64,000 nucleotides of DNA, from positions 96,666-160,665 of the forward strand of contig JAUICQ010000004.1 in the NCBI GenBank assembly GCA_030427425.1, written 5' to 3'. The notes below the pieces were generated by a model. It did not search any database. It worked only from the letters and a program-made list of their open reading frames with translations, and was not told the DNA's origin. Positions 1 to 64,000 of this stretch are shown one piece after another (positions within the stretch are counted from its first letter, which is position 1; each line of letters begins with the position of its first letter). Both the position numbers and the translations under genes were made by a program. The DNA comes from Fimbriimonadia bacterium (GTDB taxonomy: Bacteria; Armatimonadota; Fimbriimonadia; Fimbriimonadales; Fimbriimonadaceae).

Positions 1-573
1 GATGTTTATTGCAAATGGCCAAAACTATTGTCTGCTTTGCCTGTGGCACTGGAAGAACTTGACTTAAGCGATAGTACATTTAAAGGCAAAGGAGCAGAGC
101 ATTTCAGTAGTTTTAGAAATCTTCGCAGATTAAATCTAAGTAATTGTTTTCTAAGAGATCACTATCAACATATTCTGGCCTATCTACCTGAAACCCTAGA
201 AGACCTAGACTTAACTGGTACTCATCATTATTATAGTATGAAAAGTTTCAGCCGATTTGTTAATCTTCGTAGGCTGAACCTCGGTGTTGGTAGAGATCAC
301 CGGGGTAGCTTTAGTATGATGGATAATGTCGGTATAATCGACGATCTAGGCTTAAGCGGTACTAATTATAGAGGTCAAGGAGTAGAGGGTTTGAGTAGAT
401 TTAGAAATCTTCGCACATTAAACCTCAGTAAGTGTCGTGATGTGCAGAATTGGTCTGATCTGCTGTCTGCCTTGCCATCCACGTTGGAAGAACTGGACTT
501 AAGGGGTAGTAATTATGGAGGCGAAGGAGTAGAGCATTTGAGTAGATTTAGAAATCTTCGTATTATAAATTAA
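1..573 (+). CDS. Leucine-rich repeat protein, 5' end outside window
   Basis: The reading frame is open to base 1, so the start lies to the left; the first visible residues (DVYCKWPKLL) already belong to a repeat. It consists of LRRs in pairs, with a period near 48 residues built from LPxxLEELDLSxS and LSRFRNLRxLNLSxC halves. The pattern looks like eukaryote-type LRRs used for protein binding. It stops abruptly inside a repeat (RNLRIIN then TAA), without a capping region, so the 3' end may be truncated. A second LRR protein with different repeats lies at 44466-45731. Binding partner and location cannot be told from this fragment. Confidence 0.85.
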   Translation, partial: DVYCKWPKLLSALPVALEELDLSDSTFKGKGAEHFSSFRNLRRLNLSNCFLRDHYQHILAYLPETLEDLDLTGTHHYYSMKSFSRFVNLRRLNLGVGRDHRGSFSMMDNVGIIDDLGLSGTNYRGQGVEGLSRFRNLRTLNLSKCRDVQNWSDLLSALPSTLEELDLRGSNYGGEGVEHLSRFRNLRIIN

Positions 574-584
574 AGCAGGTAATC

Positions 585-929
585 CTATATCTTACTCGCA
601 AGAGGATTCCGCCAATTGCGCCATCTGGAGCAGAATAAGTTTCCTCTTCCTGCAGCAACCACGCTGAGATCGTCATCATCTAAAGATTGATGTGTGCGCT
701 CTATTTTTTTAGGTAGCGTAATAACAAAATTATATGGAGATGTAGACATTAAACATTGTAAATTAACTTCTGGATCAAATTTTATACCCATATATACAGC
801 AAAAGCATTATGAGGATCTCTTAAGAAATAGTTTGTGAGTTCTGGTCTCTGCATCAGCAATGTTTTAAGTACAGTTTGTATCTGATATTGTTGAAGGATT
901 AACGTTGTTGTATCTATATATTGAGGCAT
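585..929 (-). CDS. Orphan NHLP (nitrile hydratase-like leader peptide) RiPP precursor
   Basis: A 114-residue protein with the architecture of NHLP-type precursors of ribosomally made, modified peptides. Residues about 20-75 resemble the nitrile hydratase alpha-like leader: a helical stretch, then FLRDPHNAFAVYMGI, then a beta segment ending FVITLPKK. An acidic LDDDDLSVVAAG segment follows, corresponding to the usual LSDEELEAVAGG cleavage region. The remaining short basic tail, RGNLFCSRWRNWRNPLASKI, has one Cys and three Trp/Phe residues and would be the core peptide. The ATG has a GGAG ribosome site 8 bases upstream. No modifying enzyme, protease or peptide exporter is visible nearby; such genes could lie left of the window or elsewhere. 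Assignment is by motif reading only. Confidence 0.72.
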   Translation of the reverse strand: MPQYIDTTTLILQQYQIQTVLKTLLMQRPELTNYFLRDPHNAFAVYMGIKFDPEVNLQCLMSTSPYNFVITLPKKIERTHQSLDDDDLSVVAAGRGNLFCSRWRNWRNPLASKI

Positions 930-1039
930 CTTTTAAACTCCATGAAATAAAATGTAACTATATTGCAATTATTCCATGTATTATAATAGATGTTGATATA
1001 TTCTATTGAAAACTGGAAAATTTGATGAGGAGCCAAATA

Positions 1040-1113
1040 TGGCTGCCGGACTAGGACTCGAACCTAGACTGACGGCACCAAAAACCGCTGTCCTGCCATT
1101 AGACGATCCGGCA
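1040..1113 (-). tRNA. tRNA-Gln (anticodon TTG)
   Basis: Read on the minus strand it folds into a full cloverleaf. The acceptor TGCCGGA pairs with TCCGGCA, the D stem is GTCT/GGAC, and the T arm is CTAGG-TTCGAGT-CCTAG. The anticodon loop TTTTGGT gives anticodon TTG for glutamine CAA codons. The 3' CCA is encoded (bases 1040-1042). Confidence 0.95.
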
Positions 1114-1300
1114 ACTATAATAGTATTATACACTTAATCAGGTTAATAAGTAAGCTTTAAAACAATAATTACCTAAAATAATATTTCCCAATTTTTATAG
1201 GTATATCTTCTAGTACTTATGAGTTAATATAGTAATATATGTCTGGAAAAGTAGTTCTTACCAGCAATTAAATTGAAATTTAGTTAAAATAATATTAGGT

Positions 1301-3952
1301 ATGTCGCAGAATAAAATTACTATTAAGGGTGCTCGTCAACACAATTTAAAGAATATCAGTTTAGATATTCCGAGGGACTCTCTTGTAGTAATTACAGGCC
1401 TATCAGGATCGGGGAAAAGCTCTCTTGCTTTTGATACTATCTATGCTGAGGGTCAGAGAAGGTTTGTGGAATCGTTATCGGCATATGCAAGGCAATTTTT
1501 GGGTCAGATGGATAAGCCGGATGTAGATTCTATTGATGGGTTGTCACCAGCGGTATCGATAGATCAGAAATCGAAGAGTAAGAATCCACGATCCACTGTA
1601 GGGACTACCACTGAGATATTCGATTATTTAAGGGTATTGTACGCTAGGATAGGGGTGCCACACTGTCCGCATGATGGTGAGGTAATTAAGCCGCAGACGG
1701 TGGACGAAATTGTCGATGCTTGTTTGAAGTTAAATGCTGGTTCAAGAATCCAAGTGCTTGCTCCTGTTGTAAGGGGAAGGAAAGGTACCTATCAAACTCT
1801 ATTTACGGAAATATCAAAGAGTGGATACGCTAGGGTAAGAGTGAATGGAGATATCTATGATATCGATGATGAGATTGTTCTTGATAGATACAAGAAGCAT
1901 GATATTGAGGTAGTTGTAGATAGATTTGTTTTAAAGGAAGGCCTGGAGAGACGTGTTACGGAATCGGTAGAAGCGGCACTGCAGCTTAGCGAAGGGGTTG
2001 TGATGCTTTTAGAGCAGAAAGATTCTGACGATTCCGGTAAAATTCATACTTTTTCACAACATCTAGCATGTACTACTTGCGGTTTTAGTATGACCAAATT
2101 AGAACCACGACTCTTTTCATTTAACTCTGCCTACGGTGCTTGTAAAGAGTGTCTAGGGATTGGAACAAACGCATCACATGTTGTGAACGATTTCCTGCAC
2201 AGGATGAATCACTCCTATTCTCCGTTTGGTGCTAGAAAGAATGTTACCTTGGATAATCCGGATGTGATGAATAAGCTTACTCGGTACCTGGATAAGGAAG
2301 AGGAAGAAGAAGCATTTGGTAGATGTGAATACTGTCAGGGTTATAGATTAAAGCCAGAAGCGCTGGCGGTAAAAGTTGGCGGACTTAATATCGGGGAAGT
2401 TTCAGCGCTGCCGATAAATAGTTCATTAACACATTTTAGATTGTTAAAAGAGAATTTAACTGATACTGATAAGATAATTGGTGAGCCTCTATTAAAAGAG
2501 ATTATTGCTAGACTTGAATTTTTAGAAGAGGTAGGATTAGGATATTTAACATTAGATAGAGCTAGTGGTACGCTATCTGGAGGGGAATCGCAACGGATTA
2601 GGTTGGCAACCCAGATAGGGAGCGGATTAACTGGTTGTATATATGTTCTGGATGAACCCAGCATAGGGCTTCACCAGAGAGATAATGATAAGCTGATACA
2701 GAATTTAAAGAAATTGCGCAATCTGGGTAATACGGTTATAGTAGTAGAGCACGATGAAGATACTATTAGAGCTGCCGATTGGATTATTGATATTGGCCCA
2801 GGAGCTGGTAAAAATGGTGGGAACGTTGTAGCAGAAGGTGATCCGGATACTTTTATGGGTACAGACTGTATCACCGCTAAATATTTAAATGGTAAAACTT
2901 CCGTGCCGATACCTGATGTAAGGCGTGATGGATGTGGTTCTCATATTACTATTAAGAATGCATCTGGTCATAATCTGAAGAATGTTACGGTAGATATTCC
3001 GCTTGGTAAACTAGTCTGTGTAACAGGAGTAAGTGGATCGGGTAAGTCTACTCTGATACAGGATACTCTTTATCCAATGGTAATGAATTCTCTACATCGT
3101 GGCATGCGTGTGGCGGAACCGTGTGATGGTATCGAAGGATTGTCTAATATCGATAAACTGATAGATATAGATCAGAGTCCTATTGGACGTACTCCACGTT
3201 CGAATACGGCTACTTATGTTAAGCTCTTTGATGAAATTAGAAAATTATACGCTTTAACTCAGGATGCTAAAGTGCGAGGCTATACGCCAAGACGATTCAG
3301 TTTTACAGTAGGTGAGGGAAGGTGTATGGATTGTGAAGGATACGGTTACAAAACCGTTGAGATGCACTTCCTTTCTGATGTTATTCTGCCTTGTGAGACC
3401 TGTAAAGGGAAGCGGTACAATCGGGAGACATTGGAAGTAAAATACAAAGGGAAGAATATCGCAGATGTGTTAGCGATGACCGTCGACGATGCATGTATCT
3501 TCTTTGGTAGCATCCCAGCTATAGCACGTAAATTAAATACGCTGCAGAGTGTAGGATTAGGATATATTACATTGGGACAGCCTGCTACTACGCTTTCTGG
3601 TGGGGAAGCTCAGAGGGTAAAGTTATCTCTAGAACTGGCTAAAAAGAATACCGACTCCACTCTTTATATTTTAGATGAACCTACTACTGGCTTGCATTTT
3701 GAAGACGTTCGGAAATTATTGGAAGTGCTCCATCAGCTAGTGGATACGGGTAGTACCGTGCTTGTGATAGAGCATAATCTGGATGTTGTAAAAACTGCCG
3801 ATTGGGTTATAGATATGGGTCCGGATGGTGGTGATAAAGGTGGCATGATTATCGCACAGGGTACTCCTGAAAGTGTTGCCGCAATGGAATCGTCTATAAC
3901 AGGTAAATTTTTGAAGAATTTACTACCTAAGAGTGATGCCTTTATCTCTTAG
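1301..3952 (+). CDS. uvrA: Excinuclease ABC subunit A
   Basis: UvrA recognises damaged DNA in nucleotide excision repair as a dimer with two ABC ATPase modules. Visible are Walker [10 protein letters not shown] near residue 35 and GVSGSGKST near 578, two LSGGE signatures, and Walker B ILDEP twice. Zinc-binding CxxC pairs occur (CTTC, CKEC, CEYC, CMDC, CETC). The protein has 883 residues, against about 940 in most bacteria. The loss is in the insertion and first zinc region, where the usual CPxCG near residue 125 reads CPHDG. That zinc site is known to be poorly conserved, so the protein is probably functional. It stands alone; no uvrB or uvrC is in the window. Confidence 0.97.
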
Positions 3953-4013
3953 TGGGGTTTGCTAGGAAGATGGTTGTGGTAGAGGAATGTCTTTTCTGAG
4001 CTATACTATATAA

Positions 4014-5021
4014 GTGCAATATCGTACACTAGGTAGAACCGGAGTTCAAGTATCAATCGCCTCTTTTGGCACGCTTACTTTTGGAAAAAGTAACTGGAAT
4101 GTAGGTAGCAGTAATGCTGAATCGGAGAGAATCTTCCATGCCGCTTATGATGCAGGAGTTAATCTCTTTGATACCGCTAATGTTTACGGTAAAGGAAATA
4201 GTGAGCTCTTCTTAGGGAATCTTCTTACTAGCGAAATACGAAACAACATACTCATCGCAACGAAGTGCCATGGGAAGATGGATGATAATAATCCGAATAG
4301 TTGGGGTAATACCAGAAGAAATATAATCAAAAGCTGTGAGGATTCCTTAAAACGATTAAACACTGACTGGATAGACCTCTTTCAGCTGCACAGGCCCCAT
4401 CCCAACGTTCCGATAGATGAAGCGATTCGAGCCCTAGACGATTTAATACGGAGTGGTAAGGTAAGGTACATAGGGACGTCTACTTTTGCAGCTTGGCAAG
4501 CCTGCGAGGCACATTATGTTGCTAAAAGTTTGGGGGCGAATGCCTTTGTTACAGAACAACCTCCTTATAATCTACTAGATAGACGAGTGGAACGGGAGCT
4601 GATCCCTTTCTGTAGAACTTATGATATTGCGGTTCTTCCGTGGTCGCCATTAGCTGGGGGGCAGCTTAGTGGAAAATATCTTGACGAGATGCCTGATACA
4701 GGTAGATACGTGAAGAGTGATCCACATAAAAGGTTTATTGGTATAGGCTGTAACTATGTGAAATCTTTGAAAGCTATTGCAGATAAGTATGAGATGTCTC
4801 TTGCGGCTCTATCGCTATCTTGGTTGGCACATCAGAAGGGTGTGACGAGTGTTATTATTGGTGCAACGAGTGTGGATCAGCTGGAAGAGAATTTATTAGC
4901 TTGCCAGATAGAGCTGTCTGAGGAGATTTTAGAAGAGATTGATGCTGTAGTGCCACCTGGTAGCTATGTTATTGATTATTATTCGGCGCAGTTTGGTCCG
5001 AATAAGGTTCCTTTACTGTAA
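4014..5021 (+). CDS. Aldo/keto reductase
   Basis: A 335-residue NADPH-dependent aldo/keto reductase of the YajO/voltage-channel beta-subunit-like group. It begins with the typical MQYRTLGRTG strand and has the catalytic tetrad: D and Y in FDTANVYG, K in IATKCHG, and H in FQLHRPHP. A cofactor-binding segment VIIGATSVDQLEENL lies near the C-terminus. The start is GTG, 61 bases after uvrA, with no clear ribosome site. The substrate cannot be predicted. Confidence 0.93.
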   Translation: MQYRTLGRTGVQVSIASFGTLTFGKSNWNVGSSNAESERIFHAAYDAGVNLFDTANVYGKGNSELFLGNLLTSEIRNNILIATKCHGKMDDNNPNSWGNTRRNIIKSCEDSLKRLNTDWIDLFQLHRPHPNVPIDEAIRALDDLIRSGKVRYIGTSTFAAWQACEAHYVAKSLGANAFVTEQPPYNLLDRRVERELIPFCRTYDIAVLPWSPLAGGQLSGKYLDEMPDTGRYVKSDPHKRFIGIGCNYVKSLKAIADKYEMSLAALSLSWLAHQKGVTSVIIGATSVDQLEENLLACQIELSEEILEEIDAVVPPGSYVIDYYSAQFGPNKVPLL

Positions 5022-5109
5022 TAATACGTATCATTTGCTTTTATGTAGGTTAAAAGTAGTAAAATGAAATTAGGGCTAATGTAAATTAGTTCGTGTGTAG
5101 TTATTGCTT

Positions 5110-7218
5110 ATGGGATACTCTTTCTTGCCAAAATTTACTTTTGAAGATATTACAGGTAGTAGATTTGAGCATAATCCGTGGCTAAGCTTTGTTCTTCTTA
5201 TTACAGCGGTTACTCTTATTTATGCTTGGGGTTACCTGCAGGAATCTAAAAAGAAGTATTATGTATTACCTTTATTAGCCGTATTTGGTTTATCTATGGC
5301 AGGATTCGTGATATCGAATCATCTACTCTGGCTCTACTTTTTCTGGGAGTGCACGAGTATTTTTTCATTTTTATTAATCGGGACGAATCATGAATCTGAA
5401 GGTAGTAGAAAGAGTGCAGTGCAAGCGCTTTTTGTAACAGGCAGTGGCGGACTCTTCTTGCTGATTGGTCTGATGTTGCTTGGAAGGGAATCGGGATCGT
5501 TCCATTTAGATTATATAATTAAGTATATTGCCGTAGATGATAGGCCAATATGGTACTGGATAATTGGATTTATATTTATTGGTATTGCAACGAAGAGTGC
5601 TCTTTTTCCAATTCAAGGATGGCTGCCAAATGCTATGGTGGCACCTGCACCTGTAAGTGGATTTTTGCATTCCGCTACACTAGTAAAAGCTGGTGTGATT
5701 CTTTTAATTACTTTGGCACCAGTATTTCAACACCATCCATTGTGGATATATCTCTCTGTAATCTTAGGTGGACTCACCGCTTGGTATGGCGCTCTTATGG
5801 CGTTTATGCAGACCGATCTAAAGCGGGCTCTGGCTTATACAACTTCAGCAACAATCGGGGTAATTGCGTTTCTTGGATGGAGCGAATCTGGTGCACGTGC
5901 TGCTCTGTTATGGGTGTTAGCACACGGTTTGTATAAGAGTGCAGCATTCTATTTAACAGGAATAATAGAAAAAAAGTATAAAACAAGAAATATTGCTGAA
6001 CTGCAAGAATTAACCATGGGAGATACTACCAACAAATTTTTAGCATCTCTCCTTTTCTATTGTAGTATAGGTATGCCTATGACGGTAGCTTACATAGGAA
6101 AGAAGTATTTCATCCAGTTTCATGTTCAACTTTTTGATGAGTACGATTATCTTCCGTGGATTATCTCAATAGCTTGGCAGTCACTAATGATAGCTAACTA
6201 CTACAGGATACTCATTAAACCATTTTATCATTTAGTTCCTACTGAAAACAGCATAGATAGTGATGAGGATGCTGAGGAAAAAGAAGGAGTGGAAGTGCCT
6301 AAAATTATGCAAGTAGTACCCATGGCATTAATACTTACTACATTTCTTGCAAATCTTAGGTTTTCTCAAAATATAGAGCTGCATCACACTAATCTTGGTA
6401 TTTGGGAACACTGGACCATAGGAGCTTTCTCTTTGGGTGTAGTTCTTATCTGCTATGATGTTTTCATACGAAAGCGTGAGATAGGAAGTCACCCCGGAGA
6501 GTTCTTTGAAAGAGTTTGGGATAGAGGGTTTGAATTTAAACTTAGAAATATAGAAAGAGTAGCTAGGGTTCAGACCAATATCATTCAGAATGGGCATTTA
6601 CGGTACTACTTAACGGTATTTATACTGGCAACAGCAGCCTTGTTGGGCGGATCTATAGTGAATTATTCAGAATATTTTATTAGAAAGCCCGTTACTGAAA
6701 TTCTACTTTATGAGGTGATAATTGTTATCCTAATGATTATAGCTGCCTTGAAATCTATATTGACGCTCTCAAGAATGGCATCGATAGTAGCACTTGGAGC
6801 TGTTGGGATGTCTTGTTCAGCGTTATATCTGTTTTACAGTGCACCAGACCTAGCCATGACGCAGTTCCTAACAGATACTCTCATTGTTATTGTTATGGCG
6901 TTAGTATTTTACGATTTACCAAGGTATTCGATTCTCTCCACTAAAGCTGAGCGGATTAGAGATGGTATAGTTGCTGGTATTTTTGGAGCAGTAATGAGTG
7001 TTCTAGTGCTCTCTGTTACCGATGCTCAGATGTATACAGATGTTATGGATAGCATGCTTAGTAGAAGCATTCCTGAAGCTCATGGTCATAACGTAGTTAA
7101 TGTTATTCTTGCCGATTTCCGTGCTTTTGATACGATGGGTGAAATTACTGTTTTAGCTACAGCGGCAATCGGGATGTATGGTCTGCTCCGTATAAGGGTG
7201 AAAAAGGAGGATAAATGA
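5110..7218 (+). CDS. mnhA: Mrp/Mnh cation/proton antiporter subunit A
   Basis: This is the large NuoL-like subunit of the multisubunit Na+/H+ antiporter in the inner membrane. The proton-antiporter core is recognisable (KSALFPIQGWLPNAM and GFLHSATLVKAG). The C-terminal MnhA-specific part ends with NVILADFRAFDTMGEITVL, the signature of MnhA and MbhE-like domains. It has about 702 residues, somewhat short for MnhA (about 770-800), with a charged Asp/Glu-rich loop near residue 385. An ATG at 5110 is chosen over an in-frame TTG at 5104; neither has a good ribosome site. It is the first gene of mnhABCDE and overlaps mnhB by 4 bases. Confidence 0.95.
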   Translation: MGYSFLPKFTFEDITGSRFEHNPWLSFVLLITAVTLIYAWGYLQESKKKYYVLPLLAVFGLSMAGFVISNHLLWLYFFWECTSIFSFLLIGTNHESEGSRKSAVQALFVTGSGGLFLLIGLMLLGRESGSFHLDYIIKYIAVDDRPIWYWIIGFIFIGIATKSALFPIQGWLPNAMVAPAPVSGFLHSATLVKAGVILLITLAPVFQHHPLWIYLSVILGGLTAWYGALMAFMQTDLKRALAYTTSATIGVIAFLGWSESGARAALLWVLAHGLYKSAAFYLTGIIEKKYKTRNIAELQELTMGDTTNKFLASLLFYCSIGMPMTVAYIGKKYFIQFHVQLFDEYDYLPWIISIAWQSLMIANYYRILIKPFYHLVPTENSIDSDEDAEEKEGVEVPKIMQVVPMALILTTFLANLRFSQNIELHHTNLGIWEHWTIGAFSLGVVLICYDVFIRKREIGSHPGEFFERVWDRGFEFKLRNIERVARVQTNIIQNGHLRYYLTVFILATAALLGGSIVNYSEYFIRKPVTEILLYEVIIVILMIIAALKSILTLSRMASIVALGAVGMSCSALYLFYSAPDLAMTQFLTDTLIVIVMALVFYDLPRYSILSTKAERIRDGIVAGIFGAVMSVLVLSVTDAQMYTDVMDSMLSRSIPEAHGHNVVNVILADFRAFDTMGEITVLATAAIGMYGLLRIRVKKEDK

Positions 7219-7628
7219 GATCGATAGTACTTATATCTATAACTAGGCTGATGATGCCTCTCTTGTTAATGGTCTCTATATTCTTGCTGCTAAGGGGTCA
7301 TGATGCACCTGGTGGTGGATTTATTGGTGGATTGATGGCTTCAGCTGCGTTCTGTTTATATGGATTGGCATTTGGGTTCCAGAGAATTAAATCGGTACTT
7401 CACACCGATCCTAGGGTTGTGCTTGGGGTAGGTCTATTAACATCATTATGTAGTGGATTTTTAGCTTATGTAATAGGTAAGCCATTCCTGACTGCTATAT
7501 GGTTAGATGAAATATTTTCAGGGATGATAAATATCCATGTTGGAACGCCTCTCTTTTTTGATATCGGGGTTTATCTGGTAGTAGTTGGCATGGTAACAGG
7601 AATTGTAATCGCGCATGCGGAGGATTGA
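7215..7628 (+). CDS. mnhB: Mrp/Mnh antiporter subunit B
   Basis: A 137-residue membrane protein with the MnhB hallmark LRGHDAPGGGFIGGL near residue 27 and four hydrophobic segments. It starts inside the mnhA stop (ATGA overlap) with an AAAAAGGAGG-like ribosome site, indicating translational coupling. It is part of the Na+/H+ antiporter membrane complex and works only together with the other Mnh subunits. Confidence 0.95.
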   Translation: MRSIVLISITRLMMPLLLMVSIFLLLRGHDAPGGGFIGGLMASAAFCLYGLAFGFQRIKSVLHTDPRVVLGVGLLTSLCSGFLAYVIGKPFLTAIWLDEIFSGMINIHVGTPLFFDIGVYLVVVGMVTGIVIAHAED

Positions 7629-7631
7629 TTT

Positions 7632-7985
7632 ATGGAATTACTTTTTGCCTTAATGATAGGAGTGCTTTTTTCATTAGGATTATATATGATGTTAAGAAGA
7701 AGTATTGTAAAACTAATTATTGGAATATCCCTTATTGGTAATGCAGGAAATCTATTAGTATTTTTTGCAGGGAATATGGTTCGTGGGAAGCCACCTATTT
7801 TAAAGGACAATCTAGTTTCCGATATATATAGTTTAAGTGATCCTCTTACACAATCGTTAATTTTAACAGCGATAGTTATTAGTTTTGGGGTTACATCTTT
7901 TGGTGCAGTTTTAATAAACAAGGCATACGATGTGCTCAATACGGATGATGTAGATACCTTAACGGAGACTGATAGCTCATGTTAA
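7632..7985 (+). CDS. mnhC: Mrp/Mnh antiporter subunit C (NuoK-like)
   Basis: A 117-residue protein of three predicted membrane segments, related to NuoK of complex I. It has the conserved GISLIGNAGNLLVF and later DPLTQSLILTAIVISFG segments of MnhC. It begins 3 bases after mnhB and overlaps mnhD by 7 bases, so it is clearly in the same operon. It contributes to the ion path between the MnhA and MnhD subunits. Confidence 0.95.
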   Translation: MELLFALMIGVLFSLGLYMMLRRSIVKLIIGISLIGNAGNLLVFFAGNMVRGKPPILKDNLVSDIYSLSDPLTQSLILTAIVISFGVTSFGAVLINKAYDVLNTDDVDTLTETDSSC

Positions 7986-9511
7986 TTACTCCGCTTATTT
8001 GTATACCATTGCTTGGTGCTGCTGTAACACTTATATTTTATAAGGAGAAGAATATCCAGCAGTGGATAAGTTCTATTACAATAGCAGTGCATCTTTTTTA
8101 TGCATTTGCTATATTTAATATGGTTCAGGTACAGAATATTCTTGTAGAATATCTAGGTGGCTGGGCGGCTCCTGTTGGTATCACTCTTGTAGTAGACAAG
8201 CTTTCTGCTTTGATGGTAATTATGACTAGCATTGTGATGTTAGCAGTGAATATTTATTCTCGTCTAGCAACGGATGCAAAATTAGAATCGCAAGGGTATT
8301 TTCCTGTTGTATTAGCGTTGCTTGCAGGTTTAAGTGGAACTTTCGTCACAGGCGATCTTTTTAATCTGTATGTTTGGTTCGAAGTAATTTTAATGAGTTC
8401 GTTTGTCTTACTATCTGTTAAGGGAAGCAGGGAGCAGTTAGAGGGTGGAATTAAGTATGTTGCACTTAACTTATTCTCATCTGTTATATTCTTATGTGCT
8501 GCTGGATTAATTTACGGACTATTTGGAACGTTGAATTTAGCCGATCTATCAGTTAAAGTTGCTGAAAACATAGAGGATCCTCGGGTGCATACGTTTGCGC
8601 TGATGCTATGGATTGCTTTTGCTATTAAAGCTGCTATATTCCCGTTTTACAGTTGGTTGCCATCCTCGTATCACACTCCTCCTATCGCAGTGGGTGCTAT
8701 TTTTGCTGGTTTATTAACGAAGGTTGGGATCTACTCTATGATTAGGGTGTTCTTGTTTGTATTTAATCCGTTGCCAGACTGGATCTATACTCTACTCATA
8801 GTTATATCTCTGATTACGATGGTAAGTGGGGTGCTTGGTGCCTATGTTCAGACCGATTTCAGAAGAATTCTTGCGTTCAGTAGCGTGAGTCAGGTTGGGT
8901 TTATGATGCTGGGGATATCGCTCCGTACCGATTGGGCTCTTGCTGCAACTATTCTGTTTATTTTTCACCATGCATTTGTGAAATCGGGATTATTTATTAC
9001 TGCTGGGATATGTGAATATGCTTATGGAACGTTTGACATAAGAAAGTTAGGTGGAGTGCTGGAAAAGGATGTTTTCATTAGTATTATCTTCTTTATGCTC
9101 GGTCTCTGTTTAGTAGGGGTCCCATTTAGTTCAGGATTTTTGGTAAAGATCTTACTGATAAAAGCAGCCATAGAGACCTCTTCTTGGGTTAGTACAGGCG
9201 TTATTATTATGGTAAGTTTTATGACGCTACTCTATACTGTAAAGATATGGACAGAGGTGTTTTGGAATGCACTTCCTGATGAAGAAGAGCTAAAAGCTGA
9301 GAAAATTAAAGAACGCGAGATGAGCAGTATGATGTATATCCCTGCTGCGATACTCCTTTTAGCAGGTATTATTATTGGTTTGAACTCTAACTATTTTGCA
9401 GAATATGGTAGAGAGGCGGCGAAAAACATATACTATAAGTCGGATTATATTAATAGCGTATTAGATACATCTAAATATAAGAAAGATTATAATTTTTTGG
9501 AGGCTAAATAA
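7979..9511 (+). CDS. mnhD: Mrp/Mnh antiporter subunit D (NuoN/NuoM-like)
   Basis: A 510-residue polytopic protein of the NuoM/N antiporter family with about 14 membrane segments. Landmarks are TGDLFNLYVWFEVILMSSF (conserved Glu), KAAIFPFYSWLPSSYHTPPIA, and FHHAFVKSGLF (conserved Lys). The length is typical of MnhD. It overlaps mnhC at the 5' end and mnhE by a single base at the 3' end. Confidence 0.96.
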   Translation: MLITPLICIPLLGAAVTLIFYKEKNIQQWISSITIAVHLFYAFAIFNMVQVQNILVEYLGGWAAPVGITLVVDKLSALMVIMTSIVMLAVNIYSRLATDAKLESQGYFPVVLALLAGLSGTFVTGDLFNLYVWFEVILMSSFVLLSVKGSREQLEGGIKYVALNLFSSVIFLCAAGLIYGLFGTLNLADLSVKVAENIEDPRVHTFALMLWIAFAIKAAIFPFYSWLPSSYHTPPIAVGAIFAGLLTKVGIYSMIRVFLFVFNPLPDWIYTLLIVISLITMVSGVLGAYVQTDFRRILAFSSVSQVGFMMLGISLRTDWALAATILFIFHHAFVKSGLFITAGICEYAYGTFDIRKLGGVLEKDVFISIIFFMLGLCLVGVPFSSGFLVKILLIKAAIETSSWVSTGVIIMVSFMTLLYTVKIWTEVFWNALPDEEELKAEKIKEREMSSMMYIPAAILLLAGIIIGLNSNYFAEYGREAAKNIYYKSDYINSVLDTSKYKKDYNFLEAK

Positions 9512-9987
9512 TGTTACTCTGGAATGTCGTATTAGCTCTTGCATGGGCGGCTTTAACTTCAGATTATAAATTTTTAAATCTTGTATTAGGGTTTATGTTT
9601 GGATATTTTACTCTGGCAATTCTTGCTGTAAGAGGAGTAATTCCATCATCAGGATATGTTAAAAAAGTTGTCTTGGTACTCAATTTTGTCGGTTTTTATC
9701 TTAAAGAGCTAATTTCATCTAATCTGAGAGTTGCTACAGATGTTTTAAAAAGGGATATTAAAGTTAAACCGGGTATTATTGCTGTCCCTTTATCGCTGGA
9801 TAAAGATTCAGAGATTACACTTCTTGCTCACTTAATATCGCTTACGCCGGGGTCGCTTAGTCTGGATGTTTCTACGGATAAGAGTGTCTTATATATTCAT
9901 GTTATGCATCTGGATAAAGATAATATTCAACGGATAAAAGATGAGATTAAAATGAAGTTTGAACAGAAGGTTATTGAGCTACTGTAG
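9511..9987 (+). CDS. mnhE: Mrp/Mnh antiporter subunit E
   Basis: A 158-residue protein with two or three N-terminal membrane segments and a cytoplasmic C-terminal domain containing the MnhE signature LTPGSLSLDVS near residue 112. Its ATG overlaps the mnhD stop (TAATG). In most genomes short mnhF and mnhG follow directly. Here a hairpin and an unrelated exported protein follow, so the operon appears to end with E. Confidence 0.94.
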   Translation: MLLWNVVLALAWAALTSDYKFLNLVLGFMFGYFTLAILAVRGVIPSSGYVKKVVLVLNFVGFYLKELISSNLRVATDVLKRDIKVKPGIIAVPLSLDKDSEITLLAHLISLTPGSLSLDVSTDKSVLYIHVMHLDKDNIQRIKDEIKMKFEQKVIELL

Positions 9988-9997
9988 GTAGCTACAG
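9982..9997. terminator. Short hairpin at the end of mnhE
   Basis: The inverted repeat CTGTAG-GTAG-CTACAG overlaps the mnhE stop codon. There is no T run, so it is at best a weak terminator or an mRNA-end stabiliser between mnhE and the next gene. Confidence 0.3.
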
Positions 9998-10020
9998 GTA
10001 CCTGAAGGTAAACTATTGTA

Positions 10021-11103
10021 ATGAAATTAGTTTCCAAACTTCTCTTGGCATGTGTTATAAGTTTATGCTGTAGTACAGTCTTTTCTTTGTTAGATAGTTT
10101 ACCCATCTTCCATATAGTGTCACCGAAAATGAATCAGATTGTGCGTGGTGCTTTCGATGTAAAAATCCCTAAAGCATGTGTGCCCGATAATGCCTATATT
10201 ACGTTTTATCAGGATGATAAATACCTGGTATCCGTAGAGCCTAGACTGGAGAAAGGATTGCTGATATACTCTCTAAACACCCTTGATTTAAATATTCCAG
10301 ATGGGGAGCTAAGATTAAAAGCTAGGCTAAACATAAAACACGAAGATGAAGATAAACTAAAACATATTACTTTCTCTAGGGTATATCTGAATGTAGATAA
10401 CTATACAAGTATAGAAAGACAGATTGAAAAGGTTGGGATAAATTTAAAAAATCCAAAACAGAATTTTAACTATTCATGGCAGATTCGGGATAATTCAGGA
10501 GTATTTATCTTTAGAAATGTTAGGGCTGAAAAGGAACAATCGGTTTGGGAGATGGAATCAGGCGATTTATTGAATGCTACCTCTCCTGTTATAACATTAG
10601 TAAAGGATGCTTTAGGTGGGCTAGTTAAAGCAAAACCATCACCCTCTTTAGAATTAGATTCCAGTGGAATACTTGTGAATTGGTTGCCAGAAAAAGTTGG
10701 CTGCAGCCATAAGAACGAAGTGACAATAATACCTTCTGCTCAATGGAATGAGACTACTGCTAGGTTAGGAAAATCGGTTACTATTCCAGTAGAAAAGTTT
10801 TCTGCACTCTATATTCCTAAGAAGTTGATTTCAAGTTTGGTGGGTGGGAATGTTCATATGACTCTAACCCCCGAGCTATGTAGATGGATTAACGGAAGAA
10901 GGTGTGTTAAGATTAACTTTCAATTGGCTAAGAATAGTGTGCTATCTTTGTCTGGCTATTACTATGTGGATGTAGATTCCGGTGTTGTTACCGAAATGGA
11001 GAGTAGGCTGAATGTTTTTGGAGGTCCTGCTGTTGGAGATACTAAAGAGGAATCGGTGCAAGTGAGTTCGGATAGGTTGATCCGATATGTATTACAGGAT
11101 TGA
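10021..11103 (+). CDS. Exported protein of unknown function
   Basis: A 360-residue protein with a clear signal peptide (MKLVSKLLLACVISLCCSTVFS) and no later membrane segment, so it is probably periplasmic or secreted. The first part after the signal (FHIVSPKMNQIVRGAFDVKI) reads like an Ig-like beta-sandwich domain. The rest is beta-rich, with several isolated Cys residues (about 53, 228, 287, 294) that may form disulfides. I do not recognise a family. It has a GAAGGT ribosome site and lies 33 bases after mnhE, so it may be cotranscribed with the antiporter, but no functional link is evident. Confidence 0.8.
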   Translation: MKLVSKLLLACVISLCCSTVFSLLDSLPIFHIVSPKMNQIVRGAFDVKIPKACVPDNAYITFYQDDKYLVSVEPRLEKGLLIYSLNTLDLNIPDGELRLKARLNIKHEDEDKLKHITFSRVYLNVDNYTSIERQIEKVGINLKNPKQNFNYSWQIRDNSGVFIFRNVRAEKEQSVWEMESGDLLNATSPVITLVKDALGGLVKAKPSPSLELDSSGILVNWLPEKVGCSHKNEVTIIPSAQWNETTARLGKSVTIPVEKFSALYIPKKLISSLVGGNVHMTLTPELCRWINGRRCVKINFQLAKNSVLSLSGYYYVDVDSGVVTEMESRLNVFGGPAVGDTKEESVQVSSDRLIRYVLQD

Positions 11104-11143
11104 TGAATCTACCAAGTGTGGGATATATATATATATATTTTCC

Positions 11144-11215
11144 TTTCTGGATCCCGTTCCAGGATGACGGCCTAGTGGAGAGGCGAGTCGGTAGTATTGG
11201 CCCCACATGTGACAG
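11144..11215 (+). repeat. 72-bp repeat, copy 1 of 3
   Basis: Begins TTTCTGGATCCCGTTCCAGG, with an internal hairpin CTGGATCCCGTTCCAG, followed by ATGACGG and a shared tail ending CCCCACATGTGACAG. Nearly identical copies lie at 11430-11501 and 11608-11678. A TA tract precedes it at 11124-11138. Confidence 0.9.
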
Positions 11216-11269
11216 TCCGTCTGCTTAGATTGTTATTCCGAAAAGGGCAAAAACAAGGTCATGGACCCC

Positions 11270-11400
11270 GAGCTCCGTCCTCGAAGGGGAAATACACAAT
11301 GTCGGGGCGACATTTGCCAATCATCTCCCCACGTCCGGTCATCCTCGAAGGGGATCCATATTTTGAAGAAAATCACCAAGTGTGGGTGAATAAAGATGCC
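11270..11400 (+). repeat. Composite of dispersed short palindromic repeats
   Basis: Contains the family of units GTCCTCGAAGGGGA (11277-11290), GTCGGGGCGACATTTGCCAA, CATCCTCGAAGGGGATCC (about 11341-11358) and ATCACCAAGTGTGGG. The same units in the same order recur at 62.9-63.6 kb. It codes for nothing recognisable. Confidence 0.8.
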
Positions 11401-11429
11401 TGGATCCGGGCGATTTTATTTTTCTTTTT

Positions 11430-11501
11430 TTCTGGATCCCGTTCCAGGATGACGGTCTGGTTTGAGAGGCGAGTCGGTAGTATTGGCCCCACATGTGACA
11501 G
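11430..11501 (+). repeat. 72-bp repeat, copy 2 of 3
   Basis: Same unit as at 11144, with changes such as GGTCTGGTTTG for GGCCTAGTGG. It is followed by the dispersed unit ACCAAGTGTGGG and then ACCACCGTCTTCCCGGCG at about 11550. Confidence 0.9.
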
Positions 11502-11607
11502 ACAATCTACCAAGTGTGGGATGAGAAACAAACGATAACTCACCGACTACCACCGTCTTCCCGGCGTTTTAAAGATGCCGGTGTCCGGCCGTTTTTATAT
11601 TTTTTTC

Positions 11608-11678
11608 TTTCTGGATCCCGTTCCAGGATGACGGCCTAGTGGAGAGGCGAGTCGGTAGTATTGGCCTCACATTTGACA
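11608..11678 (+). repeat. 72-bp repeat, copy 3 of 3
   Basis: Third copy, with CTCACATTTGACA at the end in place of CCCACATGTGACA. Its spacing from the first two copies is about 286 and 178 bases. The island fills the whole gap between the exported protein and the duplicated lipoprotein gene. Confidence 0.9.
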
Positions 11679-11754
11679 CGATAACAGTGATAAGTAGCAT
11701 AGATCCAGCATAATAATCAGTTTTTATTTTTTTGTTAAATCCAATGATAAATAG

Positions 11755-12140
11755 TATGAAGATAATTTATCTATACAAAATTGCAATAATGATCGGTGCG
11801 GTAAGCACTATGGTCGGATGCGGTGGTAGTAGCGCAGATAAGAGTAGTACCAGTGAAGTGGAATCTGTAATTAGTGATCAGAATAATGGTGGAACTTCAG
11901 TTAAAGTGCAAGCTCAGAATACTACCCAAGAAAATCCAAATCAAAAGTATGAAGATAATTTATCTATACAAAATTGCAATAATGATTGGTGCGGTAAGCA
12001 CTATGGTCGGATGCGGTGGTAGTAGCGCAGATAAGCGTAGTACCAGTGAAGTGGAATCTGTAATTAGTGATCAGAATAATGGTGGAACTTCAGTTAAAGT
12101 GCAAGCTCAGAATACTACCCAAGAAAATCCAAATCAAAAG
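11755..12140 (+). repeat. 193-bp tandem duplication (two copies)
   Basis: Copies 11755-11947 and 11948-12140 are directly adjacent and differ at only two positions seen by eye (ATCGG/ATTGG and AAGAG/AAGCG). Both begin TATGAAGATAATTTATC and end AAATCAAAAG. The near identity points to a recent event. Confidence 0.95.
11756..12022 (+). pseudogene. Frameshifted 5' copy of a small lipoprotein gene
   Basis: This copy starts with MKIIYLYKIAIMIGAVSTMV and a lipobox GCGG, the same as the intact gene that follows. After the duplicated 193-bp unit it runs out of frame into the second copy (tail YEDNLSIQNC) and stops at 12022. It would make a lipoprotein with a nonsense tail. Since 193 is not a multiple of three, the duplication itself caused the break. 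Whether it is expressed is unknown. Confidence 0.8.
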
Positions 12141-12383
12141 ACGGTTGATGGTATTAATAAAGCGATGATTTTATATTATCAGAGTCTAAAACCTCAGCTT
12201 ACTAATTATATTATTAGTATACTTAAAAATAAACTTAGTTCTGAAGATAAAGCTAAACTTGAAGCTGGAAGTGAAGTAGCAGCTGAAATTAACTCTAGAC
12301 TTGAAACTGAAGCAGCAGCAGAAGCTGATGAGATGATTAAACACATGATACAAAAGTGGCAAAGCAAGCCGACTGCTAATTGA
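11949..12383 (+). CDS. Small lipoprotein (intact copy)
   Basis: A 144-residue lipoprotein. The signal peptide ends in a lipobox (MVGCGGSS, Cys near residue 21). A polar linker and then a helical, charged C-terminal region (KLSSEDKAKLEAGSEVAAE and EAAAEADEMIKHMIQKW) follow. An upstream in-frame start at 11874 lies inside the duplicated first copy and is not used here because it would bury the signal peptide. No known family is recognised. It belongs to the set of short surface lipoproteins near repeats in this window (55798, 56661, 63796). Confidence 0.8.
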   Translation: MKIIYLYKIAIMIGAVSTMVGCGGSSADKRSTSEVESVISDQNNGGTSVKVQAQNTTQENPNQKTVDGINKAMILYYQSLKPQLTNYIISILKNKLSSEDKAKLEAGSEVAAEINSRLETEAAAEADEMIKHMIQKWQSKPTAN

Positions 12384-12414
12384 TTTCAATGAAGATTCAT
12401 TGAAATCAATTAGC
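12375..12414. terminator. Bidirectional hairpin between convergent genes
   Basis: A perfect stem of about 18 bp (GCTAATTGATTTCAATGA with its complement) around an AGAT loop. It covers the lipoprotein stop codon and lies 7 bases from the end of the oppositely oriented porin gene. It lacks a long T run. Confidence 0.75.
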
Positions 12415-12420
12415 AACCTA

Positions 12421-13773
12421 TTAAATAGAGTAGGTTTGTGTAAAGGAGAGTTCTAGTTTAGAATCATCTTTTTCAATAATGGGTAGTTCTGCCCATCTAT
12501 ATTTACATTCACCGGAGAGTGCTATTTTATCTGTAAATTTATATTTTACAGCTATAGCTGCTGCGTATGCATTGACGGAATGGAGTTTGTCATCTTTCTT
12601 GGACTTTAGTTTAAGCCCATTATCGTCATGGATCCATTCTAATCTACCAGAGTAGGTGAGGTTGCTATTCATCTGGTAGGCTACTCCTAGGTTAACGCCG
12701 TACCAGGAATCTTCATTAGGTTTAGATGCCATACCGTAGGTGCCTTCTAATCCTGCTGTTAGTTCATCGGTTACTTTATATTTTCCGTAAGCGTTATAAA
12801 CTTGTACGGTGGTGAATCCGCTATTAGGGAACCCGATTCCTCCAAATTCTTTAGCCTCATTTTTCTCAGTGCTTCCATCTCTGCCTAGGTAGCCTGAAAC
12901 TCCTACGGTATAGGGCTGTTTAGTAACATCTTTACCATCATCATCTAGTCCGGTTTTAAATTTAGGGGAGTATTTTCCATTTGCAGAGACGCATACATTC
13001 CCGCTGAAATTGTTTATATCTTCATTCCATCCATTAGCTAGGGATACTTGCATATTTGCGTTATCATTTACTTCCCAACTTAGTATGGCTCCACTGGCTG
13101 CAGAGGGGACCATTTTCGTTACCCAGCTAGATGATGCTGTACCTACGTTTTCTCCCGCGTTAGCCATGCCCACAACGGAATCGCATTTCCCTGCTTCGAT
13201 GTCTAGCTTATACTCTTCAGAGATTTTTTTAGATACATTACCTTCCCAATTAAAGATATCATAAGTATAGGAGTTATACACTTCATTATCAGGTGTGATA
13301 GCATATATAGTATCTCTATAATTACTTTTACCGGCAGCTAAAGACACCTTGCTGTTGAATGGAATGAGAGAATCTTCTTTCCGCTTAATGGCAAAACCTA
13401 TAGAGGATTGTTTAGCTGCTCCAGATGGATTTAACTTAGTTGTAAGTTTAATGCTACCTGCACCAGACCACGGACTCTCTTCCAGGGGGACAGGCACTAC
13501 GTATTTTTCAATTGCAGATAAAGATTCGAAAGTGATGGGTTTTTTATCATCTTTTTCATCAGTATTTTCTTCTAATTTCCCGCAATCATCATTGTCTTTA
13601 TTTGATATTTCGTTGGCATCTACTACTTCTACATCGATGCAATTGTCTGGTTGAGAGTTATCACTTTCCGTTGTATGAGCTAGAAGTACGTTGCTAAATA
13701 AAAGTGTTGCTACTAATGTGCTAATTTTTTTTAGTCTATTCTCATTTATTATAGAGTAGTTTTTCTTAAACAT
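12421..13773 (-). CDS. Outer-membrane beta-barrel porin-like protein
   Basis: A 450-residue protein with a signal peptide (hydrophobic STLVATLLFSNVLLAHT near residues 18-34), an acidic low-complexity linker (residues about 40-80), then a barrel of alternating amphipathic strands with aromatic residues. The segment ILSWEVNDNANMQVSLANGW resembles the BBP2/OmpL-like porin family. The last residues (LELSFTQTYSI) form a typical final strand, though without a terminal Phe. It would make a channel in the outer membrane and supports a diderm envelope. It has its own leader with a 13-bp inverted repeat at 13802-13834. The family call is by strand pattern, not by a firm motif. Confidence 0.75.
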   Translation of the reverse strand: MFKKNYSIINENRLKKISTLVATLLFSNVLLAHTTESDNSQPDNCIDVEVVDANEISNKDNDDCGKLEENTDEKDDKKPITFESLSAIEKYVVPVPLEESPWSGAGSIKLTTKLNPSGAAKQSSIGFAIKRKEDSLIPFNSKVSLAAGKSNYRDTIYAITPDNEVYNSYTYDIFNWEGNVSKKISEEYKLDIEAGKCDSVVGMANAGENVGTASSSWVTKMVPSAASGAILSWEVNDNANMQVSLANGWNEDINNFSGNVCVSANGKYSPKFKTGLDDDGKDVTKQPYTVGVSGYLGRDGSTEKNEAKEFGGIGFPNSGFTTVQVYNAYGKYKVTDELTAGLEGTYGMASKPNEDSWYGVNLGVAYQMNSNLTYSGRLEWIHDDNGLKLKSKKDDKLHSVNAYAAAIAVKYKFTDKIALSGECKYRWAELPIIEKDDSKLELSFTQTYSI

Positions 13774-13801
13774 AATTAAAATCCGGGTTATGAAATGTTG
13801 A

Positions 13802-13834
13802 GTATTTACCAGTATTAATTGTACTGGTAAATAC
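13802..13834. promoter_or_regulatory. Perfect 13-bp inverted repeat upstream of the porin gene
   Basis: GTATTTACCAGTA, 7-base loop, TACTGGTAAATAC. It lies 29 bases before the porin start and downstream of fabZ on the same strand. It could be an operator, a 5' UTR hairpin, or the end of the fabZ transcript; with no T run on the minus side, the first two fit better. Confidence 0.6.
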
Positions 13835-13932
13835 AGGCATATTGGTATAATACCGGAAAAAATAACGAGATAGGTTTATTTGGCATTATGGTTTTTACTT
13901 TTTAGGACCAGTTTCTATCTCTTTAGCACAGG

Positions 13933-14373
13933 CTAAATACTAAATACCCAGGTAGCTTTGGCACAAAGTTTATTGCCGACCATGGCATTCCCGGATGCAA
14001 TACCTATGCCACATTTAATTTTTTCTAATTTAGTTTCAAGTAGAATTCTTTCTCCAGGAAGGATGGGGTGAATAAATTTTGCTTGTTTAACTTCAGCCAA
14101 CAGAGGGACTTTATTCTTGGCAGAAACTGTATCCATACTTGTAAGAATTGGGATACTAGCTTGTGCCAAACATTCGAGAATAATCACTCCAGGAAGGATT
14201 GGATGCCGAGGGAAATGACCTTTGAATATGGGATTGTCTTCTTCAAAGTATGCTGTTGCTGTGCACGATTCTCCTGGTTGGATATGAAGAATAGAATCTA
14301 TAAACAGAAAAGGATGACGATGCGGAATGAAGTTTTCAATGGTCCTCAGTGTGTTGGTGTTCGTGCTACTCAT
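13933..14373 (-). CDS. fabZ: 3-hydroxyacyl-ACP dehydratase FabZ
   Basis: A 146-residue hotdog-fold enzyme that removes water from 3-hydroxyacyl-ACP in fatty acid elongation. It shows HRHPFLFIDSI near residue 18 and the active-site segment GHFPRHPILPGVIILECLAQA near residues 52-72, with catalytic His and Glu. The length is normal. It overlaps the end of dedA by 8 bases, so the two are one transcription unit. No other fatty acid synthesis gene is adjacent, unlike the common lpxC-fabZ-lpxA arrangement. Confidence 0.96.
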   Translation of the reverse strand: MSSTNTNTLRTIENFIPHRHPFLFIDSILHIQPGESCTATAYFEEDNPIFKGHFPRHPILPGVIILECLAQASIPILTSMDTVSAKNKVPLLAEVKQAKFIHPILPGERILLETKLEKIKCGIGIASGNAMVGNKLCAKATWVFSI

Positions 14374-15037
14374 TAGACTTATTTTGTGATGCTTTATACT
14401 TATGGTAAGCGTACTTAATTCCGGCAGGTACCAGTGTAGCCAGAGTGGCTAGAGCAAGAAGCACAAGAAATGAGTAGTGCGGATCTGCAGTTTTTCCTAA
14501 CCCGTACCCCATCCCTACACAGATTCCTACCCAGAGGATAGCTCCGATAGTATTAAACAATTGAAACTGCCAGTAGTTCATCTTGGTCATCCCTGCTACA
14601 AACGGACCGTATGTACGTGCTATGGGTATGAATCTGGCTATAATCAGTGAAGCGCCACCATATTTATCCATGAAATCGTGTGTTTTTTTAATGTTTCTAT
14701 CCCATTTTTCCGATTTAAGCTTACTGTGGATATAATCGCCGAGGTGAACGGAGATGTGATAATTTGCAGTGTTACCTATAATGGCTGCTAGTATTAAAAG
14801 TCCTGAGGTAAGCCATACATTCCAGTGTAATGTGCCGTTTTGCGAGAATATACCAACAGCGAACAATAGTCCGTCTCCAGGTAGAAAAGGGAAAATCACT
14901 AGTCCGGTTTCACCAAAAATTACTAAAAAGAGAATGAAATAGGTCCACGCTCCAAAGTTATTTACGAGAAGTGCCAGGTATTTATCTAAATGAAAAAGCC
15001 AATCGGATATGTTGCTAAATAGTTCCACTATATACAT
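14366..15037 (-). CDS. DedA-family membrane protein
   Basis: A 223-residue inner membrane protein of the DedA/SNARE-associated family, linked in other bacteria to phospholipid flipping and envelope homeostasis. Family marks are FGETGLVIFPFLPGDGLLF near residues 41-59 and RFIPIARTYGPFVAGMTKM near 137-155, with the conserved Glu, Asp and Arg residues. Four to five membrane segments are evident. It is first in a two-gene unit with fabZ and is divergent from comEC. Confidence 0.93.
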   Translation of the reverse strand: MYIVELFSNISDWLFHLDKYLALLVNNFGAWTYFILFLVIFGETGLVIFPFLPGDGLLFAVGIFSQNGTLHWNVWLTSGLLILAAIIGNTANYHISVHLGDYIHSKLKSEKWDRNIKKTHDFMDKYGGASLIIARFIPIARTYGPFVAGMTKMNYWQFQLFNTIGAILWVGICVGMGYGLGKTADPHYSFLVLLALATLATLVPAGIKYAYHKYKASQNKSNE

Positions 15038-15147
15038 TATTTTGGCATATTATTTTAGATACCTAGAATATTGGGCGTTAGTTTTGATTTTTTTTAATCA
15101 TGAATAAAAAGATGGTTAGGATAGATTGAGGATCTATAATATAGAGT

Positions 15148-16605
15148 GTGGGTCCGTTAATAAATCTTCATTGGTGGCGAGATAGTGTTCTGCATCGACC
15201 TTTGTTGATAGTGTTTATTTCCTTAGCAAATGGGATAGCTGTGGTCGGAAATCCGTTCTTTATTTTAGGATATATCTGCCTAGCGCTATTAATATGGAAC
15301 AAATTTTACATTCAGATACTTGCTTTATTATCGTTTATACTGGGTATTTATATCGTTCCTGAAGCACCAAAAGAGAACCTGGGAGTATCGTTTGAATATC
15401 GCGGAGTGGTTACTGTGGATAGTATTCCCCGTGTTTATGAAAACATTCACTATAGTGCATTAGAGAAAAAAAATAAGAAGACAGTAGTTACTCAGTTTAT
15501 CATAAGGGATGCATCTAAAACTAAATATTTATTAGAAGTTAAAGGTGAGGTGGAGTATAACTTTCAGGATGTAATAGAGATACTTGCTATGGAATCTCCA
15601 CTATCTGAGGTTGCTGAAAAAAAATACGAACTGAATTATATACAGGGGAAGTTGATTGCATTAGATACAAAATTGGTAACTCCTAGTAATCTTTTATGGA
15701 AAAAAGCCCACGTGCTAAATACAAAATTTAAAGATTTTGCGGATAAATATTTTGGAAGCAATACTAAAGGTTTAGTTCAAGCGATTATTTTTAATATTAG
15801 AAATTACCTGCCAGCCGATACTTATACTGCCCTGATCGATACTGGAACCATCCATGTAGTATCAACATCTGGCATGCACATTACCATAGTGAATCTTTTA
15901 TTATTAAGCATCATTAGTTTGTTTATGTTGCCTAGAAAATTAAGTGTATTTTTGATAGCTGGCATACTTACTTTTTATGGAATGTCTACCGGATTCCATG
16001 CGCCCGTTATAAGAGCTTTAATAATGAACCTATTGGGTATGTTCGCTTTTGTTTTAATGAGGGAGCGTGATGCATTAAGTGCCTTTGGATTATCCGGTAT
16101 CGTTCATCTACTGTGGTATCCGGAAGGATTATATCAGGTATCGTTTCAGCTCTCCCATTTAGGATCATTAAGTCTACTTCTATTCTCACCAGAGATCCAT
16201 ACCTACCGATCTTCTTTTATAGAGTTTATTAAAGATAAGGTGTATAGTTTTGTAAATAGTAGCATCATGTTATCATTGGTGAGTGCTCCTATTCTAGCAT
16301 TTCATTTTGGAAGCATCTCGATAGTTTCTGTTTTAGCTAATTTACTAATATTGTGGGTAGTTCCTATGATTATTCTGCTTACATTATTAGCCTGGGGGTG
16401 TTCATACTTTTTTACCAACATAGCCCAGTTTATATGTAGTTCGTTAGTAGAGCCTTTGATGGGTTGGATTCTGTTTGTAATACATTCTCTTTCTAAGTTC
16501 AATTACTGTATACTCTACGTGCCCAAATTTAGTTTTGTATGGGTGATGCTCTTTTATTGTTGTATATTTATTCTATGGAGACCTCGGATAAGGAGTTGGA
16601 AATAA
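15148..16605 (+). CDS. comEC: ComEC/Rec2 N-terminal and competence (channel) part
   Basis: A 485-residue polytopic membrane protein matching the first two thirds of ComEC, the channel that brings single-stranded DNA across the inner membrane. It has an N-terminal membrane pair, a soluble OB-like segment (EYRGVVTVDSIPRV), and then the competence domain with HVVSTSGMHITIVNLLLL and ALIMNLLGMFAFVLMRERD. The start is GTG. The frame ends at TAA 16603-16605, and the same frame continues as the C-terminal domain at 16609 after one TTT codon. This is therefore a ComEC cut by a single in-frame stop. Confidence 0.9.
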   Translation: MGPLINLHWWRDSVLHRPLLIVFISLANGIAVVGNPFFILGYICLALLIWNKFYIQILALLSFILGIYIVPEAPKENLGVSFEYRGVVTVDSIPRVYENIHYSALEKKNKKTVVTQFIIRDASKTKYLLEVKGEVEYNFQDVIEILAMESPLSEVAEKKYELNYIQGKLIALDTKLVTPSNLLWKKAHVLNTKFKDFADKYFGSNTKGLVQAIIFNIRNYLPADTYTALIDTGTIHVVSTSGMHITIVNLLLLSIISLFMLPRKLSVFLIAGILTFYGMSTGFHAPVIRALIMNLLGMFAFVLMRERDALSAFGLSGIVHLLWYPEGLYQVSFQLSHLGSLSLLLFSPEIHTYRSSFIEFIKDKVYSFVNSSIMLSLVSAPILAFHFGSISIVSVLANLLILWVVPMIILLTLLAWGCSYFFTNIAQFICSSLVEPLMGWILFVIHSLSKFNYCILYVPKFSFVWVMLFYCCIFILWRPRIRSWK

Positions 16606-16608
16606 TTT

Positions 16609-17469
16609 GTGGTGAAGCATAGAAAGCTGCTGATAGTTATCATACTAGCCTTTTCAACAGGAGTGATTTCTGAGCGATTTTCTTCGTACATTTTCACTAA
16701 TCCGGATAGGATTATATTTCTATCGGTTGGGCAGGGAGATTGCACCCTTTTCCAGTGTGGACCTTATAATGTTTTAGTAGATACGGGTCCGGCGGGTGAA
16801 AATAATTCTATTGCAAATAGACTGCTTATTCCAAGCCTGAGGGAATATGGAGTGCACTCTATAGATCTTCTGTTTATTACTCATCCCGATTACGACCATA
16901 TGGGTGGATTGAAAATGCTAAATAAACGGTACTCTATACAGAATATTGTTTTAGGGGATGCATTCAAAAATTCATCTAAAATGCATAATTTTCTTAAAGA
17001 GGCTAACATAGATTCTAGTAAAATAATTTGGCTAAATAGTAGAAGTAAGTTTCATTTAAGAGATGTTTTGGTAGATGTTGTTCAGCCTAAAGAGATGATT
17101 CCTTTTCAAATGAATAGCACGAATGATAACAGCTTGTGTATTAATATTCTAGACGGTAGATCGTCAGCAATATTAACTGGTGATGCAAGCTGTGTTGTGG
17201 AGTTGTATATGTTAAATAATCTTCCAGGTTGGAGTGCAGATGTTCTGAAGGCTGGTCATCATGGTAGTAGATATTCGACAAGTAGTAAGTTTTTAGATGC
17301 TTATCATCCTAAATATGTAGTATTCAGTTGTGGCGTTAACAATTCGTACAATCATCCACATCCCAGGGTGCAAGATATTGTAAAGAAGAGGGGAATATCC
17401 ATACAACGTACGGATAGTAAGAAGAATATCGAATTTCGAGCTTCGGATACAGGATTTGTTTTAGATTAA
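16609..17469 (+). CDS. comEC: ComEC C-terminal metallo-beta-lactamase domain, split off
   Basis: A 286-residue protein with one N-terminal membrane segment and then the MBL-fold domain normally fused to the end of ComEC. Seen are FLSVGQGDCTLFQ, the metal site THPDYDHMGG, LTGDAS, and AGHHGSRYSTS. The domain is a proposed nuclease that degrades the non-transported DNA strand. It starts at GTG in the same frame as the upstream part. An AAGGAG lies 13 bases before the GTG, giving a possible if long-spaced ribosome site. All metal ligands appear intact, which argues for continued function as a separate chain. Confidence 0.9.
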   Translation: MVKHRKLLIVIILAFSTGVISERFSSYIFTNPDRIIFLSVGQGDCTLFQCGPYNVLVDTGPAGENNSIANRLLIPSLREYGVHSIDLLFITHPDYDHMGGLKMLNKRYSIQNIVLGDAFKNSSKMHNFLKEANIDSSKIIWLNSRSKFHLRDVLVDVVQPKEMIPFQMNSTNDNSLCINILDGRSSAILTGDASCVVELYMLNNLPGWSADVLKAGHHGSRYSTSSKFLDAYHPKYVVFSCGVNNSYNHPHPRVQDIVKKRGISIQRTDSKKNIEFRASDTGFVLD

Positions 17470-17519
17470 TGACAAGTTTGGATTGTATTCGCCCCGATTG
17501 CCGCAGGTAATATACAAGT

Positions 17520-18239
17520 ATGTCTTTAAAAGTAGCAATTATTGGCGGTACGGGGGTCGGACCCATATTAGAGAGTTATACTGGTGATTATATATCAGTT
17601 GAAACGGAATATGGATCTATACATACGAAGAAAATAATTGTAGAGGGTAATGAAGTTTACTTTTTGTCGAGGCATTCAGAGGGTCATAAGGTGCCACCTC
17701 ATAGTGTTAATTATTTAGGTTTGGCAGAGTGTTGCCGGCAGTTAAAAGTGGATTATGCTTTATCATCAGCAGCAGTCGGTAGCTTGAGGTCCGACTGGGC
17801 TACTGGAGTGATGGGTATCTGTACCGATTTTATAGATTTTAGTTTTAGGAATATTACAAAATATACCGATACCGTTGAGCATACGGATTTTTCCGATCCT
17901 TTTGATAAGAGTTTACGTGAAAAAATAGCCAAGATAGCTGAAACGCATAGTATTGAACTAGAAAAGAATGTTGTTTATGCCTGCACCAACGGACCCCGTT
18001 ATGAGACACCTGCCGAAGTAACTATGTTGAGAACATTGGGTGGAGATGTCGTAGGTATGACCGTAGCTTCGGAGGCGATTGCATTTAGAGAATCGGGAGT
18101 GCCTTATGGATGTATTGCAATGGTAACGAATCTGGGTGCCGGATTATCGGAAACGCCATTGAATCATGAAGAGGTTGTAGCTGCTATGAATGTTATGGGT
18201 GAGAAATTCTTGAAAATAGCACTAGGATTAGTAAATTAA
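17520..18239 (+). CDS. mtnP: S-methyl-5'-thioadenosine (or thioinosine) phosphorylase
   Basis: A 239-residue phosphorylase of the PNP/MTAP family. It splits methylthioadenosine with phosphate, recycling a by-product of polyamine and AdoMet metabolism. Motifs are IIGGTGVGP at the N-terminus (phosphate site), SRHSEGHKVPPHSVNY near residue 50, TNGPRYETPAEV near 156, and GDVVGMTVASEA. At 239 residues it is shorter than human MTAP (283) and close to the bacterial methylthioinosine type, so the base preference is uncertain. It lies between comEC and dprA, probably in one transcript. Confidence 0.9.
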   Translation: MSLKVAIIGGTGVGPILESYTGDYISVETEYGSIHTKKIIVEGNEVYFLSRHSEGHKVPPHSVNYLGLAECCRQLKVDYALSSAAVGSLRSDWATGVMGICTDFIDFSFRNITKYTDTVEHTDFSDPFDKSLREKIAKIAETHSIELEKNVVYACTNGPRYETPAEVTMLRTLGGDVVGMTVASEAIAFRESGVPYGCIAMVTNLGAGLSETPLNHEEVVAAMNVMGEKFLKIALGLVN

Positions 18240-18257
18240 ATTGAACTGTCATACGAT

Positions 18258-19082
18258 ATGCTAGGAATAGAAACGGTTACACTACTTGCTTTGGAGATGG
18301 TTCCTGGCATTGGTAACTGTACACTTTCTAATATTATACGCATATCTTCACTGCGCGGTATTTCTAGTGCAGATGTTATAGCTTCTTCAAAAGAAGAATT
18401 ATTGGAAGTCTTCCAACTTTCAGAAAAAGTTATTGATAAATGGTTGTCTGAAAAGGATGTATACTTACGGAAAGCTGAAGAATTAGAGTTGTTTTTGAAG
18501 TTGAATAATGTTCACGTGGTGATAAATTTAGATATTTTGTATCCTCAGATTTTTGAATCTTTCTTTAGCTCTCCTCCAGCGCTCTTGTTTATGTATGGGA
18601 ATAGAAATTTGCTGCGTTGTAGGAGATTCTCGGTATTATGTTCGAGGAATCCTGCCGAAGAACATTTAGAGAAGCTAAGAGAAGTGGTAGTTATCAATGC
18701 CAGCAAAGGGGAGGTTTTAGTTACAAGTTCGGTTGCGGAAGGATATTCTGAATCTTATGTAGCCGCCTTAAAATATGGTTTTCCAAAAATATTAGTTTTA
18801 GATACTGGATTTTTCAGAGCACTAGGTGTGGATTTATCGAATGAAGTAAGTTCTATTTCCAGAAAGTGGCGTGAAGAGTTCGATTCAAAGCAAGATCTGG
18901 CTATTTCAGAACATAGCCCTTACAGGCAATATAAGCGTGGTGCTAATTATAGAAGGGATAAGATGGTAGCTGCATTATCTGATAGTATAAATTTTTTACA
19001 TGTTAAGAAGGGTGGGAATATGGAACGTCTATATAATAAATCACTCCAGTTTAAAGAAAAAGATATATTTATCGACCCCTAG
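18258..19082 (+). CDS. dprA: DprA/Smf-like DNA-processing protein, divergent
   Basis: A 274-residue protein with a helical N-terminus containing a helix-hairpin-helix-like PGIGN segment, then a Rossmann-like DprA core: YPQIFESFFSSPPALLFMYG and SVLCSRNP near residue 125. The canonical continuation (GxRxxSxYG, then SGxAxGID) is poorly kept; here it reads VTSSVAEGYSESYV. DprA loads RecA on incoming single-stranded DNA. The core is degenerate, so it may be evolving fast or losing function. Its neighbourhood next to comEC supports a role in transformation. Confidence 0.75.
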   Translation: MLGIETVTLLALEMVPGIGNCTLSNIIRISSLRGISSADVIASSKEELLEVFQLSEKVIDKWLSEKDVYLRKAEELELFLKLNNVHVVINLDILYPQIFESFFSSPPALLFMYGNRNLLRCRRFSVLCSRNPAEEHLEKLREVVVINASKGEVLVTSSVAEGYSESYVAALKYGFPKILVLDTGFFRALGVDLSNEVSSISRKWREEFDSKQDLAISEHSPYRQYKRGANYRRDKMVAALSDSINFLHVKKGGNMERLYNKSLQFKEKDIFIDP

Positions 19083-19112
19083 TGATGATTCGTTGTGGGT
19101 CGATAAATATAT
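19063..19112. terminator. Hairpin between dprA and the convergent lipoprotein gene
   Basis: A 16-bp perfect stem (ATATATTTATCGACCC and its complement at 19097-19112) with an 18-base loop that includes the dprA stop. It ends 26 bases from the stop of the opposite gene, so it can serve both strands. Confidence 0.65.
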
Positions 19113-19138
19113 TTAAAGGTGGTTAGAGTACTGGCCTT

Positions 19139-20383
19139 TTAGCCTGTAGTTGTGTCTGCTGCATCGGCAGGAGCGTCGGTATCAGCAGGAGCGTTACTGT
19201 CTATTAAACCCTCTATGTCCCCTAGGTCTGGTAAGATTAGCTCTTCAGCAGCAGGTTCAGCATCAGTAGCAGCGTCCGCATCGGCAGGAGCATCGGCATC
19301 AGCAGCAGGCTCAGTGTCGGCAGGAGCATCGGCATCAGCAGGAGCGTCACTGTCTATTAAACCCTCTATGTCCCCTAGGTCTGGTAAGATTAGCTCTTCA
19401 GCAGCAGGTTCAGCATCAGTAGCAGCGTCGGTATCGGCAGGAGCGTCGGCATCGGCAGTAGCGTTGGCATCGGCAGTAGCATCAGCAGCAGCGTCTGTAT
19501 CGGCATCAGCAGCAGGAGCTTCGGCGTCGTCAGGAGCATCGGCATCGGCAGCAGGTTCATCACCGCCTAGTAGGTCGTCATCTCCTCCGAATAGACCATC
19601 CATACCTAAGTCCCCGAATAGTTCAGCAAGTGCAGCTTCTTCTTCAGCTTTCTTCTTAGCTAATTCTTCTTCAGATAATTCTTCAACCTTAGTTCTTTCT
19701 TCGGCAGTGGTTAAGTCCATATCGGTTTCGCCTTTGTTTCGTAGAAGATTTCTTAAAGTCTCCTGAAGTTGAGCGTGATCAATAACCTCATCAATATCAT
19801 TACTTATTCTGTACATAACTCCGTCTATAATATAAAATACGTCGAAGAATTTGCCATCTTCGTCATATTTTTTAGCTAATTGACGTGCGGTAACACCATT
19901 GTTAATAACTTCAATTTTTGGATTGCCGTTGTAATCATATCCTCCAACATATCCTCTGGTATCTTCAACCCCATAGTTATTACTCTTTAGGATAGGGAAT
20001 ACCTGACCGTCTGCAAATACGAATGAGATGTTGCCCCATTTATCAGAATTATTATCCACAGAATCTTGAGCCTTACCAATGGCTTCTCTGAGTGATGAAA
20101 TTACTTCTGTTTTAATCTGCTTATCAACGTCGTCTATTTCTTGGTCTAATCGCATCACGATGTACTCGCCTTCAACATCAGCACTTACGTTGTTGCCCGT
20201 TGGCGCAACATATGTCGATCCCTTAGTGGAAGCAACGCTGTTGACTGTAGATCCACTAGCGGACTGTTGTGAAGGATTTCCAAATAAGTCTAACCCTTTG
20301 ATGGTTATATCTTTTCCCGGATTTAATCCACATCCAGCAAATAACAATGTTATAGGTATAATGCTCAAATATTCTTTTCTCAT
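19139..20383 (-). CDS. Repetitive Ala/Asp-rich lipoprotein
   Basis: A 414-residue lipoprotein with signal and lipobox LLFAGCG (Cys18). Residues about 65-225 form a folded-looking domain (VEGEYIVMRLDQEI, SFVFADGQVFPILKSNN, FDVFYIIDGVMYRI). Residues 226-270 are Glu-rich and helical. The last 145 residues are a run of AD, ADAP and ADTD steps, in which a 51-residue block containing LPDLGDIEGLIDS occurs twice. The family is unknown. The low-complexity tail would be flexible and strongly negative at the cell surface or in the periplasm, and such tails often vary in length between strains. It is convergent with dprA. Confidence 0.85.
   Translation of the reverse strand: MRKEYLSIIPITLLFAGCGLNPGKDITIKGLDLFGNPSQQSASGSTVNSVASTKGSTYVAPTGNNVSADVEGEYIVMRLDQEIDDVDKQIKTEVISSLREAIGKAQDSVDNNSDKWGNISFVFADGQVFPILKSNNYGVEDTRGYVGGYDYNGNPKIEVINNGVTARQLAKKYDEDGKFFDVFYIIDGVMYRISNDIDEVIDHAQLQETLRNLLRNKGETDMDLTTAEERTKVEELSEEELAKKKAEEEAALAELFGDLGMDGLFGGDDDLLGGDEPAADADAPDDAEAPAADADTDAAADATADANATADADAPADTDAATDAEPAAEELILPDLGDIEGLIDSDAPADADAPADTEPAADADAPADADAATDAEPAAEELILPDLGDIEGLIDSNAPADTDAPADAADTTTG
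19180..19443 (-). repeat. Two in-frame 153-bp-spaced direct repeats in the lipoprotein tail
   Basis: Corresponding segments start at 19191 (GCGTTACTGTCTATTAAACC) and 19344 (GCGTCACTGTCTATTAAACC). The matching stretch is roughly 110 bp and the offset of 153 bp is exactly 51 codons, so copy-number changes would keep the frame. Confidence 0.85.
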
Positions 20384-20572
20384 GTTTTATTTTTGGGAAT
20401 AATTTGATGAATTTTTTATATGCAATAATGCTGGAATAGATAAAAGAGTAATTTGTAGATGATTATTTTTATTGAAATTTAAGTGCAATCATCGCAAAAA
20501 TGCAGGATTTGATATTTTCATGATTGTGAAAAGTGGAATAAGTACAACAAGGAGGATTCTAGATTTTCATTT

Positions 20573-21451
20573 ATGTTACACCGTAAGAATAGATTGAAAA
20601 GAAGTTCTATTAGTGGCTACACTTTAGTAGAAATGCTTACGGCGATTTCAGTTTTAGTGATTCTTGCGGGAATTGCAATGCCTCAAGTTTCGAAAATGAT
20701 AGAATCTGGAAATAGGGCTGCAGCGATAAAGAATATCAAGCAGTTAGGCATGAGTGTTATGATGTATGCTGCCGACTTTGACCATATTTATCCTTCGGCA
20801 TATGCAATGGATGGGGACGATTTAAGGATGAATAATGGAATTCCTGCTCCAGTAGCGATTCCTACGGGTTGGGTGCAGGATGGTTATCATAACTCTGATG
20901 ATGTAATGAAAGGCGATTCCGTCCATTGGGCGAATGTTATCATGCCTTATGTTAAACAACCTAGTTTTTTTGAATCACCTGGGTTAGAGGTACAGAATGT
21001 ACTGAAAAGCAGTGTGAAAGATTCTAAAGAGGCCATTAAATGTGGATTTACTTACAATGGGTACCTGCACCAATATCCAGTACAACAAGTGAAAAATCCT
21101 TCGAAAGTGCCAATTTTTTGGAACGGACTTGGTAAAACTTGTATCCAAGGATTCGCACTTACTAATCCGTACTTGGTAAGTAGTAGTGCTAAATTGAATG
21201 CGAATAGAAAAGGAGCACTGCTGGGTGGTGATGTGTGTAAAATAGGAAGTTATAGCTACAGAAATAACGGATTTAATGTGTACGGAAAAAGTGTAGTTGT
21301 AGTGTATGCAGATGGTTCAGCGGGATTATTGAATTTTGAAAAAGAGATGTTAAGAACAAGCACTATCGCGACAGCTATTGAATCCAAACAATCTTTTACC
21401 CATCGAAGCGATGGTAGAAATGTCAAATTATTCGATCCGGATGAAGATTAG
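20573..21451 (+). CDS. Prepilin-like protein with type IV N-methylation signal
   Basis: A 292-residue protein. A short basic leader ends in G15, followed by YTLVEMLTAISVLVILAGIAM: a prepilin peptidase site with the key Glu at position +5 and one hydrophobic helix. After it come NIKQLGMSVMMYAADFDHIYP and a late VVVYADGSAGLLNF. These are the marks of the large-globular-head (DUF1559 / H-X9-DG type) pseudopilins that are abundant in Armatimonadota and Planctomycetota. An AAGGAGG ribosome site lies 17 bases before the ATG, which is longer than usual. The pilMNOP genes at 47.4-50.7 kb could belong to the same machine. Confidence 0.88.
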   Translation: MLHRKNRLKRSSISGYTLVEMLTAISVLVILAGIAMPQVSKMIESGNRAAAIKNIKQLGMSVMMYAADFDHIYPSAYAMDGDDLRMNNGIPAPVAIPTGWVQDGYHNSDDVMKGDSVHWANVIMPYVKQPSFFESPGLEVQNVLKSSVKDSKEAIKCGFTYNGYLHQYPVQQVKNPSKVPIFWNGLGKTCIQGFALTNPYLVSSSAKLNANRKGALLGGDVCKIGSYSYRNNGFNVYGKSVVVVYADGSAGLLNFEKEMLRTSTIATAIESKQSFTHRSDGRNVKLFDPDED

Positions 21452-21784
21452 CGAGTAGTGGTTGAAGAATTCAATTTTTTTTTATCGACCAGACCCCGAA
21501 ATTTTTAAATTTTCGGGGTGACGGAGGTAGTTGGTAGGCAATTATTGTTTTTAGAGCCCACACTTGATAATTTACTTTCTAATGTAGGAGATATATAATT
21601 CAATCGGGGTCTGGCCCATTCTAATAAAATAGCCTAAGATACCATTTAACAACAAGAAGGGAAAGTCTATTTTGAGCGCTGTTACAAGTACTAGAAGTGG
21701 AAAGAATGTTTTTAGTTACCAAGATACAAGCTTTCTTTTAGTAAATTAGTTGCCAATTATATCAAAGAGGGTTAAACTTATAAT
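21452..21784. repeat. Intergenic stretch with a CCCCGAAA hairpin and dispersed repeat
   Basis: A hairpin of CCCCGAAA (21494) with TTTTCGGGG (21510-21518) may end the prepilin transcript. GTGACGGAGG and GCCCACACTTG follow, units of the dispersed repeat family in reverse orientation. A 25-codon frame at 21672-21749 (SAVTSTRSGKNVFSYQ) has no recognisable identity and is not called a gene. Confidence 0.6.
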
Positions 21785-23002
21785 ATGGAAAGTAGTACAT
21801 TCATGCCAACAACAGAAACAATCATGGAGCGTGTTGGCGAGAACACGATGATTGTGAACATCGGTCCGCAGCATCCTTCTACGCACGGAGTATTACGTGT
21901 AATCTGTGAGTTAGAAGGGGAGACAATAATTCAGTGCCGATGTAAAATAGGATATCTTCATACTGGCATGGAGAAAGAGGCTGAGTATCAGCAATATCAG
22001 AAATGTGTTGTAATGACGGATAGAATGGACTACTTAAGTGCTAATGGGAATAATTTAGCTCATGCACTAGCCGTTGAAAAATTACTAGGTTGTGATATTC
22101 CCAAGCGAGCTCAGTATCTACGTGTTATACTTGCAGAACTTAGCAGAGTTGCTTCCCATTTAGTATGGTTAGGAACTCATGCGCTAGACTTAGGCGCTAT
22201 GACCCCCCTATTCTATTGCTGGACCGAACGAGAGCACATACTGGATATGTTTGAGATGTTCTCTGGGGTTAGGATGATGCCTAGCTGGATTGTGCCAGGT
22301 GGTTTGCGCGGAGATATGCCAGAAGGTTTCGAAGAGAAATTGAGAAACTTTCTCAAGAGCTTTCCTTCAGAGCTAGAGATTCTTGAGAATTTATTGGTTG
22401 AGAATCCGATATGGATTGAAAGAACTCAAAATATAGGGGTTTTATCGGCTGATGAGACTCTTAATTTAGGCTGTTCTGGGCCAATTATGAGAGCGAGTGG
22501 TGTTGCTTGGGATTTAAGAAAGACTAATCCGTATAGTAGTTATGAAGATTTTGAATTTGATGTGCCTCTAGGTGAAAAAGGTGATGTGTATGACAGATTC
22601 TTAGTACGTATTGCTGAAATGAAGGAGAGCTTGAGAATTATTCAGCAGGCCATAGATGGTCTTCCAGAAGGTGATTTCAGAACCGCTGATAGAAAGATTG
22701 CACCTCCACCAAAGGAAGAGATTGATACCTCGATGGAATCTTTAATCCACCACTTTAAGCTTTATACGGAAGGATTCTGTCCACCGGTTGGAGAAACATA
22801 TGCTGCTATTGAAGGACCAAAAGGGGAACTTGGATTTTATGTGGTTAGTGATGGAACCAACAAGCCATATCGTTGGCATGTAAGACCAAGTAGTTTTATG
22901 AATTTAAAATCGTTAGAGATAATGGCAAAAGGGAAGATGTTATCCGATCTTGTTGCTATTATTGGTTCCATTGATATCGTTTTAGGAGAGATAGATAGAT
23001 AA
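21785..23002 (+). CDS. nuoD: NADH-quinone oxidoreductase subunit D
   Basis: A 405-residue 49-kDa-type subunit of respiratory complex I, sited in the quinone-reaction arm. Typical residues are NIGPQHPSTHGVLR near 25, GYLHTGMEKEAE near 55, DRMDYLSANGNN near 79, and the ending ...LSDLVAIIGSIDIVLGEIDR. The length is normal. Only nuoE follows. The usual nuoA-B-C genes do not precede it, so complex I genes are scattered in this genome. Confidence 0.98.
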   Translation: MESSTFMPTTETIMERVGENTMIVNIGPQHPSTHGVLRVICELEGETIIQCRCKIGYLHTGMEKEAEYQQYQKCVVMTDRMDYLSANGNNLAHALAVEKLLGCDIPKRAQYLRVILAELSRVASHLVWLGTHALDLGAMTPLFYCWTEREHILDMFEMFSGVRMMPSWIVPGGLRGDMPEGFEEKLRNFLKSFPSELEILENLLVENPIWIERTQNIGVLSADETLNLGCSGPIMRASGVAWDLRKTNPYSSYEDFEFDVPLGEKGDVYDRFLVRIAEMKESLRIIQQAIDGLPEGDFRTADRKIAPPPKEEIDTSMESLIHHFKLYTEGFCPPVGETYAAIEGPKGELGFYVVSDGTNKPYRWHVRPSSFMNLKSLEIMAKGKMLSDLVAIIGSIDIVLGEIDR

Positions 23003-23029
23003 CATCCTGTTAGGTGAGGAGAAAATATT

Positions 23030-23647
23030 ATGAAAAATGTAGTTCCAGTAGAAATGATGAAAGCCAGACCCAAAGCGCCTAAACGAGAGGATGTGAGAAT
23101 CCGATTTTCGGAAGAGGCAATGAAAGAATTAAATGCTTTAATTAGTCATTATCCTAATAAAAAAGCCGCAATACTGCCTGCTCTCTGGTTGGCACAACGT
23201 GAATATGGTGGTGAAATTACTGCAGATGCTATGGTGGAAGTAGCTTATCACTTAGAGAGAAGTTATGCCGAAATTGAAGGAGTAGCAACTTTTTATAGCC
23301 TCTATAATGTTAACCATAAAGTAGGGAAACACCTCATCGATGTATGCACATGTCTTTCGTGTCAACTTTGTGAAGGGTATAATGTGTTAAAATACTTATG
23401 TGACAAGTTAAATATTCCTAATGGAGGAACTACCAAAGACGGAATGTTTACTGTTCACGAAGTAGAGTGCCTAAATGCTTGTGATAGAGCACCGGTAATT
23501 CAGGTTGGGGACGAATATTATGGCCCAATAGATACAGAATTTATCGATAAGTTACTAGACAAGTTAAGGAATACGCAGGAGTCTACAGTCGTAAGATATG
23601 CAGATGAAGTAGTAAAGGCGCAAATTAACAAAGAAGAAATATTATAA
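23030..23647 (+). CDS. nuoE: NADH-quinone oxidoreductase subunit E
   Basis: The 24-kDa 2Fe-2S subunit of complex I, 205 residues. The four cluster cysteines appear in CTCLSC (near residue 101) and ECLNAC (near 142). AILPALWLAQREYGG and VATFYSLYN are family landmarks. A tail of about 35 residues follows the thioredoxin-like fold. The ribosome site GAGGAG lies 8 bases before the ATG. It is 27 bases after nuoD, with no nuoF or nuoG downstream. Confidence 0.97.
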   Translation: MKNVVPVEMMKARPKAPKREDVRIRFSEEAMKELNALISHYPNKKAAILPALWLAQREYGGEITADAMVEVAYHLERSYAEIEGVATFYSLYNVNHKVGKHLIDVCTCLSCQLCEGYNVLKYLCDKLNIPNGGTTKDGMFTVHEVECLNACDRAPVIQVGDEYYGPIDTEFIDKLLDKLRNTQESTVVRYADEVVKAQINKEEIL

Positions 23648-23738
23648 TTTACTTTTATTAGTTTGTAGTAGCATATGGGAATTTATGCTTAAGTACAATT
23701 CGTAGTTTCTTTTATTAAGGGAATTTTATAATACACTA

Positions 23739-25580
23739 ATGAGTTATAATCTTAAATCAACAGCAGAAAAAGCAAAAGAATCGGTTATTATCAGAACAAG
23801 ATCGAAAACGTTTTTAAATACACCTATGGCATATAATTATTTATTAGACGCAACCTCACTTGGAGAGTTATTCCATACTGTGTGTTCCAAATGGAGCAAT
23901 CGTGTTGCAGTATTGCGGAATGAAGGGGCAGGCTTTGAGCCTTTAACCTATAAAGAACTCTATCAGAAGGTTCACGAGGTTGCTTGTGGATTGAAAAACT
24001 TAGGAGTAGAGAAGGGTGATAGAGTTGCTATCATTAGTGAAAACTGTATGGAGTGGTCCTTGGTCGACTGGGCTGCCCAGACATTAGGTGTAATTACTGT
24101 TCCTATTTATACAACCTTACCACCAGACCAGATAGAGTATATCATTGAAAATTCGGGTGCGAAAGTAGCATTTGCAGGTACTGAACTAGTGGCGGAAAAA
24201 CTTAAGAACATAGATAATGTTACTACTGTTGTTCTTAAAACAAAAGATGGAAAGCTTCCACATGCTCAGTTGAAAAAGTTTATACAAGATGGAAAGGGAG
24301 CCCTTAGCAGCAATCAGTGGCAGGAGATTTCTCAAGAAATTAAAAAAGATGATATAGCCACTATTATTTATACTAGCGGAACTACCGGAGTGCCTAAAGG
24401 AGTAATGCTTGAAAATAAATCGTTCTTGCATGTCTGTTATGCTGCACAGAAAGTGTTACCGATTAATCAGACAGATGTCTATCTATCATTTTTACCACTA
24501 TCCCATGTTTTCGAACGAGCTGTGGGGCATGTGCTCCCAACAAGTCTAGGAAGTTGCGTGGCATACGCTCAGAATTTAGCCTCACTCAATAAAGATTTAC
24601 AGACAGTGAAGCCTACTGTTATGTTATGTGTGCCAAGATTATTAGAGGCTATTCAGCAGAGAATTTTAGATAATGTATCTAAACAGAGTAAATTTAAACA
24701 AAAGTTATTCTGGTTTGCTTACCACCAAGGATTAAGAAGGGCTCAACGAAAATTTGCACCTTTAGCTTGGCTAACGGATAGATTAGTAGGCAAAACTATC
24801 CGTGAACGTACCGGTGGAAAAGTTCGGTACTTTGTATCTGGAGGAGCAGCCCTCGATCCGGATTTATGTAATTTCTATCTTGCGTTTGGATTTAATATGA
24901 TACAAGGATACGGATTAACCGAAACTTGTGCCTATACAACACTGAATCATCCTGAAAGAAACAATGTTCAGAGCGTAGGAGAGACTGCGTGGGGAACAGA
25001 AATTAAAATTGCTAAAGATGGAGAGATATTAGTTAAAGGCCCCACTCTGATGAAAGGGTACTATAAAATGCCTAAAGAAACAGAGCAGGTCATAGATTCA
25101 AAAGGTTGGTTCCATACAGGGGATATCGGTAAGTTTGAAGGCAAGCACCTCTGCATTACTGATAGAAAGAAAGATCTCATTATCCTAGCTAATGGGAAGA
25201 ATGTGGCGCCACAGCCTATCGAGAATAAACTGAAACAGAAATCGCTGATTCAAGAAGTAGTGCTCTTTGGAGATACATCTGAGAGCCTCTGTGCATTAAT
25301 TATTCCTAATAAAGAAGTGCTGAACACAAAACTACTGGAGACCGGAGCAGGCAAGATTGCTGAAGAAGAATGGAGCAGTAGCGATATTGTAAAAAGCTTA
25401 ATTAAAGAACAGATCTCCTCAGTTAATAAGAATCTTGCAGCTTTCGAAAAAGTAAAACGATTCGAAGTTATTAACGCTACATTTTCAGTCGAGAGTGGAG
25501 AGCTTACTCCTAGCATGAAAGTTAAAAGGAATGTAGTAAAAGAAAAGTATAAAGTGATTATCGAAAAGATGCTCAAGTAA
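23739..25580 (+). CDS. Long-chain acyl-CoA synthetase (AMP-forming)
   Basis: A 613-residue ANL-superfamily enzyme that activates fatty acids with ATP and CoA. The ATP loop IIYTSGTTGVPKGVML lies near residue 210, YGLTETCAY near 388, GWFHTGDIG near 458, and the hinge and Lys region DRKKDLIILANGKNV near 476. The length and motif pattern fit the FAA1/FadD15-like group. With the acyl-CoA dehydrogenase at 42740 it suggests use of scavenged fatty acids. No N-terminal signal is seen, so it is cytoplasmic or membrane-associated. Confidence 0.94.
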   Translation: MSYNLKSTAEKAKESVIIRTRSKTFLNTPMAYNYLLDATSLGELFHTVCSKWSNRVAVLRNEGAGFEPLTYKELYQKVHEVACGLKNLGVEKGDRVAIISENCMEWSLVDWAAQTLGVITVPIYTTLPPDQIEYIIENSGAKVAFAGTELVAEKLKNIDNVTTVVLKTKDGKLPHAQLKKFIQDGKGALSSNQWQEISQEIKKDDIATIIYTSGTTGVPKGVMLENKSFLHVCYAAQKVLPINQTDVYLSFLPLSHVFERAVGHVLPTSLGSCVAYAQNLASLNKDLQTVKPTVMLCVPRLLEAIQQRILDNVSKQSKFKQKLFWFAYHQGLRRAQRKFAPLAWLTDRLVGKTIRERTGGKVRYFVSGGAALDPDLCNFYLAFGFNMIQGYGLTETCAYTTLNHPERNNVQSVGETAWGTEIKIAKDGEILVKGPTLMKGYYKMPKETEQVIDSKGWFHTGDIGKFEGKHLCITDRKKDLIILANGKNVAPQPIENKLKQKSLIQEVVLFGDTSESLCALIIPNKEVLNTKLLETGAGKIAEEEWSSSDIVKSLIKEQISSVNKNLAAFEKVKRFEVINATFSVESGELTPSMKVKRNVVKEKYKVIIEKMLK

Positions 25581-26044
25581 AGGATATCATTTTAGAATGA
25601 AAAATAATGGGGGTTGAATAATTTGTGCGCCCCCGAATCTCCTATAATTAAACAATTTTTGTGGCTAATCTATTATTTGTTAGCCAGCCTACTATGCTAG
25701 TCTCACTATGTTGTCTCTCTCGAAGGGAATCCAGGAATTGTTAAAAATAATATTCCTCCTCAATTTAAAAACTATTAAGTGTGGGTTCAACAACAATAAA
25801 TCATCTCCTACTAACACCGTCATGGCGGGAATTTAAAAATCACGCCATCTGGCCGATATTAAAAAACTAATGCTTCCTGATGGACAAATTAATATTTATT
25901 CATTTCCGATCTTCACCTATATATGCAGGATTATAGATTAAATATGTATAATTCTTGTAAAATAATAGTTAAAACAACCTGGGCCCTGTAAAAATACCTG
26001 TTTCCGACCGAATAATCGATTAGAGGTATTAGAATTAATCATCT
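25581..26044. repeat. Intergenic region with dispersed repeats
   Basis: Directly after the synthetase GGGGG...CCCCC (25609-25635) may form a weak stem. CTCTCGAAGGGAATCCAG (about 25718), TATTAAGTGTGGGTTCAACA and ACACCGTCATGGCGGG follow, all divergent members of the dispersed repeat family. No gene is seen here. The last 100 bases are presumably the flhA upstream region, but no clear promoter was found. Confidence 0.6.
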
Positions 26045-28129
26045 ATGAACGATTTTAAGAACTTTTTCAAGAATACAGATATCATACTTGGGTTAGCATT
26101 GTTGCTTATTGTCTCGATGCTTATCCTGCCTATTCCGCACTGGATATTGGATACCGGACTAGTTATTGCGATTGCAACTTCCGTTATTATTATCCTTACA
26201 TCTGTGAACATCGACGATCCGCTAAAACTTAGCATATTCCCCTCTTTGCTCTTAATCTCTACGCTTTTTAGGCTAGCCTTAAGTATTACGGCCACTAAAC
26301 TAATTTTAGGGACTGGTGACGGTGGAAAGGTTATCGAAACGTTCGGTAAGTTTGTTATGGGTGGCGACTTCGTTGTGGGGTTTGTTGCCTTCTTAATTCT
26401 TGTTATCGTCCAGTTTATCGTTATCACGAATGGTGCTGGTCGTGTGTCTGAAGTTGTTGCTAGGTTTACCTTGGACGCTATGCCTGGTAAACAGATGGCT
26501 ATCGATGCCGATCTTGCTGCAGGATTAATCGATGAGAAGATGGCTAAAGAGCGTCGTAAGCACATTAAGAAAGAAGCCGACTTCTATGGTGCGATGGATG
26601 GTGCGAGTAAGTTTGTTAAAGGTGATGCTATTGCGTCTATTTTAATTATCGTTGTTAACATTATTGGTGGCTTTGCAGTAGGATTCTTCCGAGGGGAGGG
26701 AGATGCTAGCTATGTAATTAAGACCTATACACTACTATCTGTTGGTGAAGGTATTGTTGCTCAGATTCCTGCCCTGTTAATATCCACTTCAAGCGGTCTG
26801 TTGGTTACACGTGCTGGTCAGGAAAATACAATGGGTGGAGCGGTGGTCGCTCAGATCTTAGCTCAGCCTAAAGCGCTTATGTCAGCAGGGATCGCACTTG
26901 TTCTTTTTGCTTTTATTCCCGGATTCCCGACCCCCATCTTCCTTGCGATAGGTGGTGGTTTGCTGGGATTGTCTAGATACGTTCAGATGAATCCTATGCT
27001 GTTAGAATTAGCTGAGAGAGGCGGGGTGTTTCCAGAAGAAGAAGCTCCTGTAGAAACAAAAGAACAGGATAGCAATAGTCCGGAATCTGTAATGTCACTG
27101 TTGGATGTGGATGCCCTAGAGATTGAGGTAGGATATGCACTGACGAGATTGGCGGATCCGCGTGTTGGTGGTGATTTAACCGAACGTATAGCTGGTATGC
27201 GAAAGCAGCTTGCTGGAGAGATGGGGTTTGTGGTTCCTAGCGTTAGAATCCGTGACAGCGTCGTATTAAACTCTAATGAATACTGTATTAAGGTTCGGGG
27301 CGAGGAGGTCGCACGGGGTACGTCAGAGGTAGACATGTTGATGGCCTTGGATAATGGAACGGTAATAGAAGAAGTGCCAGGAAAACCGACCAAAGAGCCA
27401 GTGTTCGGAATAGATGCTTTATGGATAAATGAGAAGTTTAAAGACGAAGCCCTTCTGAATGGATATACCATCATTGAACCAACTGCGGTAATGGCTACTC
27501 ACCTGAATGAAGTAATTAAACAGCATGCTGCGGAGCTATTAACTAGACAGGATGTACAAGGCTTAATCGATAATGTAAAAGAGAGAAATAAAGCAGTTGT
27601 AGATGAACTAATACCTAACTTGGTTTCTGTTGGTGATGTTCAGAAAGTATTGCAGCATCTGCTTCGTGAAAGAGTGCCTATTAAGGATATGGTGGCGATT
27701 CTGGAAACCATGGCCGACTATGCTCCTAAGACAAAAGAGCCCGATTCTCTTGGGGAAGTAGTAAGGGCTGCTATCTGCAGAACTGTTACTGGGATGTATG
27801 TAAATGAGGATAATAAACTTTACTGTATAACCCTTGCTCCATCATTAGAAAAGCAGCTAGGTGATAATGTTCAGACTAACTCTTTTGGAACCACTATCGG
27901 GATGGATCCCGAACTCCAGAAGACCTTAGTTCAGAAAATTGAGGATGCCTATGAGAGGGCAGAGACCTCTAACTTTAGTAATCCAATACTATTATGTAAT
28001 TCTCAAATACGTCTAGGTATGCATAGACTTATTTCACGATATATGCCTAAATTGCCAGTGGTAGCTTTTAATGAAATTACTCCTAGGGCAGAAGTCGAGT
28101 TTGTTCAACAAGTTAAATTAGATGCTTAA
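26045..28129 (+). CDS. flhA: Flagellar biosynthesis protein FlhA
   Basis: A 694-residue protein of the FHIPEP family, the export-gate subunit of the flagellar type III secretion system in the inner membrane. It shows LFRLALSITATKLIL near residue 79, GAGRVSEVVARFTLDAMPGKQMAID near 137, eight N-terminal membrane helices and a full cytoplasmic domain (EVGYALTRLADPRVGGDL onward). Length and sequence style fit FlhA better than the injectisome SctV. It is alone: neither flhB nor fliP/Q/R, nor any other flagellar gene, lies nearby. It is flanked by repeat-rich gaps. The frame is intact, so it is probably under selection. Confidence 0.95.
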   Translation: MNDFKNFFKNTDIILGLALLLIVSMLILPIPHWILDTGLVIAIATSVIIILTSVNIDDPLKLSIFPSLLLISTLFRLALSITATKLILGTGDGGKVIETFGKFVMGGDFVVGFVAFLILVIVQFIVITNGAGRVSEVVARFTLDAMPGKQMAIDADLAAGLIDEKMAKERRKHIKKEADFYGAMDGASKFVKGDAIASILIIVVNIIGGFAVGFFRGEGDASYVIKTYTLLSVGEGIVAQIPALLISTSSGLLVTRAGQENTMGGAVVAQILAQPKALMSAGIALVLFAFIPGFPTPIFLAIGGGLLGLSRYVQMNPMLLELAERGGVFPEEEAPVETKEQDSNSPESVMSLLDVDALEIEVGYALTRLADPRVGGDLTERIAGMRKQLAGEMGFVVPSVRIRDSVVLNSNEYCIKVRGEEVARGTSEVDMLMALDNGTVIEEVPGKPTKEPVFGIDALWINEKFKDEALLNGYTIIEPTAVMATHLNEVIKQHAAELLTRQDVQGLIDNVKERNKAVVDELIPNLVSVGDVQKVLQHLLRERVPIKDMVAILETMADYAPKTKEPDSLGEVVRAAICRTVTGMYVNEDNKLYCITLAPSLEKQLGDNVQTNSFGTTIGMDPELQKTLVQKIEDAYERAETSNFSNPILLCNSQIRLGMHRLISRYMPKLPVVAFNEITPRAEVEFVQQVKLDA

Positions 28130-28483
28130 GCTAGTAATTTAGTCGTTTTCTTCCTGCACATCTTTAATGTTTTGGCGTTTTGTGCAGTGAGCATTAGTGT
28201 ATTGCATGTTTCTTTGCTATTGATTCTTGAGGTGTTTTCTGGATCCCCTTCGAGGATGACCCCGGTCGGTGGCGCGAGCGTGATAGGTTGGCAATAATTA
28301 TTAATTTAAAATATAGTAAATGGACCTTGTTTATTACCATGCTTCCCGCTAGTAGGTCATCCACTTGTGTGTGTTCACTAATTCGGTGACAAACAAATGT
28401 GCAATAGCATTTCAGTTTAGAAGAGGATTAGAGTGCTGAAGTATCCCGATGCGGCAAACATCAGAATACTACAAACACGGATT
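28130..28483. repeat. Intergenic region with one palindromic repeat
   Basis: CTGGATCCCCTTCGAGGATG at about 28229-28258 is the reverse complement of the unit CATCCTCGAAGGGGATCC seen elsewhere. It is followed by CCCCGGTCGGTGGCGCGAGC. Otherwise nothing is recognised between the convergent flhA and glpX. Confidence 0.6.
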
Positions 28484-29485
28484 CTAACTAGCGATACTAA
28501 ACGATTCTAGGTCTAGTTTGAAACATTTCTTCTCTTCCACTTCAGGGATTCGATTGTAGCATGTTTCTATCCTTCTAATGGTGCCAGTGCCAGAGTTCAT
28601 AATAATCGATTCCGTGTATGCGCTCGATCGTTTAAATCTTACGCCTTTCAGTAGATCGCCGGTCGTGACCCCCGTAGCAGCAAAAATCACTTTTCCAGAA
28701 GCTAAATCCTCAGTATGGAGCACTCGATTAGGATCGCCATTCATCATTTTAGCAGCACGCTCCTCTTGTTCACTATTAGCAAATACTAACCTAGCTTGCA
28801 TTTCGCCACCAAAACATTGCACGGCAGCGGCTGATAAAACTCCTTCAGGGGCTCCTCCAATACCGAACAGAGCGTCTACACCGGAATCGGGATCCAGCGC
28901 TGCAATCGCTACAGAGAGGTCGCCGTCTGGTACAAGATGAACTCTTGCTCCTGTTTCTCGTATCTCATTAATTAAGTTTTGATGCCTGTCTCTTTCGAGT
29001 ATCCCTATGGTGAGCGATTCTATGTCTTTTTCTAGAGCTTTTGCGATGAGTCTAGCATTTACTTTAGCAGGAAGGGTGATATCGATAATCCCGATACAAT
29101 CTTTCCCAACAACAATCTTGTCCATATAACAATCGGGTGCATGCATTAGTTTCCCCTGACCCTTAACCGTCGCAGCTAATACGGCTATTGAATTTGGTGT
29201 ACCATTAGCACATAGGTTGGTTCCTTCCAAGGGATCTACGGCGATCTGTACTTCATCACCTTTTCCTGTTCCTACTTTTTCACCAATATAGAGCATAGGC
29301 GCTTCATCACGTTCGCCTTCACCAATTACTACCGTGCCATCGATATCCATTGTGCCTAACACATGACGCATAGCTTCACAAGCAGCCTGGTCGGCCCCTT
29401 TTCTATCACCTTTACCTACCCACCTTGAACATGCCAGGGCAGCAGTCTCCGTTACTTTAAGAAAATCTAAACTACTAAAAAACAT
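28484..29485 (-). CDS. glpX: Class II fructose-1,6-bisphosphatase (GlpX / SBPase type)
   Basis: A 333-residue metal-dependent sugar bisphosphatase that removes the 1-phosphate of fructose-1,6-bisphosphate (in some lineages also sedoheptulose-1,7-bisphosphate) in gluconeogenesis. Motifs are VIGEGERDEAPMLYIGEKVG, VDPLEGTNLCANG and GIGGAPEGVLSAAAVQC. The ATG at 29485 is preferred over a TTG at 29512, because MFFSSLDFLKVTETAAL matches the usual N-terminus. The gene is monocistronic. Confidence 0.96.
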   Translation of the reverse strand: MFFSSLDFLKVTETAALACSRWVGKGDRKGADQAACEAMRHVLGTMDIDGTVVIGEGERDEAPMLYIGEKVGTGKGDEVQIAVDPLEGTNLCANGTPNSIAVLAATVKGQGKLMHAPDCYMDKIVVGKDCIGIIDITLPAKVNARLIAKALEKDIESLTIGILERDRHQNLINEIRETGARVHLVPDGDLSVAIAALDPDSGVDALFGIGGAPEGVLSAAAVQCFGGEMQARLVFANSEQEERAAKMMNGDPNRVLHTEDLASGKVIFAATGVTTGDLLKGVRFKRSSAYTESIIMNSGTGTIRRIETCYNRIPEVEEKKCFKLDLESFSIAS

Positions 29486-29887
29486 TTTTTTACCACTTAA
29501 TAATCTGTTCAAAGTACTAATGTTCAGGTCATATATTTTAATCTTTATAAACCCAACTAGTTATATGAGGACATGGTCACCGACGACATACAGTGTCTGT
29601 GTGACAGAGAATTGAGAGAAGTAAGAGTAAATCTTCCACATATGGAAGGTTATACTCAAGTGTGGGTTCTATAAAGAGCCACTGCTTCCCAAGCGTATCC
29701 GTCTTCCCGACGTCATATATAGTCGGGATCCATGACCTTATATAATTAACCTAATACTTCAGGACTAATTTAATAATACAATTGTTGGGTATAACTGCTA
29801 GAAGATTTACTAATGGTAGAAAAAAGTGGATTTTAAAGAATTATTTTACACAAAAGTTAAGAGATAATGGTAATATTAATATATAGT
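29486..29887. repeat. Intergenic region with degenerate dispersed repeats
   Basis: Holds a small palindrome CTTCCACATATGGAAG (29633-29648), TATACTCAAGTGTGGGTTCT and CGTCTTCCCGACGTCATATA followed by TAGTCGGGATCC, which resemble the units at 63 kb. No coding potential is recognised. The right end must carry the tRNA-Asn promoter. Confidence 0.55.
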
Positions 29888-29962
29888 TGCCGCATAGCTC
29901 AGCGGTAGAGCAGCTGACTGTTAATCAGCGGGTCCTAGGTTCGAATCCTAGTGCGGCAGCCA
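29888..29962 (+). tRNA. tRNA-Asn (anticodon GTT)
   Basis: A complete cloverleaf. The acceptor TGCCGCA pairs with TGCGGCA, the D arm is GCTC-AGCGGTAGA-GC, the anticodon arm GCTGA-CTGTTAA-TCAGC carries GTT, and the T arm is CTAGG-TTCGAAT-CCTAG. The encoded CCA ends at 29962. Confidence 0.96.
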
Positions 29963-29977
29963 TTAGTAAATTTCAGA

Positions 29978-30388
29978 GTGTTTAAATTACTCCATCTCCT
30001 CAGAAGCGAATATATCTACTTATTCATTTTTGCTACCCTATTAGGCTTTTTATCTTCAATTCAGCTTAGTTTTAGTATTTATACAAATACTGTAAATTGT
30101 ACAATCGGATGTTCTCATGTGCGTGACAGTGTCTGGTTTGGAGTGCCTGTTGCGTATTTAGGAGCTATTCATTATGTTTGGCTGGGTTTCCTGGGATATT
30201 TGCAGTATAAAAAATGGATTCCTTCATTTGTTAAGTTACTATTGTATCTGCAGGCAAGTATAGGTTTTGGTGTAAGTCTAAGTCTAGGATATAAGATGGT
30301 ATCAAACGGACTAAACTGTGCTAATTGTTGGATGTCTTTTGCTGCATCCATGATCCTGGTTGTTGCTCTTGTAGTGAAAAAATGGTAG
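29978..30388 (+). CDS. VKOR-family membrane thiol oxidase
   Basis: A protein of about 136 residues with four membrane segments resembling bacterial vitamin K epoxide reductase homologs, which re-oxidise DsbA-type proteins and so replace DsbB. It has CTIGCSHVRDSVWFGVPVAYLG (conserved Cys, Ser and G-P-A segment) and an active-site-like CANC near residue 114. The frame is open back into the tRNA gene. The GTG at 29978 is taken as the start because earlier codons overlap tRNA-Asn. It lies 15 bases after the tRNA and may be cotranscribed with it. No DsbA partner is in the window. Confidence 0.8.
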   Translation: MFKLLHLLRSEYIYLFIFATLLGFLSSIQLSFSIYTNTVNCTIGCSHVRDSVWFGVPVAYLGAIHYVWLGFLGYLQYKKWIPSFVKLLLYLQASIGFGVSLSLGYKMVSNGLNCANCWMSFAASMILVVALVVKKW

Positions 30389-30409
30389 ATCCACTTTGGA
30401 ATTTAGTGA

Positions 30410-30877
30410 TCAATGGCCATGATTGTGGCCATGATTGCTTTTTAATGAATCCTTGCTCACTCCTAATGCATGCTTGAAGACGAGCTCCCCGCCTTTATGG
30501 CCTGTGATAATTAGTAATGCCAATGCAAAAGCTATTGAAAGTGGAAGCGTCCATGATTGCCTGTCTGATTTGTGGTTAACATAGGCCCATATAGTGAGTA
30601 CGGTGTAGGTGATACTGGTAGCAATTGCCCACAGCATGTGATTGTACATGGCTGCATGGGATATATCATTGTGCGCAACAGTATTATAGGTAACCCATCC
30701 TGAAATTAATGTGGCAAGATTGATTGCGGTGCCCAAAAGTAGGTTCCAATATGCAGCATTCCTAATCTGTTGATGGTGAGAGTTTTTCAAAGAGAATAAA
30801 GAAAAAATATATAAGATGCTTGATGTAGCAAGTAATGCTATGCTGAAATGTACAAAAACTGGATGATAATGTTCCAT
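30410..30877 (-). CDS. DUF2231-type membrane protein with His-rich tail
   Basis: A 155-residue four-helix membrane protein. HPVFVHFSIALLATSSILY at the start and TGHKGGELVFKHALGV near residue 128 match the DUF2231 family, whose histidines suggest metal or haem binding; the function is not established. The C-terminus ends NHGHNHGH, a possible metal-binding tail. It is convergent with the VKOR gene, with 21 bases between the stops. Confidence 0.82.
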   Translation of the reverse strand: MEHYHPVFVHFSIALLATSSILYIFSLFSLKNSHHQQIRNAAYWNLLLGTAINLATLISGWVTYNTVAHNDISHAAMYNHMLWAIATSITYTVLTIWAYVNHKSDRQSWTLPLSIAFALALLIITGHKGGELVFKHALGVSKDSLKSNHGHNHGH

Positions 30878-31012
30878 ATGGCTTCCCCTTAGGTTACATA
30901 TTGGTTGTACGTGCTTTAATAAGAACTGTTGATTTTAACTGAATACAGAATAATTGTGTAGATTTCACTTTAAAATATATAAGTTAATATCTATCGTGCC
31001 TCGTTATATCTG

Positions 31013-31042
31013 TTGACAAGATTAAGGTATTTGCATCATAAT
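31013..31042 (+). promoter_or_regulatory. Strong sigma-70-like promoter of the ribosomal protein operon
   Basis: TTGACA at 31013-31018 and CATAAT at 31037-31042, spaced 18 bases. This would give a leader of about 190 bases before rpsL. The leader (31050-31238) has no clear attenuator hairpin that I can see. It is the best promoter match in the window and faces the whole str-S10 block. Confidence 0.7.
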
Positions 31043-31238
31043 TAAGAAGGTATATCATGCCAGGAGTTATCATATAGGTTAAAAACAGCTTTTATATGCT
31101 TAAGTTTTATAGGGGCACGGTTGTTTATTTCATGTTGATGAATGTAATAGCGGATGTTTTTATATGAAAAGGTTCTGGGAATGTTAATAGAAAGGAAAGA
31201 ATTATAAAAAGGAAAGAAATAAAGATAAAAGAGGAAGC

Positions 31239-31622
31239 ATGCCTACAATAAACCAGTTAGTTCGCAAAGGGCGAAAGTTATCAAATGTTAAATCGAAGTC
31301 GCCGGCATTAAAGAGATGTCCGCAGCGTCGTGGAGTATGTACGATAGTTCGTACAATGACCCCTAAGAAGCCTAACTCGGCTCTTCGTAAAATTGCTCGT
31401 GTGCGTTTGACCAATGGTATAGAGGTAACTGCTTATGTTCCTGGTATTGGTCATAACTTACAAGAGCACTCTGTTGTATTAATTAGAGGGGGTCGTGTAA
31501 AGGACCTTCCTGGTGTGCGTTATCACATTGTTCGTGGTGCGCTCCAGACTGCCGGTACAAACAACAGGAAGCAGGGTAGAAGTAAATACGGAACAAAGAG
31601 ACCACATGAGGGAGGTAAGTAA
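31239..31622 (+). CDS. rpsL: 30S ribosomal protein S12
   Basis: 127 residues. S12 lies at the decoding centre of the 30S subunit. The streptomycin-site segments are normal: [11 protein letters not shown] (Lys kept) and [19 protein letters not shown]. It is the first gene of the str block, after a leader of about 190 bases from the promoter at 31013. Confidence 0.99.
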
Positions 31623-31626
31623 TTAG

Positions 31627-32097
31627 ATGTCCAGAAAATCGAGAGCAGAGCGTCGTGTAGTTCAGCCAGATCCTGTATATGGGAGTGAGTTGATTGCAAG
31701 ATTTGTAAATAGAATGATGTTAGGTGGTAAGAAGGTTACTGCTGAGAAGATTTTTTATGCTGCATTAAAGCAGTTGGAAGAGAAGACAGAGACTCCAGCG
31801 TTAGAGGCTTTTGAGAAAGCAATTGGCAATGTGACTCCTACTGTAGAGGTGCGTCCTCGCCGTGTTGGTGGTCAGACATACCAGGTGCCTATGGAAGTTC
31901 GTCCTGAAAGGAAGACTACTTTGGCGCTTCGTTGGATAGTTAGCTATTCCAGAAAAAGAAGTGGAAGAAGCATGGGTGAGAAGTTGTCTGGTGAATTGAT
32001 TGACGCATTTAATGGTACTGGTGCATCAGTGAAAAAGCGTGAAGAAGCGCATAGAATGGCTGAGGCAAACAGGGCCTTTTCACATTATAGATTTTAG
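31627..32097 (+). CDS. rpsG: 30S ribosomal protein S7
   Basis: 156 residues, the usual length. S7 nucleates assembly of the 30S head and contacts the E-site tRNA. SRKSRAERR at the start, FVNRMMLGGKK and RVGGQTYQVPMEV are typical. It begins 4 bases after rpsL, so the two are translated from one mRNA. Confidence 0.99.
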   Translation: MSRKSRAERRVVQPDPVYGSELIARFVNRMMLGGKKVTAEKIFYAALKQLEEKTETPALEAFEKAIGNVTPTVEVRPRRVGGQTYQVPMEVRPERKTTLALRWIVSYSRKRSGRSMGEKLSGELIDAFNGTGASVKKREEAHRMAEANRAFSHYRF

Positions 32098-32115
32098 GTT
32101 TGAGAGTTAATTAAA

Positions 32116-34245
32116 ATGGCAAGAACACATCCTTTGGAACGAACAAGAAATATTGGTATTGCAGCTCATATTGATGCTGGTAAGACCACGACTACTGAGC
32201 GTATTTTATACTATACAGGTAGAACATATAAGATAGGTGAGGTGCATGACGGTGCTGCTACTATGGACTGGATGGAGCAGGAGCAGGAGCGTGGTATTAC
32301 TATTACTTCGGCTGCTACAAGTGCATTCTGGAGTGGATCTAAGGGCGATAAGCCTGAGCATCAGATTAACATTATAGACACTCCTGGTCACGTAGACTTT
32401 ACTGTTGAGGTAGAGCGATCTCTCCGTGTACTAGACGGTGCTGTTGCTGTATTCTGTGCAGTAGGTGGCGTGCAGCCTCAGTCTGAGACTGTTTGGAGAC
32501 AGGCTAACAAGTATAAGGTTCCTCGTATTGTTTACATAAACAAGATGGACCGTACTGGTGCCGATTTCTATTCAGTAGTAGAGAGAGTTAAAGATAGATT
32601 AGGTGCTAATGCTTCTCCGCTGCAGATTCCTATTGGTGCGGAATCGGAATATCAGGGTTATATTGATTTGTTAACCATGAAAGCAACTATTTATACCTCT
32701 GATGATGGTAAGCAGTATGAAGAGAGTGATATCCCTTCAGAGTATCAGGATAAGGCTAGCTCCTACCGTGAAGCATTAATGGAAGCTCTTTCAGAGTTTG
32801 ACGATTCTATTATGGAGAAGTTCTTAGAAGGCGAAGAGATCTCTCTAGATACTATCAGGGCAGCCATCCGAGCAGGGACTCTTGCTAACAAGTTTGTTCC
32901 AGTGCTTAGTGGTTCATCCTTTAAGAATAAAGGTGTTCAGGCCATGCTTGATGCGGTTGTAGATTATCTTCCTTCTCCTTTAGATGTAGGTGCTGTTCAT
33001 GGTGTAAATCCAAGGACAGAAGAAGCGCTTTCTAGAGAGCCTAGTGATACTGCTCCTTTCTCTGCTTTAGCGTTTAAGGTTATGAGTGATAAGTTTGTAG
33101 GAAGGTTAACTTTCTTACGAGTTTATAGTGGTACTTTGAAGAAGGGTAGTGCTATCACCGTTGCTTATCGTGATCCTATGACTAACGAGTTCCGTTCTCG
33201 TAGTGAAAGAGTGGGTCGTATCCTTAAGATGCATGCAAATAGCCGAGAGGATATGGATGAGGTGTTTACCGGTGATATTGTTGGCGTAATTGGTGTAAAC
33301 GATGTTTCTACTGGTTATACCATCTGTGATTCTGGTAACATTATTGCGCTAGAGAGCATTAAGTTCCCTGAGCCAGTTATCCAGATAGCTATCGAACCTA
33401 AGAGTAAAGCCGACCAAGAGAAGCTTGGTACTAGTTTGCAGCGATTAGCTCAAGAAGATCCTACATTTAGGGTGTTCACCGATGCTGAGAGTGGTCAGAC
33501 CATTATCAGTGGAATGGGCGAGCTTCATCTTGAGATTATTGTTGATAGGCTTAAGAGAGAGTTTGGCGTAGAGGCAAGCAAAGGTAAGCCGCAGGTTGCG
33601 TACCGTGAGACAGTAAGATCTAAGGCTAAGGGTGAAGGTAAGTTCATCAGACAGTCTGGTGGTTCTGGTCAGTACGGTCACTGTGTGCTTGAAATTGAGC
33701 CGTTAGAAGTAGGTAAAGGGTTCGAATTTGCAAGTAAGGTTGTAGGTGGATCTATTCCGAAGGAGTATATCCCTGCAATTGAGAAAGGTGTTAAAGAAGC
33801 TATGATAGCCGGTGTTATGGCAGGTTATCCTGTTGTAGACGTAAAGGTTAGCGTGCTGGAAGGTAGCTACCACGACGTAGACTCTAATGAGAATGCGTTT
33901 AAGCAGGCAGGGATTCTTGGTTTTAGGGAAGCGATGAGAAAAGCTAGTCCTGTTATTAAGGAACCTATTATGCATGTTGAAGTTACGACACCTGAAAACA
34001 ATGTTGGTGATGTTGTTGGCGACCTAAATGGTAGACGTGGACGCATCGAAGGTATGGAGCCAGCGATGGGTGGTGTATCTGTGGTAAACGCTCATGTACC
34101 GCTATCTGAAATGTTTGGTTACGTAACTACATTACGGTCATTGACTCAGGGTAGAGCGAGTCCTAACGTGACTCCTTCTCACTATGAAGAGGTACCTACC
34201 AACGTTGCTCAAGAAATTATGACGAAATCGCAGTCAGGAAGATAA
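32116..34245 (+). CDS. fusA: Elongation factor G
   Basis: A 709-residue translocase GTPase. G1 is [11 protein letters not shown]2/G3 are RGITITSAA and DTPGHVDF, and G4 is NKMD. Domains II to V follow ([10 protein letters not shown], and [20 protein letters not shown] with the tip of domain IV). It lies directly after rpsG and before tuf, as in many bacteria. The length is slightly above the usual 690-700. Confidence 0.99.
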
Positions 34246-34287
34246 GTTTTAAAATATAATATAGATATATCATAAAGGAAAAAGTTT

Positions 34288-35490
34288 ATGGCAAGACAAA
34301 AATTTGAAAGAACAAAACCACACGTAAATATAGGAACTATTGGTCACGTAGACCATGGAAAGACATCTTTAACAGCTGCTATTACTAAAGTATTAGCAGA
34401 GAAGAACTTAGCAAAGTTAAGTAAGTACGACGAGATTGATGGTGCACCTGAAGAAAAAGCACGAGGTATTACCATTAACATTGCTCACGTTGAGTATGAG
34501 ACAGCAAACAGACATTATGCACACGTAGACTGTCCTGGTCACGCCGACTTCATTAAGAACATGATTACCGGTGCTGCTCAGATGGACGGTGCTATTCTCG
34601 TAGTATCTGCAGCTGACGGTCCTATGCCACAGACAAGAGAGCACATTCTTCTTTCTCGTCAGGCAGGTGTTAAGAATATCGTTGTATTCTTAAACAAGTG
34701 TGACCAAGTAGACGATCCTGAATTATTAGAACTAGTTGAAATGGAAGTAAGAGAGCAGTTAAGTGCTTATGATTACCCAGGTGATGATGTTCCTGTAATC
34801 AAGGGTTCTGCAAAGAGCGTATTAGATTTAGATAAAATTGATGAGAGCAACCAGTATGTAAAAGCTGTAAGCGATCTTATGGATGCTGTTGATAACTACA
34901 TCCCAACTCCTGAAAGAGATACAGACAAACCATTCCTAATGGCAGTTGAAGACGTATTTACTATTACCGGTAGAGGTACAGTTGCTACTGGTCGTGTAGA
35001 GCGTGGTACATTGAAAGCCATGACCGAAGTTGAAATCGTAGGTATTGCAAAAGAGAGCAGAAAGACTACTTGTACAGGTATTGAGATGTTCAGAAAGCTT
35101 CTTGACGACTGTCAGGCAGGTGACAACGTAGGTCTACTACTTAGAGGTGTTGAAAGAACCGATATCGAAAGAGGTATGGTTGTAGCTAAGCCAGGAAGTA
35201 TTACTCCTCACACTTCATTTGAAGCTCAGGTATACGTACTATCCAAAGAAGAGGGTGGACGTCATACTCCATTCGTAGCTGGTTACCGACCACAGTTCTT
35301 CTTCAGAACTACAGACGTAACTGGTACATTAGGTTTAGCTGATGGTGTTGAGATGTGTATGCCTGGTGATAACGTAACCATGAAAGTAGATCTTATCAAT
35401 CCGATTGCTCTTGAAGAAGGGTCTAAGTTTACCATTCGTGAAGGTGGTAGAACCGTAGGTGCTGGTACAGTAACTAAGGTTGTAAAGTAA
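34288..35490 (+). CDS. tuf: Elongation factor Tu
   Basis: A 400-residue GTPase that brings aminoacyl-tRNA to the ribosome. G1 is [15 protein letters not shown] is G3 and NKCD is G4. The ending is [18 protein letters not shown]. An AAAGGA ribosome site lies 7 bases before the ATG. Codon choice differs from the flanks (more C-ending codons), as expected for very high expression. A second tuf copy cannot be excluded outside the window. Confidence 0.99.
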
Positions 35491-35510
35491 GATAAGTATT
35501 ACAATAATTC

Positions 35511-35531
35511 ACCCCAGCTTGAAGCTGGGGT
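35511..35531 (+). terminator. Hairpin between tuf and rpsJ
   Basis: ACCCCAGCT-TGA-AGCTGGGGT, a perfect 9-bp stem followed by ATTATTATAT. It may be a partial terminator separating the str and S10 parts, or an RNA processing site. The short T content argues for read-through. Confidence 0.6.
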
Positions 35532-35555
35532 ATTATTATATAAGTAGATATAGTT

Positions 35556-35864
35556 ATGAACGCACAAAGAGTAAGAATACGTTTAGCTGCATACGATAGC
35601 CGCATCTTAGATTTAGCTGCAGAGAAGATTGCAGATACAGCTAAGAAGACAGGTGCCAATGTAAGTGGTCCGTTACCACTTCCAACTAGAAAGCGCAGAT
35701 TCTGTGTTATTCGTGGTCCTCATATTGATAAAGAGTCTATGGAGCACTTTGAATTAAGAACTCACAAGAGACTCATTGATATTAAAGAGCCTACAAATAA
35801 GACAATTGATGCACTTATGCGCCTAGAGCTAGCAAGTGGTGTAGATATCCAGATTAAAACGTAA
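35556..35864 (+). CDS. rpsJ: 30S ribosomal protein S10
   Basis: 102 residues. S10 is in the 30S head and also acts as NusE in antitermination. [14 protein letters not shown] and [19 protein letters not shown], with [13 protein letters not shown], are standard. It is followed by a 110-base spacer to rplC. Confidence 0.99.
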
Positions 35865-35974
35865 TTTAAAAAAAAGTATAGTTTGGCTTCGCAGAAATAT
35901 CATTTGTGACCCTATTAATTTGATTGAGGGCGACACTAAGTAGTGGTAATTTACGGAAGAAGCTAGGAGAAAAT

Positions 35975-36607
35975 ATGTTAAGCGGAATATTAGGAAAGAA
36001 AGTGGGAATGACCCACATTTATGATGAGCAGGGAAAAATGTTACCTGTAACAGTAATCGAAGCTGGTCCTGTATACGTAACTCAGGTTAAGAATGAGCGT
36101 AATGATGGTTACAATGCGGTTCAGGTTGGATATGAAGAGATCTCAGATAAGAAGCTTACCTGGCCTAAATACGGTCATTTAAAGAAAGCCGGTGTTGGCA
36201 GGAACCTTCGTACATTAAGAGAGTTCAGGGTAGATAATTCTTCTGAATTTAAGGCAGGTCAGGAATTCAATGTAGGTATTTTTGAATCTGGCGAGAAGGT
36301 AGTTGTAACTGGTACTGTAAAGGGTCGAGGTTTTGCCGGTGTAGTTAAGAAGTACGGATTTGCTGGTCAGCACATGAGCCATGGTTTCATGACTCACAGA
36401 CGTCCATTGTCTAACGGTGCTACAGGTCCGCAGAGAGTTTTCAAGGGTGGTAAGAGACCTGGAAGAATGGGTGGAAACACTGTGTCTCAGCAAGGATTAA
36501 AGATCGTTATTTTAGATGCTGAAAGAAATCTTATCGGTGTAGACGGTCCGATTCCTGGAGCCAATGGTAGTTTGGTAACTATTAAGAAGATGGCAGGTGG
36601 CAAGTAA
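35975..36607 (+). CDS. rplC: 50S ribosomal protein L3
   Basis: 210 residues. L3 sits near the peptidyl transferase centre. It begins MLSGILGKKVGMTHIYDEQG. A longer frame from 35924 exists, but the ATG at 35975 has a TAGGAGA ribosome site 5 bases upstream and matches the family start. SHGFMTHRRPLSNGATGPQRV is conserved. It overlaps rplD by one base (TAATG). Confidence 0.99.
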   Translation: MLSGILGKKVGMTHIYDEQGKMLPVTVIEAGPVYVTQVKNERNDGYNAVQVGYEEISDKKLTWPKYGHLKKAGVGRNLRTLREFRVDNSSEFKAGQEFNVGIFESGEKVVVTGTVKGRGFAGVVKKYGFAGQHMSHGFMTHRRPLSNGATGPQRVFKGGKRPGRMGGNTVSQQGLKIVILDAERNLIGVDGPIPGANGSLVTIKKMAGGK

Positions 36608-37269
36608 TGAATTTAGAAATTTTTGATATCAAGGGTAAAGCTCAGTCTAAGTTAAAAGTGAGTGATGCCATTAAGAATGCGAAAGTATCTCCTGCTTTAT
36701 TGCATAGTGTAGTAGTAGCTGAAGAAGCTAATATGAGACAAGGTACTCAGTGTGCTAAGACCAGATCTGAAGTTCGTGGTGGTGGTAGAAAGCCTTATAA
36801 ACAGAAGAAGACTGGTAATGCGCGTCAGGGTTCTATTAACTCTCCTCATTATAGACATGGTGGTATGGCGTTAGCTGTTAAGCCTCGTGATTACAGTAAA
36901 AAGGTTAATCGTAAAGAGAGAAGGGCTGCTTTATTAGGTGCGCTGCACAGTAAAGTAGAAGCTGGTGATGTATCTATACTAGATTCTTTAAAATTTGAAA
37001 CTCCAAAGACCAAGAATGGTGTTGAATTATTAAAGAACTTAAATTTATCAGATACAAAGCGAGTATTGTTAGTTCTTCCTGAATATGATGAGACAGTTTA
37101 CAAGTGTTTTAGAAATATTCCTAATGTAGAAGTTCGAACAGCTCCTGCAAAGAAAGAAGATGCAGATAGTGTAAAAACAGCTCCATTTTCAACTAGAGAT
37201 TTACTAGTTGCACATAAGATAGTAGTTGTTAAAGATGTGCTTGATAGATTAACGGAGGTATGGAGCTAA
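36607..37269 (+). CDS. rplD: 50S ribosomal protein L4
   Basis: 220 residues. L4 lines the exit tunnel and in some bacteria represses the S10 operon. The tunnel loop contains RQGTQCAKTRSEVRGGGRKP. MALAVKPRDYSKKVNRKERR and LLVAHKIVVVKDVLDRL follow. Its start overlaps the rplC stop and its stop overlaps the rplW start, so the three genes are coupled. Confidence 0.98.
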   Translation: MNLEIFDIKGKAQSKLKVSDAIKNAKVSPALLHSVVVAEEANMRQGTQCAKTRSEVRGGGRKPYKQKKTGNARQGSINSPHYRHGGMALAVKPRDYSKKVNRKERRAALLGALHSKVEAGDVSILDSLKFETPKTKNGVELLKNLNLSDTKRVLLVLPEYDETVYKCFRNIPNVEVRTAPAKKEDADSVKTAPFSTRDLLVAHKIVVVKDVLDRLTEVWS

Positions 37270-37616
37270 TGAAAAACGTTCATACAATTATATTGAATCC
37301 TCGTATTACCGAGAAGACATTGCGCTCAAGTATGGGTGAACTTTCGAATAGGAATACGAATGATTCAAATGCTATTAGACAATATACATTTATTGTTGAT
37401 AGGAATGCAAATAAGATAGAGATTAAGAAAGCTTTTGAAGCTATTTATAATGAAGGTAAGAAAGACAATCAGCTTACCGTAGAAAAGGTACATACTTCCG
37501 TAGTTCGAGGAAAAGCACGCCGAGTAGGTGCTAAAAAGAAAGGAAAGACATCTAGTTATAAGAAAGCAGTAATTACATTAGCTAAAGGACAAATATTAGA
37601 GGAATACGGAGTATAA
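37269..37616 (+). CDS. rplW: 50S ribosomal protein L23
   Basis: 115 residues. L23 lies at the tunnel exit and is a docking site for trigger factor and SRP. The ATG at 37269 overlaps the rplD stop and gives [17 protein letters not shown], matching the family. An ATG at 37260 is only one base from the GGAGG and is less likely. An insert of polar residues ([14 protein letters not shown]) near residue 22 is unusual. Confidence 0.97.
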
Positions 37617-37617
37617 G

Positions 37618-38457
37618 ATGCCAGTAAAACGTTGTAAGCCCACGTCGCCAGGTCGACGTCATAAAATTCAAGCCACATATTCAGAGATAACAACAACAAA
37701 GCCAGAAAAGACCTTGTTAGGTAAAGTTTCCAAGACCGGTGGTAGAAACTCTTATGGAAGAACAACATCTTTCAATAAGGGTGGTGGAAATAAGAGAAGA
37801 TATCGATTCATCGATTTCAAGAGAAATAAAGATGGTGTTCAGGCTAAGGTAGCTACTATCGAATACGATCCAAACAGAACATGTAGAATAGCTTTGCTTC
37901 ACTATACAGATGGTGAGAAGCGATATATTCTTGCTCCTAAAGGATTGGAAGTAGGTTCAATGGTAGAGAACGGTGCTGAGGCAGACATTAAGCCAGGTAA
38001 CTGCTTGCCAATGGAGAATATTCCATTAGGTACCTTTATCCACAATTTGGAGTTAAAGCCAGGTAAGGGCGGTCAGATTGTTCGTAGTGCTGGTGCTGCA
38101 GCTCAGTTAGTAGCTAAAGAGGGTGCTTATGTTACAGTTAAGCTTCCAAGTAATGAAATGAGACGTTTCCATGCTGTATGTAGAGCAACTATCGGTGAGG
38201 TAGGTAATGCAGAGCACGAGAACGAGCAGATTGGTAAAGCCGGTAAAGCTAGAGGATTAGGAAGACGACCACACGTACGTGGTGTTGCTAAGACTCCTAG
38301 AGATCACCCACATGGTGGTGGTGAAGGTAAATCACCTGTAGGCCGTAAGAAGGGTCCTGTCGATAGATGGGGTAATAAGTCTCACGGTGGTAAGACCAGA
38401 ACCAACAAGCGTACAGATAAGTTTATTGTAAGAACTAGAAAGGAAGGTAAGCGATAG
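37618..38457 (+). CDS. rplB: 50S ribosomal protein L2
   Basis: 279 residues, the normal length. L2 is needed for subunit joining and peptidyl transfer. [21 protein letters not shown] and [17 protein letters not shown] contain the functional His. It starts 1 base after rplW. Confidence 0.99.
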
Positions 38458-38460
38458 AGT

Positions 38461-38748
38461 ATGGCACGAAGTATAAAGAAGGGATTTTTTGTTGATGATC
38501 ATTTGTCGAAGAAAGTAGAGGCTATGAATGCAGCAGGTGATAAGAAGTTAATTAAAACCTGGAGCAGACGTTCTACAATTACTCCTGACATGATTGGTCA
38601 TACTATTGCTGTACATGACGGTAGAAAGCATGTGCCTGTATTTGTAACAGAGAATTTAATTGGTCACAAACTAGGTGAATTTGCTCCAACCCGTACATAC
38701 CGAGGTCATGGTGGCTCTATTCCTGATAGGGGAGTTCGCCTAAGGTAA
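38461..38748 (+). CDS. rpsS: 30S ribosomal protein S19
   Basis: 95 residues. S19 is in the 30S head next to S13. It has [41 protein letters not shown] and [16 protein letters not shown]. It is followed by an unusual 152-base gap before rplV, where other bacteria have a few bases. Confidence 0.99.
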
Positions 38749-38776
38749 ATATCAGTTATATAATATCGGTAGCGTA

Positions 38777-38832
38777 GGCTCGTCATGATTTACCATTATG
38801 GCGAGCTATGCTTAGATACTTAAAGGTATAAT
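38777..38832 (+). promoter_or_regulatory. Hairpin and TATAAT box in the rpsS-rplV gap
   Basis: GCTCGTCAT (about 38778-38786) can pair with ATGGCGAGC (38798-38806), with one G-T wobble, over an 11-base loop. A TATAAT box follows at 38827-38832 without a good -35. Together they could end one transcript and start a second one for rplV onward; this is an inference. Confidence 0.4.
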
Positions 38833-38900
38833 ATATAGTTGATTAAGAAATTTAATTGTGAAAATATTCACATATGAGATAGATTTATCTTTATAAGCTT

Positions 38901-39446
38901 ATGAAAGTGAGAGCAGTAGGAAAATATATAAGAGTGCAGCCCAGAAAAGTGAGAATGATAGCGGCTGCAGTAAAAAATAAATCGGCAGAGCATGCTTCAC
39001 AATTACTCAAGTTTCATCCTAGCAAGAGTGCAACTGTGCTAAGGAAAGTATTGATGAGTGCTATGGCAAATGCTGTTGAGAACAACAGTATACGCGATAC
39101 ATCTACATTAAGGGTTTCAAGTATTGAGATTGGTGATGGTCCGGTATACAAGCGTATGCAGGCAAGAGCTCAGGGTAGAGGTTATCGTATATTAAAGCGT
39201 ACGAGTCATGTAACTATTGAATTAGATGTGATGAGCGATGATGCTATGAATAAACCAAAAGCTCACGGAACCAAAGAGAAGGCAAGGCCATCTTTTAAGA
39301 GTGAGAAGAAGGGCAAGAAAGCATCTGCAAAGCCTGAGCAAGAGGACGTAAATACTGAAGTTGCTGCAACTACAGAAGGTAGTACAGCAGTAGCTACAGA
39401 GACATCAGCTGCAACTGAAGCAGGAGAGAATTCTGAGAAGGAATAA
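38901..39446 (+). CDS. rplV: 50S ribosomal protein L22 with long C-terminal extension
   Basis: The first 110 residues are a standard L22 (VRAVGKYIRVQPRKVRMIA and RMQARAQGRGYRILKRTSHVTIELD), which reaches into the exit tunnel. About 70 extra residues follow: a Lys-rich part (KAHGTKEKARPSFKSEKKGKK), then an Ala/Thr/Glu-rich tail (EVAATTEGSTAVATETS). Low-complexity extensions of L22 are known in several phyla; this one is likely disordered on the ribosome surface. It overlaps no neighbour; rpsC starts 12 bases later. Confidence 0.97.
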   Translation: MKVRAVGKYIRVQPRKVRMIAAAVKNKSAEHASQLLKFHPSKSATVLRKVLMSAMANAVENNSIRDTSTLRVSSIEIGDGPVYKRMQARAQGRGYRILKRTSHVTIELDVMSDDAMNKPKAHGTKEKARPSFKSEKKGKKASAKPEQEDVNTEVAATTEGSTAVATETSAATEAGENSEKE

Positions 39447-39458
39447 TAGGAGAAAAGT

Positions 39459-40217
39459 TTGGGCCAGAAAATTCACCCTTTAGGTTTTAGGTTAGGATAT
39501 ATAGTAGGTTGGGATAGCCAGTGGTATTTCAACGATAGAGATTATGCGAAAGCTGTTGCTTTGGACAAGCAGGTAAGAGACTATTTACACAAGAAGCTTG
39601 GTAAAGGTCATCTTTCTAATATCAAGATTGAGCGAGCAGCGAGCAAATTTAAAGTGACGTTATTAAGTTCAAGACCAGGTATCATCATCGGTCGTGGTGG
39701 TAAAGGTATTGACGAGATAAGTTTCGATTTAAATAAGCTTGTTCGTAAAGTGGACAATAACGCAACTGTTCAGATTAACGTAGTTGAAGTAAGGCAGCCA
39801 GAGTTAAATGCTCAGTTAGTTGCTGATAACATTGCGATACAGTTAGAGAAACGTGTTTCACACAGACGATGTATGAGGCAGGCTATGAACAAGTGTGTGC
39901 GTATGAATGGTAGAGGTATCAAGGTTATGATTTCAGGACGATTAGGTGGTCATGATATTGCCCGTTCCGAGGTTGATAAAGTTGGTAAAGTACCTTTACA
40001 TACGTTAAGAGCCGATATCGACTATGCAACATCAACAGCATTCACCATATACGGTTCTGTTGGTGTAAAAGTATGGGTTTACAAAGGTGAGGTTCTTCCT
40101 GAAAGAAATCGCAGCTTAATGGAAGTTAATGAATCTGGAAGAAGAAATGACAGAAGAAGTTCACGACCCAGACGCGATACTAGAAAAGAGGGGGTAACTT
40201 CAAATGTTAATGCCTAA
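39459..40217 (+). CDS. rpsC: 30S ribosomal protein S3
   Basis: 252 residues. S3 is part of the mRNA entry helicase. The start is TTG, with an AGGAG 6 bases upstream, giving [21 protein letters not shown]. The KH motif [11 protein letters not shown] is present. A basic Arg-rich tail ([16 protein letters not shown]) extends beyond the core. It overlaps rplP by 14 bases. Confidence 0.98.
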
Positions 40218-40671
40218 AAGAACTAAATATAGAAAGCAGCAACGTGGTAGAATGCGTGGTAAAGCTACTAGAGGAAATAAGATTTCTTTTGGTGATTTCG
40301 GTTTAGTAGCTCAGGAACCAGCTTGGATTACTAGTCGTCAGATAGAAGCCGCTCGTATTGCTATGACAAGGCATATTAAAAGAGGTGGTAAAGTTTGGAT
40401 AAGAGTATTCCCAGACAAGCCTTATACAAAGAAGCCTATCGAGCAGAGAATGGGTAAAGGTAAAGCATCTGTAGAAGCTTGGGTAGCTGTAGTAAAACCT
40501 GGAAAGGTTTTATTTGAGATGAATGGTGTAGCAGAAGAGTTAGCTAAAGCCGCTATGAGTCTTGCAGACGCTAAAATGCCAATTAGATGTAAATTTTACA
40601 ACAAAGAGCAGTTAGAAGCTGAATTAAACAAAACAAACAGTGATGTAGACTCTACGAAGGTAGAAGCATAG
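40204..40671 (+). CDS. rplP: 50S ribosomal protein L16
   Basis: 155 residues. L16 contacts the A-site t[42 protein letters not shown] and [19 protein letters not shown] are conserved. A tail of about 15 residues ([16 protein letters not shown]) exceeds the typical 137. Confidence 0.98.
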
Positions 40672-40679
40672 GTTAGCAC

Positions 40680-40892
40680 ATGAAAGATTTAAAAAGTAAA
40701 GAATTAAAAGACAAATCGGTGCCAGAATTAGAGGCTATGTTAAATGTAGAAAGAGCTAATCTTTTCAAAGCAAGAAGAGATATGGTTTTAAGACAGTTAA
40801 CTGATACTACTAGCTTAAGAGTTAGAAGACATAACATTGCCAGAATTCTTACCGTAATTACCGAGAAGAAGAGAGGTGCTGTAAATGTCTAA
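40680..40892 (+). CDS. rpmC: 50S ribosomal protein L29
   Basis: A 70-residue two-helix protein at the tunnel exit. [22 protein letters not shown] and the [14 protein letters not shown] end are normal. It overlaps the rpsQ start by 8 bases. Confidence 0.97.
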
Positions 40893-41166
40893 GGCAGCAA
40901 CAGAAACAGAAACAGTAGTGAGAGGTTCTCGTAAAGTAAGAGAGGGAGTTGTTTCCTCAAATAAGATGGAGAAAACAGTAACTGTAACTGTAGTGAGAAG
41001 ATTCCAGCATCCTTTATACAAGAAGACATTGATGAGTTCGAAAAAATATCCAGCTCATGATGAACTTAATTGTGATGAAGGTGATAGAGTAGAGATTATG
41101 GAAACTAGGCCATTGAGTAAACATAAGAGATGGCGTGTAGTTAGAATAATTGAAAAAGTTAAATAA
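40885..41166 (+). CDS. rpsQ: 30S ribosomal protein S17
   Basis: 93 residues. It has an N-terminal extension of about 15 residues, then [21 protein letters not shown] and [20 protein letters not shown] of the OB-fold S17. A gap of 88 bases separates it from rplN. Confidence 0.98.
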
Positions 41167-41254
41167 TTATCAGGTCTCTTGGTAGTTAAAATCCAGGAGA
41201 TTAACTTATTATTAGTTAGGTTTAAATAAATTAGGAGAATTAAATTAAAGAGCA

Positions 41255-41626
41255 ATGATTCAGCAGTATTCAAGATTAAAAGTGGCTGACAACTCTGGGG
41301 CAAGAGAAGTAATGTGCATACGTGTACTAAAAGGTTCTCAGCCTAGAAGTGGTGGTGTAGGAGATGTAATAGTAGCATCTGTAAAAGCCGCAACACCCAA
41401 TATGCCAGTTAAAAAAGGAGACGTAATTAGAGCCGTAGTAGTACGCTCTAAGAAAGCAGTAAGACGCGCAGATGGTTCTACATTAAAGTTTGACGATAAT
41501 GCATGCGTGTTAATTAATCCTGCAAACCAAGAACCAAAAGGAACACGTATATTTGGCCCTGTAGCCAGAGAACTACGTGATGGTAATTACATGAAGATTG
41601 TATCCTTAGCACAGGAGGTACTATAA
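41255..41626 (+). CDS. rplN: 50S ribosomal protein L14
   Basis: 123 residues, the normal length. L14 is at the subunit interface. [21 protein letters not shown] and the [20 protein letters not shown] end are typical. Its stop overlaps the rplX start by one base (TAATG). Confidence 0.99.
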
Positions 41627-42048
41627 TGCCTACATTTGCAGATATAAAAGCAGCCAAGAAAAATACAAAAGTTAAGCTTAGAAGAGGGGATAAAGTAATG
41701 ATTATCTCTGGTAAAGATAAGGGTCAGAAAGGTTGGATAGGTTATATTAGTCCTGCCGATAGTAAGGCACTTGTGTTACAAGATAATCCTGAAAACCCAG
41801 AGCAACCTATACCTCTTAACGCTATGATTAAGCATTATAAAGCTAAGAGTAATCAGGAAAAATCGATGAAGCTAAAAATGCCTTCACCTATCCATATTAG
41901 TAATCTTATGTTATTAGATCCTAAATCTGGTGAGCCTACAAAAGTTGGTAGAAGAGTAGAGAATGGTAAATTAGTAAGATTCGCTAAAAAATCTGGTGAA
42001 ACTATTAACGATGAACCTATTTACAATGCAGAGAGGGAAGCTAACTAG
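41626..42048 (+). CDS. rplX: 50S ribosomal protein L24
   Basis: 140 residues, longer than the usual 100-105. The KOW part is clear (LRRGDKVMIISGKDKGQKGWI). An insertion in the middle (SPADSKALVLQDNPENPEQP) and a C-terminal addition account for the length. SPIHISNLMLLDPKSGEPTKV is standard. Confidence 0.97.
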   Translation: MPTFADIKAAKKNTKVKLRRGDKVMIISGKDKGQKGWIGYISPADSKALVLQDNPENPEQPIPLNAMIKHYKAKSNQEKSMKLKMPSPIHISNLMLLDPKSGEPTKVGRRVENGKLVRFAKKSGETINDEPIYNAEREAN

Positions 42049-42062
42049 CTTAGGTGAATAAT

Positions 42063-42653
42063 ATGGCTAAGAAAAGTACTACAAAACAGACTTCCACTAA
42101 TACAGCAGTTACTGAACCAAGATTGAAAAAGCTCTGGAAAGAAGATTTTTCAAAGAAACTACAGAAAGAGCTTGGTTGCAGTTCTATTATGCAAGTACCT
42201 AAATTAGATAAGATTGTTATCAATATGGGTATCGGACCTATGCAAGGGGATAAAGCATTAGAAAACGGTATAAGAGATATGACCACCATAAGCGGTCAGA
42301 AACCTGTTGCTACTAAAGCTAGAATCGCTGTATCTAACTTTAAAATTAGAGAAAATCAGAAAGTAGGTTGCAAAGTTACTATGAGAGGAGATAGAGCTCT
42401 CCACTTCTTCGATAAACTAGTAACCGTTGTTCTGCCAAGAATTAGAGACTTTCAAGGTTTATCACCAAAGTCTTTCGATGGTAGAGGAAACTATGCTTTC
42501 GGTTTAAAAGAACAGTTGGTATTCCCTGAAATATCTTACGATAACTTCGATAAGATTAGAGGTATGGATATTATTATCTGTACAACTGCGAAAAATGATA
42601 AAGATGCAATTGCATTCTTAAAGATGATGGGTCTTCCTATTAGAGAAAAATAA
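42063..42653 (+). CDS. rplE: 50S ribosomal protein L5
   Basis: 196 residues. L5 binds 5S rRNA and the P-site tRNA. The ATG at 42063 has AGGTGA 5 bases upstream; a GTG at 42054 would overlap that site. An N-terminal Lys/Thr-rich extension precedes LWKEDFSKKLQKELG. DKIVINMGIG and FPEISYDNFDKIRGMDI are conserved. It is the last gene of the operon here, with no rpsN or rpsH after it. Confidence 0.98.
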   Translation: MAKKSTTKQTSTNTAVTEPRLKKLWKEDFSKKLQKELGCSSIMQVPKLDKIVINMGIGPMQGDKALENGIRDMTTISGQKPVATKARIAVSNFKIRENQKVGCKVTMRGDRALHFFDKLVTVVLPRIRDFQGLSPKSFDGRGNYAFGLKEQLVFPEISYDNFDKIRGMDIIICTTAKNDKDAIAFLKMMGLPIREK

Positions 42654-42673
42654 GTTAAATCTTATTGATATGT

Positions 42674-42709
42674 AAAAAAAAAGAGTGAGCAAATGCTCAC
42701 TCTTTTTTT
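42674..42709. terminator. Strong bidirectional terminator after rplE
   Basis: A-run, GAGTGAGC-AAAT-GCTCACTC, then seven T. It is a perfect stem with flanking A and T runs, so it works on both strands for the convergent rplE and acyl-CoA dehydrogenase genes. Confidence 0.93.
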
Positions 42710-42739
42710 ATGTAATAACCATGGATCTGTACGATTCAT

Positions 42740-44359
42740 TTATAGAGGTGATTGTTCCTGATATACCGCATCCGATATCTCATCGATATAATTAACTCTT
42801 GTTGGTAATAAAATATTCTCTTCACAAATGGTTCTATAATCGTAAAGGGAAGTGACCTCCGCCCAATTAAGGAATGTCTCATAAAGCATATTACCTATTT
42901 CTCCTTTCTCTGGAGCTCTTAATCTGGCCGATTGTTCTGCGTAGTAGAGCATAGTTAGATTCGATAATGAAGCAATGTGGTAATGATTACTGAAATCTGC
43001 TTTTTTCAGTGCTTTAGACAGCATTTCTGCGATAAGAGAGTCGTTAGGGGTTTCTAGTTTTAGGATTCCTGCCTGATGTTTTTTGTAGATTCTATCCGCA
43101 AGGAACATCCGATTAATCTCGTTAGTCCCTTCGTAGATTCTACTTATCCTACAATCGCGGTAATGTCTGGCGAGTGGGAACTCCTCAGTGAATCCGTATC
43201 CACCGTATACTTGTAAGCATTCGTCTATTATGAATGCTTCTGCTTCGGTTGTAAGTACTTTACTGGCACTACATTCAACCGCAAACTCTTCCGCCGACTT
43301 CCGATTGGCTTGAATGATATCCTCTTCTTTCTCTGTATAATAAGTAAATGCGGAATCGATTAAAGATCCGGTTCTGTATAATGCACTCTCTGCACCATAG
43401 AATCTGGCTGCCATTTCAGCGAACTTTTTTCTAATAAGTTTAAATTCAGATATACTCTTTCCAAACTGTTTTCTTTCTAGTGCATAATTTACAGCTTGGT
43501 AAATAGATTCTCTTGCAGGCCCAAGCGACATCGCACCCAGCTTGAATCGTCCTAAATTTAAAGCATTAAAAGCTACATGGTGTCCTTTTCCTTCTACATA
43601 GAGCAAGTTCTCTGCAGGAACCATCACGGAATCGAGAATCAGTCGAGCGGTAGATGAACCTTTTAGCCCCATTTTATGTTCTTCTCTTGCAATAGATACA
43701 CCGGGCATATCTTTTTCAACAAGAAAAGCAGAGAAATCGGTACCGTTTACTTTTGCGAATACAACAAAAAAATCTGCCCATTTTGCATTTGAAATCCACA
43801 TTTTTGTACCATTCAGTACATAAGTATCAGGAGCTTTCTGAGCTATGGTAGATACTGATAGTGCATCGCTTCCACTTTCAGGTTCACTTAGTGCGTAGGC
43901 TCCTATCCACTCTCCTGTAGCTAATTTTGAAAGATATTTCTGCCTCTGGGCATCAGTGCCGAACAGGATGGGTCCCACCTGTGAGATTCCACCTGTGATT
44001 CCAATTGTAACGCTAAAGGAAGCGTCTAGACTGAGGTGTTCCAGAATTCTTGCAGCCAATGTTTTAGTTAAACCAAGTCCGCCGTATTTTTCCGGTGTGT
44101 CTAATCCGCAGAATCCTAATTCACCGGCTTTTTTAATTATGGAAGGCATGAGTCCTTCTTCCTGTTTTTCAAGTTTTTCAGAAAAGGGAAGGACCTCGTT
44201 TTTGCTAAAGTCGTTAGCAATTTTTATCATTAAGTCTTCATCGCTGTTAAATTTTTCAGGAGAAAAAATTGCAGCGGGAGTATAATTTAAGAAAGAAGCA
44301 CCAAAACAAGTTTTGCTCATTTCTTGAAATCTCAAATCAATCATATCAAACATATACAC
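42740..44359 (-). CDS. Acyl-CoA dehydrogenase
   Basis: A 539-residue FAD enzyme of fatty acid beta-oxidation. FAD/substrate segments are EPESGSDALSVSTIAQ and LNGTKMWISNAKWADFF. The catalytic Glu lies in RIYEGTNEINRMF. YGGYGFTEEFPLARHYRD is a hallmark. An additional C-terminal helical domain of about 120 residues makes it like the longer FadE/ACAD9 group, not the 380-residue short enzymes. Electron-transfer flavoprotein genes are not in the window. It forms a single-gene unit. Confidence 0.95.
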   Translation of the reverse strand: MYMFDMIDLRFQEMSKTCFGASFLNYTPAAIFSPEKFNSDEDLMIKIANDFSKNEVLPFSEKLEKQEEGLMPSIIKKAGELGFCGLDTPEKYGGLGLTKTLAARILEHLSLDASFSVTIGITGGISQVGPILFGTDAQRQKYLSKLATGEWIGAYALSEPESGSDALSVSTIAQKAPDTYVLNGTKMWISNAKWADFFVVFAKVNGTDFSAFLVEKDMPGVSIAREEHKMGLKGSSTARLILDSVMVPAENLLYVEGKGHHVAFNALNLGRFKLGAMSLGPARESIYQAVNYALERKQFGKSISEFKLIRKKFAEMAARFYGAESALYRTGSLIDSAFTYYTEKEEDIIQANRKSAEEFAVECSASKVLTTEAEAFIIDECLQVYGGYGFTEEFPLARHYRDCRISRIYEGTNEINRMFLADRIYKKHQAGILKLETPNDSLIAEMLSKALKKADFSNHYHIASLSNLTMLYYAEQSARLRAPEKGEIGNMLYETFLNWAEVTSLYDYRTICEENILLPTRVNYIDEISDAVYQEQSPL

Positions 44360-44465
44360 TCCTTGGAAAAATAACCAATATTATTATTCCACTATTCTAT
44401 TGTTATTGAGATGTTACTATTCTATTGTAACAATTTCATTGTACACTAATTAGAAAACAGATATT

Positions 44466-45731
44466 CTATAGACAACTAAATGTTTGCATAGTACTATCTA
44501 CATTAATTGGGGTTAGTTTGTGTAAATTTTCAGATAGAATGTTAAACGATTCTTTATCTGCTACCCTGAAATTATGGAAATATATTTTTTCTAAATTCTT
44601 TTGTCTGTATAGGGCTTGTATACTATGATGTGTAATTTGCAACCCAGATAGATCTAGTACTTTGAGTGTATTTTCTGGAATACTATTTAACAATTTTCTT
44701 AATCCGTTGTCTGATAAATTTTCTACATCTGAAAGATAGAGTTCTTCAATACATTCTTGATTTCTCAGTATTTTGTATAGTTTATCGCTAAGTTTGAGTC
44801 GGGATAAGTCTAAAACTCTTAGATTATTGTTTGTAAGTGATAATAAGAAGTTATATATTCCGTTTACTGTTAAAGAAGAACATCCGGTAAGACATAGTTC
44901 TGATAGGTTAGAGTTATCCTTGAATGAATAAAGAACTCTGTTGTTGATGTTTGAATGCGTGAAGTCGAGCGATTCAAAATGTCTACTATCTGTAAATAAG
45001 CTAAATGAGTTATTTTCATTTTTGAAATTAGCATATAAGAAATCGGCTTTTTTTATCTTGTTATTGTTAAGGAGGGTGTTTTTTAGAAATTTAGTGATCT
45101 TTCTGGTTCTTATCGGGAAAATATCTAAGCTTTGGACGTCCGAAAAAAACTGTTCCAAAGTTTCATCAGAGCAGCTAGTTAGAGGTGTGTAGCCTATGCT
45201 TTTTAAATTTGGCAGTTTGCCTAGTGCAATTAGAATATTATCATCTATACTTGTATGGGTTGCATTAAAATATTCAAGAGTACGGAGTTTAGTGAGTTCG
45301 GTTATCTGGTGTGATTCAAGATGTAGCTCATCTTTAGAATTAAATGCTTTAATAGGGATGCAGTATGTATAATTGCCTAATGTTGCTAGTAATTTCGCAT
45401 ATCTAACCGATATAATCTGCTGGGTATCCAGTACTTTTCTTAACTGATCTGAATGTTCTAGTACGGGATTACTCCATACACTTTCATTGGATAGTGTGAG
45501 TATTGTATAAAAATTATCAGTATTAGTCGGCGCCCTAGCAAGGGCATCTAGAAGATCTATTTTTTCCTGATTAGAAAATTGCTTGAAAGTACACAGTTGT
45601 AGATCTTCCGGTAACTTAGTAAGTAAGAGATGTTTTTCAATATTAATGGAAGCAGAGGTAACAGTACATGTAGTGAACAAAAATAGGAGGTATGTTATCT
45701 GTCTGTTTACAATCTTTTTTAGATAGTTCAT
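44466..45731 (-). CDS. Exported leucine-rich repeat protein with F-box-like N-terminus
   Basis: A 421-residue protein with a signal peptide (QITYLLFLFTTCTVTSASI). Directly after it, LTKLPEDLQLCTFKQFSNQEK resembles an F-box core (LPxxL...F..L). At least seven irregular LRRs follow (residues about 125-400), for example LSELCLTGCSSLTVNGIYNF, LRVLDLSRLKLSDKLYKIL and LKVLDLSGLQITHHSIQALY, closest to the cysteine-containing/RI-like LRRs of F-box proteins. If exported, it could act as a host-directed adaptor. The F-box reading is weak, by eye only. It is monocistronic. Confidence 0.75.
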   Translation of the reverse strand: MNYLKKIVNRQITYLLFLFTTCTVTSASINIEKHLLLTKLPEDLQLCTFKQFSNQEKIDLLDALARAPTNTDNFYTILTLSNESVWSNPVLEHSDQLRKVLDTQQIISVRYAKLLATLGNYTYCIPIKAFNSKDELHLESHQITELTKLRTLEYFNATHTSIDDNILIALGKLPNLKSIGYTPLTSCSDETLEQFFSDVQSLDIFPIRTRKITKFLKNTLLNNNKIKKADFLYANFKNENNSFSLFTDSRHFESLDFTHSNINNRVLYSFKDNSNLSELCLTGCSSLTVNGIYNFLLSLTNNNLRVLDLSRLKLSDKLYKILRNQECIEELYLSDVENLSDNGLRKLLNSIPENTLKVLDLSGLQITHHSIQALYRQKNLEKIYFHNFRVADKESFNILSENLHKLTPINVDSTMQTFSCL

Positions 45732-45899
45732 GTATTATTCCATTCAAACTTAACAATTAGTTTAAGATTTATCATATATGATAGGCAATTCTTTTAATAA
45801 AATGTATACAATATAGGAATTAAATCCCAGTATTATCGGCTTAGGCAATATTTGTTAATATATTTTCCTTGTATATGTAAAATAGAATAAACTTATGTA

Positions 45900-46766
45900 G
45901 TGGAGCAAATTAAAGATTTAGTTAACATATACATCAATTATATATCCGCAAAAAGCTCTAAACATACTCTAAGAGCCTATTCTATAGATCTCTACCAACT
46001 AGCTTTGATTATTCCAAACATAGATAAATTAACAGAAAAAAATATCAGGAGCTATCTTAAAATTTATAGTAAAAGCGGAGTAACTAGAGCTAGAAAATTA
46101 TCTTCAGTTAAGAGTTTTGTACAATTTCTAATGAAGCGAGAGTACATCAACAATAATCCGACCGCTAATCTGGTATCTCCCATTAAGCGAAGAAAACTAC
46201 CAGAACGACTCTCGGTGAATCAGATTGAGGATCTACTGGAACAGATCCCTTACTCTCGAACTCCTCTCCGGGATAAAGCTTTGCTTGATGTAATCTATTC
46301 CGCTGGAATAAGAGTATCCGAACTAGTCTCGATTAAGATTAAAGACATAGATATGGCTGAGGGGACAATACGTATCTGTGGGAAGGGTAATAAAGAACGT
46401 ATCGTAATTTTTGGAAGTAAATGTAGGTCCAGTATAGTTAATTACATAGATGGAGAACGTGTGGCACCTATTAAAGAAGAGTACTTGTTTACGGGTCCTT
46501 CAGGGAGAGCACTTACCACTAGAACCGTTCAGAATGTTATTAAACGTTGGGCTGGCAATGCTGGTATATCGGCAGATATATCTCCTCACACTTTACGCCA
46601 TAGCTTTGCTACTCATTTATTAGATGGGGGTGCCGATCTAAAGAGTGTGCAGCAATTGTTGGGTCATGAGAACCTTTCTACCACGGAGATATATACCCAT
46701 GTTAGTATTGAGAAGATGCGTGATACAATACGTACGGCACACCCAAAGAGTAAAAAAAATATGTGA
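45900..46766 (+). CDS. Tyrosine recombinase XerC/XerD
   Basis: A 288-residue site-specific recombinase, the size of XerC/D, that resolves chromosome dimers. The N-terminal SAM-like domain covers residues 1-85. The catalytic set is complete: R in SAGIRVSELV, K in GKGNKERIV, HTLRHSFATHLL (HxxR), H in LLGHENLS, and the nucleophile Y in TEIYTHVS. The start is GTG. With no phage or integron context, a housekeeping Xer is the best reading; C and D cannot be told apart. Confidence 0.93.
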   Translation: MEQIKDLVNIYINYISAKSSKHTLRAYSIDLYQLALIIPNIDKLTEKNIRSYLKIYSKSGVTRARKLSSVKSFVQFLMKREYINNNPTANLVSPIKRRKLPERLSVNQIEDLLEQIPYSRTPLRDKALLDVIYSAGIRVSELVSIKIKDIDMAEGTIRICGKGNKERIVIFGSKCRSSIVNYIDGERVAPIKEEYLFTGPSGRALTTRTVQNVIKRWAGNAGISADISPHTLRHSFATHLLDGGADLKSVQQLLGHENLSTTEIYTHVSIEKMRDTIRTAHPKSKKNM

Positions 46767-46823
46767 AGTGATATTAGTCCTAGGGGTAGTATTTTTACTG
46801 GATGTACATGTTATAATTAAGGT

Positions 46824-47327
46824 GTGAAGAGTGTCAGATTTAAAGGAAAACTTGTTCATTTCAATGCGAAATTTTTATTATTAGCATTGCCTGTTTTTTC
46901 GTATACTTCGGCGGAATCGGTAGATTTATCCGATTCTTGTTGCAGCATTGATATGGAGATGCAGGATGTGAGTGAAAGTAGTGACGACGTTATGCTATCG
47001 AATGATGTTAAAGATTCAGATATAGCAGATGTCTCCAATGCTGATGCAGAAAAAAATAATTCTGAAGAGAAGGTTGAAGGTAATTTGGCTGGGAATAGTA
47101 GTAATGTTCGGGATGCGGGTGTTAGTTCAAATCAATCCCCTTTATTAAGTCCTGCTCAGATTGCAAGTATTAACGATGCCGATATGTATGGAGAGGAAGA
47201 AGTAGATTTGAAGAGTGACAATAATTCTCTAGATTATCATCCTGATGAGAGGGTTAGAAGAGCATATCGCCAGTTTATGAATAAAGAACGCTGCTTTGGA
47301 TTTTATTTTACTCGTCAGTTGCTTTAA
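46824..47327 (+). CDS. Acidic exported protein, unknown
   Basis: 167 residues with a signal peptide (FLLLALPVFSYTSAES) and a very acidic Ser/Asp/Asn-rich middle (DVSESSDDVMLSNDVKDSD). A short C-terminal segment (DERVRRAYRQFMNKERC) looks more ordered. The start is GTG after TTAAGG. The family is not recognised. It lies 57 bases after the recombinase, possibly cotranscribed. Confidence 0.6.
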   Translation: MKSVRFKGKLVHFNAKFLLLALPVFSYTSAESVDLSDSCCSIDMEMQDVSESSDDVMLSNDVKDSDIADVSNADAEKNNSEEKVEGNLAGNSSNVRDAGVSSNQSPLLSPAQIASINDADMYGEEEVDLKSDNNSLDYHPDERVRRAYRQFMNKERCFGFYFTRQLL

Positions 47328-47401
47328 TTTTAGCGTAAGTTATTCCTATAAGTTAGTTTTTTAACTTCATAGCTGATATTTTATTTTGTTTTAAAAGAGA
47401 A

Positions 47402-47998
47402 TTAATTGCCAAGTGTAAGGGATCTCTTTTCGTTATCTGCTCTGTTTTGGAATACGATATTTTTATTAGAGATAGCTACTACTTTCCAATTGGAATCTAG
47501 GACGGAATCGGCTAAGCGTAGTTCGAAACTTTCTCCATTTCTATCTTCTACTATAGCGATTGGCTGAGTAGTATGAATGATTCCAGTGTATTTAGTGATT
47601 GGTAGAGTTGAATCTTGAACATTGATAGTGTTAGAGTTAGTATCGTGAGAATTAATATTACCTGTAAGCGATTTTTCAATTAAGTTATGAAGATAGTTGC
47701 TAAGATCCAGACCTGTGTTTAGTGATTTTAGCTTATTTTCGGAAGGTAGAGGAGCAAAGGGATCTAGATTTAGGTTTACAATATTGTTTAATTGTTTTGA
47801 ATCATTCCAATGCATATCTATCGCTCCACCTATTATGTTAGGGAAGTGTTTTGTTCTCTTGTTCGTATTACTTTTTAATAACGGAGTGTTTACTGGTGGT
47901 GAAGTGCTGCTATCGTCCTCATCATTGTTACAGGAAGATAGGATGAGGGCTAGGGTAAGGTAGTATGCTGTTCTAAGTAAATAGTTACTGCTAATCAA
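47402..47998 (-). CDS. pilP: PilP-like lipoprotein
   Basis: A 198-residue lipoprotein (lipobox LILSSC, Cys23). After a polar linker it has a small beta domain, KYTGIIHTTQPIAIVEDRNG, then LRLADSVLDSNWKVVAISNKNIVF, matching the C-terminal domain of PilP, which links the inner-membrane PilNO complex to the PilQ secretin. It is the last gene of pilMNOP, overlapping pilO by 4 bases. No pilQ follows. Confidence 0.75.
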   Translation of the reverse strand: MISSNYLLRTAYYLTLALILSSCNNDEDDSSTSPPVNTPLLKSNTNKRTKHFPNIIGGAIDMHWNDSKQLNNIVNLNLDPFAPLPSENKLKSLNTGLDLSNYLHNLIEKSLTGNINSHDTNSNTINVQDSTLPITKYTGIIHTTQPIAIVEDRNGESFELRLADSVLDSNWKVVAISNKNIVFQNRADNEKRSLTLGN

Positions 47999-48690
47999 TT
48001 TTTAACCTCTATTTTGTTGGCGTTAGGATTTACATTTAGATAGAAGAGCATATTAAGATCGAACGTAGCTCTAACATTGCCATTATAATTTTCTAGATTA
48101 ACATTGTTTAAATAGGCGGAATATCCTTTTACACAGTTCCACTTATGTAAATAAGCGATAATTTCATGATACTTGCCTTCAACAATATTATCTTTGCATT
48201 CAAAATATGAAACAGGGAAAGGGATTGCTGGATAGTTTAGGTATTTCTCAAGTAGTTCATCTGGATTAACGGGTACTTCAGGAATCATAGGACCTTTAAT
48301 AATAGTAATATTTTGCGCCTGGAAATTTTTATTTATATTACGTTGCATCTTATCTCTCCAGATACGGACGTTCTGTACTAATCTCCATTTATCTATATTC
48401 TGGAAGTTACCATTTTCAGAAATGTTTAATACAGAGCTTTTTTCTAGAGAGATCTGCTCCCACTCTTCAATAAGAGACTTCAATTGTTTCTTAGATTGTG
48501 ATATTTTTCCGCATATGAATGCTTCTTTATCGGCTTCTTGTTCTAATGATTCTTTGTATTCGCTTAGTGTAGTATATTCGTTTGATATTGGGATAAGGAA
48601 GAAAAAGATAAACACAATAATAATGTTTAAGAGGAGAACATAGGGAATATATTGGTAGCTTTTTAAATTCTGATACTCTTTAATATTCAT
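47995..48690 (-). CDS. pilO: PilO-like type IV pilus inner-membrane protein
   Basis: 231 residues: a short cytoplasmic start, one membrane helix (YIPYVLLLNIIIVFIFFF), a coiled coil (residues 38-75) and a periplasmic ferredoxin-like part. Position and architecture fit PilO, the partner of PilN in the alignment complex of type IV pili and competence pili. It overlaps pilN by 4 bases. Sequence similarity is low, as is usual for this family. Confidence 0.7.
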   Translation of the reverse strand: MNIKEYQNLKSYQYIPYVLLLNIIIVFIFFFLIPISNEYTTLSEYKESLEQEADKEAFICGKISQSKKQLKSLIEEWEQISLEKSSVLNISENGNFQNIDKWRLVQNVRIWRDKMQRNINKNFQAQNITIIKGPMIPEVPVNPDELLEKYLNYPAIPFPVSYFECKDNIVEGKYHEIIAYLHKWNCVKGYSAYLNNVNLENYNGNVRATFDLNMLFYLNVNPNANKIEVKN

Positions 48691-49454
48691 AGCTTATTCC
48701 TCTTGTTCAGATTATTCTGTGTGTTAGCTAAAGACTTTAGAACGTCCAGATTGCCTTTTCCTTCATTACCGAAGAGTACTTCTATCTGTATTCTGCTTAT
48801 GTTTTTTTCTGCAGAATGATTAGATTGGGCAGTAGGAAGAGTACCTGTTTGGCCAGCATTTTTTTCAGATTCAGCAACAAGATGATTCCATCTATTTGAT
48901 GGTATATGTGGAGTGCCTGGTGGGACTGGTATTCCGGTGGTATCTACTTCAGTTATATTAGGGACTATTCTATCTTTTGGTTTATAATCTATCTTTTTAA
49001 TACTTTGAATATTAGGCAGGGTGCTAAGATGTTCCATTAAGGAGACATACTGTTCAAAGTTTTCAATTTTCGCTATAAGTTGTACTGCGATACAATCTTT
49101 TTCATAAGTCTGCTTAAACGATTCTACTTTTCCGGATACTACACTTAATACTTTACTTATTGTATTGATAGCTTGGGTGTTCTGAGTGGTGATTGTATCT
49201 AGAAGTGCCTTATTTTTGATAATAGGGGCATAGTGTTCTATTTCTAGCTTAGTATTATCTACTCTTGTTCTAAGGCTATTTAAATTGTTTTCAAGGAGTG
49301 ATGTATCTTCACGTAATCCTAAAGTGAAGTAGTAGAGGTAGGAATAACTAAAGAGGAGTGTGATAAGTAGAGCAAGGAATAATCCGTATACGGTGGGATT
49401 ACTCTTGTTTTCCTTTTCAATATATACTCTTTCTTTTAGTAAATTAATTTTCAT
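48687..49454 (-). CDS. pilN: PilN-like type IV pilus inner-membrane protein
   Basis: 255 residues. It begins MKINLLKERVYIEKENK, resembling the INLLP motif by which PilN binds PilM. One membrane helix (GLFLALLITLLFSYSYLYY), a coiled coil and a periplasmic domain (SKVLSVVSGKVESFKQTY) follow. A Pro/Ser-rich insertion near residues 170-215 is unusual. It starts 15 bases after pilM. Confidence 0.75.
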   Translation of the reverse strand: MKINLLKERVYIEKENKSNPTVYGLFLALLITLLFSYSYLYYFTLGLREDTSLLENNLNSLRTRVDNTKLEIEHYAPIIKNKALLDTITTQNTQAINTISKVLSVVSGKVESFKQTYEKDCIAVQLIAKIENFEQYVSLMEHLSTLPNIQSIKKIDYKPKDRIVPNITEVDTTGIPVPPGTPHIPSNRWNHLVAESEKNAGQTGTLPTAQSNHSAEKNISRIQIEVLFGNEGKGNLDVLKSLANTQNNLNKRNKL

Positions 49455-49469
49455 CTATTAAGGTTCTAA

Positions 49470-50684
49470 TTATTTGTAATGCAGAGAGTTTCCAATGGCA
49501 ATACTGAATAATTCTATATCAACGTTATGTTTCTGTTTTTCTTCATTATTGAATAAATTTTCTAATTTTTTGAATTCTACGTTCAGTATACTTTCCATGG
49601 TTACCACAGGTATATGTAAATAGGTTTGTAGAGCACTATTTATGTTTTTAATATACTTTCCACCTCCTAGTATAATTACTTTCTTCGGAGCATTCTCTTG
49701 AAGAGTTAAATTCTCTATCATTTTTTGAATTTGTAAGACCCATTCATGGAACGTATCTTGTAACAAATTTGGCACATTCTTTTCATCGGTATTATGATGT
49801 GCATCCGACTCATTACTTTTAGGAGATCTATCGAAAATAGAGAACGGATTATAGGGTTCAGCGGACTGGTTATCTACCCCCGGGTTCTCCCATGGATTTC
49901 CTTTTGCAGTTAGGTTATAATTTCCTCTGAGGATATCTACTGTTAGTTCGAATTCTTCAAATAGTAGTTTATCCTGTTCTTGAGTAGAAGGTGCTACTGT
50001 TTTAATTTTATCAATGAGTAGATCTATACCCATTGGTATACTCTTTCTGAAGATTGGGACGTTCTCATTGTTAAACATGTGTACGCGAGTGGAGCGGAAT
50101 CCGAAATCGATGATTAGCTTGCTCTCTTTTGTGTCTTTCTGTTCGTACTCATTTAGGAATCGTTGTAAAGCAAGGGTATCTATTTCAAGTATATTAAGGT
50201 TGAATCCTGAAAAGAGGTCTTGTATAATATCTAAATATTTATTCTCAATAGCTACTAAGGTTGTTGAGATAGATGAGGAATTTGTTAAGTTCTGTTCGGC
50301 GAGATCGTGGGTGAATAGGTCTGGGGAGTAGTTTGTGATAGTATGGAGATGTTTATCTACTAATGTGCCTATGGTCGGACCGTCGTTCTTATTGTAATCG
50401 AAGAAAAAGGTATGGAAATGTTCTTCATGGAATAGCTGAACAATAAATCGGCATCGTTTCCAACTGTGTTTGTGAATTACTGCCGACAAGAATTTTTTTA
50501 GTTCTAGAGCATTGAAATTTTTATCTAGTGGTGTGAATATGTCTTGAGGGGTTGGTATGCTACCTATGGATAATAATTTAATACCAGTTTTTAAGGGTTT
50601 GAAAACAGTATACTTAGTGATTCTACAACCAATATCTAAGGATATAATTTTAGTTGATATTTGTGGTATCTGTAAGTTCATCAT
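49470..50684 (-). CDS. pilM: PilM-like actin-fold ATPase of type IV pili
   Basis: 404 residues. ISLDIGCRITKYTVF at the start is the phosphate-1 loop of the actin/FtsA fold. IIDFGFRSTRVHMFNNENVPIFRKSI is phosphate 2, and KVIILGGGKYIKNI is the adenosine motif. PilM sits on the cytoplasmic face and recruits PilN. An insert of about 60 polar residues (residues 245-300) is not found in short PilMs. It is the first gene of the minus-strand pilMNOP unit and is divergent from ftsE. Confidence 0.8.
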   Translation of the reverse strand: MMNLQIPQISTKIISLDIGCRITKYTVFKPLKTGIKLLSIGSIPTPQDIFTPLDKNFNALELKKFLSAVIHKHSWKRCRFIVQLFHEEHFHTFFFDYNKNDGPTIGTLVDKHLHTITNYSPDLFTHDLAEQNLTNSSSISTTLVAIENKYLDIIQDLFSGFNLNILEIDTLALQRFLNEYEQKDTKESKLIIDFGFRSTRVHMFNNENVPIFRKSIPMGIDLLIDKIKTVAPSTQEQDKLLFEEFELTVDILRGNYNLTAKGNPWENPGVDNQSAEPYNPFSIFDRSPKSNESDAHHNTDEKNVPNLLQDTFHEWVLQIQKMIENLTLQENAPKKVIILGGGKYIKNINSALQTYLHIPVVTMESILNVEFKKLENLFNNEEKQKHNVDIELFSIAIGNSLHYK

Positions 50685-50866
50685 AAAATACTGTCTTTCT
50701 ATAAATAATGGTTGTAAAATTTATTGTAAAATAATAGGTATTAATAACTAGTATACTATGCGTTCAGATTAGGATGAAATAAATTCTAAGCTATTGTAAA
50801 TGAAATATATCGTCATGCTGTTTTTTTATGGATAGTATTAATATAATAGGTGATATTTTTCTGATA

Positions 50867-50898
50867 TTGATATATTTGCATTAGTGTTAAGTTATAAT
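50867..50898 (+). promoter_or_regulatory. Possible promoter of the ftsE operon
   Basis: TATAAT at 50893-50898, 20 bases before the ftsE start. TTGATA at 50867-50872 is spaced 20 bases, which is too far for a strong promoter. Confidence 0.4.
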
Positions 50899-50917
50899 AT
50901 GTTAAGGGTGTCTAACA

Positions 50918-51649
50918 TTGAGTGAAGATTTTATTTATTATGAAAATGTTACGGTGCAGTACTCTCCATTTGTGCTGGGTCTGGATAATATTTCGTTAAA
51001 AATTTTGAAAGGTGAGTTTGTTTTTTTAATTGGTCCCACTGGTTCAGGGAAGTCTACTCTGCTCAAATTGCTTACTAGGGAAGTGCAGCATACGGATGGA
51101 CACGTATGGTTAGCAGGTAAATTGTTAGACGATTGGAAGGAGAAAAATATTCCTATACTGAGAAGGAATATGGGAATAGTTCCCCAGGATTGTGGATTGC
51201 TTCCTAATAAGAAAGTTTGGGAGAATATTAATTATGCACTGCGTGCGATTGGTGTGCCAAGAAGGACAGCGCGGAAGAGAGTTGTAGAAATTTTAGAACA
51301 AGTAAACATCGCTCACCGAGCCGATGCTTACCCATCTGAGTTAAGTGGTGGAGAACAACAGCGAGTTTCCATTGGAAGAGCTCTGGTTAACGATCCTCCT
51401 TTATTAATTGCTGACGAACCTACTGCCAATTTAGATCCGGAATGTAGTCTGGATATTATGAAGATACTTTATAATCTAAATAAGCTTGGTACAACAGTAA
51501 TAGTCTCCACTCATGAACATCATCTTCTTTCGGTATTGAAGAAACGAGTAATTAATTTATCTAAAGGTAAAATTATTTCGGATGATATTCCATCTTCCAG
51601 CTTCGAAGTGTTTTCAAAGGAATCATATGTATATACTGGACCGAATTGA
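50918..51649 (+). CDS. ftsE: Cell division ATP-binding protein FtsE
   Basis: A 243-residue ABC ATPase that powers FtsX in divisome-linked cell wall cleavage. Walker A is GPTGSGKSTLLKLL, the signature LSGGEQQRVSIGRAL, Walker B LLIADEPTANLD, and the H-loop STHEHH. The start is TTG after TAAGGGTG. It overlaps ftsX by 23 bases. A C-terminal tail of about 20 residues is unusual compared with E. coli FtsE. Confidence 0.94.
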   Translation: MSEDFIYYENVTVQYSPFVLGLDNISLKILKGEFVFLIGPTGSGKSTLLKLLTREVQHTDGHVWLAGKLLDDWKEKNIPILRRNMGIVPQDCGLLPNKKVWENINYALRAIGVPRRTARKRVVEILEQVNIAHRADAYPSELSGGEQQRVSIGRALVNDPPLLIADEPTANLDPECSLDIMKILYNLNKLGTTVIVSTHEHHLLSVLKKRVINLSKGKIISDDIPSSSFEVFSKESYVYTGPN

Positions 51650-52523
51650 ATTTATATTAACTGAATCGTTTACGGCACTTGTGCGTAACAAGTGGATGAG
51701 TGTTTCTGCAGTAATTACGGCAATGTTAACCCTTTATTTGGTTGGTGGATGGGGGGCGTCTTACTATTATTTAAGTAAGTATTCTGAAAACTTGCCCAGT
51801 AAATTTGAGATGCGTGTTTTCTTGCAAGACAGATTGGATAAGGAGAATATACAGGAGATAATCGCAAAAATAGATTCCTTGCAGGGCATATCTAATGTAG
51901 AACTATTGGATAGAGATGCTGTATGGAAAAATCAGAAAAAAGTGATGCCAGAAATAACCGATGATGTGGAGAATCCGCTCCCGGAGACACTAAGTGTGGT
52001 GCTAGCCGATCTTTCAACTTCTAAGGGGGTTGTAGAAGCTATTCAGAATATATCGGGTGTGGAAGAGAACGGAGTGTCTAGCTTTCAGGATGAACAGGAA
52101 TTTATCGCTAGTACGATGAGTGCGGTAAACAAGCTAGGAATTACTGTAGTAGGACTCATGTTCTGCTGTAGCGGACTCCTTATCTATAATACAATAAGGA
52201 TGACCATCCTCTCAAGAACAAAAGAATTACGTATTATGCACCTAGTTGGTGCCAGTAGAAGAACAATCGTTTTACCTCTCTTGGTAGAAGGTTTGTTAGA
52301 AGGTATGCTAGGTGGAATAATCGCTTCGCTGTTACTCTTTTTTAGTTATTATTCTACGAGTGAATTCTTTAGTGTGCTTTTTAATTCATGGATATTAACC
52401 CGTGGGGATATGTGGGGAATAGGCATTATTCTTACAATGTTAGGAGGATTTTTTGGATTTGTTTGCTCGCTAATAGCTATTGCAGAATCGAAAAAACAGC
52501 TTGCTATTAATGGAAGGATGTAA
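51627..52523 (+). CDS. ftsX: Cell division protein FtsX
   Basis: A 298-residue four-helix membrane protein. It begins MYILDRIEFILTESFTALVR; the ATG at 51627 is used because the upstream frame only reads through the ftsE end. A periplasmic domain (MRVFLQDRLDKENIQEIIAK) follows helix 1, and TKELRIMHLVGASRRTIVLPLLVEG is the conserved cytoplasmic loop. FtsX transmits the FtsE ATP cycle to the murein hydrolase activator encoded next. Confidence 0.94.
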   Translation: MYILDRIEFILTESFTALVRNKWMSVSAVITAMLTLYLVGGWGASYYYLSKYSENLPSKFEMRVFLQDRLDKENIQEIIAKIDSLQGISNVELLDRDAVWKNQKKVMPEITDDVENPLPETLSVVLADLSTSKGVVEAIQNISGVEENGVSSFQDEQEFIASTMSAVNKLGITVVGLMFCCSGLLIYNTIRMTILSRTKELRIMHLVGASRRTIVLPLLVEGLLEGMLGGIIASLLLFFSYYSTSEFFSVLFNSWILTRGDMWGIGIILTMLGGFFGFVCSLIAIAESKKQLAINGRM

Positions 52524-53837
52524 ATGAAAAAAGTAGGTTTTTTAAATTGTTTTAGTATCATATTATTATTTTTTTGTTTAGCAATTGATAGAGTAGGTGC
52601 AGCTGTTTCAACCAGTAAAAAGCAGACCAGGAAAAAACAGACTAGTAAAAAACAAAGTAGAAAAACATCTAAAAATAGTAAAAGCAAGAAAGGGGAATCG
52701 AAGAAACATGCAATTTCGAATAAGAGGAGTGCGGATAATGAGGAGATACCCAAAAAACTACTAGAGAATCCTGAATACAATGAACTAAGTGGCAACTTGA
52801 AAGATCTTACAAATGAAAAGAAGAAAATTGAAGCAGATTTAAAGAATACAAAGCGAGAAGTTCGTAAAGCCACTAGAGATATTAATCAGGTAGACGCAAG
52901 GCTGAACCGACTCTCAACAGAGTTATACAGAACTCAGAAAACTCTTAAGCGTAGTAGACAAGAACAGATAATAATAGATAGAAAATTACAAGATGTTAAA
53001 AAAGAATATGATGAGAGTTATAAGCAACTTCAGCTACGTATAAGGCAACTTTACAAGCAGAGTGGTCATTCAGCCCTAGGTTTATTAGTAACATCCAAGA
53101 ATATAGGTGAACTAGCTGCTAGAAAGAGTATCCTCCACCTGATGGCTTCCAAAGATAAAGCTCTCTGTACAAAATTAAAACAGATGAAGGATGACCTCAA
53201 GGAGAACAAGATAAGGCAGAAAGAGCTTTGTGAGAGTATCCAGCAGTTAGTAGTGTTAAATGCAGAGCAGCAAGAGAAAATGCAGCAAGCAAGGGAAGAT
53301 AAAGCTGCTTGGTTGAAAAACTTACAATCGGAACAGGACGAATTAGAGCGTAAATTTGCGGAACTAGATGCTGAAAGTAGTAGCATTGAAATGCAGATTA
53401 AAAAATTCCAAGCTAGTCAGATCCAGAACGATCCCGAGCAATTAATCCATTCTGGAAAATTCAGGATGCCTACATCAGGACGACTCTCTAGCTCTTTTGG
53501 TATAAGAAGGCACCCGATTTTAAAGAGAAGAAGATTGCATAACGGTCAGGATATAGCCGCACCGCACGGGACTCCGATATACGCTGCTGGAGCTGGTGTT
53601 GTAATTAGTTCGGAGTATAGAAGAGGATACGGAAATACAGTAATTATAGATCATGGTAAGGGATTTACTACTCTTTATGCACACTGCTCTCGATTATACG
53701 CTAATGAAGGCGATAAGGTTGCGGAAGGAACAAAGATTGCTGCCGTTGGTACTACAGGCCTCTCCACTGGTCCGCATCTCCACTTTGAAGTACGTATAAA
53801 TGGTAAACCAGTAAACCCAGTGAAATATCTAAAATAG
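52524..53837 (+). CDS. LytM/M23-family murein hydrolase activator (EnvC-like)
   Basis: 437 residues: a signal peptide (CFSIILLFFCLAIDRVGA), a Lys/Ser-rich stretch (residues 30-75), long coiled coils (80-300), then a C-terminal M23 domain. Unlike E. coli EnvC, the zinc ligands look complete: HNGQD, YAH and HLHFE. It could therefore cleave peptidoglycan itself and not only activate amidases. It starts straight after the ftsX stop (TAAATG), giving an FtsE-FtsX-effector module. Confidence 0.92.
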   Translation: MKKVGFLNCFSIILLFFCLAIDRVGAAVSTSKKQTRKKQTSKKQSRKTSKNSKSKKGESKKHAISNKRSADNEEIPKKLLENPEYNELSGNLKDLTNEKKKIEADLKNTKREVRKATRDINQVDARLNRLSTELYRTQKTLKRSRQEQIIIDRKLQDVKKEYDESYKQLQLRIRQLYKQSGHSALGLLVTSKNIGELAARKSILHLMASKDKALCTKLKQMKDDLKENKIRQKELCESIQQLVVLNAEQQEKMQQAREDKAAWLKNLQSEQDELERKFAELDAESSSIEMQIKKFQASQIQNDPEQLIHSGKFRMPTSGRLSSSFGIRRHPILKRRRLHNGQDIAAPHGTPIYAAGAGVVISSEYRRGYGNTVIIDHGKGFTTLYAHCSRLYANEGDKVAEGTKIAAVGTTGLSTGPHLHFEVRINGKPVNPVKYLK

Positions 53838-54896
53838 ATGGTATGTATGAGTAAAGAAGATAGTATCGTTCAGAATTTATTAAGCTGGTATCAGGAGAAT
53901 AAACGAGATTTGCCATGGAGAAAAACAAGTGATGTGTACTCTATACTTGTTAGTGAAATAATGCTCCAGCAGACTCAGGTGAGTACAGTCATTCCATATT
54001 ACCAGAGGTGGATGGAGAGGTTTCCTTCTTTTGAAACATTAGCTTTGGCAACAGAGAATGAGGTTTTTCAGTACTGGCAAGGTTTAGGTTACTATCGTAG
54101 AGCTCGTGCGCTGCATCAGATTGCAAAATTAATAGTAGAGCAGGGTACACCCAAAAACTATGATGAGTGGATTCTAGTGCCAGGAATCGGACCCTATACG
54201 GCCGCTGCCGTTACATCCATAGCGTATAAACAACCTGAAGCAGCTGTAGACACTAACGTTAGACGCGTGTTTAATAGAGTGTTCTATACAACTTCTGGTG
54301 AATTATCCGATCCCGATATCGTGCTGAAATCGAAATCGATGATGAGTGGGGTGAATCCATCCAACTGGAATCAGGCTTTAATGGAATTGGGAGCGTTGCT
54401 ATGTACCGCGAATAATCCTAAATGCGAAGAGTGTACACTGAATAAAGAGTGTAACTATTGGAAAGAAGGAATCCGGGATGCGGATACACTAGAGCTAGCT
54501 AAGAAAAAGGTTGCTGAGAAATTACAGCAGACTGTTTACGTTCTGATACACAATAATAAGATAGGGTTTTTAAAAGAAGGACAGAGTAGATGGTGGAGCG
54601 GACTCACTGTGTTGCCGCATATGGATAGCCTTTATGAAGCATTACCTTTTCCTAGAGAGATTCTGGAGAAGACTGCATTAATAGATGAAATATCAACCAA
54701 TTATTCTGTAACCAAGTACCGTGTTTATGCCTCCTGCAAGATAATGCTAAGTAAGACTGAACACCCTGGATTAGATTGGTATAGCATTGATAAGTGTCTA
54801 AATTTAGCACTGCCAAACCCAATGAGGAAAATTTTAAATAAAATTTTAAATAGTGATGGATTGTTTAATAGAGAATTATTCGAAATTTCTAAGTGA
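53838..54896 (+). CDS. mutY: A/G-specific adenine glycosylase MutY
   Basis: A 352-residue base-excision enzyme that removes A opposite 8-oxoG. It has EIMLQQTQVSTVIPYYQRW (catalytic Glu), the HhH segment VPGIGPYTAAAV, AAVDTNVRRVF (catalytic Asp), and the 4Fe-4S ligands CTANNPKCEECTLNKEC (C-x6-C-x2-C-x5-C). The C-terminal NUDIX-like 8-oxoG domain (VYVLIHNNKIGFLKEG) is present. It directly follows the activator gene; its last 44 bases overlap rsmG. Confidence 0.96.
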   Translation: MVCMSKEDSIVQNLLSWYQENKRDLPWRKTSDVYSILVSEIMLQQTQVSTVIPYYQRWMERFPSFETLALATENEVFQYWQGLGYYRRARALHQIAKLIVEQGTPKNYDEWILVPGIGPYTAAAVTSIAYKQPEAAVDTNVRRVFNRVFYTTSGELSDPDIVLKSKSMMSGVNPSNWNQALMELGALLCTANNPKCEECTLNKECNYWKEGIRDADTLELAKKKVAEKLQQTVYVLIHNNKIGFLKEGQSRWWSGLTVLPHMDSLYEALPFPREILEKTALIDEISTNYSVTKYRVYASCKIMLSKTEHPGLDWYSIDKCLNLALPNPMRKILNKILNSDGLFNRELFEISK

Positions 54897-55569
54897 AATA
54901 GGAATCGCTTTAACTGAAGAGCAGGTAGCTTTGCTGAATAAATTTAGATCGGCATTTTATGAGACGAATCGGCATACTAATCTTACAACTATACCGGAAG
55001 AGCATTTTAATTTAAAACACTTTCTAGATTCAGTGATAGTTCAAAAGTATATCCCTACAGGTAGTAAGGTACTGGATATAGGGTGCGGACCAGGATTTCC
55101 GTCTTGGCCATTAGCTCTGGTTCGTCCAGATCTTACCATTCACGCTATGGATAGTTCTGGGAAAATGTTAAACTTTCTTAAGTCGCAGAAACTTCCAAAT
55201 ATCGAATGCTTTAGTGTAAGAGCAGAGGAGCATATCAGAGAGTTTGCTTCCGAATTTAGATTTTCGTATGATGTTGTTACCGGGAGAGCTGTGGCGCCAC
55301 TTATTATTCAGCTGGAGATTAGTGCTCCGTACCTGAAAAAAAAAGGAATCTGGATTCCGTTCCGTACCATTCATGAAAGGGAAGAGATTGAAAACATTCC
55401 GTGTAGTAGATTCGGATTGCAGTTGAATGAAGTTGTAGAAATAGAACTGCCAGATTCTGATATCATTAGGTTGCTCCCAATATTTGAAAAAGTGAAGTCT
55501 ACTTCGTGTAAATATCCGCGACCCTGGAGTGTGATTAGAGCAGAATATAAGAAGAGTACGAGCGAGTAG
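54853..55569 (+). CDS. rsmG: 16S rRNA m7G527 methyltransferase RsmG
   Basis: A 238-residue AdoMet methyltransferase. The AdoMet-binding motif VLDIGCGPGFPSWPLA lies near residue 74, with VTGRAVAPL near 143. NRHTNLTT and HFLDSV are family landmarks. GTG 54853 or ATG 54856 could be the start. The gene ends the ftsE-X cluster. Confidence 0.95.
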   Translation: MMDCLIENYSKFLSEIGIALTEEQVALLNKFRSAFYETNRHTNLTTIPEEHFNLKHFLDSVIVQKYIPTGSKVLDIGCGPGFPSWPLALVRPDLTIHAMDSSGKMLNFLKSQKLPNIECFSVRAEEHIREFASEFRFSYDVVTGRAVAPLIIQLEISAPYLKKKGIWIPFRTIHEREEIENIPCSRFGLQLNEVVEIELPDSDIIRLLPIFEKVKSTSCKYPRPWSVIRAEYKKSTSE

Positions 55570-55626
55570 TAGTTGGTGCTAAGCGAGAGGAGTGTCAAAA
55601 ACTCCTATGTGTGTGTTCGTTGGGTG

Positions 55627-55768
55627 ATAAATTCTTCACGTTAATGAATTTAATTTTAACATGAAGAATCCCCTATACAGGGTCATTCTCGAAGGGAATC
55701 CAGTGCCCTATTATTTGCCTATAGCAGAACAGTTATCGAAAAAACGTAACAATTGCGTGTTTTTTTTT
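55627..55768 (+). repeat. Repeated leader, copy 1 (upstream of a small lipoprotein gene)
   Basis: A 142-base block starting ATAAATTCTTCACG and ending in a 9-T tract. It contains an inverted repeat (ATTCTTCACGTTAA with TTAACATGAAGAAT, one mismatch), the dispersed unit CTCGAAGGGAATCC and GCGTG before the T tract. Copy 2 at 56489-56630 differs at only two bases outside the T tract. A lipoprotein gene starts 32 bases downstream. Confidence 0.92.
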
Positions 55769-55797
55769 GTTAAGATATAGCCAAATATATAAGTATA

Positions 55798-56019
55798 ATG
55801 AAGACGTTAACATATATATTAGGAATAACATTAATACTAGTTGGAGTAATTGGATGTGGATCCAGCAAGACAGAAAGTAATTTGAATGATGCTAAAGCTA
55901 ATAAAAAAGTATCATCCGATTTGCCAAACGATCCTTCAGCAGAAGATCAACAACCAGCAGAAGATCAAAGTAAGAAAGAGACTTCAACGAGAGTAGTTAC
56001 TGTTGGCCCTAGATCTTAA
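55798..56019 (+). CDS. Small lipoprotein
   Basis: 73 residues: signal peptide and lipobox VIGCGSS (Cys20), then about 50 polar residues rich in Asp, Glu, Lys and Ser (PSAEDQQPAEDQSKKE). It has no globular domain. It lies behind repeated leader copy 1 and ends before a good terminator, so it is a self-contained unit. The function is unknown. Confidence 0.78.
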   Translation: MKTLTYILGITLILVGVIGCGSSKTESNLNDAKANKKVSSDLPNDPSAEDQQPAEDQSKKETSTRVVTVGPRS

Positions 56020-56076
56020 TTAAAATCTTTATGCTATGCAGTATTGCTTAGGCAATATAATATTTAAGTATATTTT

Positions 56077-56140
56077 AAACTACCACCCTCATTTTTATGC
56101 TGAAATAGATGCATTTATAATTAAGGTGGTAGTTTTTTTT
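56077..56140 (+). terminator. Terminator of the small lipoprotein gene
   Basis: AAACTACCACC (56077-56087) pairs with GGTGGTAGTTT (56125-56135), followed by a continuous T run. The loop holds a smaller ATGC/GCAT stem. Confidence 0.8.
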
Positions 56141-56488
56141 ATAGACGTGTAAATATATATAATCCCTCGTTACTACTTGAACTCACACTTAGGAGTTTTT
56201 GTCCAAATGTGAAACATCGCTTCTCCGTCACACCGAGATACGTATATCTCCCTTTCGAGGACGGTGCTCGGTGACCATGACCCGATTAATACTAAAAACT
56301 AATATCACCAAGTATGGGGTCAAAAACACTAAGGAAAAATAATATTGATAATAGACTGGATTCCGTTCCGGAATGACAAAACAGTCTCGGGTTCACAAAC
56401 TAACAATACCCCCCTGACTACCACCGTCTTCCCGGCGTTTTAACGATGAGTTTATCCTCGAAGGGGAGCTCCGTCCATATTTTTTAAA
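56141..56488. repeat. Mosaic of dispersed repeat units
   Basis: In order: CTCACACTTAGGAG, TTTCGAGGACGG, CACCAAGTATGGGGTC, AATAATATTGATAATAGACTGGATTCCGTTCCGGAATGAC (about 56339-56377), and ACCACCGTCTTCCCGGCG followed by TTTATCCTCGAAGGGGA. The order and sequence match the island at 62.9-63.6 kb. No gene is seen. Confidence 0.8.
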
Positions 56489-56634
56489 ATAAATTCTTCA
56501 CGTTAATGAATTTAATTTTAACATGAAGAATCCCCTATACAGGGTCATTCTCGAAGGGAATCCAGTGCCCTATTATTTGCCTATAGCAGAACAGTTATCA
56601 AAAAAACATAACAATTGCGTGTTTTTTTTTTTTT
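56489..56634 (+). repeat. Repeated leader, copy 2, with a 13-T tract
   Basis: The same block as at 55627, displaced by 862 bases, but with 13 T after GCGTG where copy 1 has 9 and the copy before 63796 has 12. The lipoprotein ATG lies 27 bases beyond the T tract, a place where length changes could alter expression. Confidence 0.92.
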
Positions 56635-56660
56635 CATTGATTCCAAAAATAAGTAATGTG

Positions 56661-57119
56661 ATGAAGAGTTTTGCGTATAAATTTGGAATAATAGTAGGAA
56701 CAATCGGCTTAGTGTCTGGTTGTGGAAGTAGTAGTGGCAGTAGTGTTAGTGGAGCAGAAACTGAATTAGTATCAGGTTCAGTTCAGAAAGAAGGTGTTGC
56801 TGGAACAGGTACTAGTGTCAGGACTGAGTCCTGGGATACTACTACTTACTTAGTGGGAACTAAGTTTACTAATAAAGAACTTACCTCATCTCAAATCTAT
56901 GATCTAATTGGAGATAAAAACTTTAAACTTTATGCTGGGGATTACAATGTATCCATAAGTGCGTGGAGTAATGCCTTTAGTATTGATAATAAAATAGGGT
57001 TTTGGCCAAAAGATAAGTTTGGTGATATGTTAAATAACTATAATATCGACAAGAGTACAGTTTTTAGTCTGTATAAAGATATGCATATACCAGACGATGT
57101 ACCAAATTACTGGTACTAG
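56661..57119 (+). CDS. Lipoprotein with Ser/Gly-rich linker
   Basis: 152 residues from the ATG at 56661. MKSFAYKFGIIVGTIGLVSG is followed by Cys in the lipobox, then GSSSGSSVSG and a small domain (SSQIYDLIGDKNFKLYAGDY, IDNKIGFWPKDKFGDML). A longer open frame from 56523 runs through the repeated leader and is not credible. The partial gene at 63796 has almost the same first 40 residues. The family is unknown. Confidence 0.8.
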   Translation: MKSFAYKFGIIVGTIGLVSGCGSSSGSSVSGAETELVSGSVQKEGVAGTGTSVRTESWDTTTYLVGTKFTNKELTSSQIYDLIGDKNFKLYAGDYNVSISAWSNAFSIDNKIGFWPKDKFGDMLNNYNIDKSTVFSLYKDMHIPDDVPNYWY

Positions 57120-57132
57120 GATTGTGTGCATT

Positions 57133-57161
57133 ACCCCCAGGTAGAGCTCTACCTGGGGGGT
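57133..57161. terminator. Palindromic terminator between lipoprotein and rpsF
   Basis: ACCCCCAGGTAGAG directly joined to CTCTACCTGGGGGGT, then TATTCTTATT. It is GC-rich and symmetrical, so it can act for both converging genes. Confidence 0.8.
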
Positions 57162-57169
57162 TATTCTTA

Positions 57170-57460
57170 TTAAGCAGTTTCTAGTGCGAAGATGCGGTGT
57201 CTGATAACATCATCGCTGATTCTCATTAATCGATTAAGTTCGTTAGGAACGGAGGTTTCGGATTCGAATTCCATGATAATATAGTTGCCTTCTTTCATGT
57301 GATTAATTTCGTAGGCGAACTTTCTTTTTTCCCATAGTTGTGCTTTGCTTACTTTTGCACCATTCTCTTCTGCAGCTTTTTTAAATTTTTCTGCGATAGC
57401 TGTTACTTCACTTTCGTTTAACTTTGGGCTTACAATGTACAATGCTTCGTATTTTCTCAT
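57170..57460 (-). CDS. rpsF: 30S ribosomal protein S6
   Basis: 96 residues. It starts at the ATG at 57460, giving MRKYEALYIVSPKLNESEV, the family start; a longer frame to 57529 adds 23 non-conserved residues. LWEKRKFAYEINHMKEGNYI and ISDDVIRHRIFAL are typical. S6 pairs with S18 in the 30S platform. The usual partners ssb and rpsR are not adjacent. Confidence 0.97.
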   Translation of the reverse strand: MRKYEALYIVSPKLNESEVTAIAEKFKKAAEENGAKVSKAQLWEKRKFAYEINHMKEGNYIIMEFESETSVPNELNRLMRISDDVIRHRIFALETA

Positions 57461-57595
57461 AGTGTTAGGTATTACCTCTTTTGGGCCAATGTGGGTTACC
57501 ATCCTTAACAAATAGTAACGAGAGACCAATTTATACTTTATAATTTTACCTTTAAAGTATTGTTTTTGGCTTTAAACATGGGAAAATAGTATTTA

Positions 57596-58462
57596 ATGGA
57601 TAGATTATTTGCAAGATTTCTTGGCATTATTGCACTATTTGCATTGGCAGGCTGTTTAGATGAGGAGATAGATCCGCCATCGCCGGAAGTTGCCTCATTA
57701 CGGGAATCTAGAGAGATATGGGTGACCCATGCGCTGCGGCATATCCCACCAGTGAGAGTGGAACTGACCTCCGAAAAGTTTAATCCTGCGAAAAGTGATG
57801 GATTCAGCAAATTCCAAACCGTAGCTTATAGTTATCCTCACACGCTACCTAACCTGGAGATTAAGATACACCCTGCATCTACTCAGTTTGAAAAGAGTAC
57901 TGATATCGGCTGGAAACTAAATATAGAAGAGCCGATTGAGCGCGGCAAGCATATCATTCTATACAGGACAGAGACTCTGTTAGATGAGGAAGAAGGCGAG
58001 CATAACATTCTGGCTTGGGATAGAAAAGAAGGTAAGGCCGAAATAACATACGCGATGCTACCTATGGAGCCAGTACCGATTGATGAAGGTTATGCATCTA
58101 TAAGAGTGGTTAATATCTCCCATTCGCTTGCTAGAGAGTATGCTGACGGAGTGGATGTGTATTACCAGAAATATCGGGCCGATGTACCACCACTGAGTGA
58201 TATAGATAATATGCATTTAATTGGTAAAGAACTGAAATTGGGCGGATACAGTCCGGTGGAAGCGGATGGTCATGCTTACGTGGAGCCGGGTCAGTATTTC
58301 TTATTTGCTAAGAGTGGTGCCGAAGAGAATTTCGAACCTAAAGATAATTTGGGTCATGTGTTCATAGAAAAAAATAAGAGTTATCTTATTATGATTACTG
58401 ATGATGAGACTTCATTAAGTGGCAAAAAACACCTTCAGTTGGTAGAAGAGCGTTTTAAATAG
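57596..58462 (+). CDS. Lipoprotein with DUF4397-like domain
   Basis: 288 residues with a signal and lipobox FALAGC (Cys20). The C-terminal half (YASIRVVNISHSLAREYADG, DVYYQK, later YLIMITDDE) resembles a DUF4397-type Ig-like beta domain found in surface lipoproteins. The N-terminal half (residues 25-150) is beta-rich and unassigned. It is divergent from rpsF with 135 bases between the starts. Confidence 0.65.
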   Translation: MDRLFARFLGIIALFALAGCLDEEIDPPSPEVASLRESREIWVTHALRHIPPVRVELTSEKFNPAKSDGFSKFQTVAYSYPHTLPNLEIKIHPASTQFEKSTDIGWKLNIEEPIERGKHIILYRTETLLDEEEGEHNILAWDRKEGKAEITYAMLPMEPVPIDEGYASIRVVNISHSLAREYADGVDVYYQKYRADVPPLSDIDNMHLIGKELKLGGYSPVEADGHAYVEPGQYFLFAKSGAEENFEPKDNLGHVFIEKNKSYLIMITDDETSLSGKKHLQLVEERFK

Positions 58463-58481
58463 CTAGCTTTTAGGATTAATC

Positions 58482-58497
58482 GCAGGAGATCTCCTGC
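58482..58497. terminator. Perfect palindrome after the lipoprotein
   Basis: GCAGGAGATCTCCTGC, 19 bases after the stop codon. It could stabilise or end the transcript; no T run directly follows. Confidence 0.4.
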
Positions 58498-58499
58498 CG

Positions 58500-58900
58500 A
58501 CTTTTAAACTATGGGCCAGAAGCTCCCCTTCGAGGACAGGCGACATTTTTAAGTTGTCGGGGTGACATTTTTGGCGTGAGGGGTGGATTCTTAAAGTATC
58601 GTCCTGCCCTCTATTGTCATCTTCGAAGGAGATCCAGTCTATTATAAATATTATTTTTCCTCATTATTTTTTTAGCCCACACTTGGTGATTATTAGTCAA
58701 ATATGGGAAGTGAATGATTAAAAGATTCTACACCTTTCGGTGTGGCGGTGAAGCGAGAGGAGTGTAAAAGCAGTGCTCCACTTTTGGCCAAAAACTCCTA
58801 AGTGTGGGCTGAAATAGGAAAGCACTGTCGTCCCGAGATTGTGTATAGAGCCTGTCCTCGAAGGGGTAGATATATGACCTTCTTTAAAAAAGATCTTCAG
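58500..58900. repeat. Repeat island in a 619-base gap
   Basis: Contains CCCCTTCGAGGACAGG, GTCGGGGTGACATTTT, CATCTTCGAAGGAGATCCAG, GCCCACACTTGGTGATTA, ACACCTTTCGGTGTGG, AAGCGAGAGGAGTGTAAAA (also seen at about 55582) and TAAGTGTGGGCTG. From 58900 to 59081 nothing is recognised except the presumed upstream region of the next gene. Confidence 0.75.
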
Positions 58901-59081
58901 CTACTGCTAGAGTCTGTTAAATAAAGTGAAAAAATAGATATACTGTTAATAGACATGTAGAATATGGCAGGCAAATTATGCTGCCTTAAACGTTTATTAT
59001 ATTATTTTGAAGGATTAGACGTTTCAATGATATCAGTATTCTTATAGTCTGATACGAGTAAATCTTTATATAACCTACAAT

Positions 59082-61898
59082 ATGAAAAAAAAATATAAGA
59101 AAGGACCGGTTAAAACTGTTAAGAAACACGAAGAAATTCAAGTGAGTGGAGACACATTATTTGATGACATACTTACTGAACTATATGTTGACAGTGGCGA
59201 GAAGAGTGATGTACATAACGTTCTTATTACTTTTAGAAGTTTAAATAAATTAAATGCAGATGAGAGTGTACCAGAAAAAAAATCGGATGAACTAGATGAC
59301 TTTTCAGATGAACTAGATTATCAGCTTAACTGGAGGAGCGTAGAAGAGAGTGTTTCTAACCAGAAAGAGAAGGTTTCTACGAAAAAAAATAAGAAAGATG
59401 TAAACGAGGATGGTTTTATTCCCACATGGAGTGTGCCTGAGGATGCGCCACAAGTTATAAAACATGATGGGAAGCTGAAGTTAATTAGAAATAAAACAGT
59501 ATATCCACCTCTCTTTTTCTTCTCTAGTGTTCCTGATGAGAATAAACTTCAGAATGTACTTAATGAAATTAAGTTAGCCACAGAGAATGGTGTTAACTTG
59601 TTCATGTTCTTAATAACATTAGAAGTGAATACTGCCTATGTTGAGAGAAGCAGTAAGTTATCAAGCTTTCTTTTGGAAAAAACATTAGAGATTAATAAGA
59701 AAGCGCAAGTTGTTTTCCGTACCATATTTGCGCCGCCAGAAAATTGGAAAACTCTTTATCCGGATAGTATTTATCAGCCGGTGACCGATGAGCCTCCAAA
59801 ACCTAGCATATGTGATGAGAAATTTTGGAGTGATGCCGAAAAGACCTTAGAGCTTTACGTAAAAGGATTGATGGATACTCCTCAAAAGAACTCTATTATG
59901 GGGGTACACCCAGAGTATGGGGAATGGTTCTATTCTGAGGGTCAGGGATACGATTATTCCGCTAGTAACCAGAAAGCATTTCGAGAATGGTTGAAATTAA
60001 GATATAGAGATAGTGTAGTCTCTCTCCGAGCAGCTTGGTTTGAAGGAAAGGTGAACTTTGATAAAGTAGAAGTTCCTGAATATCAGAAACATCATGAGAG
60101 TGGTGTAGTATTTGCAAGGATGGATCGCCGGGCTAAAAAATGGGTGGACTACCATCTATTCCTCAGCGATGCTATGGTAAAACGTATTAGGCGCTTATGT
60201 AGGATTATTAAGGAGGCTAGTGGTGGCATGCTACTAGCAGGTGTCAACTACGGATACACATTCGACTGGTCTCATCCAGGCAGCGGTCATCTGTCCTTAG
60301 GGAAACTTCTTAGATCCCCTGAAATAGACTACATATCGGGTCCGCCTAGTTATCAGAACAGGAATCTTGGCGATTCCGCATCTTCTCCAGGACCAATCGA
60401 TAGCTTTTTATTGAATGGGAAACTCTACCTGCTTGAACAAGATTATAAAACACTTGTTAGTAAAGAAATTGTTGAACCAGACGAATTTAATCCGGTACTT
60501 AAGAAGCCTTCTGCGCTAGAAGGAGTGCATTATCGCGATCTTGGTACATCAGCGGTACACGGTTATGGCACCATCTGGATGGATAGCTGGGGTAATGGTT
60601 GGTTAAACAATGGATCGGTCTGGAAACGTAGTGCTACGGCGAATGAAACTTATGCCAGAAATTATAAAGTAGAATTAGAGGGTGTAGATGTTATTGCTTT
60701 TATTGATGAAAGATCGTTAGCATATCTATCTGATGAGTTATCATTTTCTAAATTGGTTCATGAAACTAGAGAAGCATTGCTGAGAAGTGGTATGAGTGTA
60801 GGATTCTACTTGTTAAGCGATCTTGCTCATAGAGAACATTTCCCCGAGGCCAAGTTCTATATTTTCCTTAATGCATGGGATTTAAGGCCTGAAATTCGTA
60901 TGGCTGTTAAAAACAAGCTACATAAAGATAATAAACTTCTTTTCTGGCTTTATACCGCAGGTCTCTTTGAATCGGGTAGGGAAGCTATTGAAAGAGTACG
61001 CGAAGTAACTGGAATCAATATCAAGCAGCAACCTTTTGGTAGTATTTCTGGTTCTAACATCGTGAATTATAGCCATCCTATATCATCCTGTTTAATAGAA
61101 GAAGAATTAGCCACTGGTGGTGCCTTGCATCCTACATTCTACGTTAGTTCGTTAGAAGACGCAGAAGTGGTTGCAGAGTACAAACAGACTGGCTTGCCAA
61201 GCATTGTAGTATCTAAACAGAAGAACGTAGAGAATAATTCTCACTGGACCTCCGTATTTTTTGGAGAATCGATTGTAAATAGCAGTCTGTTTAGAACTTT
61301 AGGTGCTATGGCTAATGTACATACCTGGACTACCGATGGTGATGCCGTGCATATTAATCCGCCGTTGGTTGCGATACATAGTAAGGAATCGGGTAATAAA
61401 GTAATTCATTTCCCCAAGAAATTAGATGTATACGATTTTCTTAATAAGAAGTGGGTATCGTTAAATACGAATCAGTATAAGTTTGAATCTAAAAAAGGGA
61501 AGAGCTATCTTTTCTATATAGGTGAAAAGAGTAAGTTAGAGAAAATTCTTCAAGAAGATGTTTTAGATACACTTAAAATAGAATCTATTCCAGAACAAGA
61601 AGAGAATACTGCAGATATTGCTTCTTATAACTTTGATGTTCCAATTATGAAATTGGATGAATGGATGACGGAATCGTCTACTATAGATTCGGATGAGAAG
61701 TATATCCTTTCAACAACTGCAATAGAAGAAGAAGACGTATTCTGGGAAGATGGAGATATTGTTATCGAGAGTAATGAAAGTGATGATGTGAAAAACGAAA
61801 GACGTGGTAAACGTAGAAGAAATAGTTCGAAGGATAAAGCAAAAGATACTTTTTGTGATAGCTACGGCATGAATGTAATGTTTAGAAAGAGAGTATGA
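59082..61898 (+). CDS. GH42-like (beta-galactosidase fold) large protein
   Basis: 938 residues with no signal peptide. A charged N-terminal segment of about 130 residues precedes a TIM-barrel-like region (residues 140-470) of glycoside hydrolase 42 style. HPEYGEW (276-282) is a candidate acid/base site and YLLEQDY (Glu452) a candidate nucleophile. A domain like the GH42 trimerisation domain (LAYLSDELSFSKLV, VGFYLLSDLAH, FYIFLNAWDLRPE) occupies about 545-640. The last 100 residues are acidic, then basic (KNERRGKRRRNSSKDK). Similar large intracellular GH42-like proteins are common in Armatimonadota. The substrate is unknown. It overlaps era by 4 bases. Confidence 0.75.
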   Translation: MKKKYKKGPVKTVKKHEEIQVSGDTLFDDILTELYVDSGEKSDVHNVLITFRSLNKLNADESVPEKKSDELDDFSDELDYQLNWRSVEESVSNQKEKVSTKKNKKDVNEDGFIPTWSVPEDAPQVIKHDGKLKLIRNKTVYPPLFFFSSVPDENKLQNVLNEIKLATENGVNLFMFLITLEVNTAYVERSSKLSSFLLEKTLEINKKAQVVFRTIFAPPENWKTLYPDSIYQPVTDEPPKPSICDEKFWSDAEKTLELYVKGLMDTPQKNSIMGVHPEYGEWFYSEGQGYDYSASNQKAFREWLKLRYRDSVVSLRAAWFEGKVNFDKVEVPEYQKHHESGVVFARMDRRAKKWVDYHLFLSDAMVKRIRRLCRIIKEASGGMLLAGVNYGYTFDWSHPGSGHLSLGKLLRSPEIDYISGPPSYQNRNLGDSASSPGPIDSFLLNGKLYLLEQDYKTLVSKEIVEPDEFNPVLKKPSALEGVHYRDLGTSAVHGYGTIWMDSWGNGWLNNGSVWKRSATANETYARNYKVELEGVDVIAFIDERSLAYLSDELSFSKLVHETREALLRSGMSVGFYLLSDLAHREHFPEAKFYIFLNAWDLRPEIRMAVKNKLHKDNKLLFWLYTAGLFESGREAIERVREVTGINIKQQPFGSISGSNIVNYSHPISSCLIEEELATGGALHPTFYVSSLEDAEVVAEYKQTGLPSIVVSKQKNVENNSHWTSVFFGESIVNSSLFRTLGAMANVHTWTTDGDAVHINPPLVAIHSKESGNKVIHFPKKLDVYDFLNKKWVSLNTNQYKFESKKGKSYLFYIGEKSKLEKILQEDVLDTLKIESIPEQEENTADIASYNFDVPIMKLDEWMTESSTIDSDEKYILSTTAIEEEDVFWEDGDIVIESNESDDVKNERRGKRRRNSSKDKAKDTFCDSYGMNVMFRKRV

Positions 61899-62806
61899 GT
61901 AATTTTAAATTTGGTAATATAGCACTGGTAGGGAAGCCTAATGTTGGTAAGAGTAGCTTAGTAAATGCACTAGTTGGAGAAAAAGTATCCATTATATCCG
62001 ATAAGGCCCAGACCACAAGAGATAGAGTTTTAGGAATATTAACAACGGATACTTATCAGTTGGTTTTTATCGATACACCAGGAGTTCACAGGCCCCATAC
62101 TAGGCTTGGGAAAACCTTAATTAATACAGCTCAACACGCCCTTCCGGAGGCAGATGTTGTACTAGTAGTAGTAGATAGCAGTAAGAAACCCCAAGATGAC
62201 GATTATCTAATAGCTAAGATGTTAGAGGGAGCAGGATACTTTTCCGAAAATCCTCCAGCACCAATCGTTCTCTGTTTAAATAAAATGGATATTCTTAAAG
62301 CAAAAGATGTAGAGGAACATGTAGCAACTTATTGCGAACTTTTCCATACAGAGCAGTATATGTTTACTAGCGTTACAAAAGATCAGAATATGGACAAGAT
62401 GATGGACATGCTTCTTCCGTATATTCCTGAAGGTGAAGCGAGATATCCTGCAGATGAGTTTACCAATCTTTCTCTTCGAAAGATTGTCTCTGAAATAGTA
62501 CGAGAAAAAGTATTGATTGCTACTAGACAAGAGGTGCCGCATGCTGTAGCATGTCTGGTAGATGGATGGGACGAGGAGAGCGATCCTACTAAGATCCATA
62601 TTTCAGCTTACATTTTAGTGGAGAAGAGCAGTCAGAAGGCTATTGTAATTGGGAATAAGGGAAGCATGATTAAAAGAGTTGGCACGGAAGCAAGAAGAGA
62701 GATTGAACCAATCTTAGGTAAGCATATCTATTTAGAATTGTTTGTTAAGCACCGAGAAGATTGGCGTCAGAATCCTAATGTGCTGAAAGAACTGGGATAT
62801 TTATAG
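61895..62806 (+). CDS. era: GTPase Era
   Basis: A 303-residue GTPase that helps mature 16S rRNA and assemble the 30S subunit. G1 is GKPNVGKSSL, G3 DTPGVH, and G4 NKMD. The C-terminal KH domain has IVIGNKGSMIKRVGTEARREIE. The end HREDWRQNPNVLKELGY is typical. The ATG overlaps the stop of the GH42-like gene (ATGA), so the two are cotranscribed, which is an odd pairing. Confidence 0.97.
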   Translation: MSNFKFGNIALVGKPNVGKSSLVNALVGEKVSIISDKAQTTRDRVLGILTTDTYQLVFIDTPGVHRPHTRLGKTLINTAQHALPEADVVLVVVDSSKKPQDDDYLIAKMLEGAGYFSENPPAPIVLCLNKMDILKAKDVEEHVATYCELFHTEQYMFTSVTKDQNMDKMMDMLLPYIPEGEARYPADEFTNLSLRKIVSEIVREKVLIATRQEVPHAVACLVDGWDEESDPTKIHISAYILVEKSSQKAIVIGNKGSMIKRVGTEARREIEPILGKHIYLELFVKHREDWRQNPNVLKELGYL

Positions 62807-62839
62807 GTATTTAATACCTTATCGTAATGGGTAAATAAA

Positions 62840-63680
62840 TTACCAAATGCGGGTTCCGAAACTAACAATAATCACCTAACTACCACCGTCTTCCCGGCGT
62901 TATAAAGAAGGTCATGGACCCCGCTCCGTCCTCGAAGGGGAACGATATACAATGTCGGGGCGACATTTTAGAGGTGGGGCTAAAGATATTACTCTTCTCC
63001 CCACTCGGTCGTCATCCTCGAAGGGGATCCACACTTAGAAGAAAATCACCAAGTGTGGGTTCACAAACAAACAATGATGAAAAATAATATTGATAATAGA
63101 CTGGATTCCGATTCCGGAATGACAAAACAGCGGAGGGCTCACAAACTAACAATAACCCATTAACTACCACCGTCTTCCCGGCGTTTTAACGATGAGTTTA
63201 TCCTCGAAGGGGAAGGATATACAATCTCGGGGCGACATTTTAGAGGTGGGGCTAAAGATATTACTCTTCTCCCCACTCGGTCGTCATCCTCGAAGGGGAT
63301 CCACATATTGATATATCATCACCAAGTGTGGGTTCAAAGACAATGAGGAAAAATAATATTGATAATAGACTGGATTCCGATTCCGGAATGACAAAACAGC
63401 GGCGGGTTCCGAAACAAACAATAATACCCTAACTATCACCGTCTTCCCGGCGTTTTAACGATGAGTTTATCCTCGAAGGGGAAGGATATACAATCTCGGG
63501 GCGACATTTGCCAATCATCTCCCCACGTTCGGTCATCCTAGAATGGGATCCACACTTAGAGGAAAATCACCAAGTGTGGGTTCCGAAACAAACAATAATC
63601 CCCTAATTACTACCGTCTTCCCGGCGTTTTAACGATGCCGGGATCCAGCCATTTTACACTATAGGCCAACTACCGGAACT
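62840..63680 (+). repeat. Tandem array of about 0.28-kb composite repeats
   Basis: The unit ACCACCGTCTTCCCGGCG recurs at 62882, 63166, about 63435 and about 63609, with spacings near 284, 269 and 174. Between them the same order returns: TCCTCGAAGGGGA, TCGGGGCGACATTT, GAGGTGGGGCTAAAGATATT, CATCCTCGAAGGGGATCCAC, ATCACCAAGTGTGGGTTC, and the hairpin GACTGGATTCCGATTCCGG. No protein-coding frame is supported. Confidence 0.93.
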
Positions 63681-63769
63681 CCGTCCTCGAAGGGAATCCA
63701 TATCCCTAATATTTGCTTTTCGCAGGACAGGTATCATAAAAACATAACAATTGCGTGTTTTTTTTTTTT
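63681..63769 (+). repeat. Repeated leader, copy 3 (partial), with a 12-T tract
   Basis: GTCCTCGAAGGGAATCCATA, then a diverged middle, then ACATAACAATTGCGTG and 12 T. The following 26 bases up to the ATG (CATTGATTCCAAAAATAAGT onward) match the region after copy 2 almost exactly. Confidence 0.85.
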
Positions 63770-63795
63770 CATTGATTCCAAAAATAAGTAATGTG

Positions 63796-64000
63796 ATGAA
63801 GAGTTTCGCTTATAAATTTGGAATAATAGTAGGAACAATCGGTTTTGTGTCTGGTTATGGAAGTAGTAGTGGTAGTAGTGTTAGTGGAGCAAAAACTGAA
63901 TCAGTATCAGGTTCAGTGCAGAAAGAAGATGCTGCAGGAACAGGTTATATCGAGAGTGAGAGAGACTCTGAACTAAAGAATGTAAAAGAATTTAGTAATA
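63796..64000 (+). CDS. Lipoprotein paralogue with lost lipobox cysteine, 3' end outside window
   Basis: The frame is open to the right edge. MKSFAYKFGIIVGTIGFVSG is followed by Tyr (TAT) where the copy at 56661 has Cys (TGT). GSSSGSSVSGAKTESVSGSV then follows with few changes, before the sequences diverge (GYIESERDSELKNVKEF). Without the cysteine the protein cannot be lipidated at this site. It may be a decaying copy or a protein with another fate. No stop or frameshift is visible in the 68 codons seen. Confidence 0.78.
   Translation, partial: MKSFAYKFGIIVGTIGFVSGYGSSSGSSVSGAKTESVSGSVQKEDAAGTGYIESERDSELKNVKEFSN

Follow-up and report, generated by a model that had tools for sequence, protein, structure and literature searches.

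The 114-residue protein encoded at positions 585–929 of the window (the whole stretch of 64,000 nucleotides analysed here) is, as judged from its sequence, a divergent NHLP-like precursor, and it is probably not an orphan, because the same genome encodes a complete NHLM exporter on contig C4 and four further precursors on other contigs. A preliminary description of the window had called it an orphan RiPP precursor. With these results, the apparent orphan becomes one likely substrate of a defined system with one exporter, five precursors and one candidate modifying enzyme; calling an NHLP precursor an orphan from a window alone is unsafe. The type of leader and the type of exporter were already known; what is new is the window protein as a further NHLP-like precursor.

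The precursor gene and its leader family

The reverse complement of 585–929 is an open frame running from an ATG to a stop codon, while frame 1 of the plus strand over the same interval contains several stops and is not open. The features of the gene are listed in Table 1. An acidic processing region of the double-glycine type, LDDDDLSVVAAG, is present as had been described, as is the short basic C-terminal core: the 20-residue tail RGNLFCSRWRNWRNPLASKI that follows contains one Cys, two Trp, four Arg and one Lys. The AlphaFold model had a mean pLDDT of 65.7 overall, with block means of 83–88 for residues 11–50.

Table 1. Features of the precursor gene, in window coordinates.
Feature	Position	Strand	Basis
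NHLP-like precursor gene, 114 aa	585..929; ATG at 929, stop 585–587	minus	ORF translation; TIGR03793 E 0.0017; paralogue profile 28.9 bits
Leader, codons 1–94; predicted helices 7–27, 31–37, 39–47	648..929	minus	Site position and AlphaFold model
Putative export/processing motif LDDDDLSVVAAG, codons 83–94: L(−12), L(−7), V(−4), A(−2), G(−1)	648..683	minus	Motif in 12/12 precursors
Predicted core peptide, codons 95–114, 20 aa, net +5	588..647	minus	Translation
GGAG, ribosome-binding-site-like (putative role), 8 nt 5′ of ATG	938..941	minus	Upstream sequence

A tRNA-Gln gene lies upstream of the precursor (1040–1113, minus strand). A promoter scan of 500–1320 was uninformative (7 sites against 4.9 expected, no terminator). 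On the opposite strand, a leucine-rich-repeat (LRR) gene converges on the precursor stop codon and ends inside a repeat, 11 bp away. Its product of 1,089 residues occupies window positions 1–573 and continues upstream (L021 11970–15239), with repeats of about 48–52 residues near its end. Elsewhere in the window there are interspersed DNA repeats, about 74–98% identical and in mosaic order (11132–11678, 56298–56810, 58614–58697 and 62837–63945), which recur on two other contigs (L022 6196–6440 and 10266–10483; L023 19430–19720), and a tandem duplication at 11737–12140, whose copies recur about every 195 bases and are 97% identical.

TIGR03793 was the sole NCBIfam family reported for the window protein (E = 0.0017, 18.2 bits). 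The score does not reach the curated cut-off of 50.9, and we therefore term the protein NHLP-like rather than a formal member of TIGR03793. A Pfam scan returned nothing relevant and no match to PF02979 (nitrile hydratase), so that of the two profiles proposed as a check in the preliminary description, one was matched below its cut-off and the other was not. Within the genus, the best TIGR03793 score was 48.7 bits; neither of the two genomes has a match over the cut-off, and all 12 precursors described below fall short of it, although every one of them matches at E ≤ 0.1 when scanned singly. PF02979 was matched at E ≤ 0.1 by three of the 12, the first at 3.8e-6 and 26.9 bits, just short of the cut-off of 27.2.

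The window protein was also compared with a leader profile built from ten paralogues, from which it and its counterpart in the sister genome had been left out. It scored 28.9 bits. Among 4,000 controls (3,999 shuffled versions of these two proteins plus one reversed sequence), none scored higher than 10.2 bits. The preliminary description was right about the nitrile hydratase-like leader. A profile of all 12 precursors matched PDB 9cjx (NHLP leader peptide family natural product) at 7.3e-11, and it also matched the alpha chains of nitrile hydratases, at 1.2e-5. In a Foldseek search with the predicted model, the top two PDB matches were the NHLP/proteusin precursors 9cjx and 8tb1, with non-significant E values of 0.6 and 1.3.

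The pattern [LIVM]x4Lx2[IVLM]x[GA][GA] precedes the core in all 12 precursors and was present in 68 of 24,000 shuffled proteins. At the cleavage site the window protein has AAG, with Ala at −2. GG is the pair in the other 11, including one with two sites, of which the first reads GA and the second GG. Hydrophobic residues at −12, −7 and −4 ahead of a double glycine are also the features that C39 peptidases recognise. Core lengths range from 20 to 93 residues across the 12, as is typical of a hypervariable core, and the window core is the shortest. The TIGR03793 match, the score against the paralogue profile, the counterpart in the sister genome and a leader pN below pS together identify the open frame as a genuine gene, beyond chance.

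Paralogues, exporter and candidate enzymes

A whole-genome search for other NHLP leaders, which the preliminary description had proposed, found five NHLP-like precursors in the source genome (1.51 Mb, 19 contigs), on contigs C7, C8, C15, C18 and C19, all separate from the exporter contig C4. The sister genome, the sole other genome of the genus among those searched, contains seven (n = 12). The window protein itself found two paralogues in the source genome and a counterpart in the sister genome (43% identical, E = 1.5e-18). A six-frame search with TIGR03793 at E ≤ 1 gave four places in the source genome and six in the sister genome; the window protein and its counterpart were both absent from this list. 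At this threshold 5 of 14 control genomes also matched, and at E ≤ 0.001 none did. Among 5.8 billion proteins at E ≤ 1 the window protein matched only itself, in a search that needs shared five-residue words and that missed the sister-genome counterpart too. An alignment of all 12 matched six proteins in the same collection: four of them can be assigned to the source and sister genomes, and the other two lie together on a further contig. Matches to the window protein in 14 further genomes of 61 (E 0.013–0.62) were discarded as chance; the leader was found at E ≤ 0.001 only in the source and sister genomes.

On contig C15 of both genomes the precursor is followed by the same two genes (L043 9554–12334 in the source genome, L027 9454–12243 in the sister genome), enoyl-CoA-hydratase-like and biotin-carboxylase-like by eye, and this precursor pair looks syntenic despite its differing cores. 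The sister genome also has a tandem of NHLP-like precursors (L064 9220–10498), the second of which (182 residues) bears the processing motif twice.

A search for C39 peptidases gave a single match in each genome, which in the source genome lies on C4. The exporter there is a three-gene unit in which HlyD (TIGR03794, 169.3 bits; cut-off 156.2), ABC1 (TIGR03796, 969.7; 853.3) and ABC2 (TIGR03797, 787.3; 709.4) all score over their cut-offs. In the sister genome two of the three do so (ABC1 921.8, ABC2 786.8), with HlyD just short of its cut-off at 149.2 against 156.2. The three proteins are 44–57% identical between the genomes. ABC1, encoded at L041 9243–11438 in the source genome, has its C39 domain nearly end to end (116.9 bits over positions 3–132 of 133), and the ABC1 proteins retain QIEA(V/I)ECG, NH(F/Y)(L/V)VVEG and YLNDPA, with QIEAVECG and NHFLVVEG among the variants; we take the QIEAVECG, NHFLVVEG and YLNDPA stretches to be the C39 catalytic surroundings. 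Each genome encodes one NHLM exporter unit with an intact-looking C39 domain. Within the window, there was no match to the C39, YcaO, LanC-like or radical-SAM families, in agreement with the preliminary description, which had found no exporter or maturation enzyme there. Haft et al. (2010; PMC2887384) found that the distribution of NHLP leaders follows the NHLM exporter more closely than it follows any tailoring enzyme, and that the leaders may sit far from the export genes.

Leaders at E ≤ 0.001 were found in 2 of the 113 genomes of the order, and ABC1 over its cut-off in the same 2 of 113, as well as in 2 of the 291 genomes of the phylum. Both genomes with leaders and ABC1 belong to the source genus. 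Since leaders and ABC1 are confined to this genus, the simplest reading is that the NHLP-like/NHLM system was probably gained there. Three other transporters among the 291 genomes are of the C39 type and score about 600 bits to TIGR03796, under the cut-off (open frames of 1,008–1,061 residues); the 9.4 to 14.0 kb around each gave neither an FkbM match (E ≤ 1e-3) nor one to the NHLP profile (E ≤ 1). Next to a C39-type transporter below the NHLM cut-off in another genome of the family (G014), there is a 67-residue open frame (L087 5928–6131) with the double-glycine-like sequence LSQEEMDEVKGG and a Thr-rich tail, by eye; this is perhaps a different exporter–substrate pair.

The source genome, at 1.5 Mb, is near the lower end of the range for the order (1.4–6.5 Mb), in which the genomes of 1.4–1.7 Mb are 65–73% complete; host association, from genome size, is a guess. 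Literature searches on the sister genome and on Fimbriimonadia with small genomes found nothing pertinent. This 1.5-Mb genome also encodes an FHIPEP-family export apparatus protein (window 26045–28129, 829 bits); genes elsewhere (L021, L027 and L064) look flagellar by eye, which favours a flagellum over an injection system.

A genome-wide search for maturation enzymes had likewise been proposed. Searches for YcaO and for LanC-like proteins found none in either genome. There are seven radical-SAM proteins in each genome; those of the source genome have as their best matches MiaB, MtaB, HemW, lipoyl synthase, MqnE (slightly short of its cut-off, 417.9 bits vs 434.55), MqnC and RlmN, and look like housekeeping families. 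No enzyme that would define a RiPP class was thus found among YcaO and LanC-like proteins in both genomes or the radical-SAM families of the source genome, and the term RiPP is unproven. An FkbM-type methyltransferase gene does lie next to the exporter genes in both genomes, in divergent orientation and separated from them by 118 and 187 nt. It was the only tailoring candidate seen among the enzyme families looked at. The two FkbM proteins score 74.7 and 83.2 bits against TIGR01444 (cut-off 37.7) and are 61–62% identical. At E ≤ 1e-12, three other genomes of 113 matched, with at most 55 bits, and among 5.8 billion proteins at E ≤ 1e-30 there were two relatives beyond the source and sister genomes. 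The sequence had no match among solved structures at E ≤ 0.001.

Proposed export route and alternative readings

We consider it likely, from the sequence comparisons, that the leader hands the basic core to the NHLM exporter on the other contig. The 94-residue leader would direct the 20-residue core to the single NHLM-type exporter, the C39 peptidase domain of ABC1 would cleave the precursor after Ala-Ala-Gly (residue 94) during export, and the released peptide would be little or not modified. Support for pairing this exporter with the window precursor comes from the co-occurrence of leaders and exporter in the same genomes; the cleavage site and the departure of the peptide with few or no modifications are predictions. 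Candidate roles of the released peptide are antagonism, signalling and action on a host. The earlier proposal that the peptide is either modified in trans or used unmodified can be kept. The genus would offer a possible setting in which the exporter secretes peptides on its own, with none of the customary RiPP enzymes. On a broader and rather unlikely view, a small-genome Armatimonadota genus has gained a stripped-down proteusin-like system, with one exporter and a divergent FkbM gene, five to seven scattered precursors, and a mix of N-methylated or bare peptides; one of these would be a short basic Trp/Arg peptide, and the target might be a eukaryotic host or neighbours.

The leaders of the three counterpart pairs are 38–43% identical, and the aligned parts of their cores, covering 8 to 25 columns, are 20–28% identical. 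In the window pair, leaders 43% identical are followed by cores of 20 and 50 residues, which share 8 aligned columns and no reliable similarity; the other two pairs have leaders 38–39% identical and 25 aligned core columns at 20–28% identity. Conservation of the frame in relatives, on which the preliminary description had staked its assignment, therefore holds for the leader and not for the core. For the leader of the window gene and its counterpart, pN was 0.39 and pS 0.68 (dN/dS about 0.31); the second pair gave 0.29 and the third was saturated and gave no estimate, with synonymous sites near saturation throughout. G+C climbs from leader to core, from 0.33 to 0.46 in the window gene and from 0.30 to 0.39 in its counterpart. 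The 3′ (core) segment has no DNA copies in either genome, with only 14–15 base matches beyond itself. When its 60 bases were shuffled, 6% of the 56,215 sequences free of stops reached a net charge of +5 and 0.2% had two Trp as well, which makes the basic composition mildly unusual and is no proof of function.

The AAG site, the core without reliable similarity to that of the counterpart and the rise in G+C leave room for a recent replacement or decay of the core. The window copy may accordingly be degenerating: its leader would survive, the site (GG to AG) and the core would have degenerated or been replaced, and there would be no functional peptide. The position of the end of the LRR gene, inside a repeat and 11 bp away on the opposite strand, points in the same direction. 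However, the frame is open, with a plausible start and GGAG; the leader dN/dS is like that of the second pair; the cores of the other pairs diverge too; and the G+C rise is shared by the counterpart. The 3′ segment has no repeat copy, and an antisense origin from the LRR gene is not claimed, as the plus strand of the core resembles the repeats only slightly (best E 1.4). On balance we regard decay as rather unlikely. That the protein is no precursor at all, but a stray fragment of a nitrile hydratase alpha chain or a chance open frame, would fit its weak TIGR03793 score below the cut-off, yet is very hard to reconcile with its margin over the shuffled controls, with a processing motif found in every precursor, with an exporter in the same genome and with its lack of a Pfam nitrile hydratase match.

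A further reading, which we think possible if somewhat unlikely, makes the precursor a RiPP modified in trans: the FkbM enzyme divergent from the exporter would methylate the dispersed cores before export. Methylation in trans is possible by analogy with EreM, an FkbM-family enzyme that acts as a backbone N-methyltransferase on the proteusin pythonamide (PMC9259500; PMC11285071). The conserved position beside the exporter in both genomes, and the low scores of the matches in other genomes of the order, agree with such a role. Against this, the survey given in PMC9259500 describes the remaining FkbM enzymes from natural-product clusters as O-methyltransferases, either demonstrated or presumed; the predicted fold (mean pLDDT 67.8) has its matches among class I methyltransferases in general, for example TYW2 and COMT, and does not reveal the substrate; and one relative, P0011, has an N-terminal extension that looks TPR-like by eye. 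Whichever substrate it has, the pairing of FkbM and exporter raises the question whether EreM-like N-methylation of peptides is more widespread. In a literature search on FkbM with NHLP, PMC9505594 was the only paper listed that mentions both.

Comparison with known systems

Close to the system described here are the NHLP/NHLM systems of Haft et al. (TIGR03793 with TIGR03794, TIGR03796 and TIGR03797; PMC2887384). Shared with the systems described there are the nitrile hydratase alpha-like leader, the double-glycine-type site and the hypervariable core, along with a dedicated exporter of two ABC proteins and HlyD with C39, and precursors possibly remote from the export genes. The present system differs from that description in that no YcaO or LanC-like protein was found, all 12 precursors are below the cut-off and the window protein has AAG rather than GG.

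According to PMC12455567, an L(X)4L motif and a three-helix bundle characterise NHLP leaders such as MprE7. The window protein resembles MprE7, 9cjx and 8tb1 in its three predicted N-terminal helices and in the stretch L-DDDD-L, which is an L(X)4L motif. The MprE leaders partner a YcaO enzyme, whereas this genome has no YcaO match. With pythonamide (EreA and the FkbM-type EreM), as presented in PMC9259500, the likeness is that one system combines a leader of the proteusin type with a methyltransferase of the FkbM family. Compared to the proteusins and pythonamide as described in that source, the precursor genes here are not clustered with the enzyme, and none of the radical-SAM proteins of the source genome has a RiPP epimerase or C-methylase as its best match. 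The putative type 1 secretion systems LB2SS and LB3SS of Legionella (PMC6959600) are similar: their ABC transporters come in pairs in which one member has C39, and they are assigned to export of the NHLP type. They are described in that report from the transporter side, while in the present genomes the precursors are listed as well.
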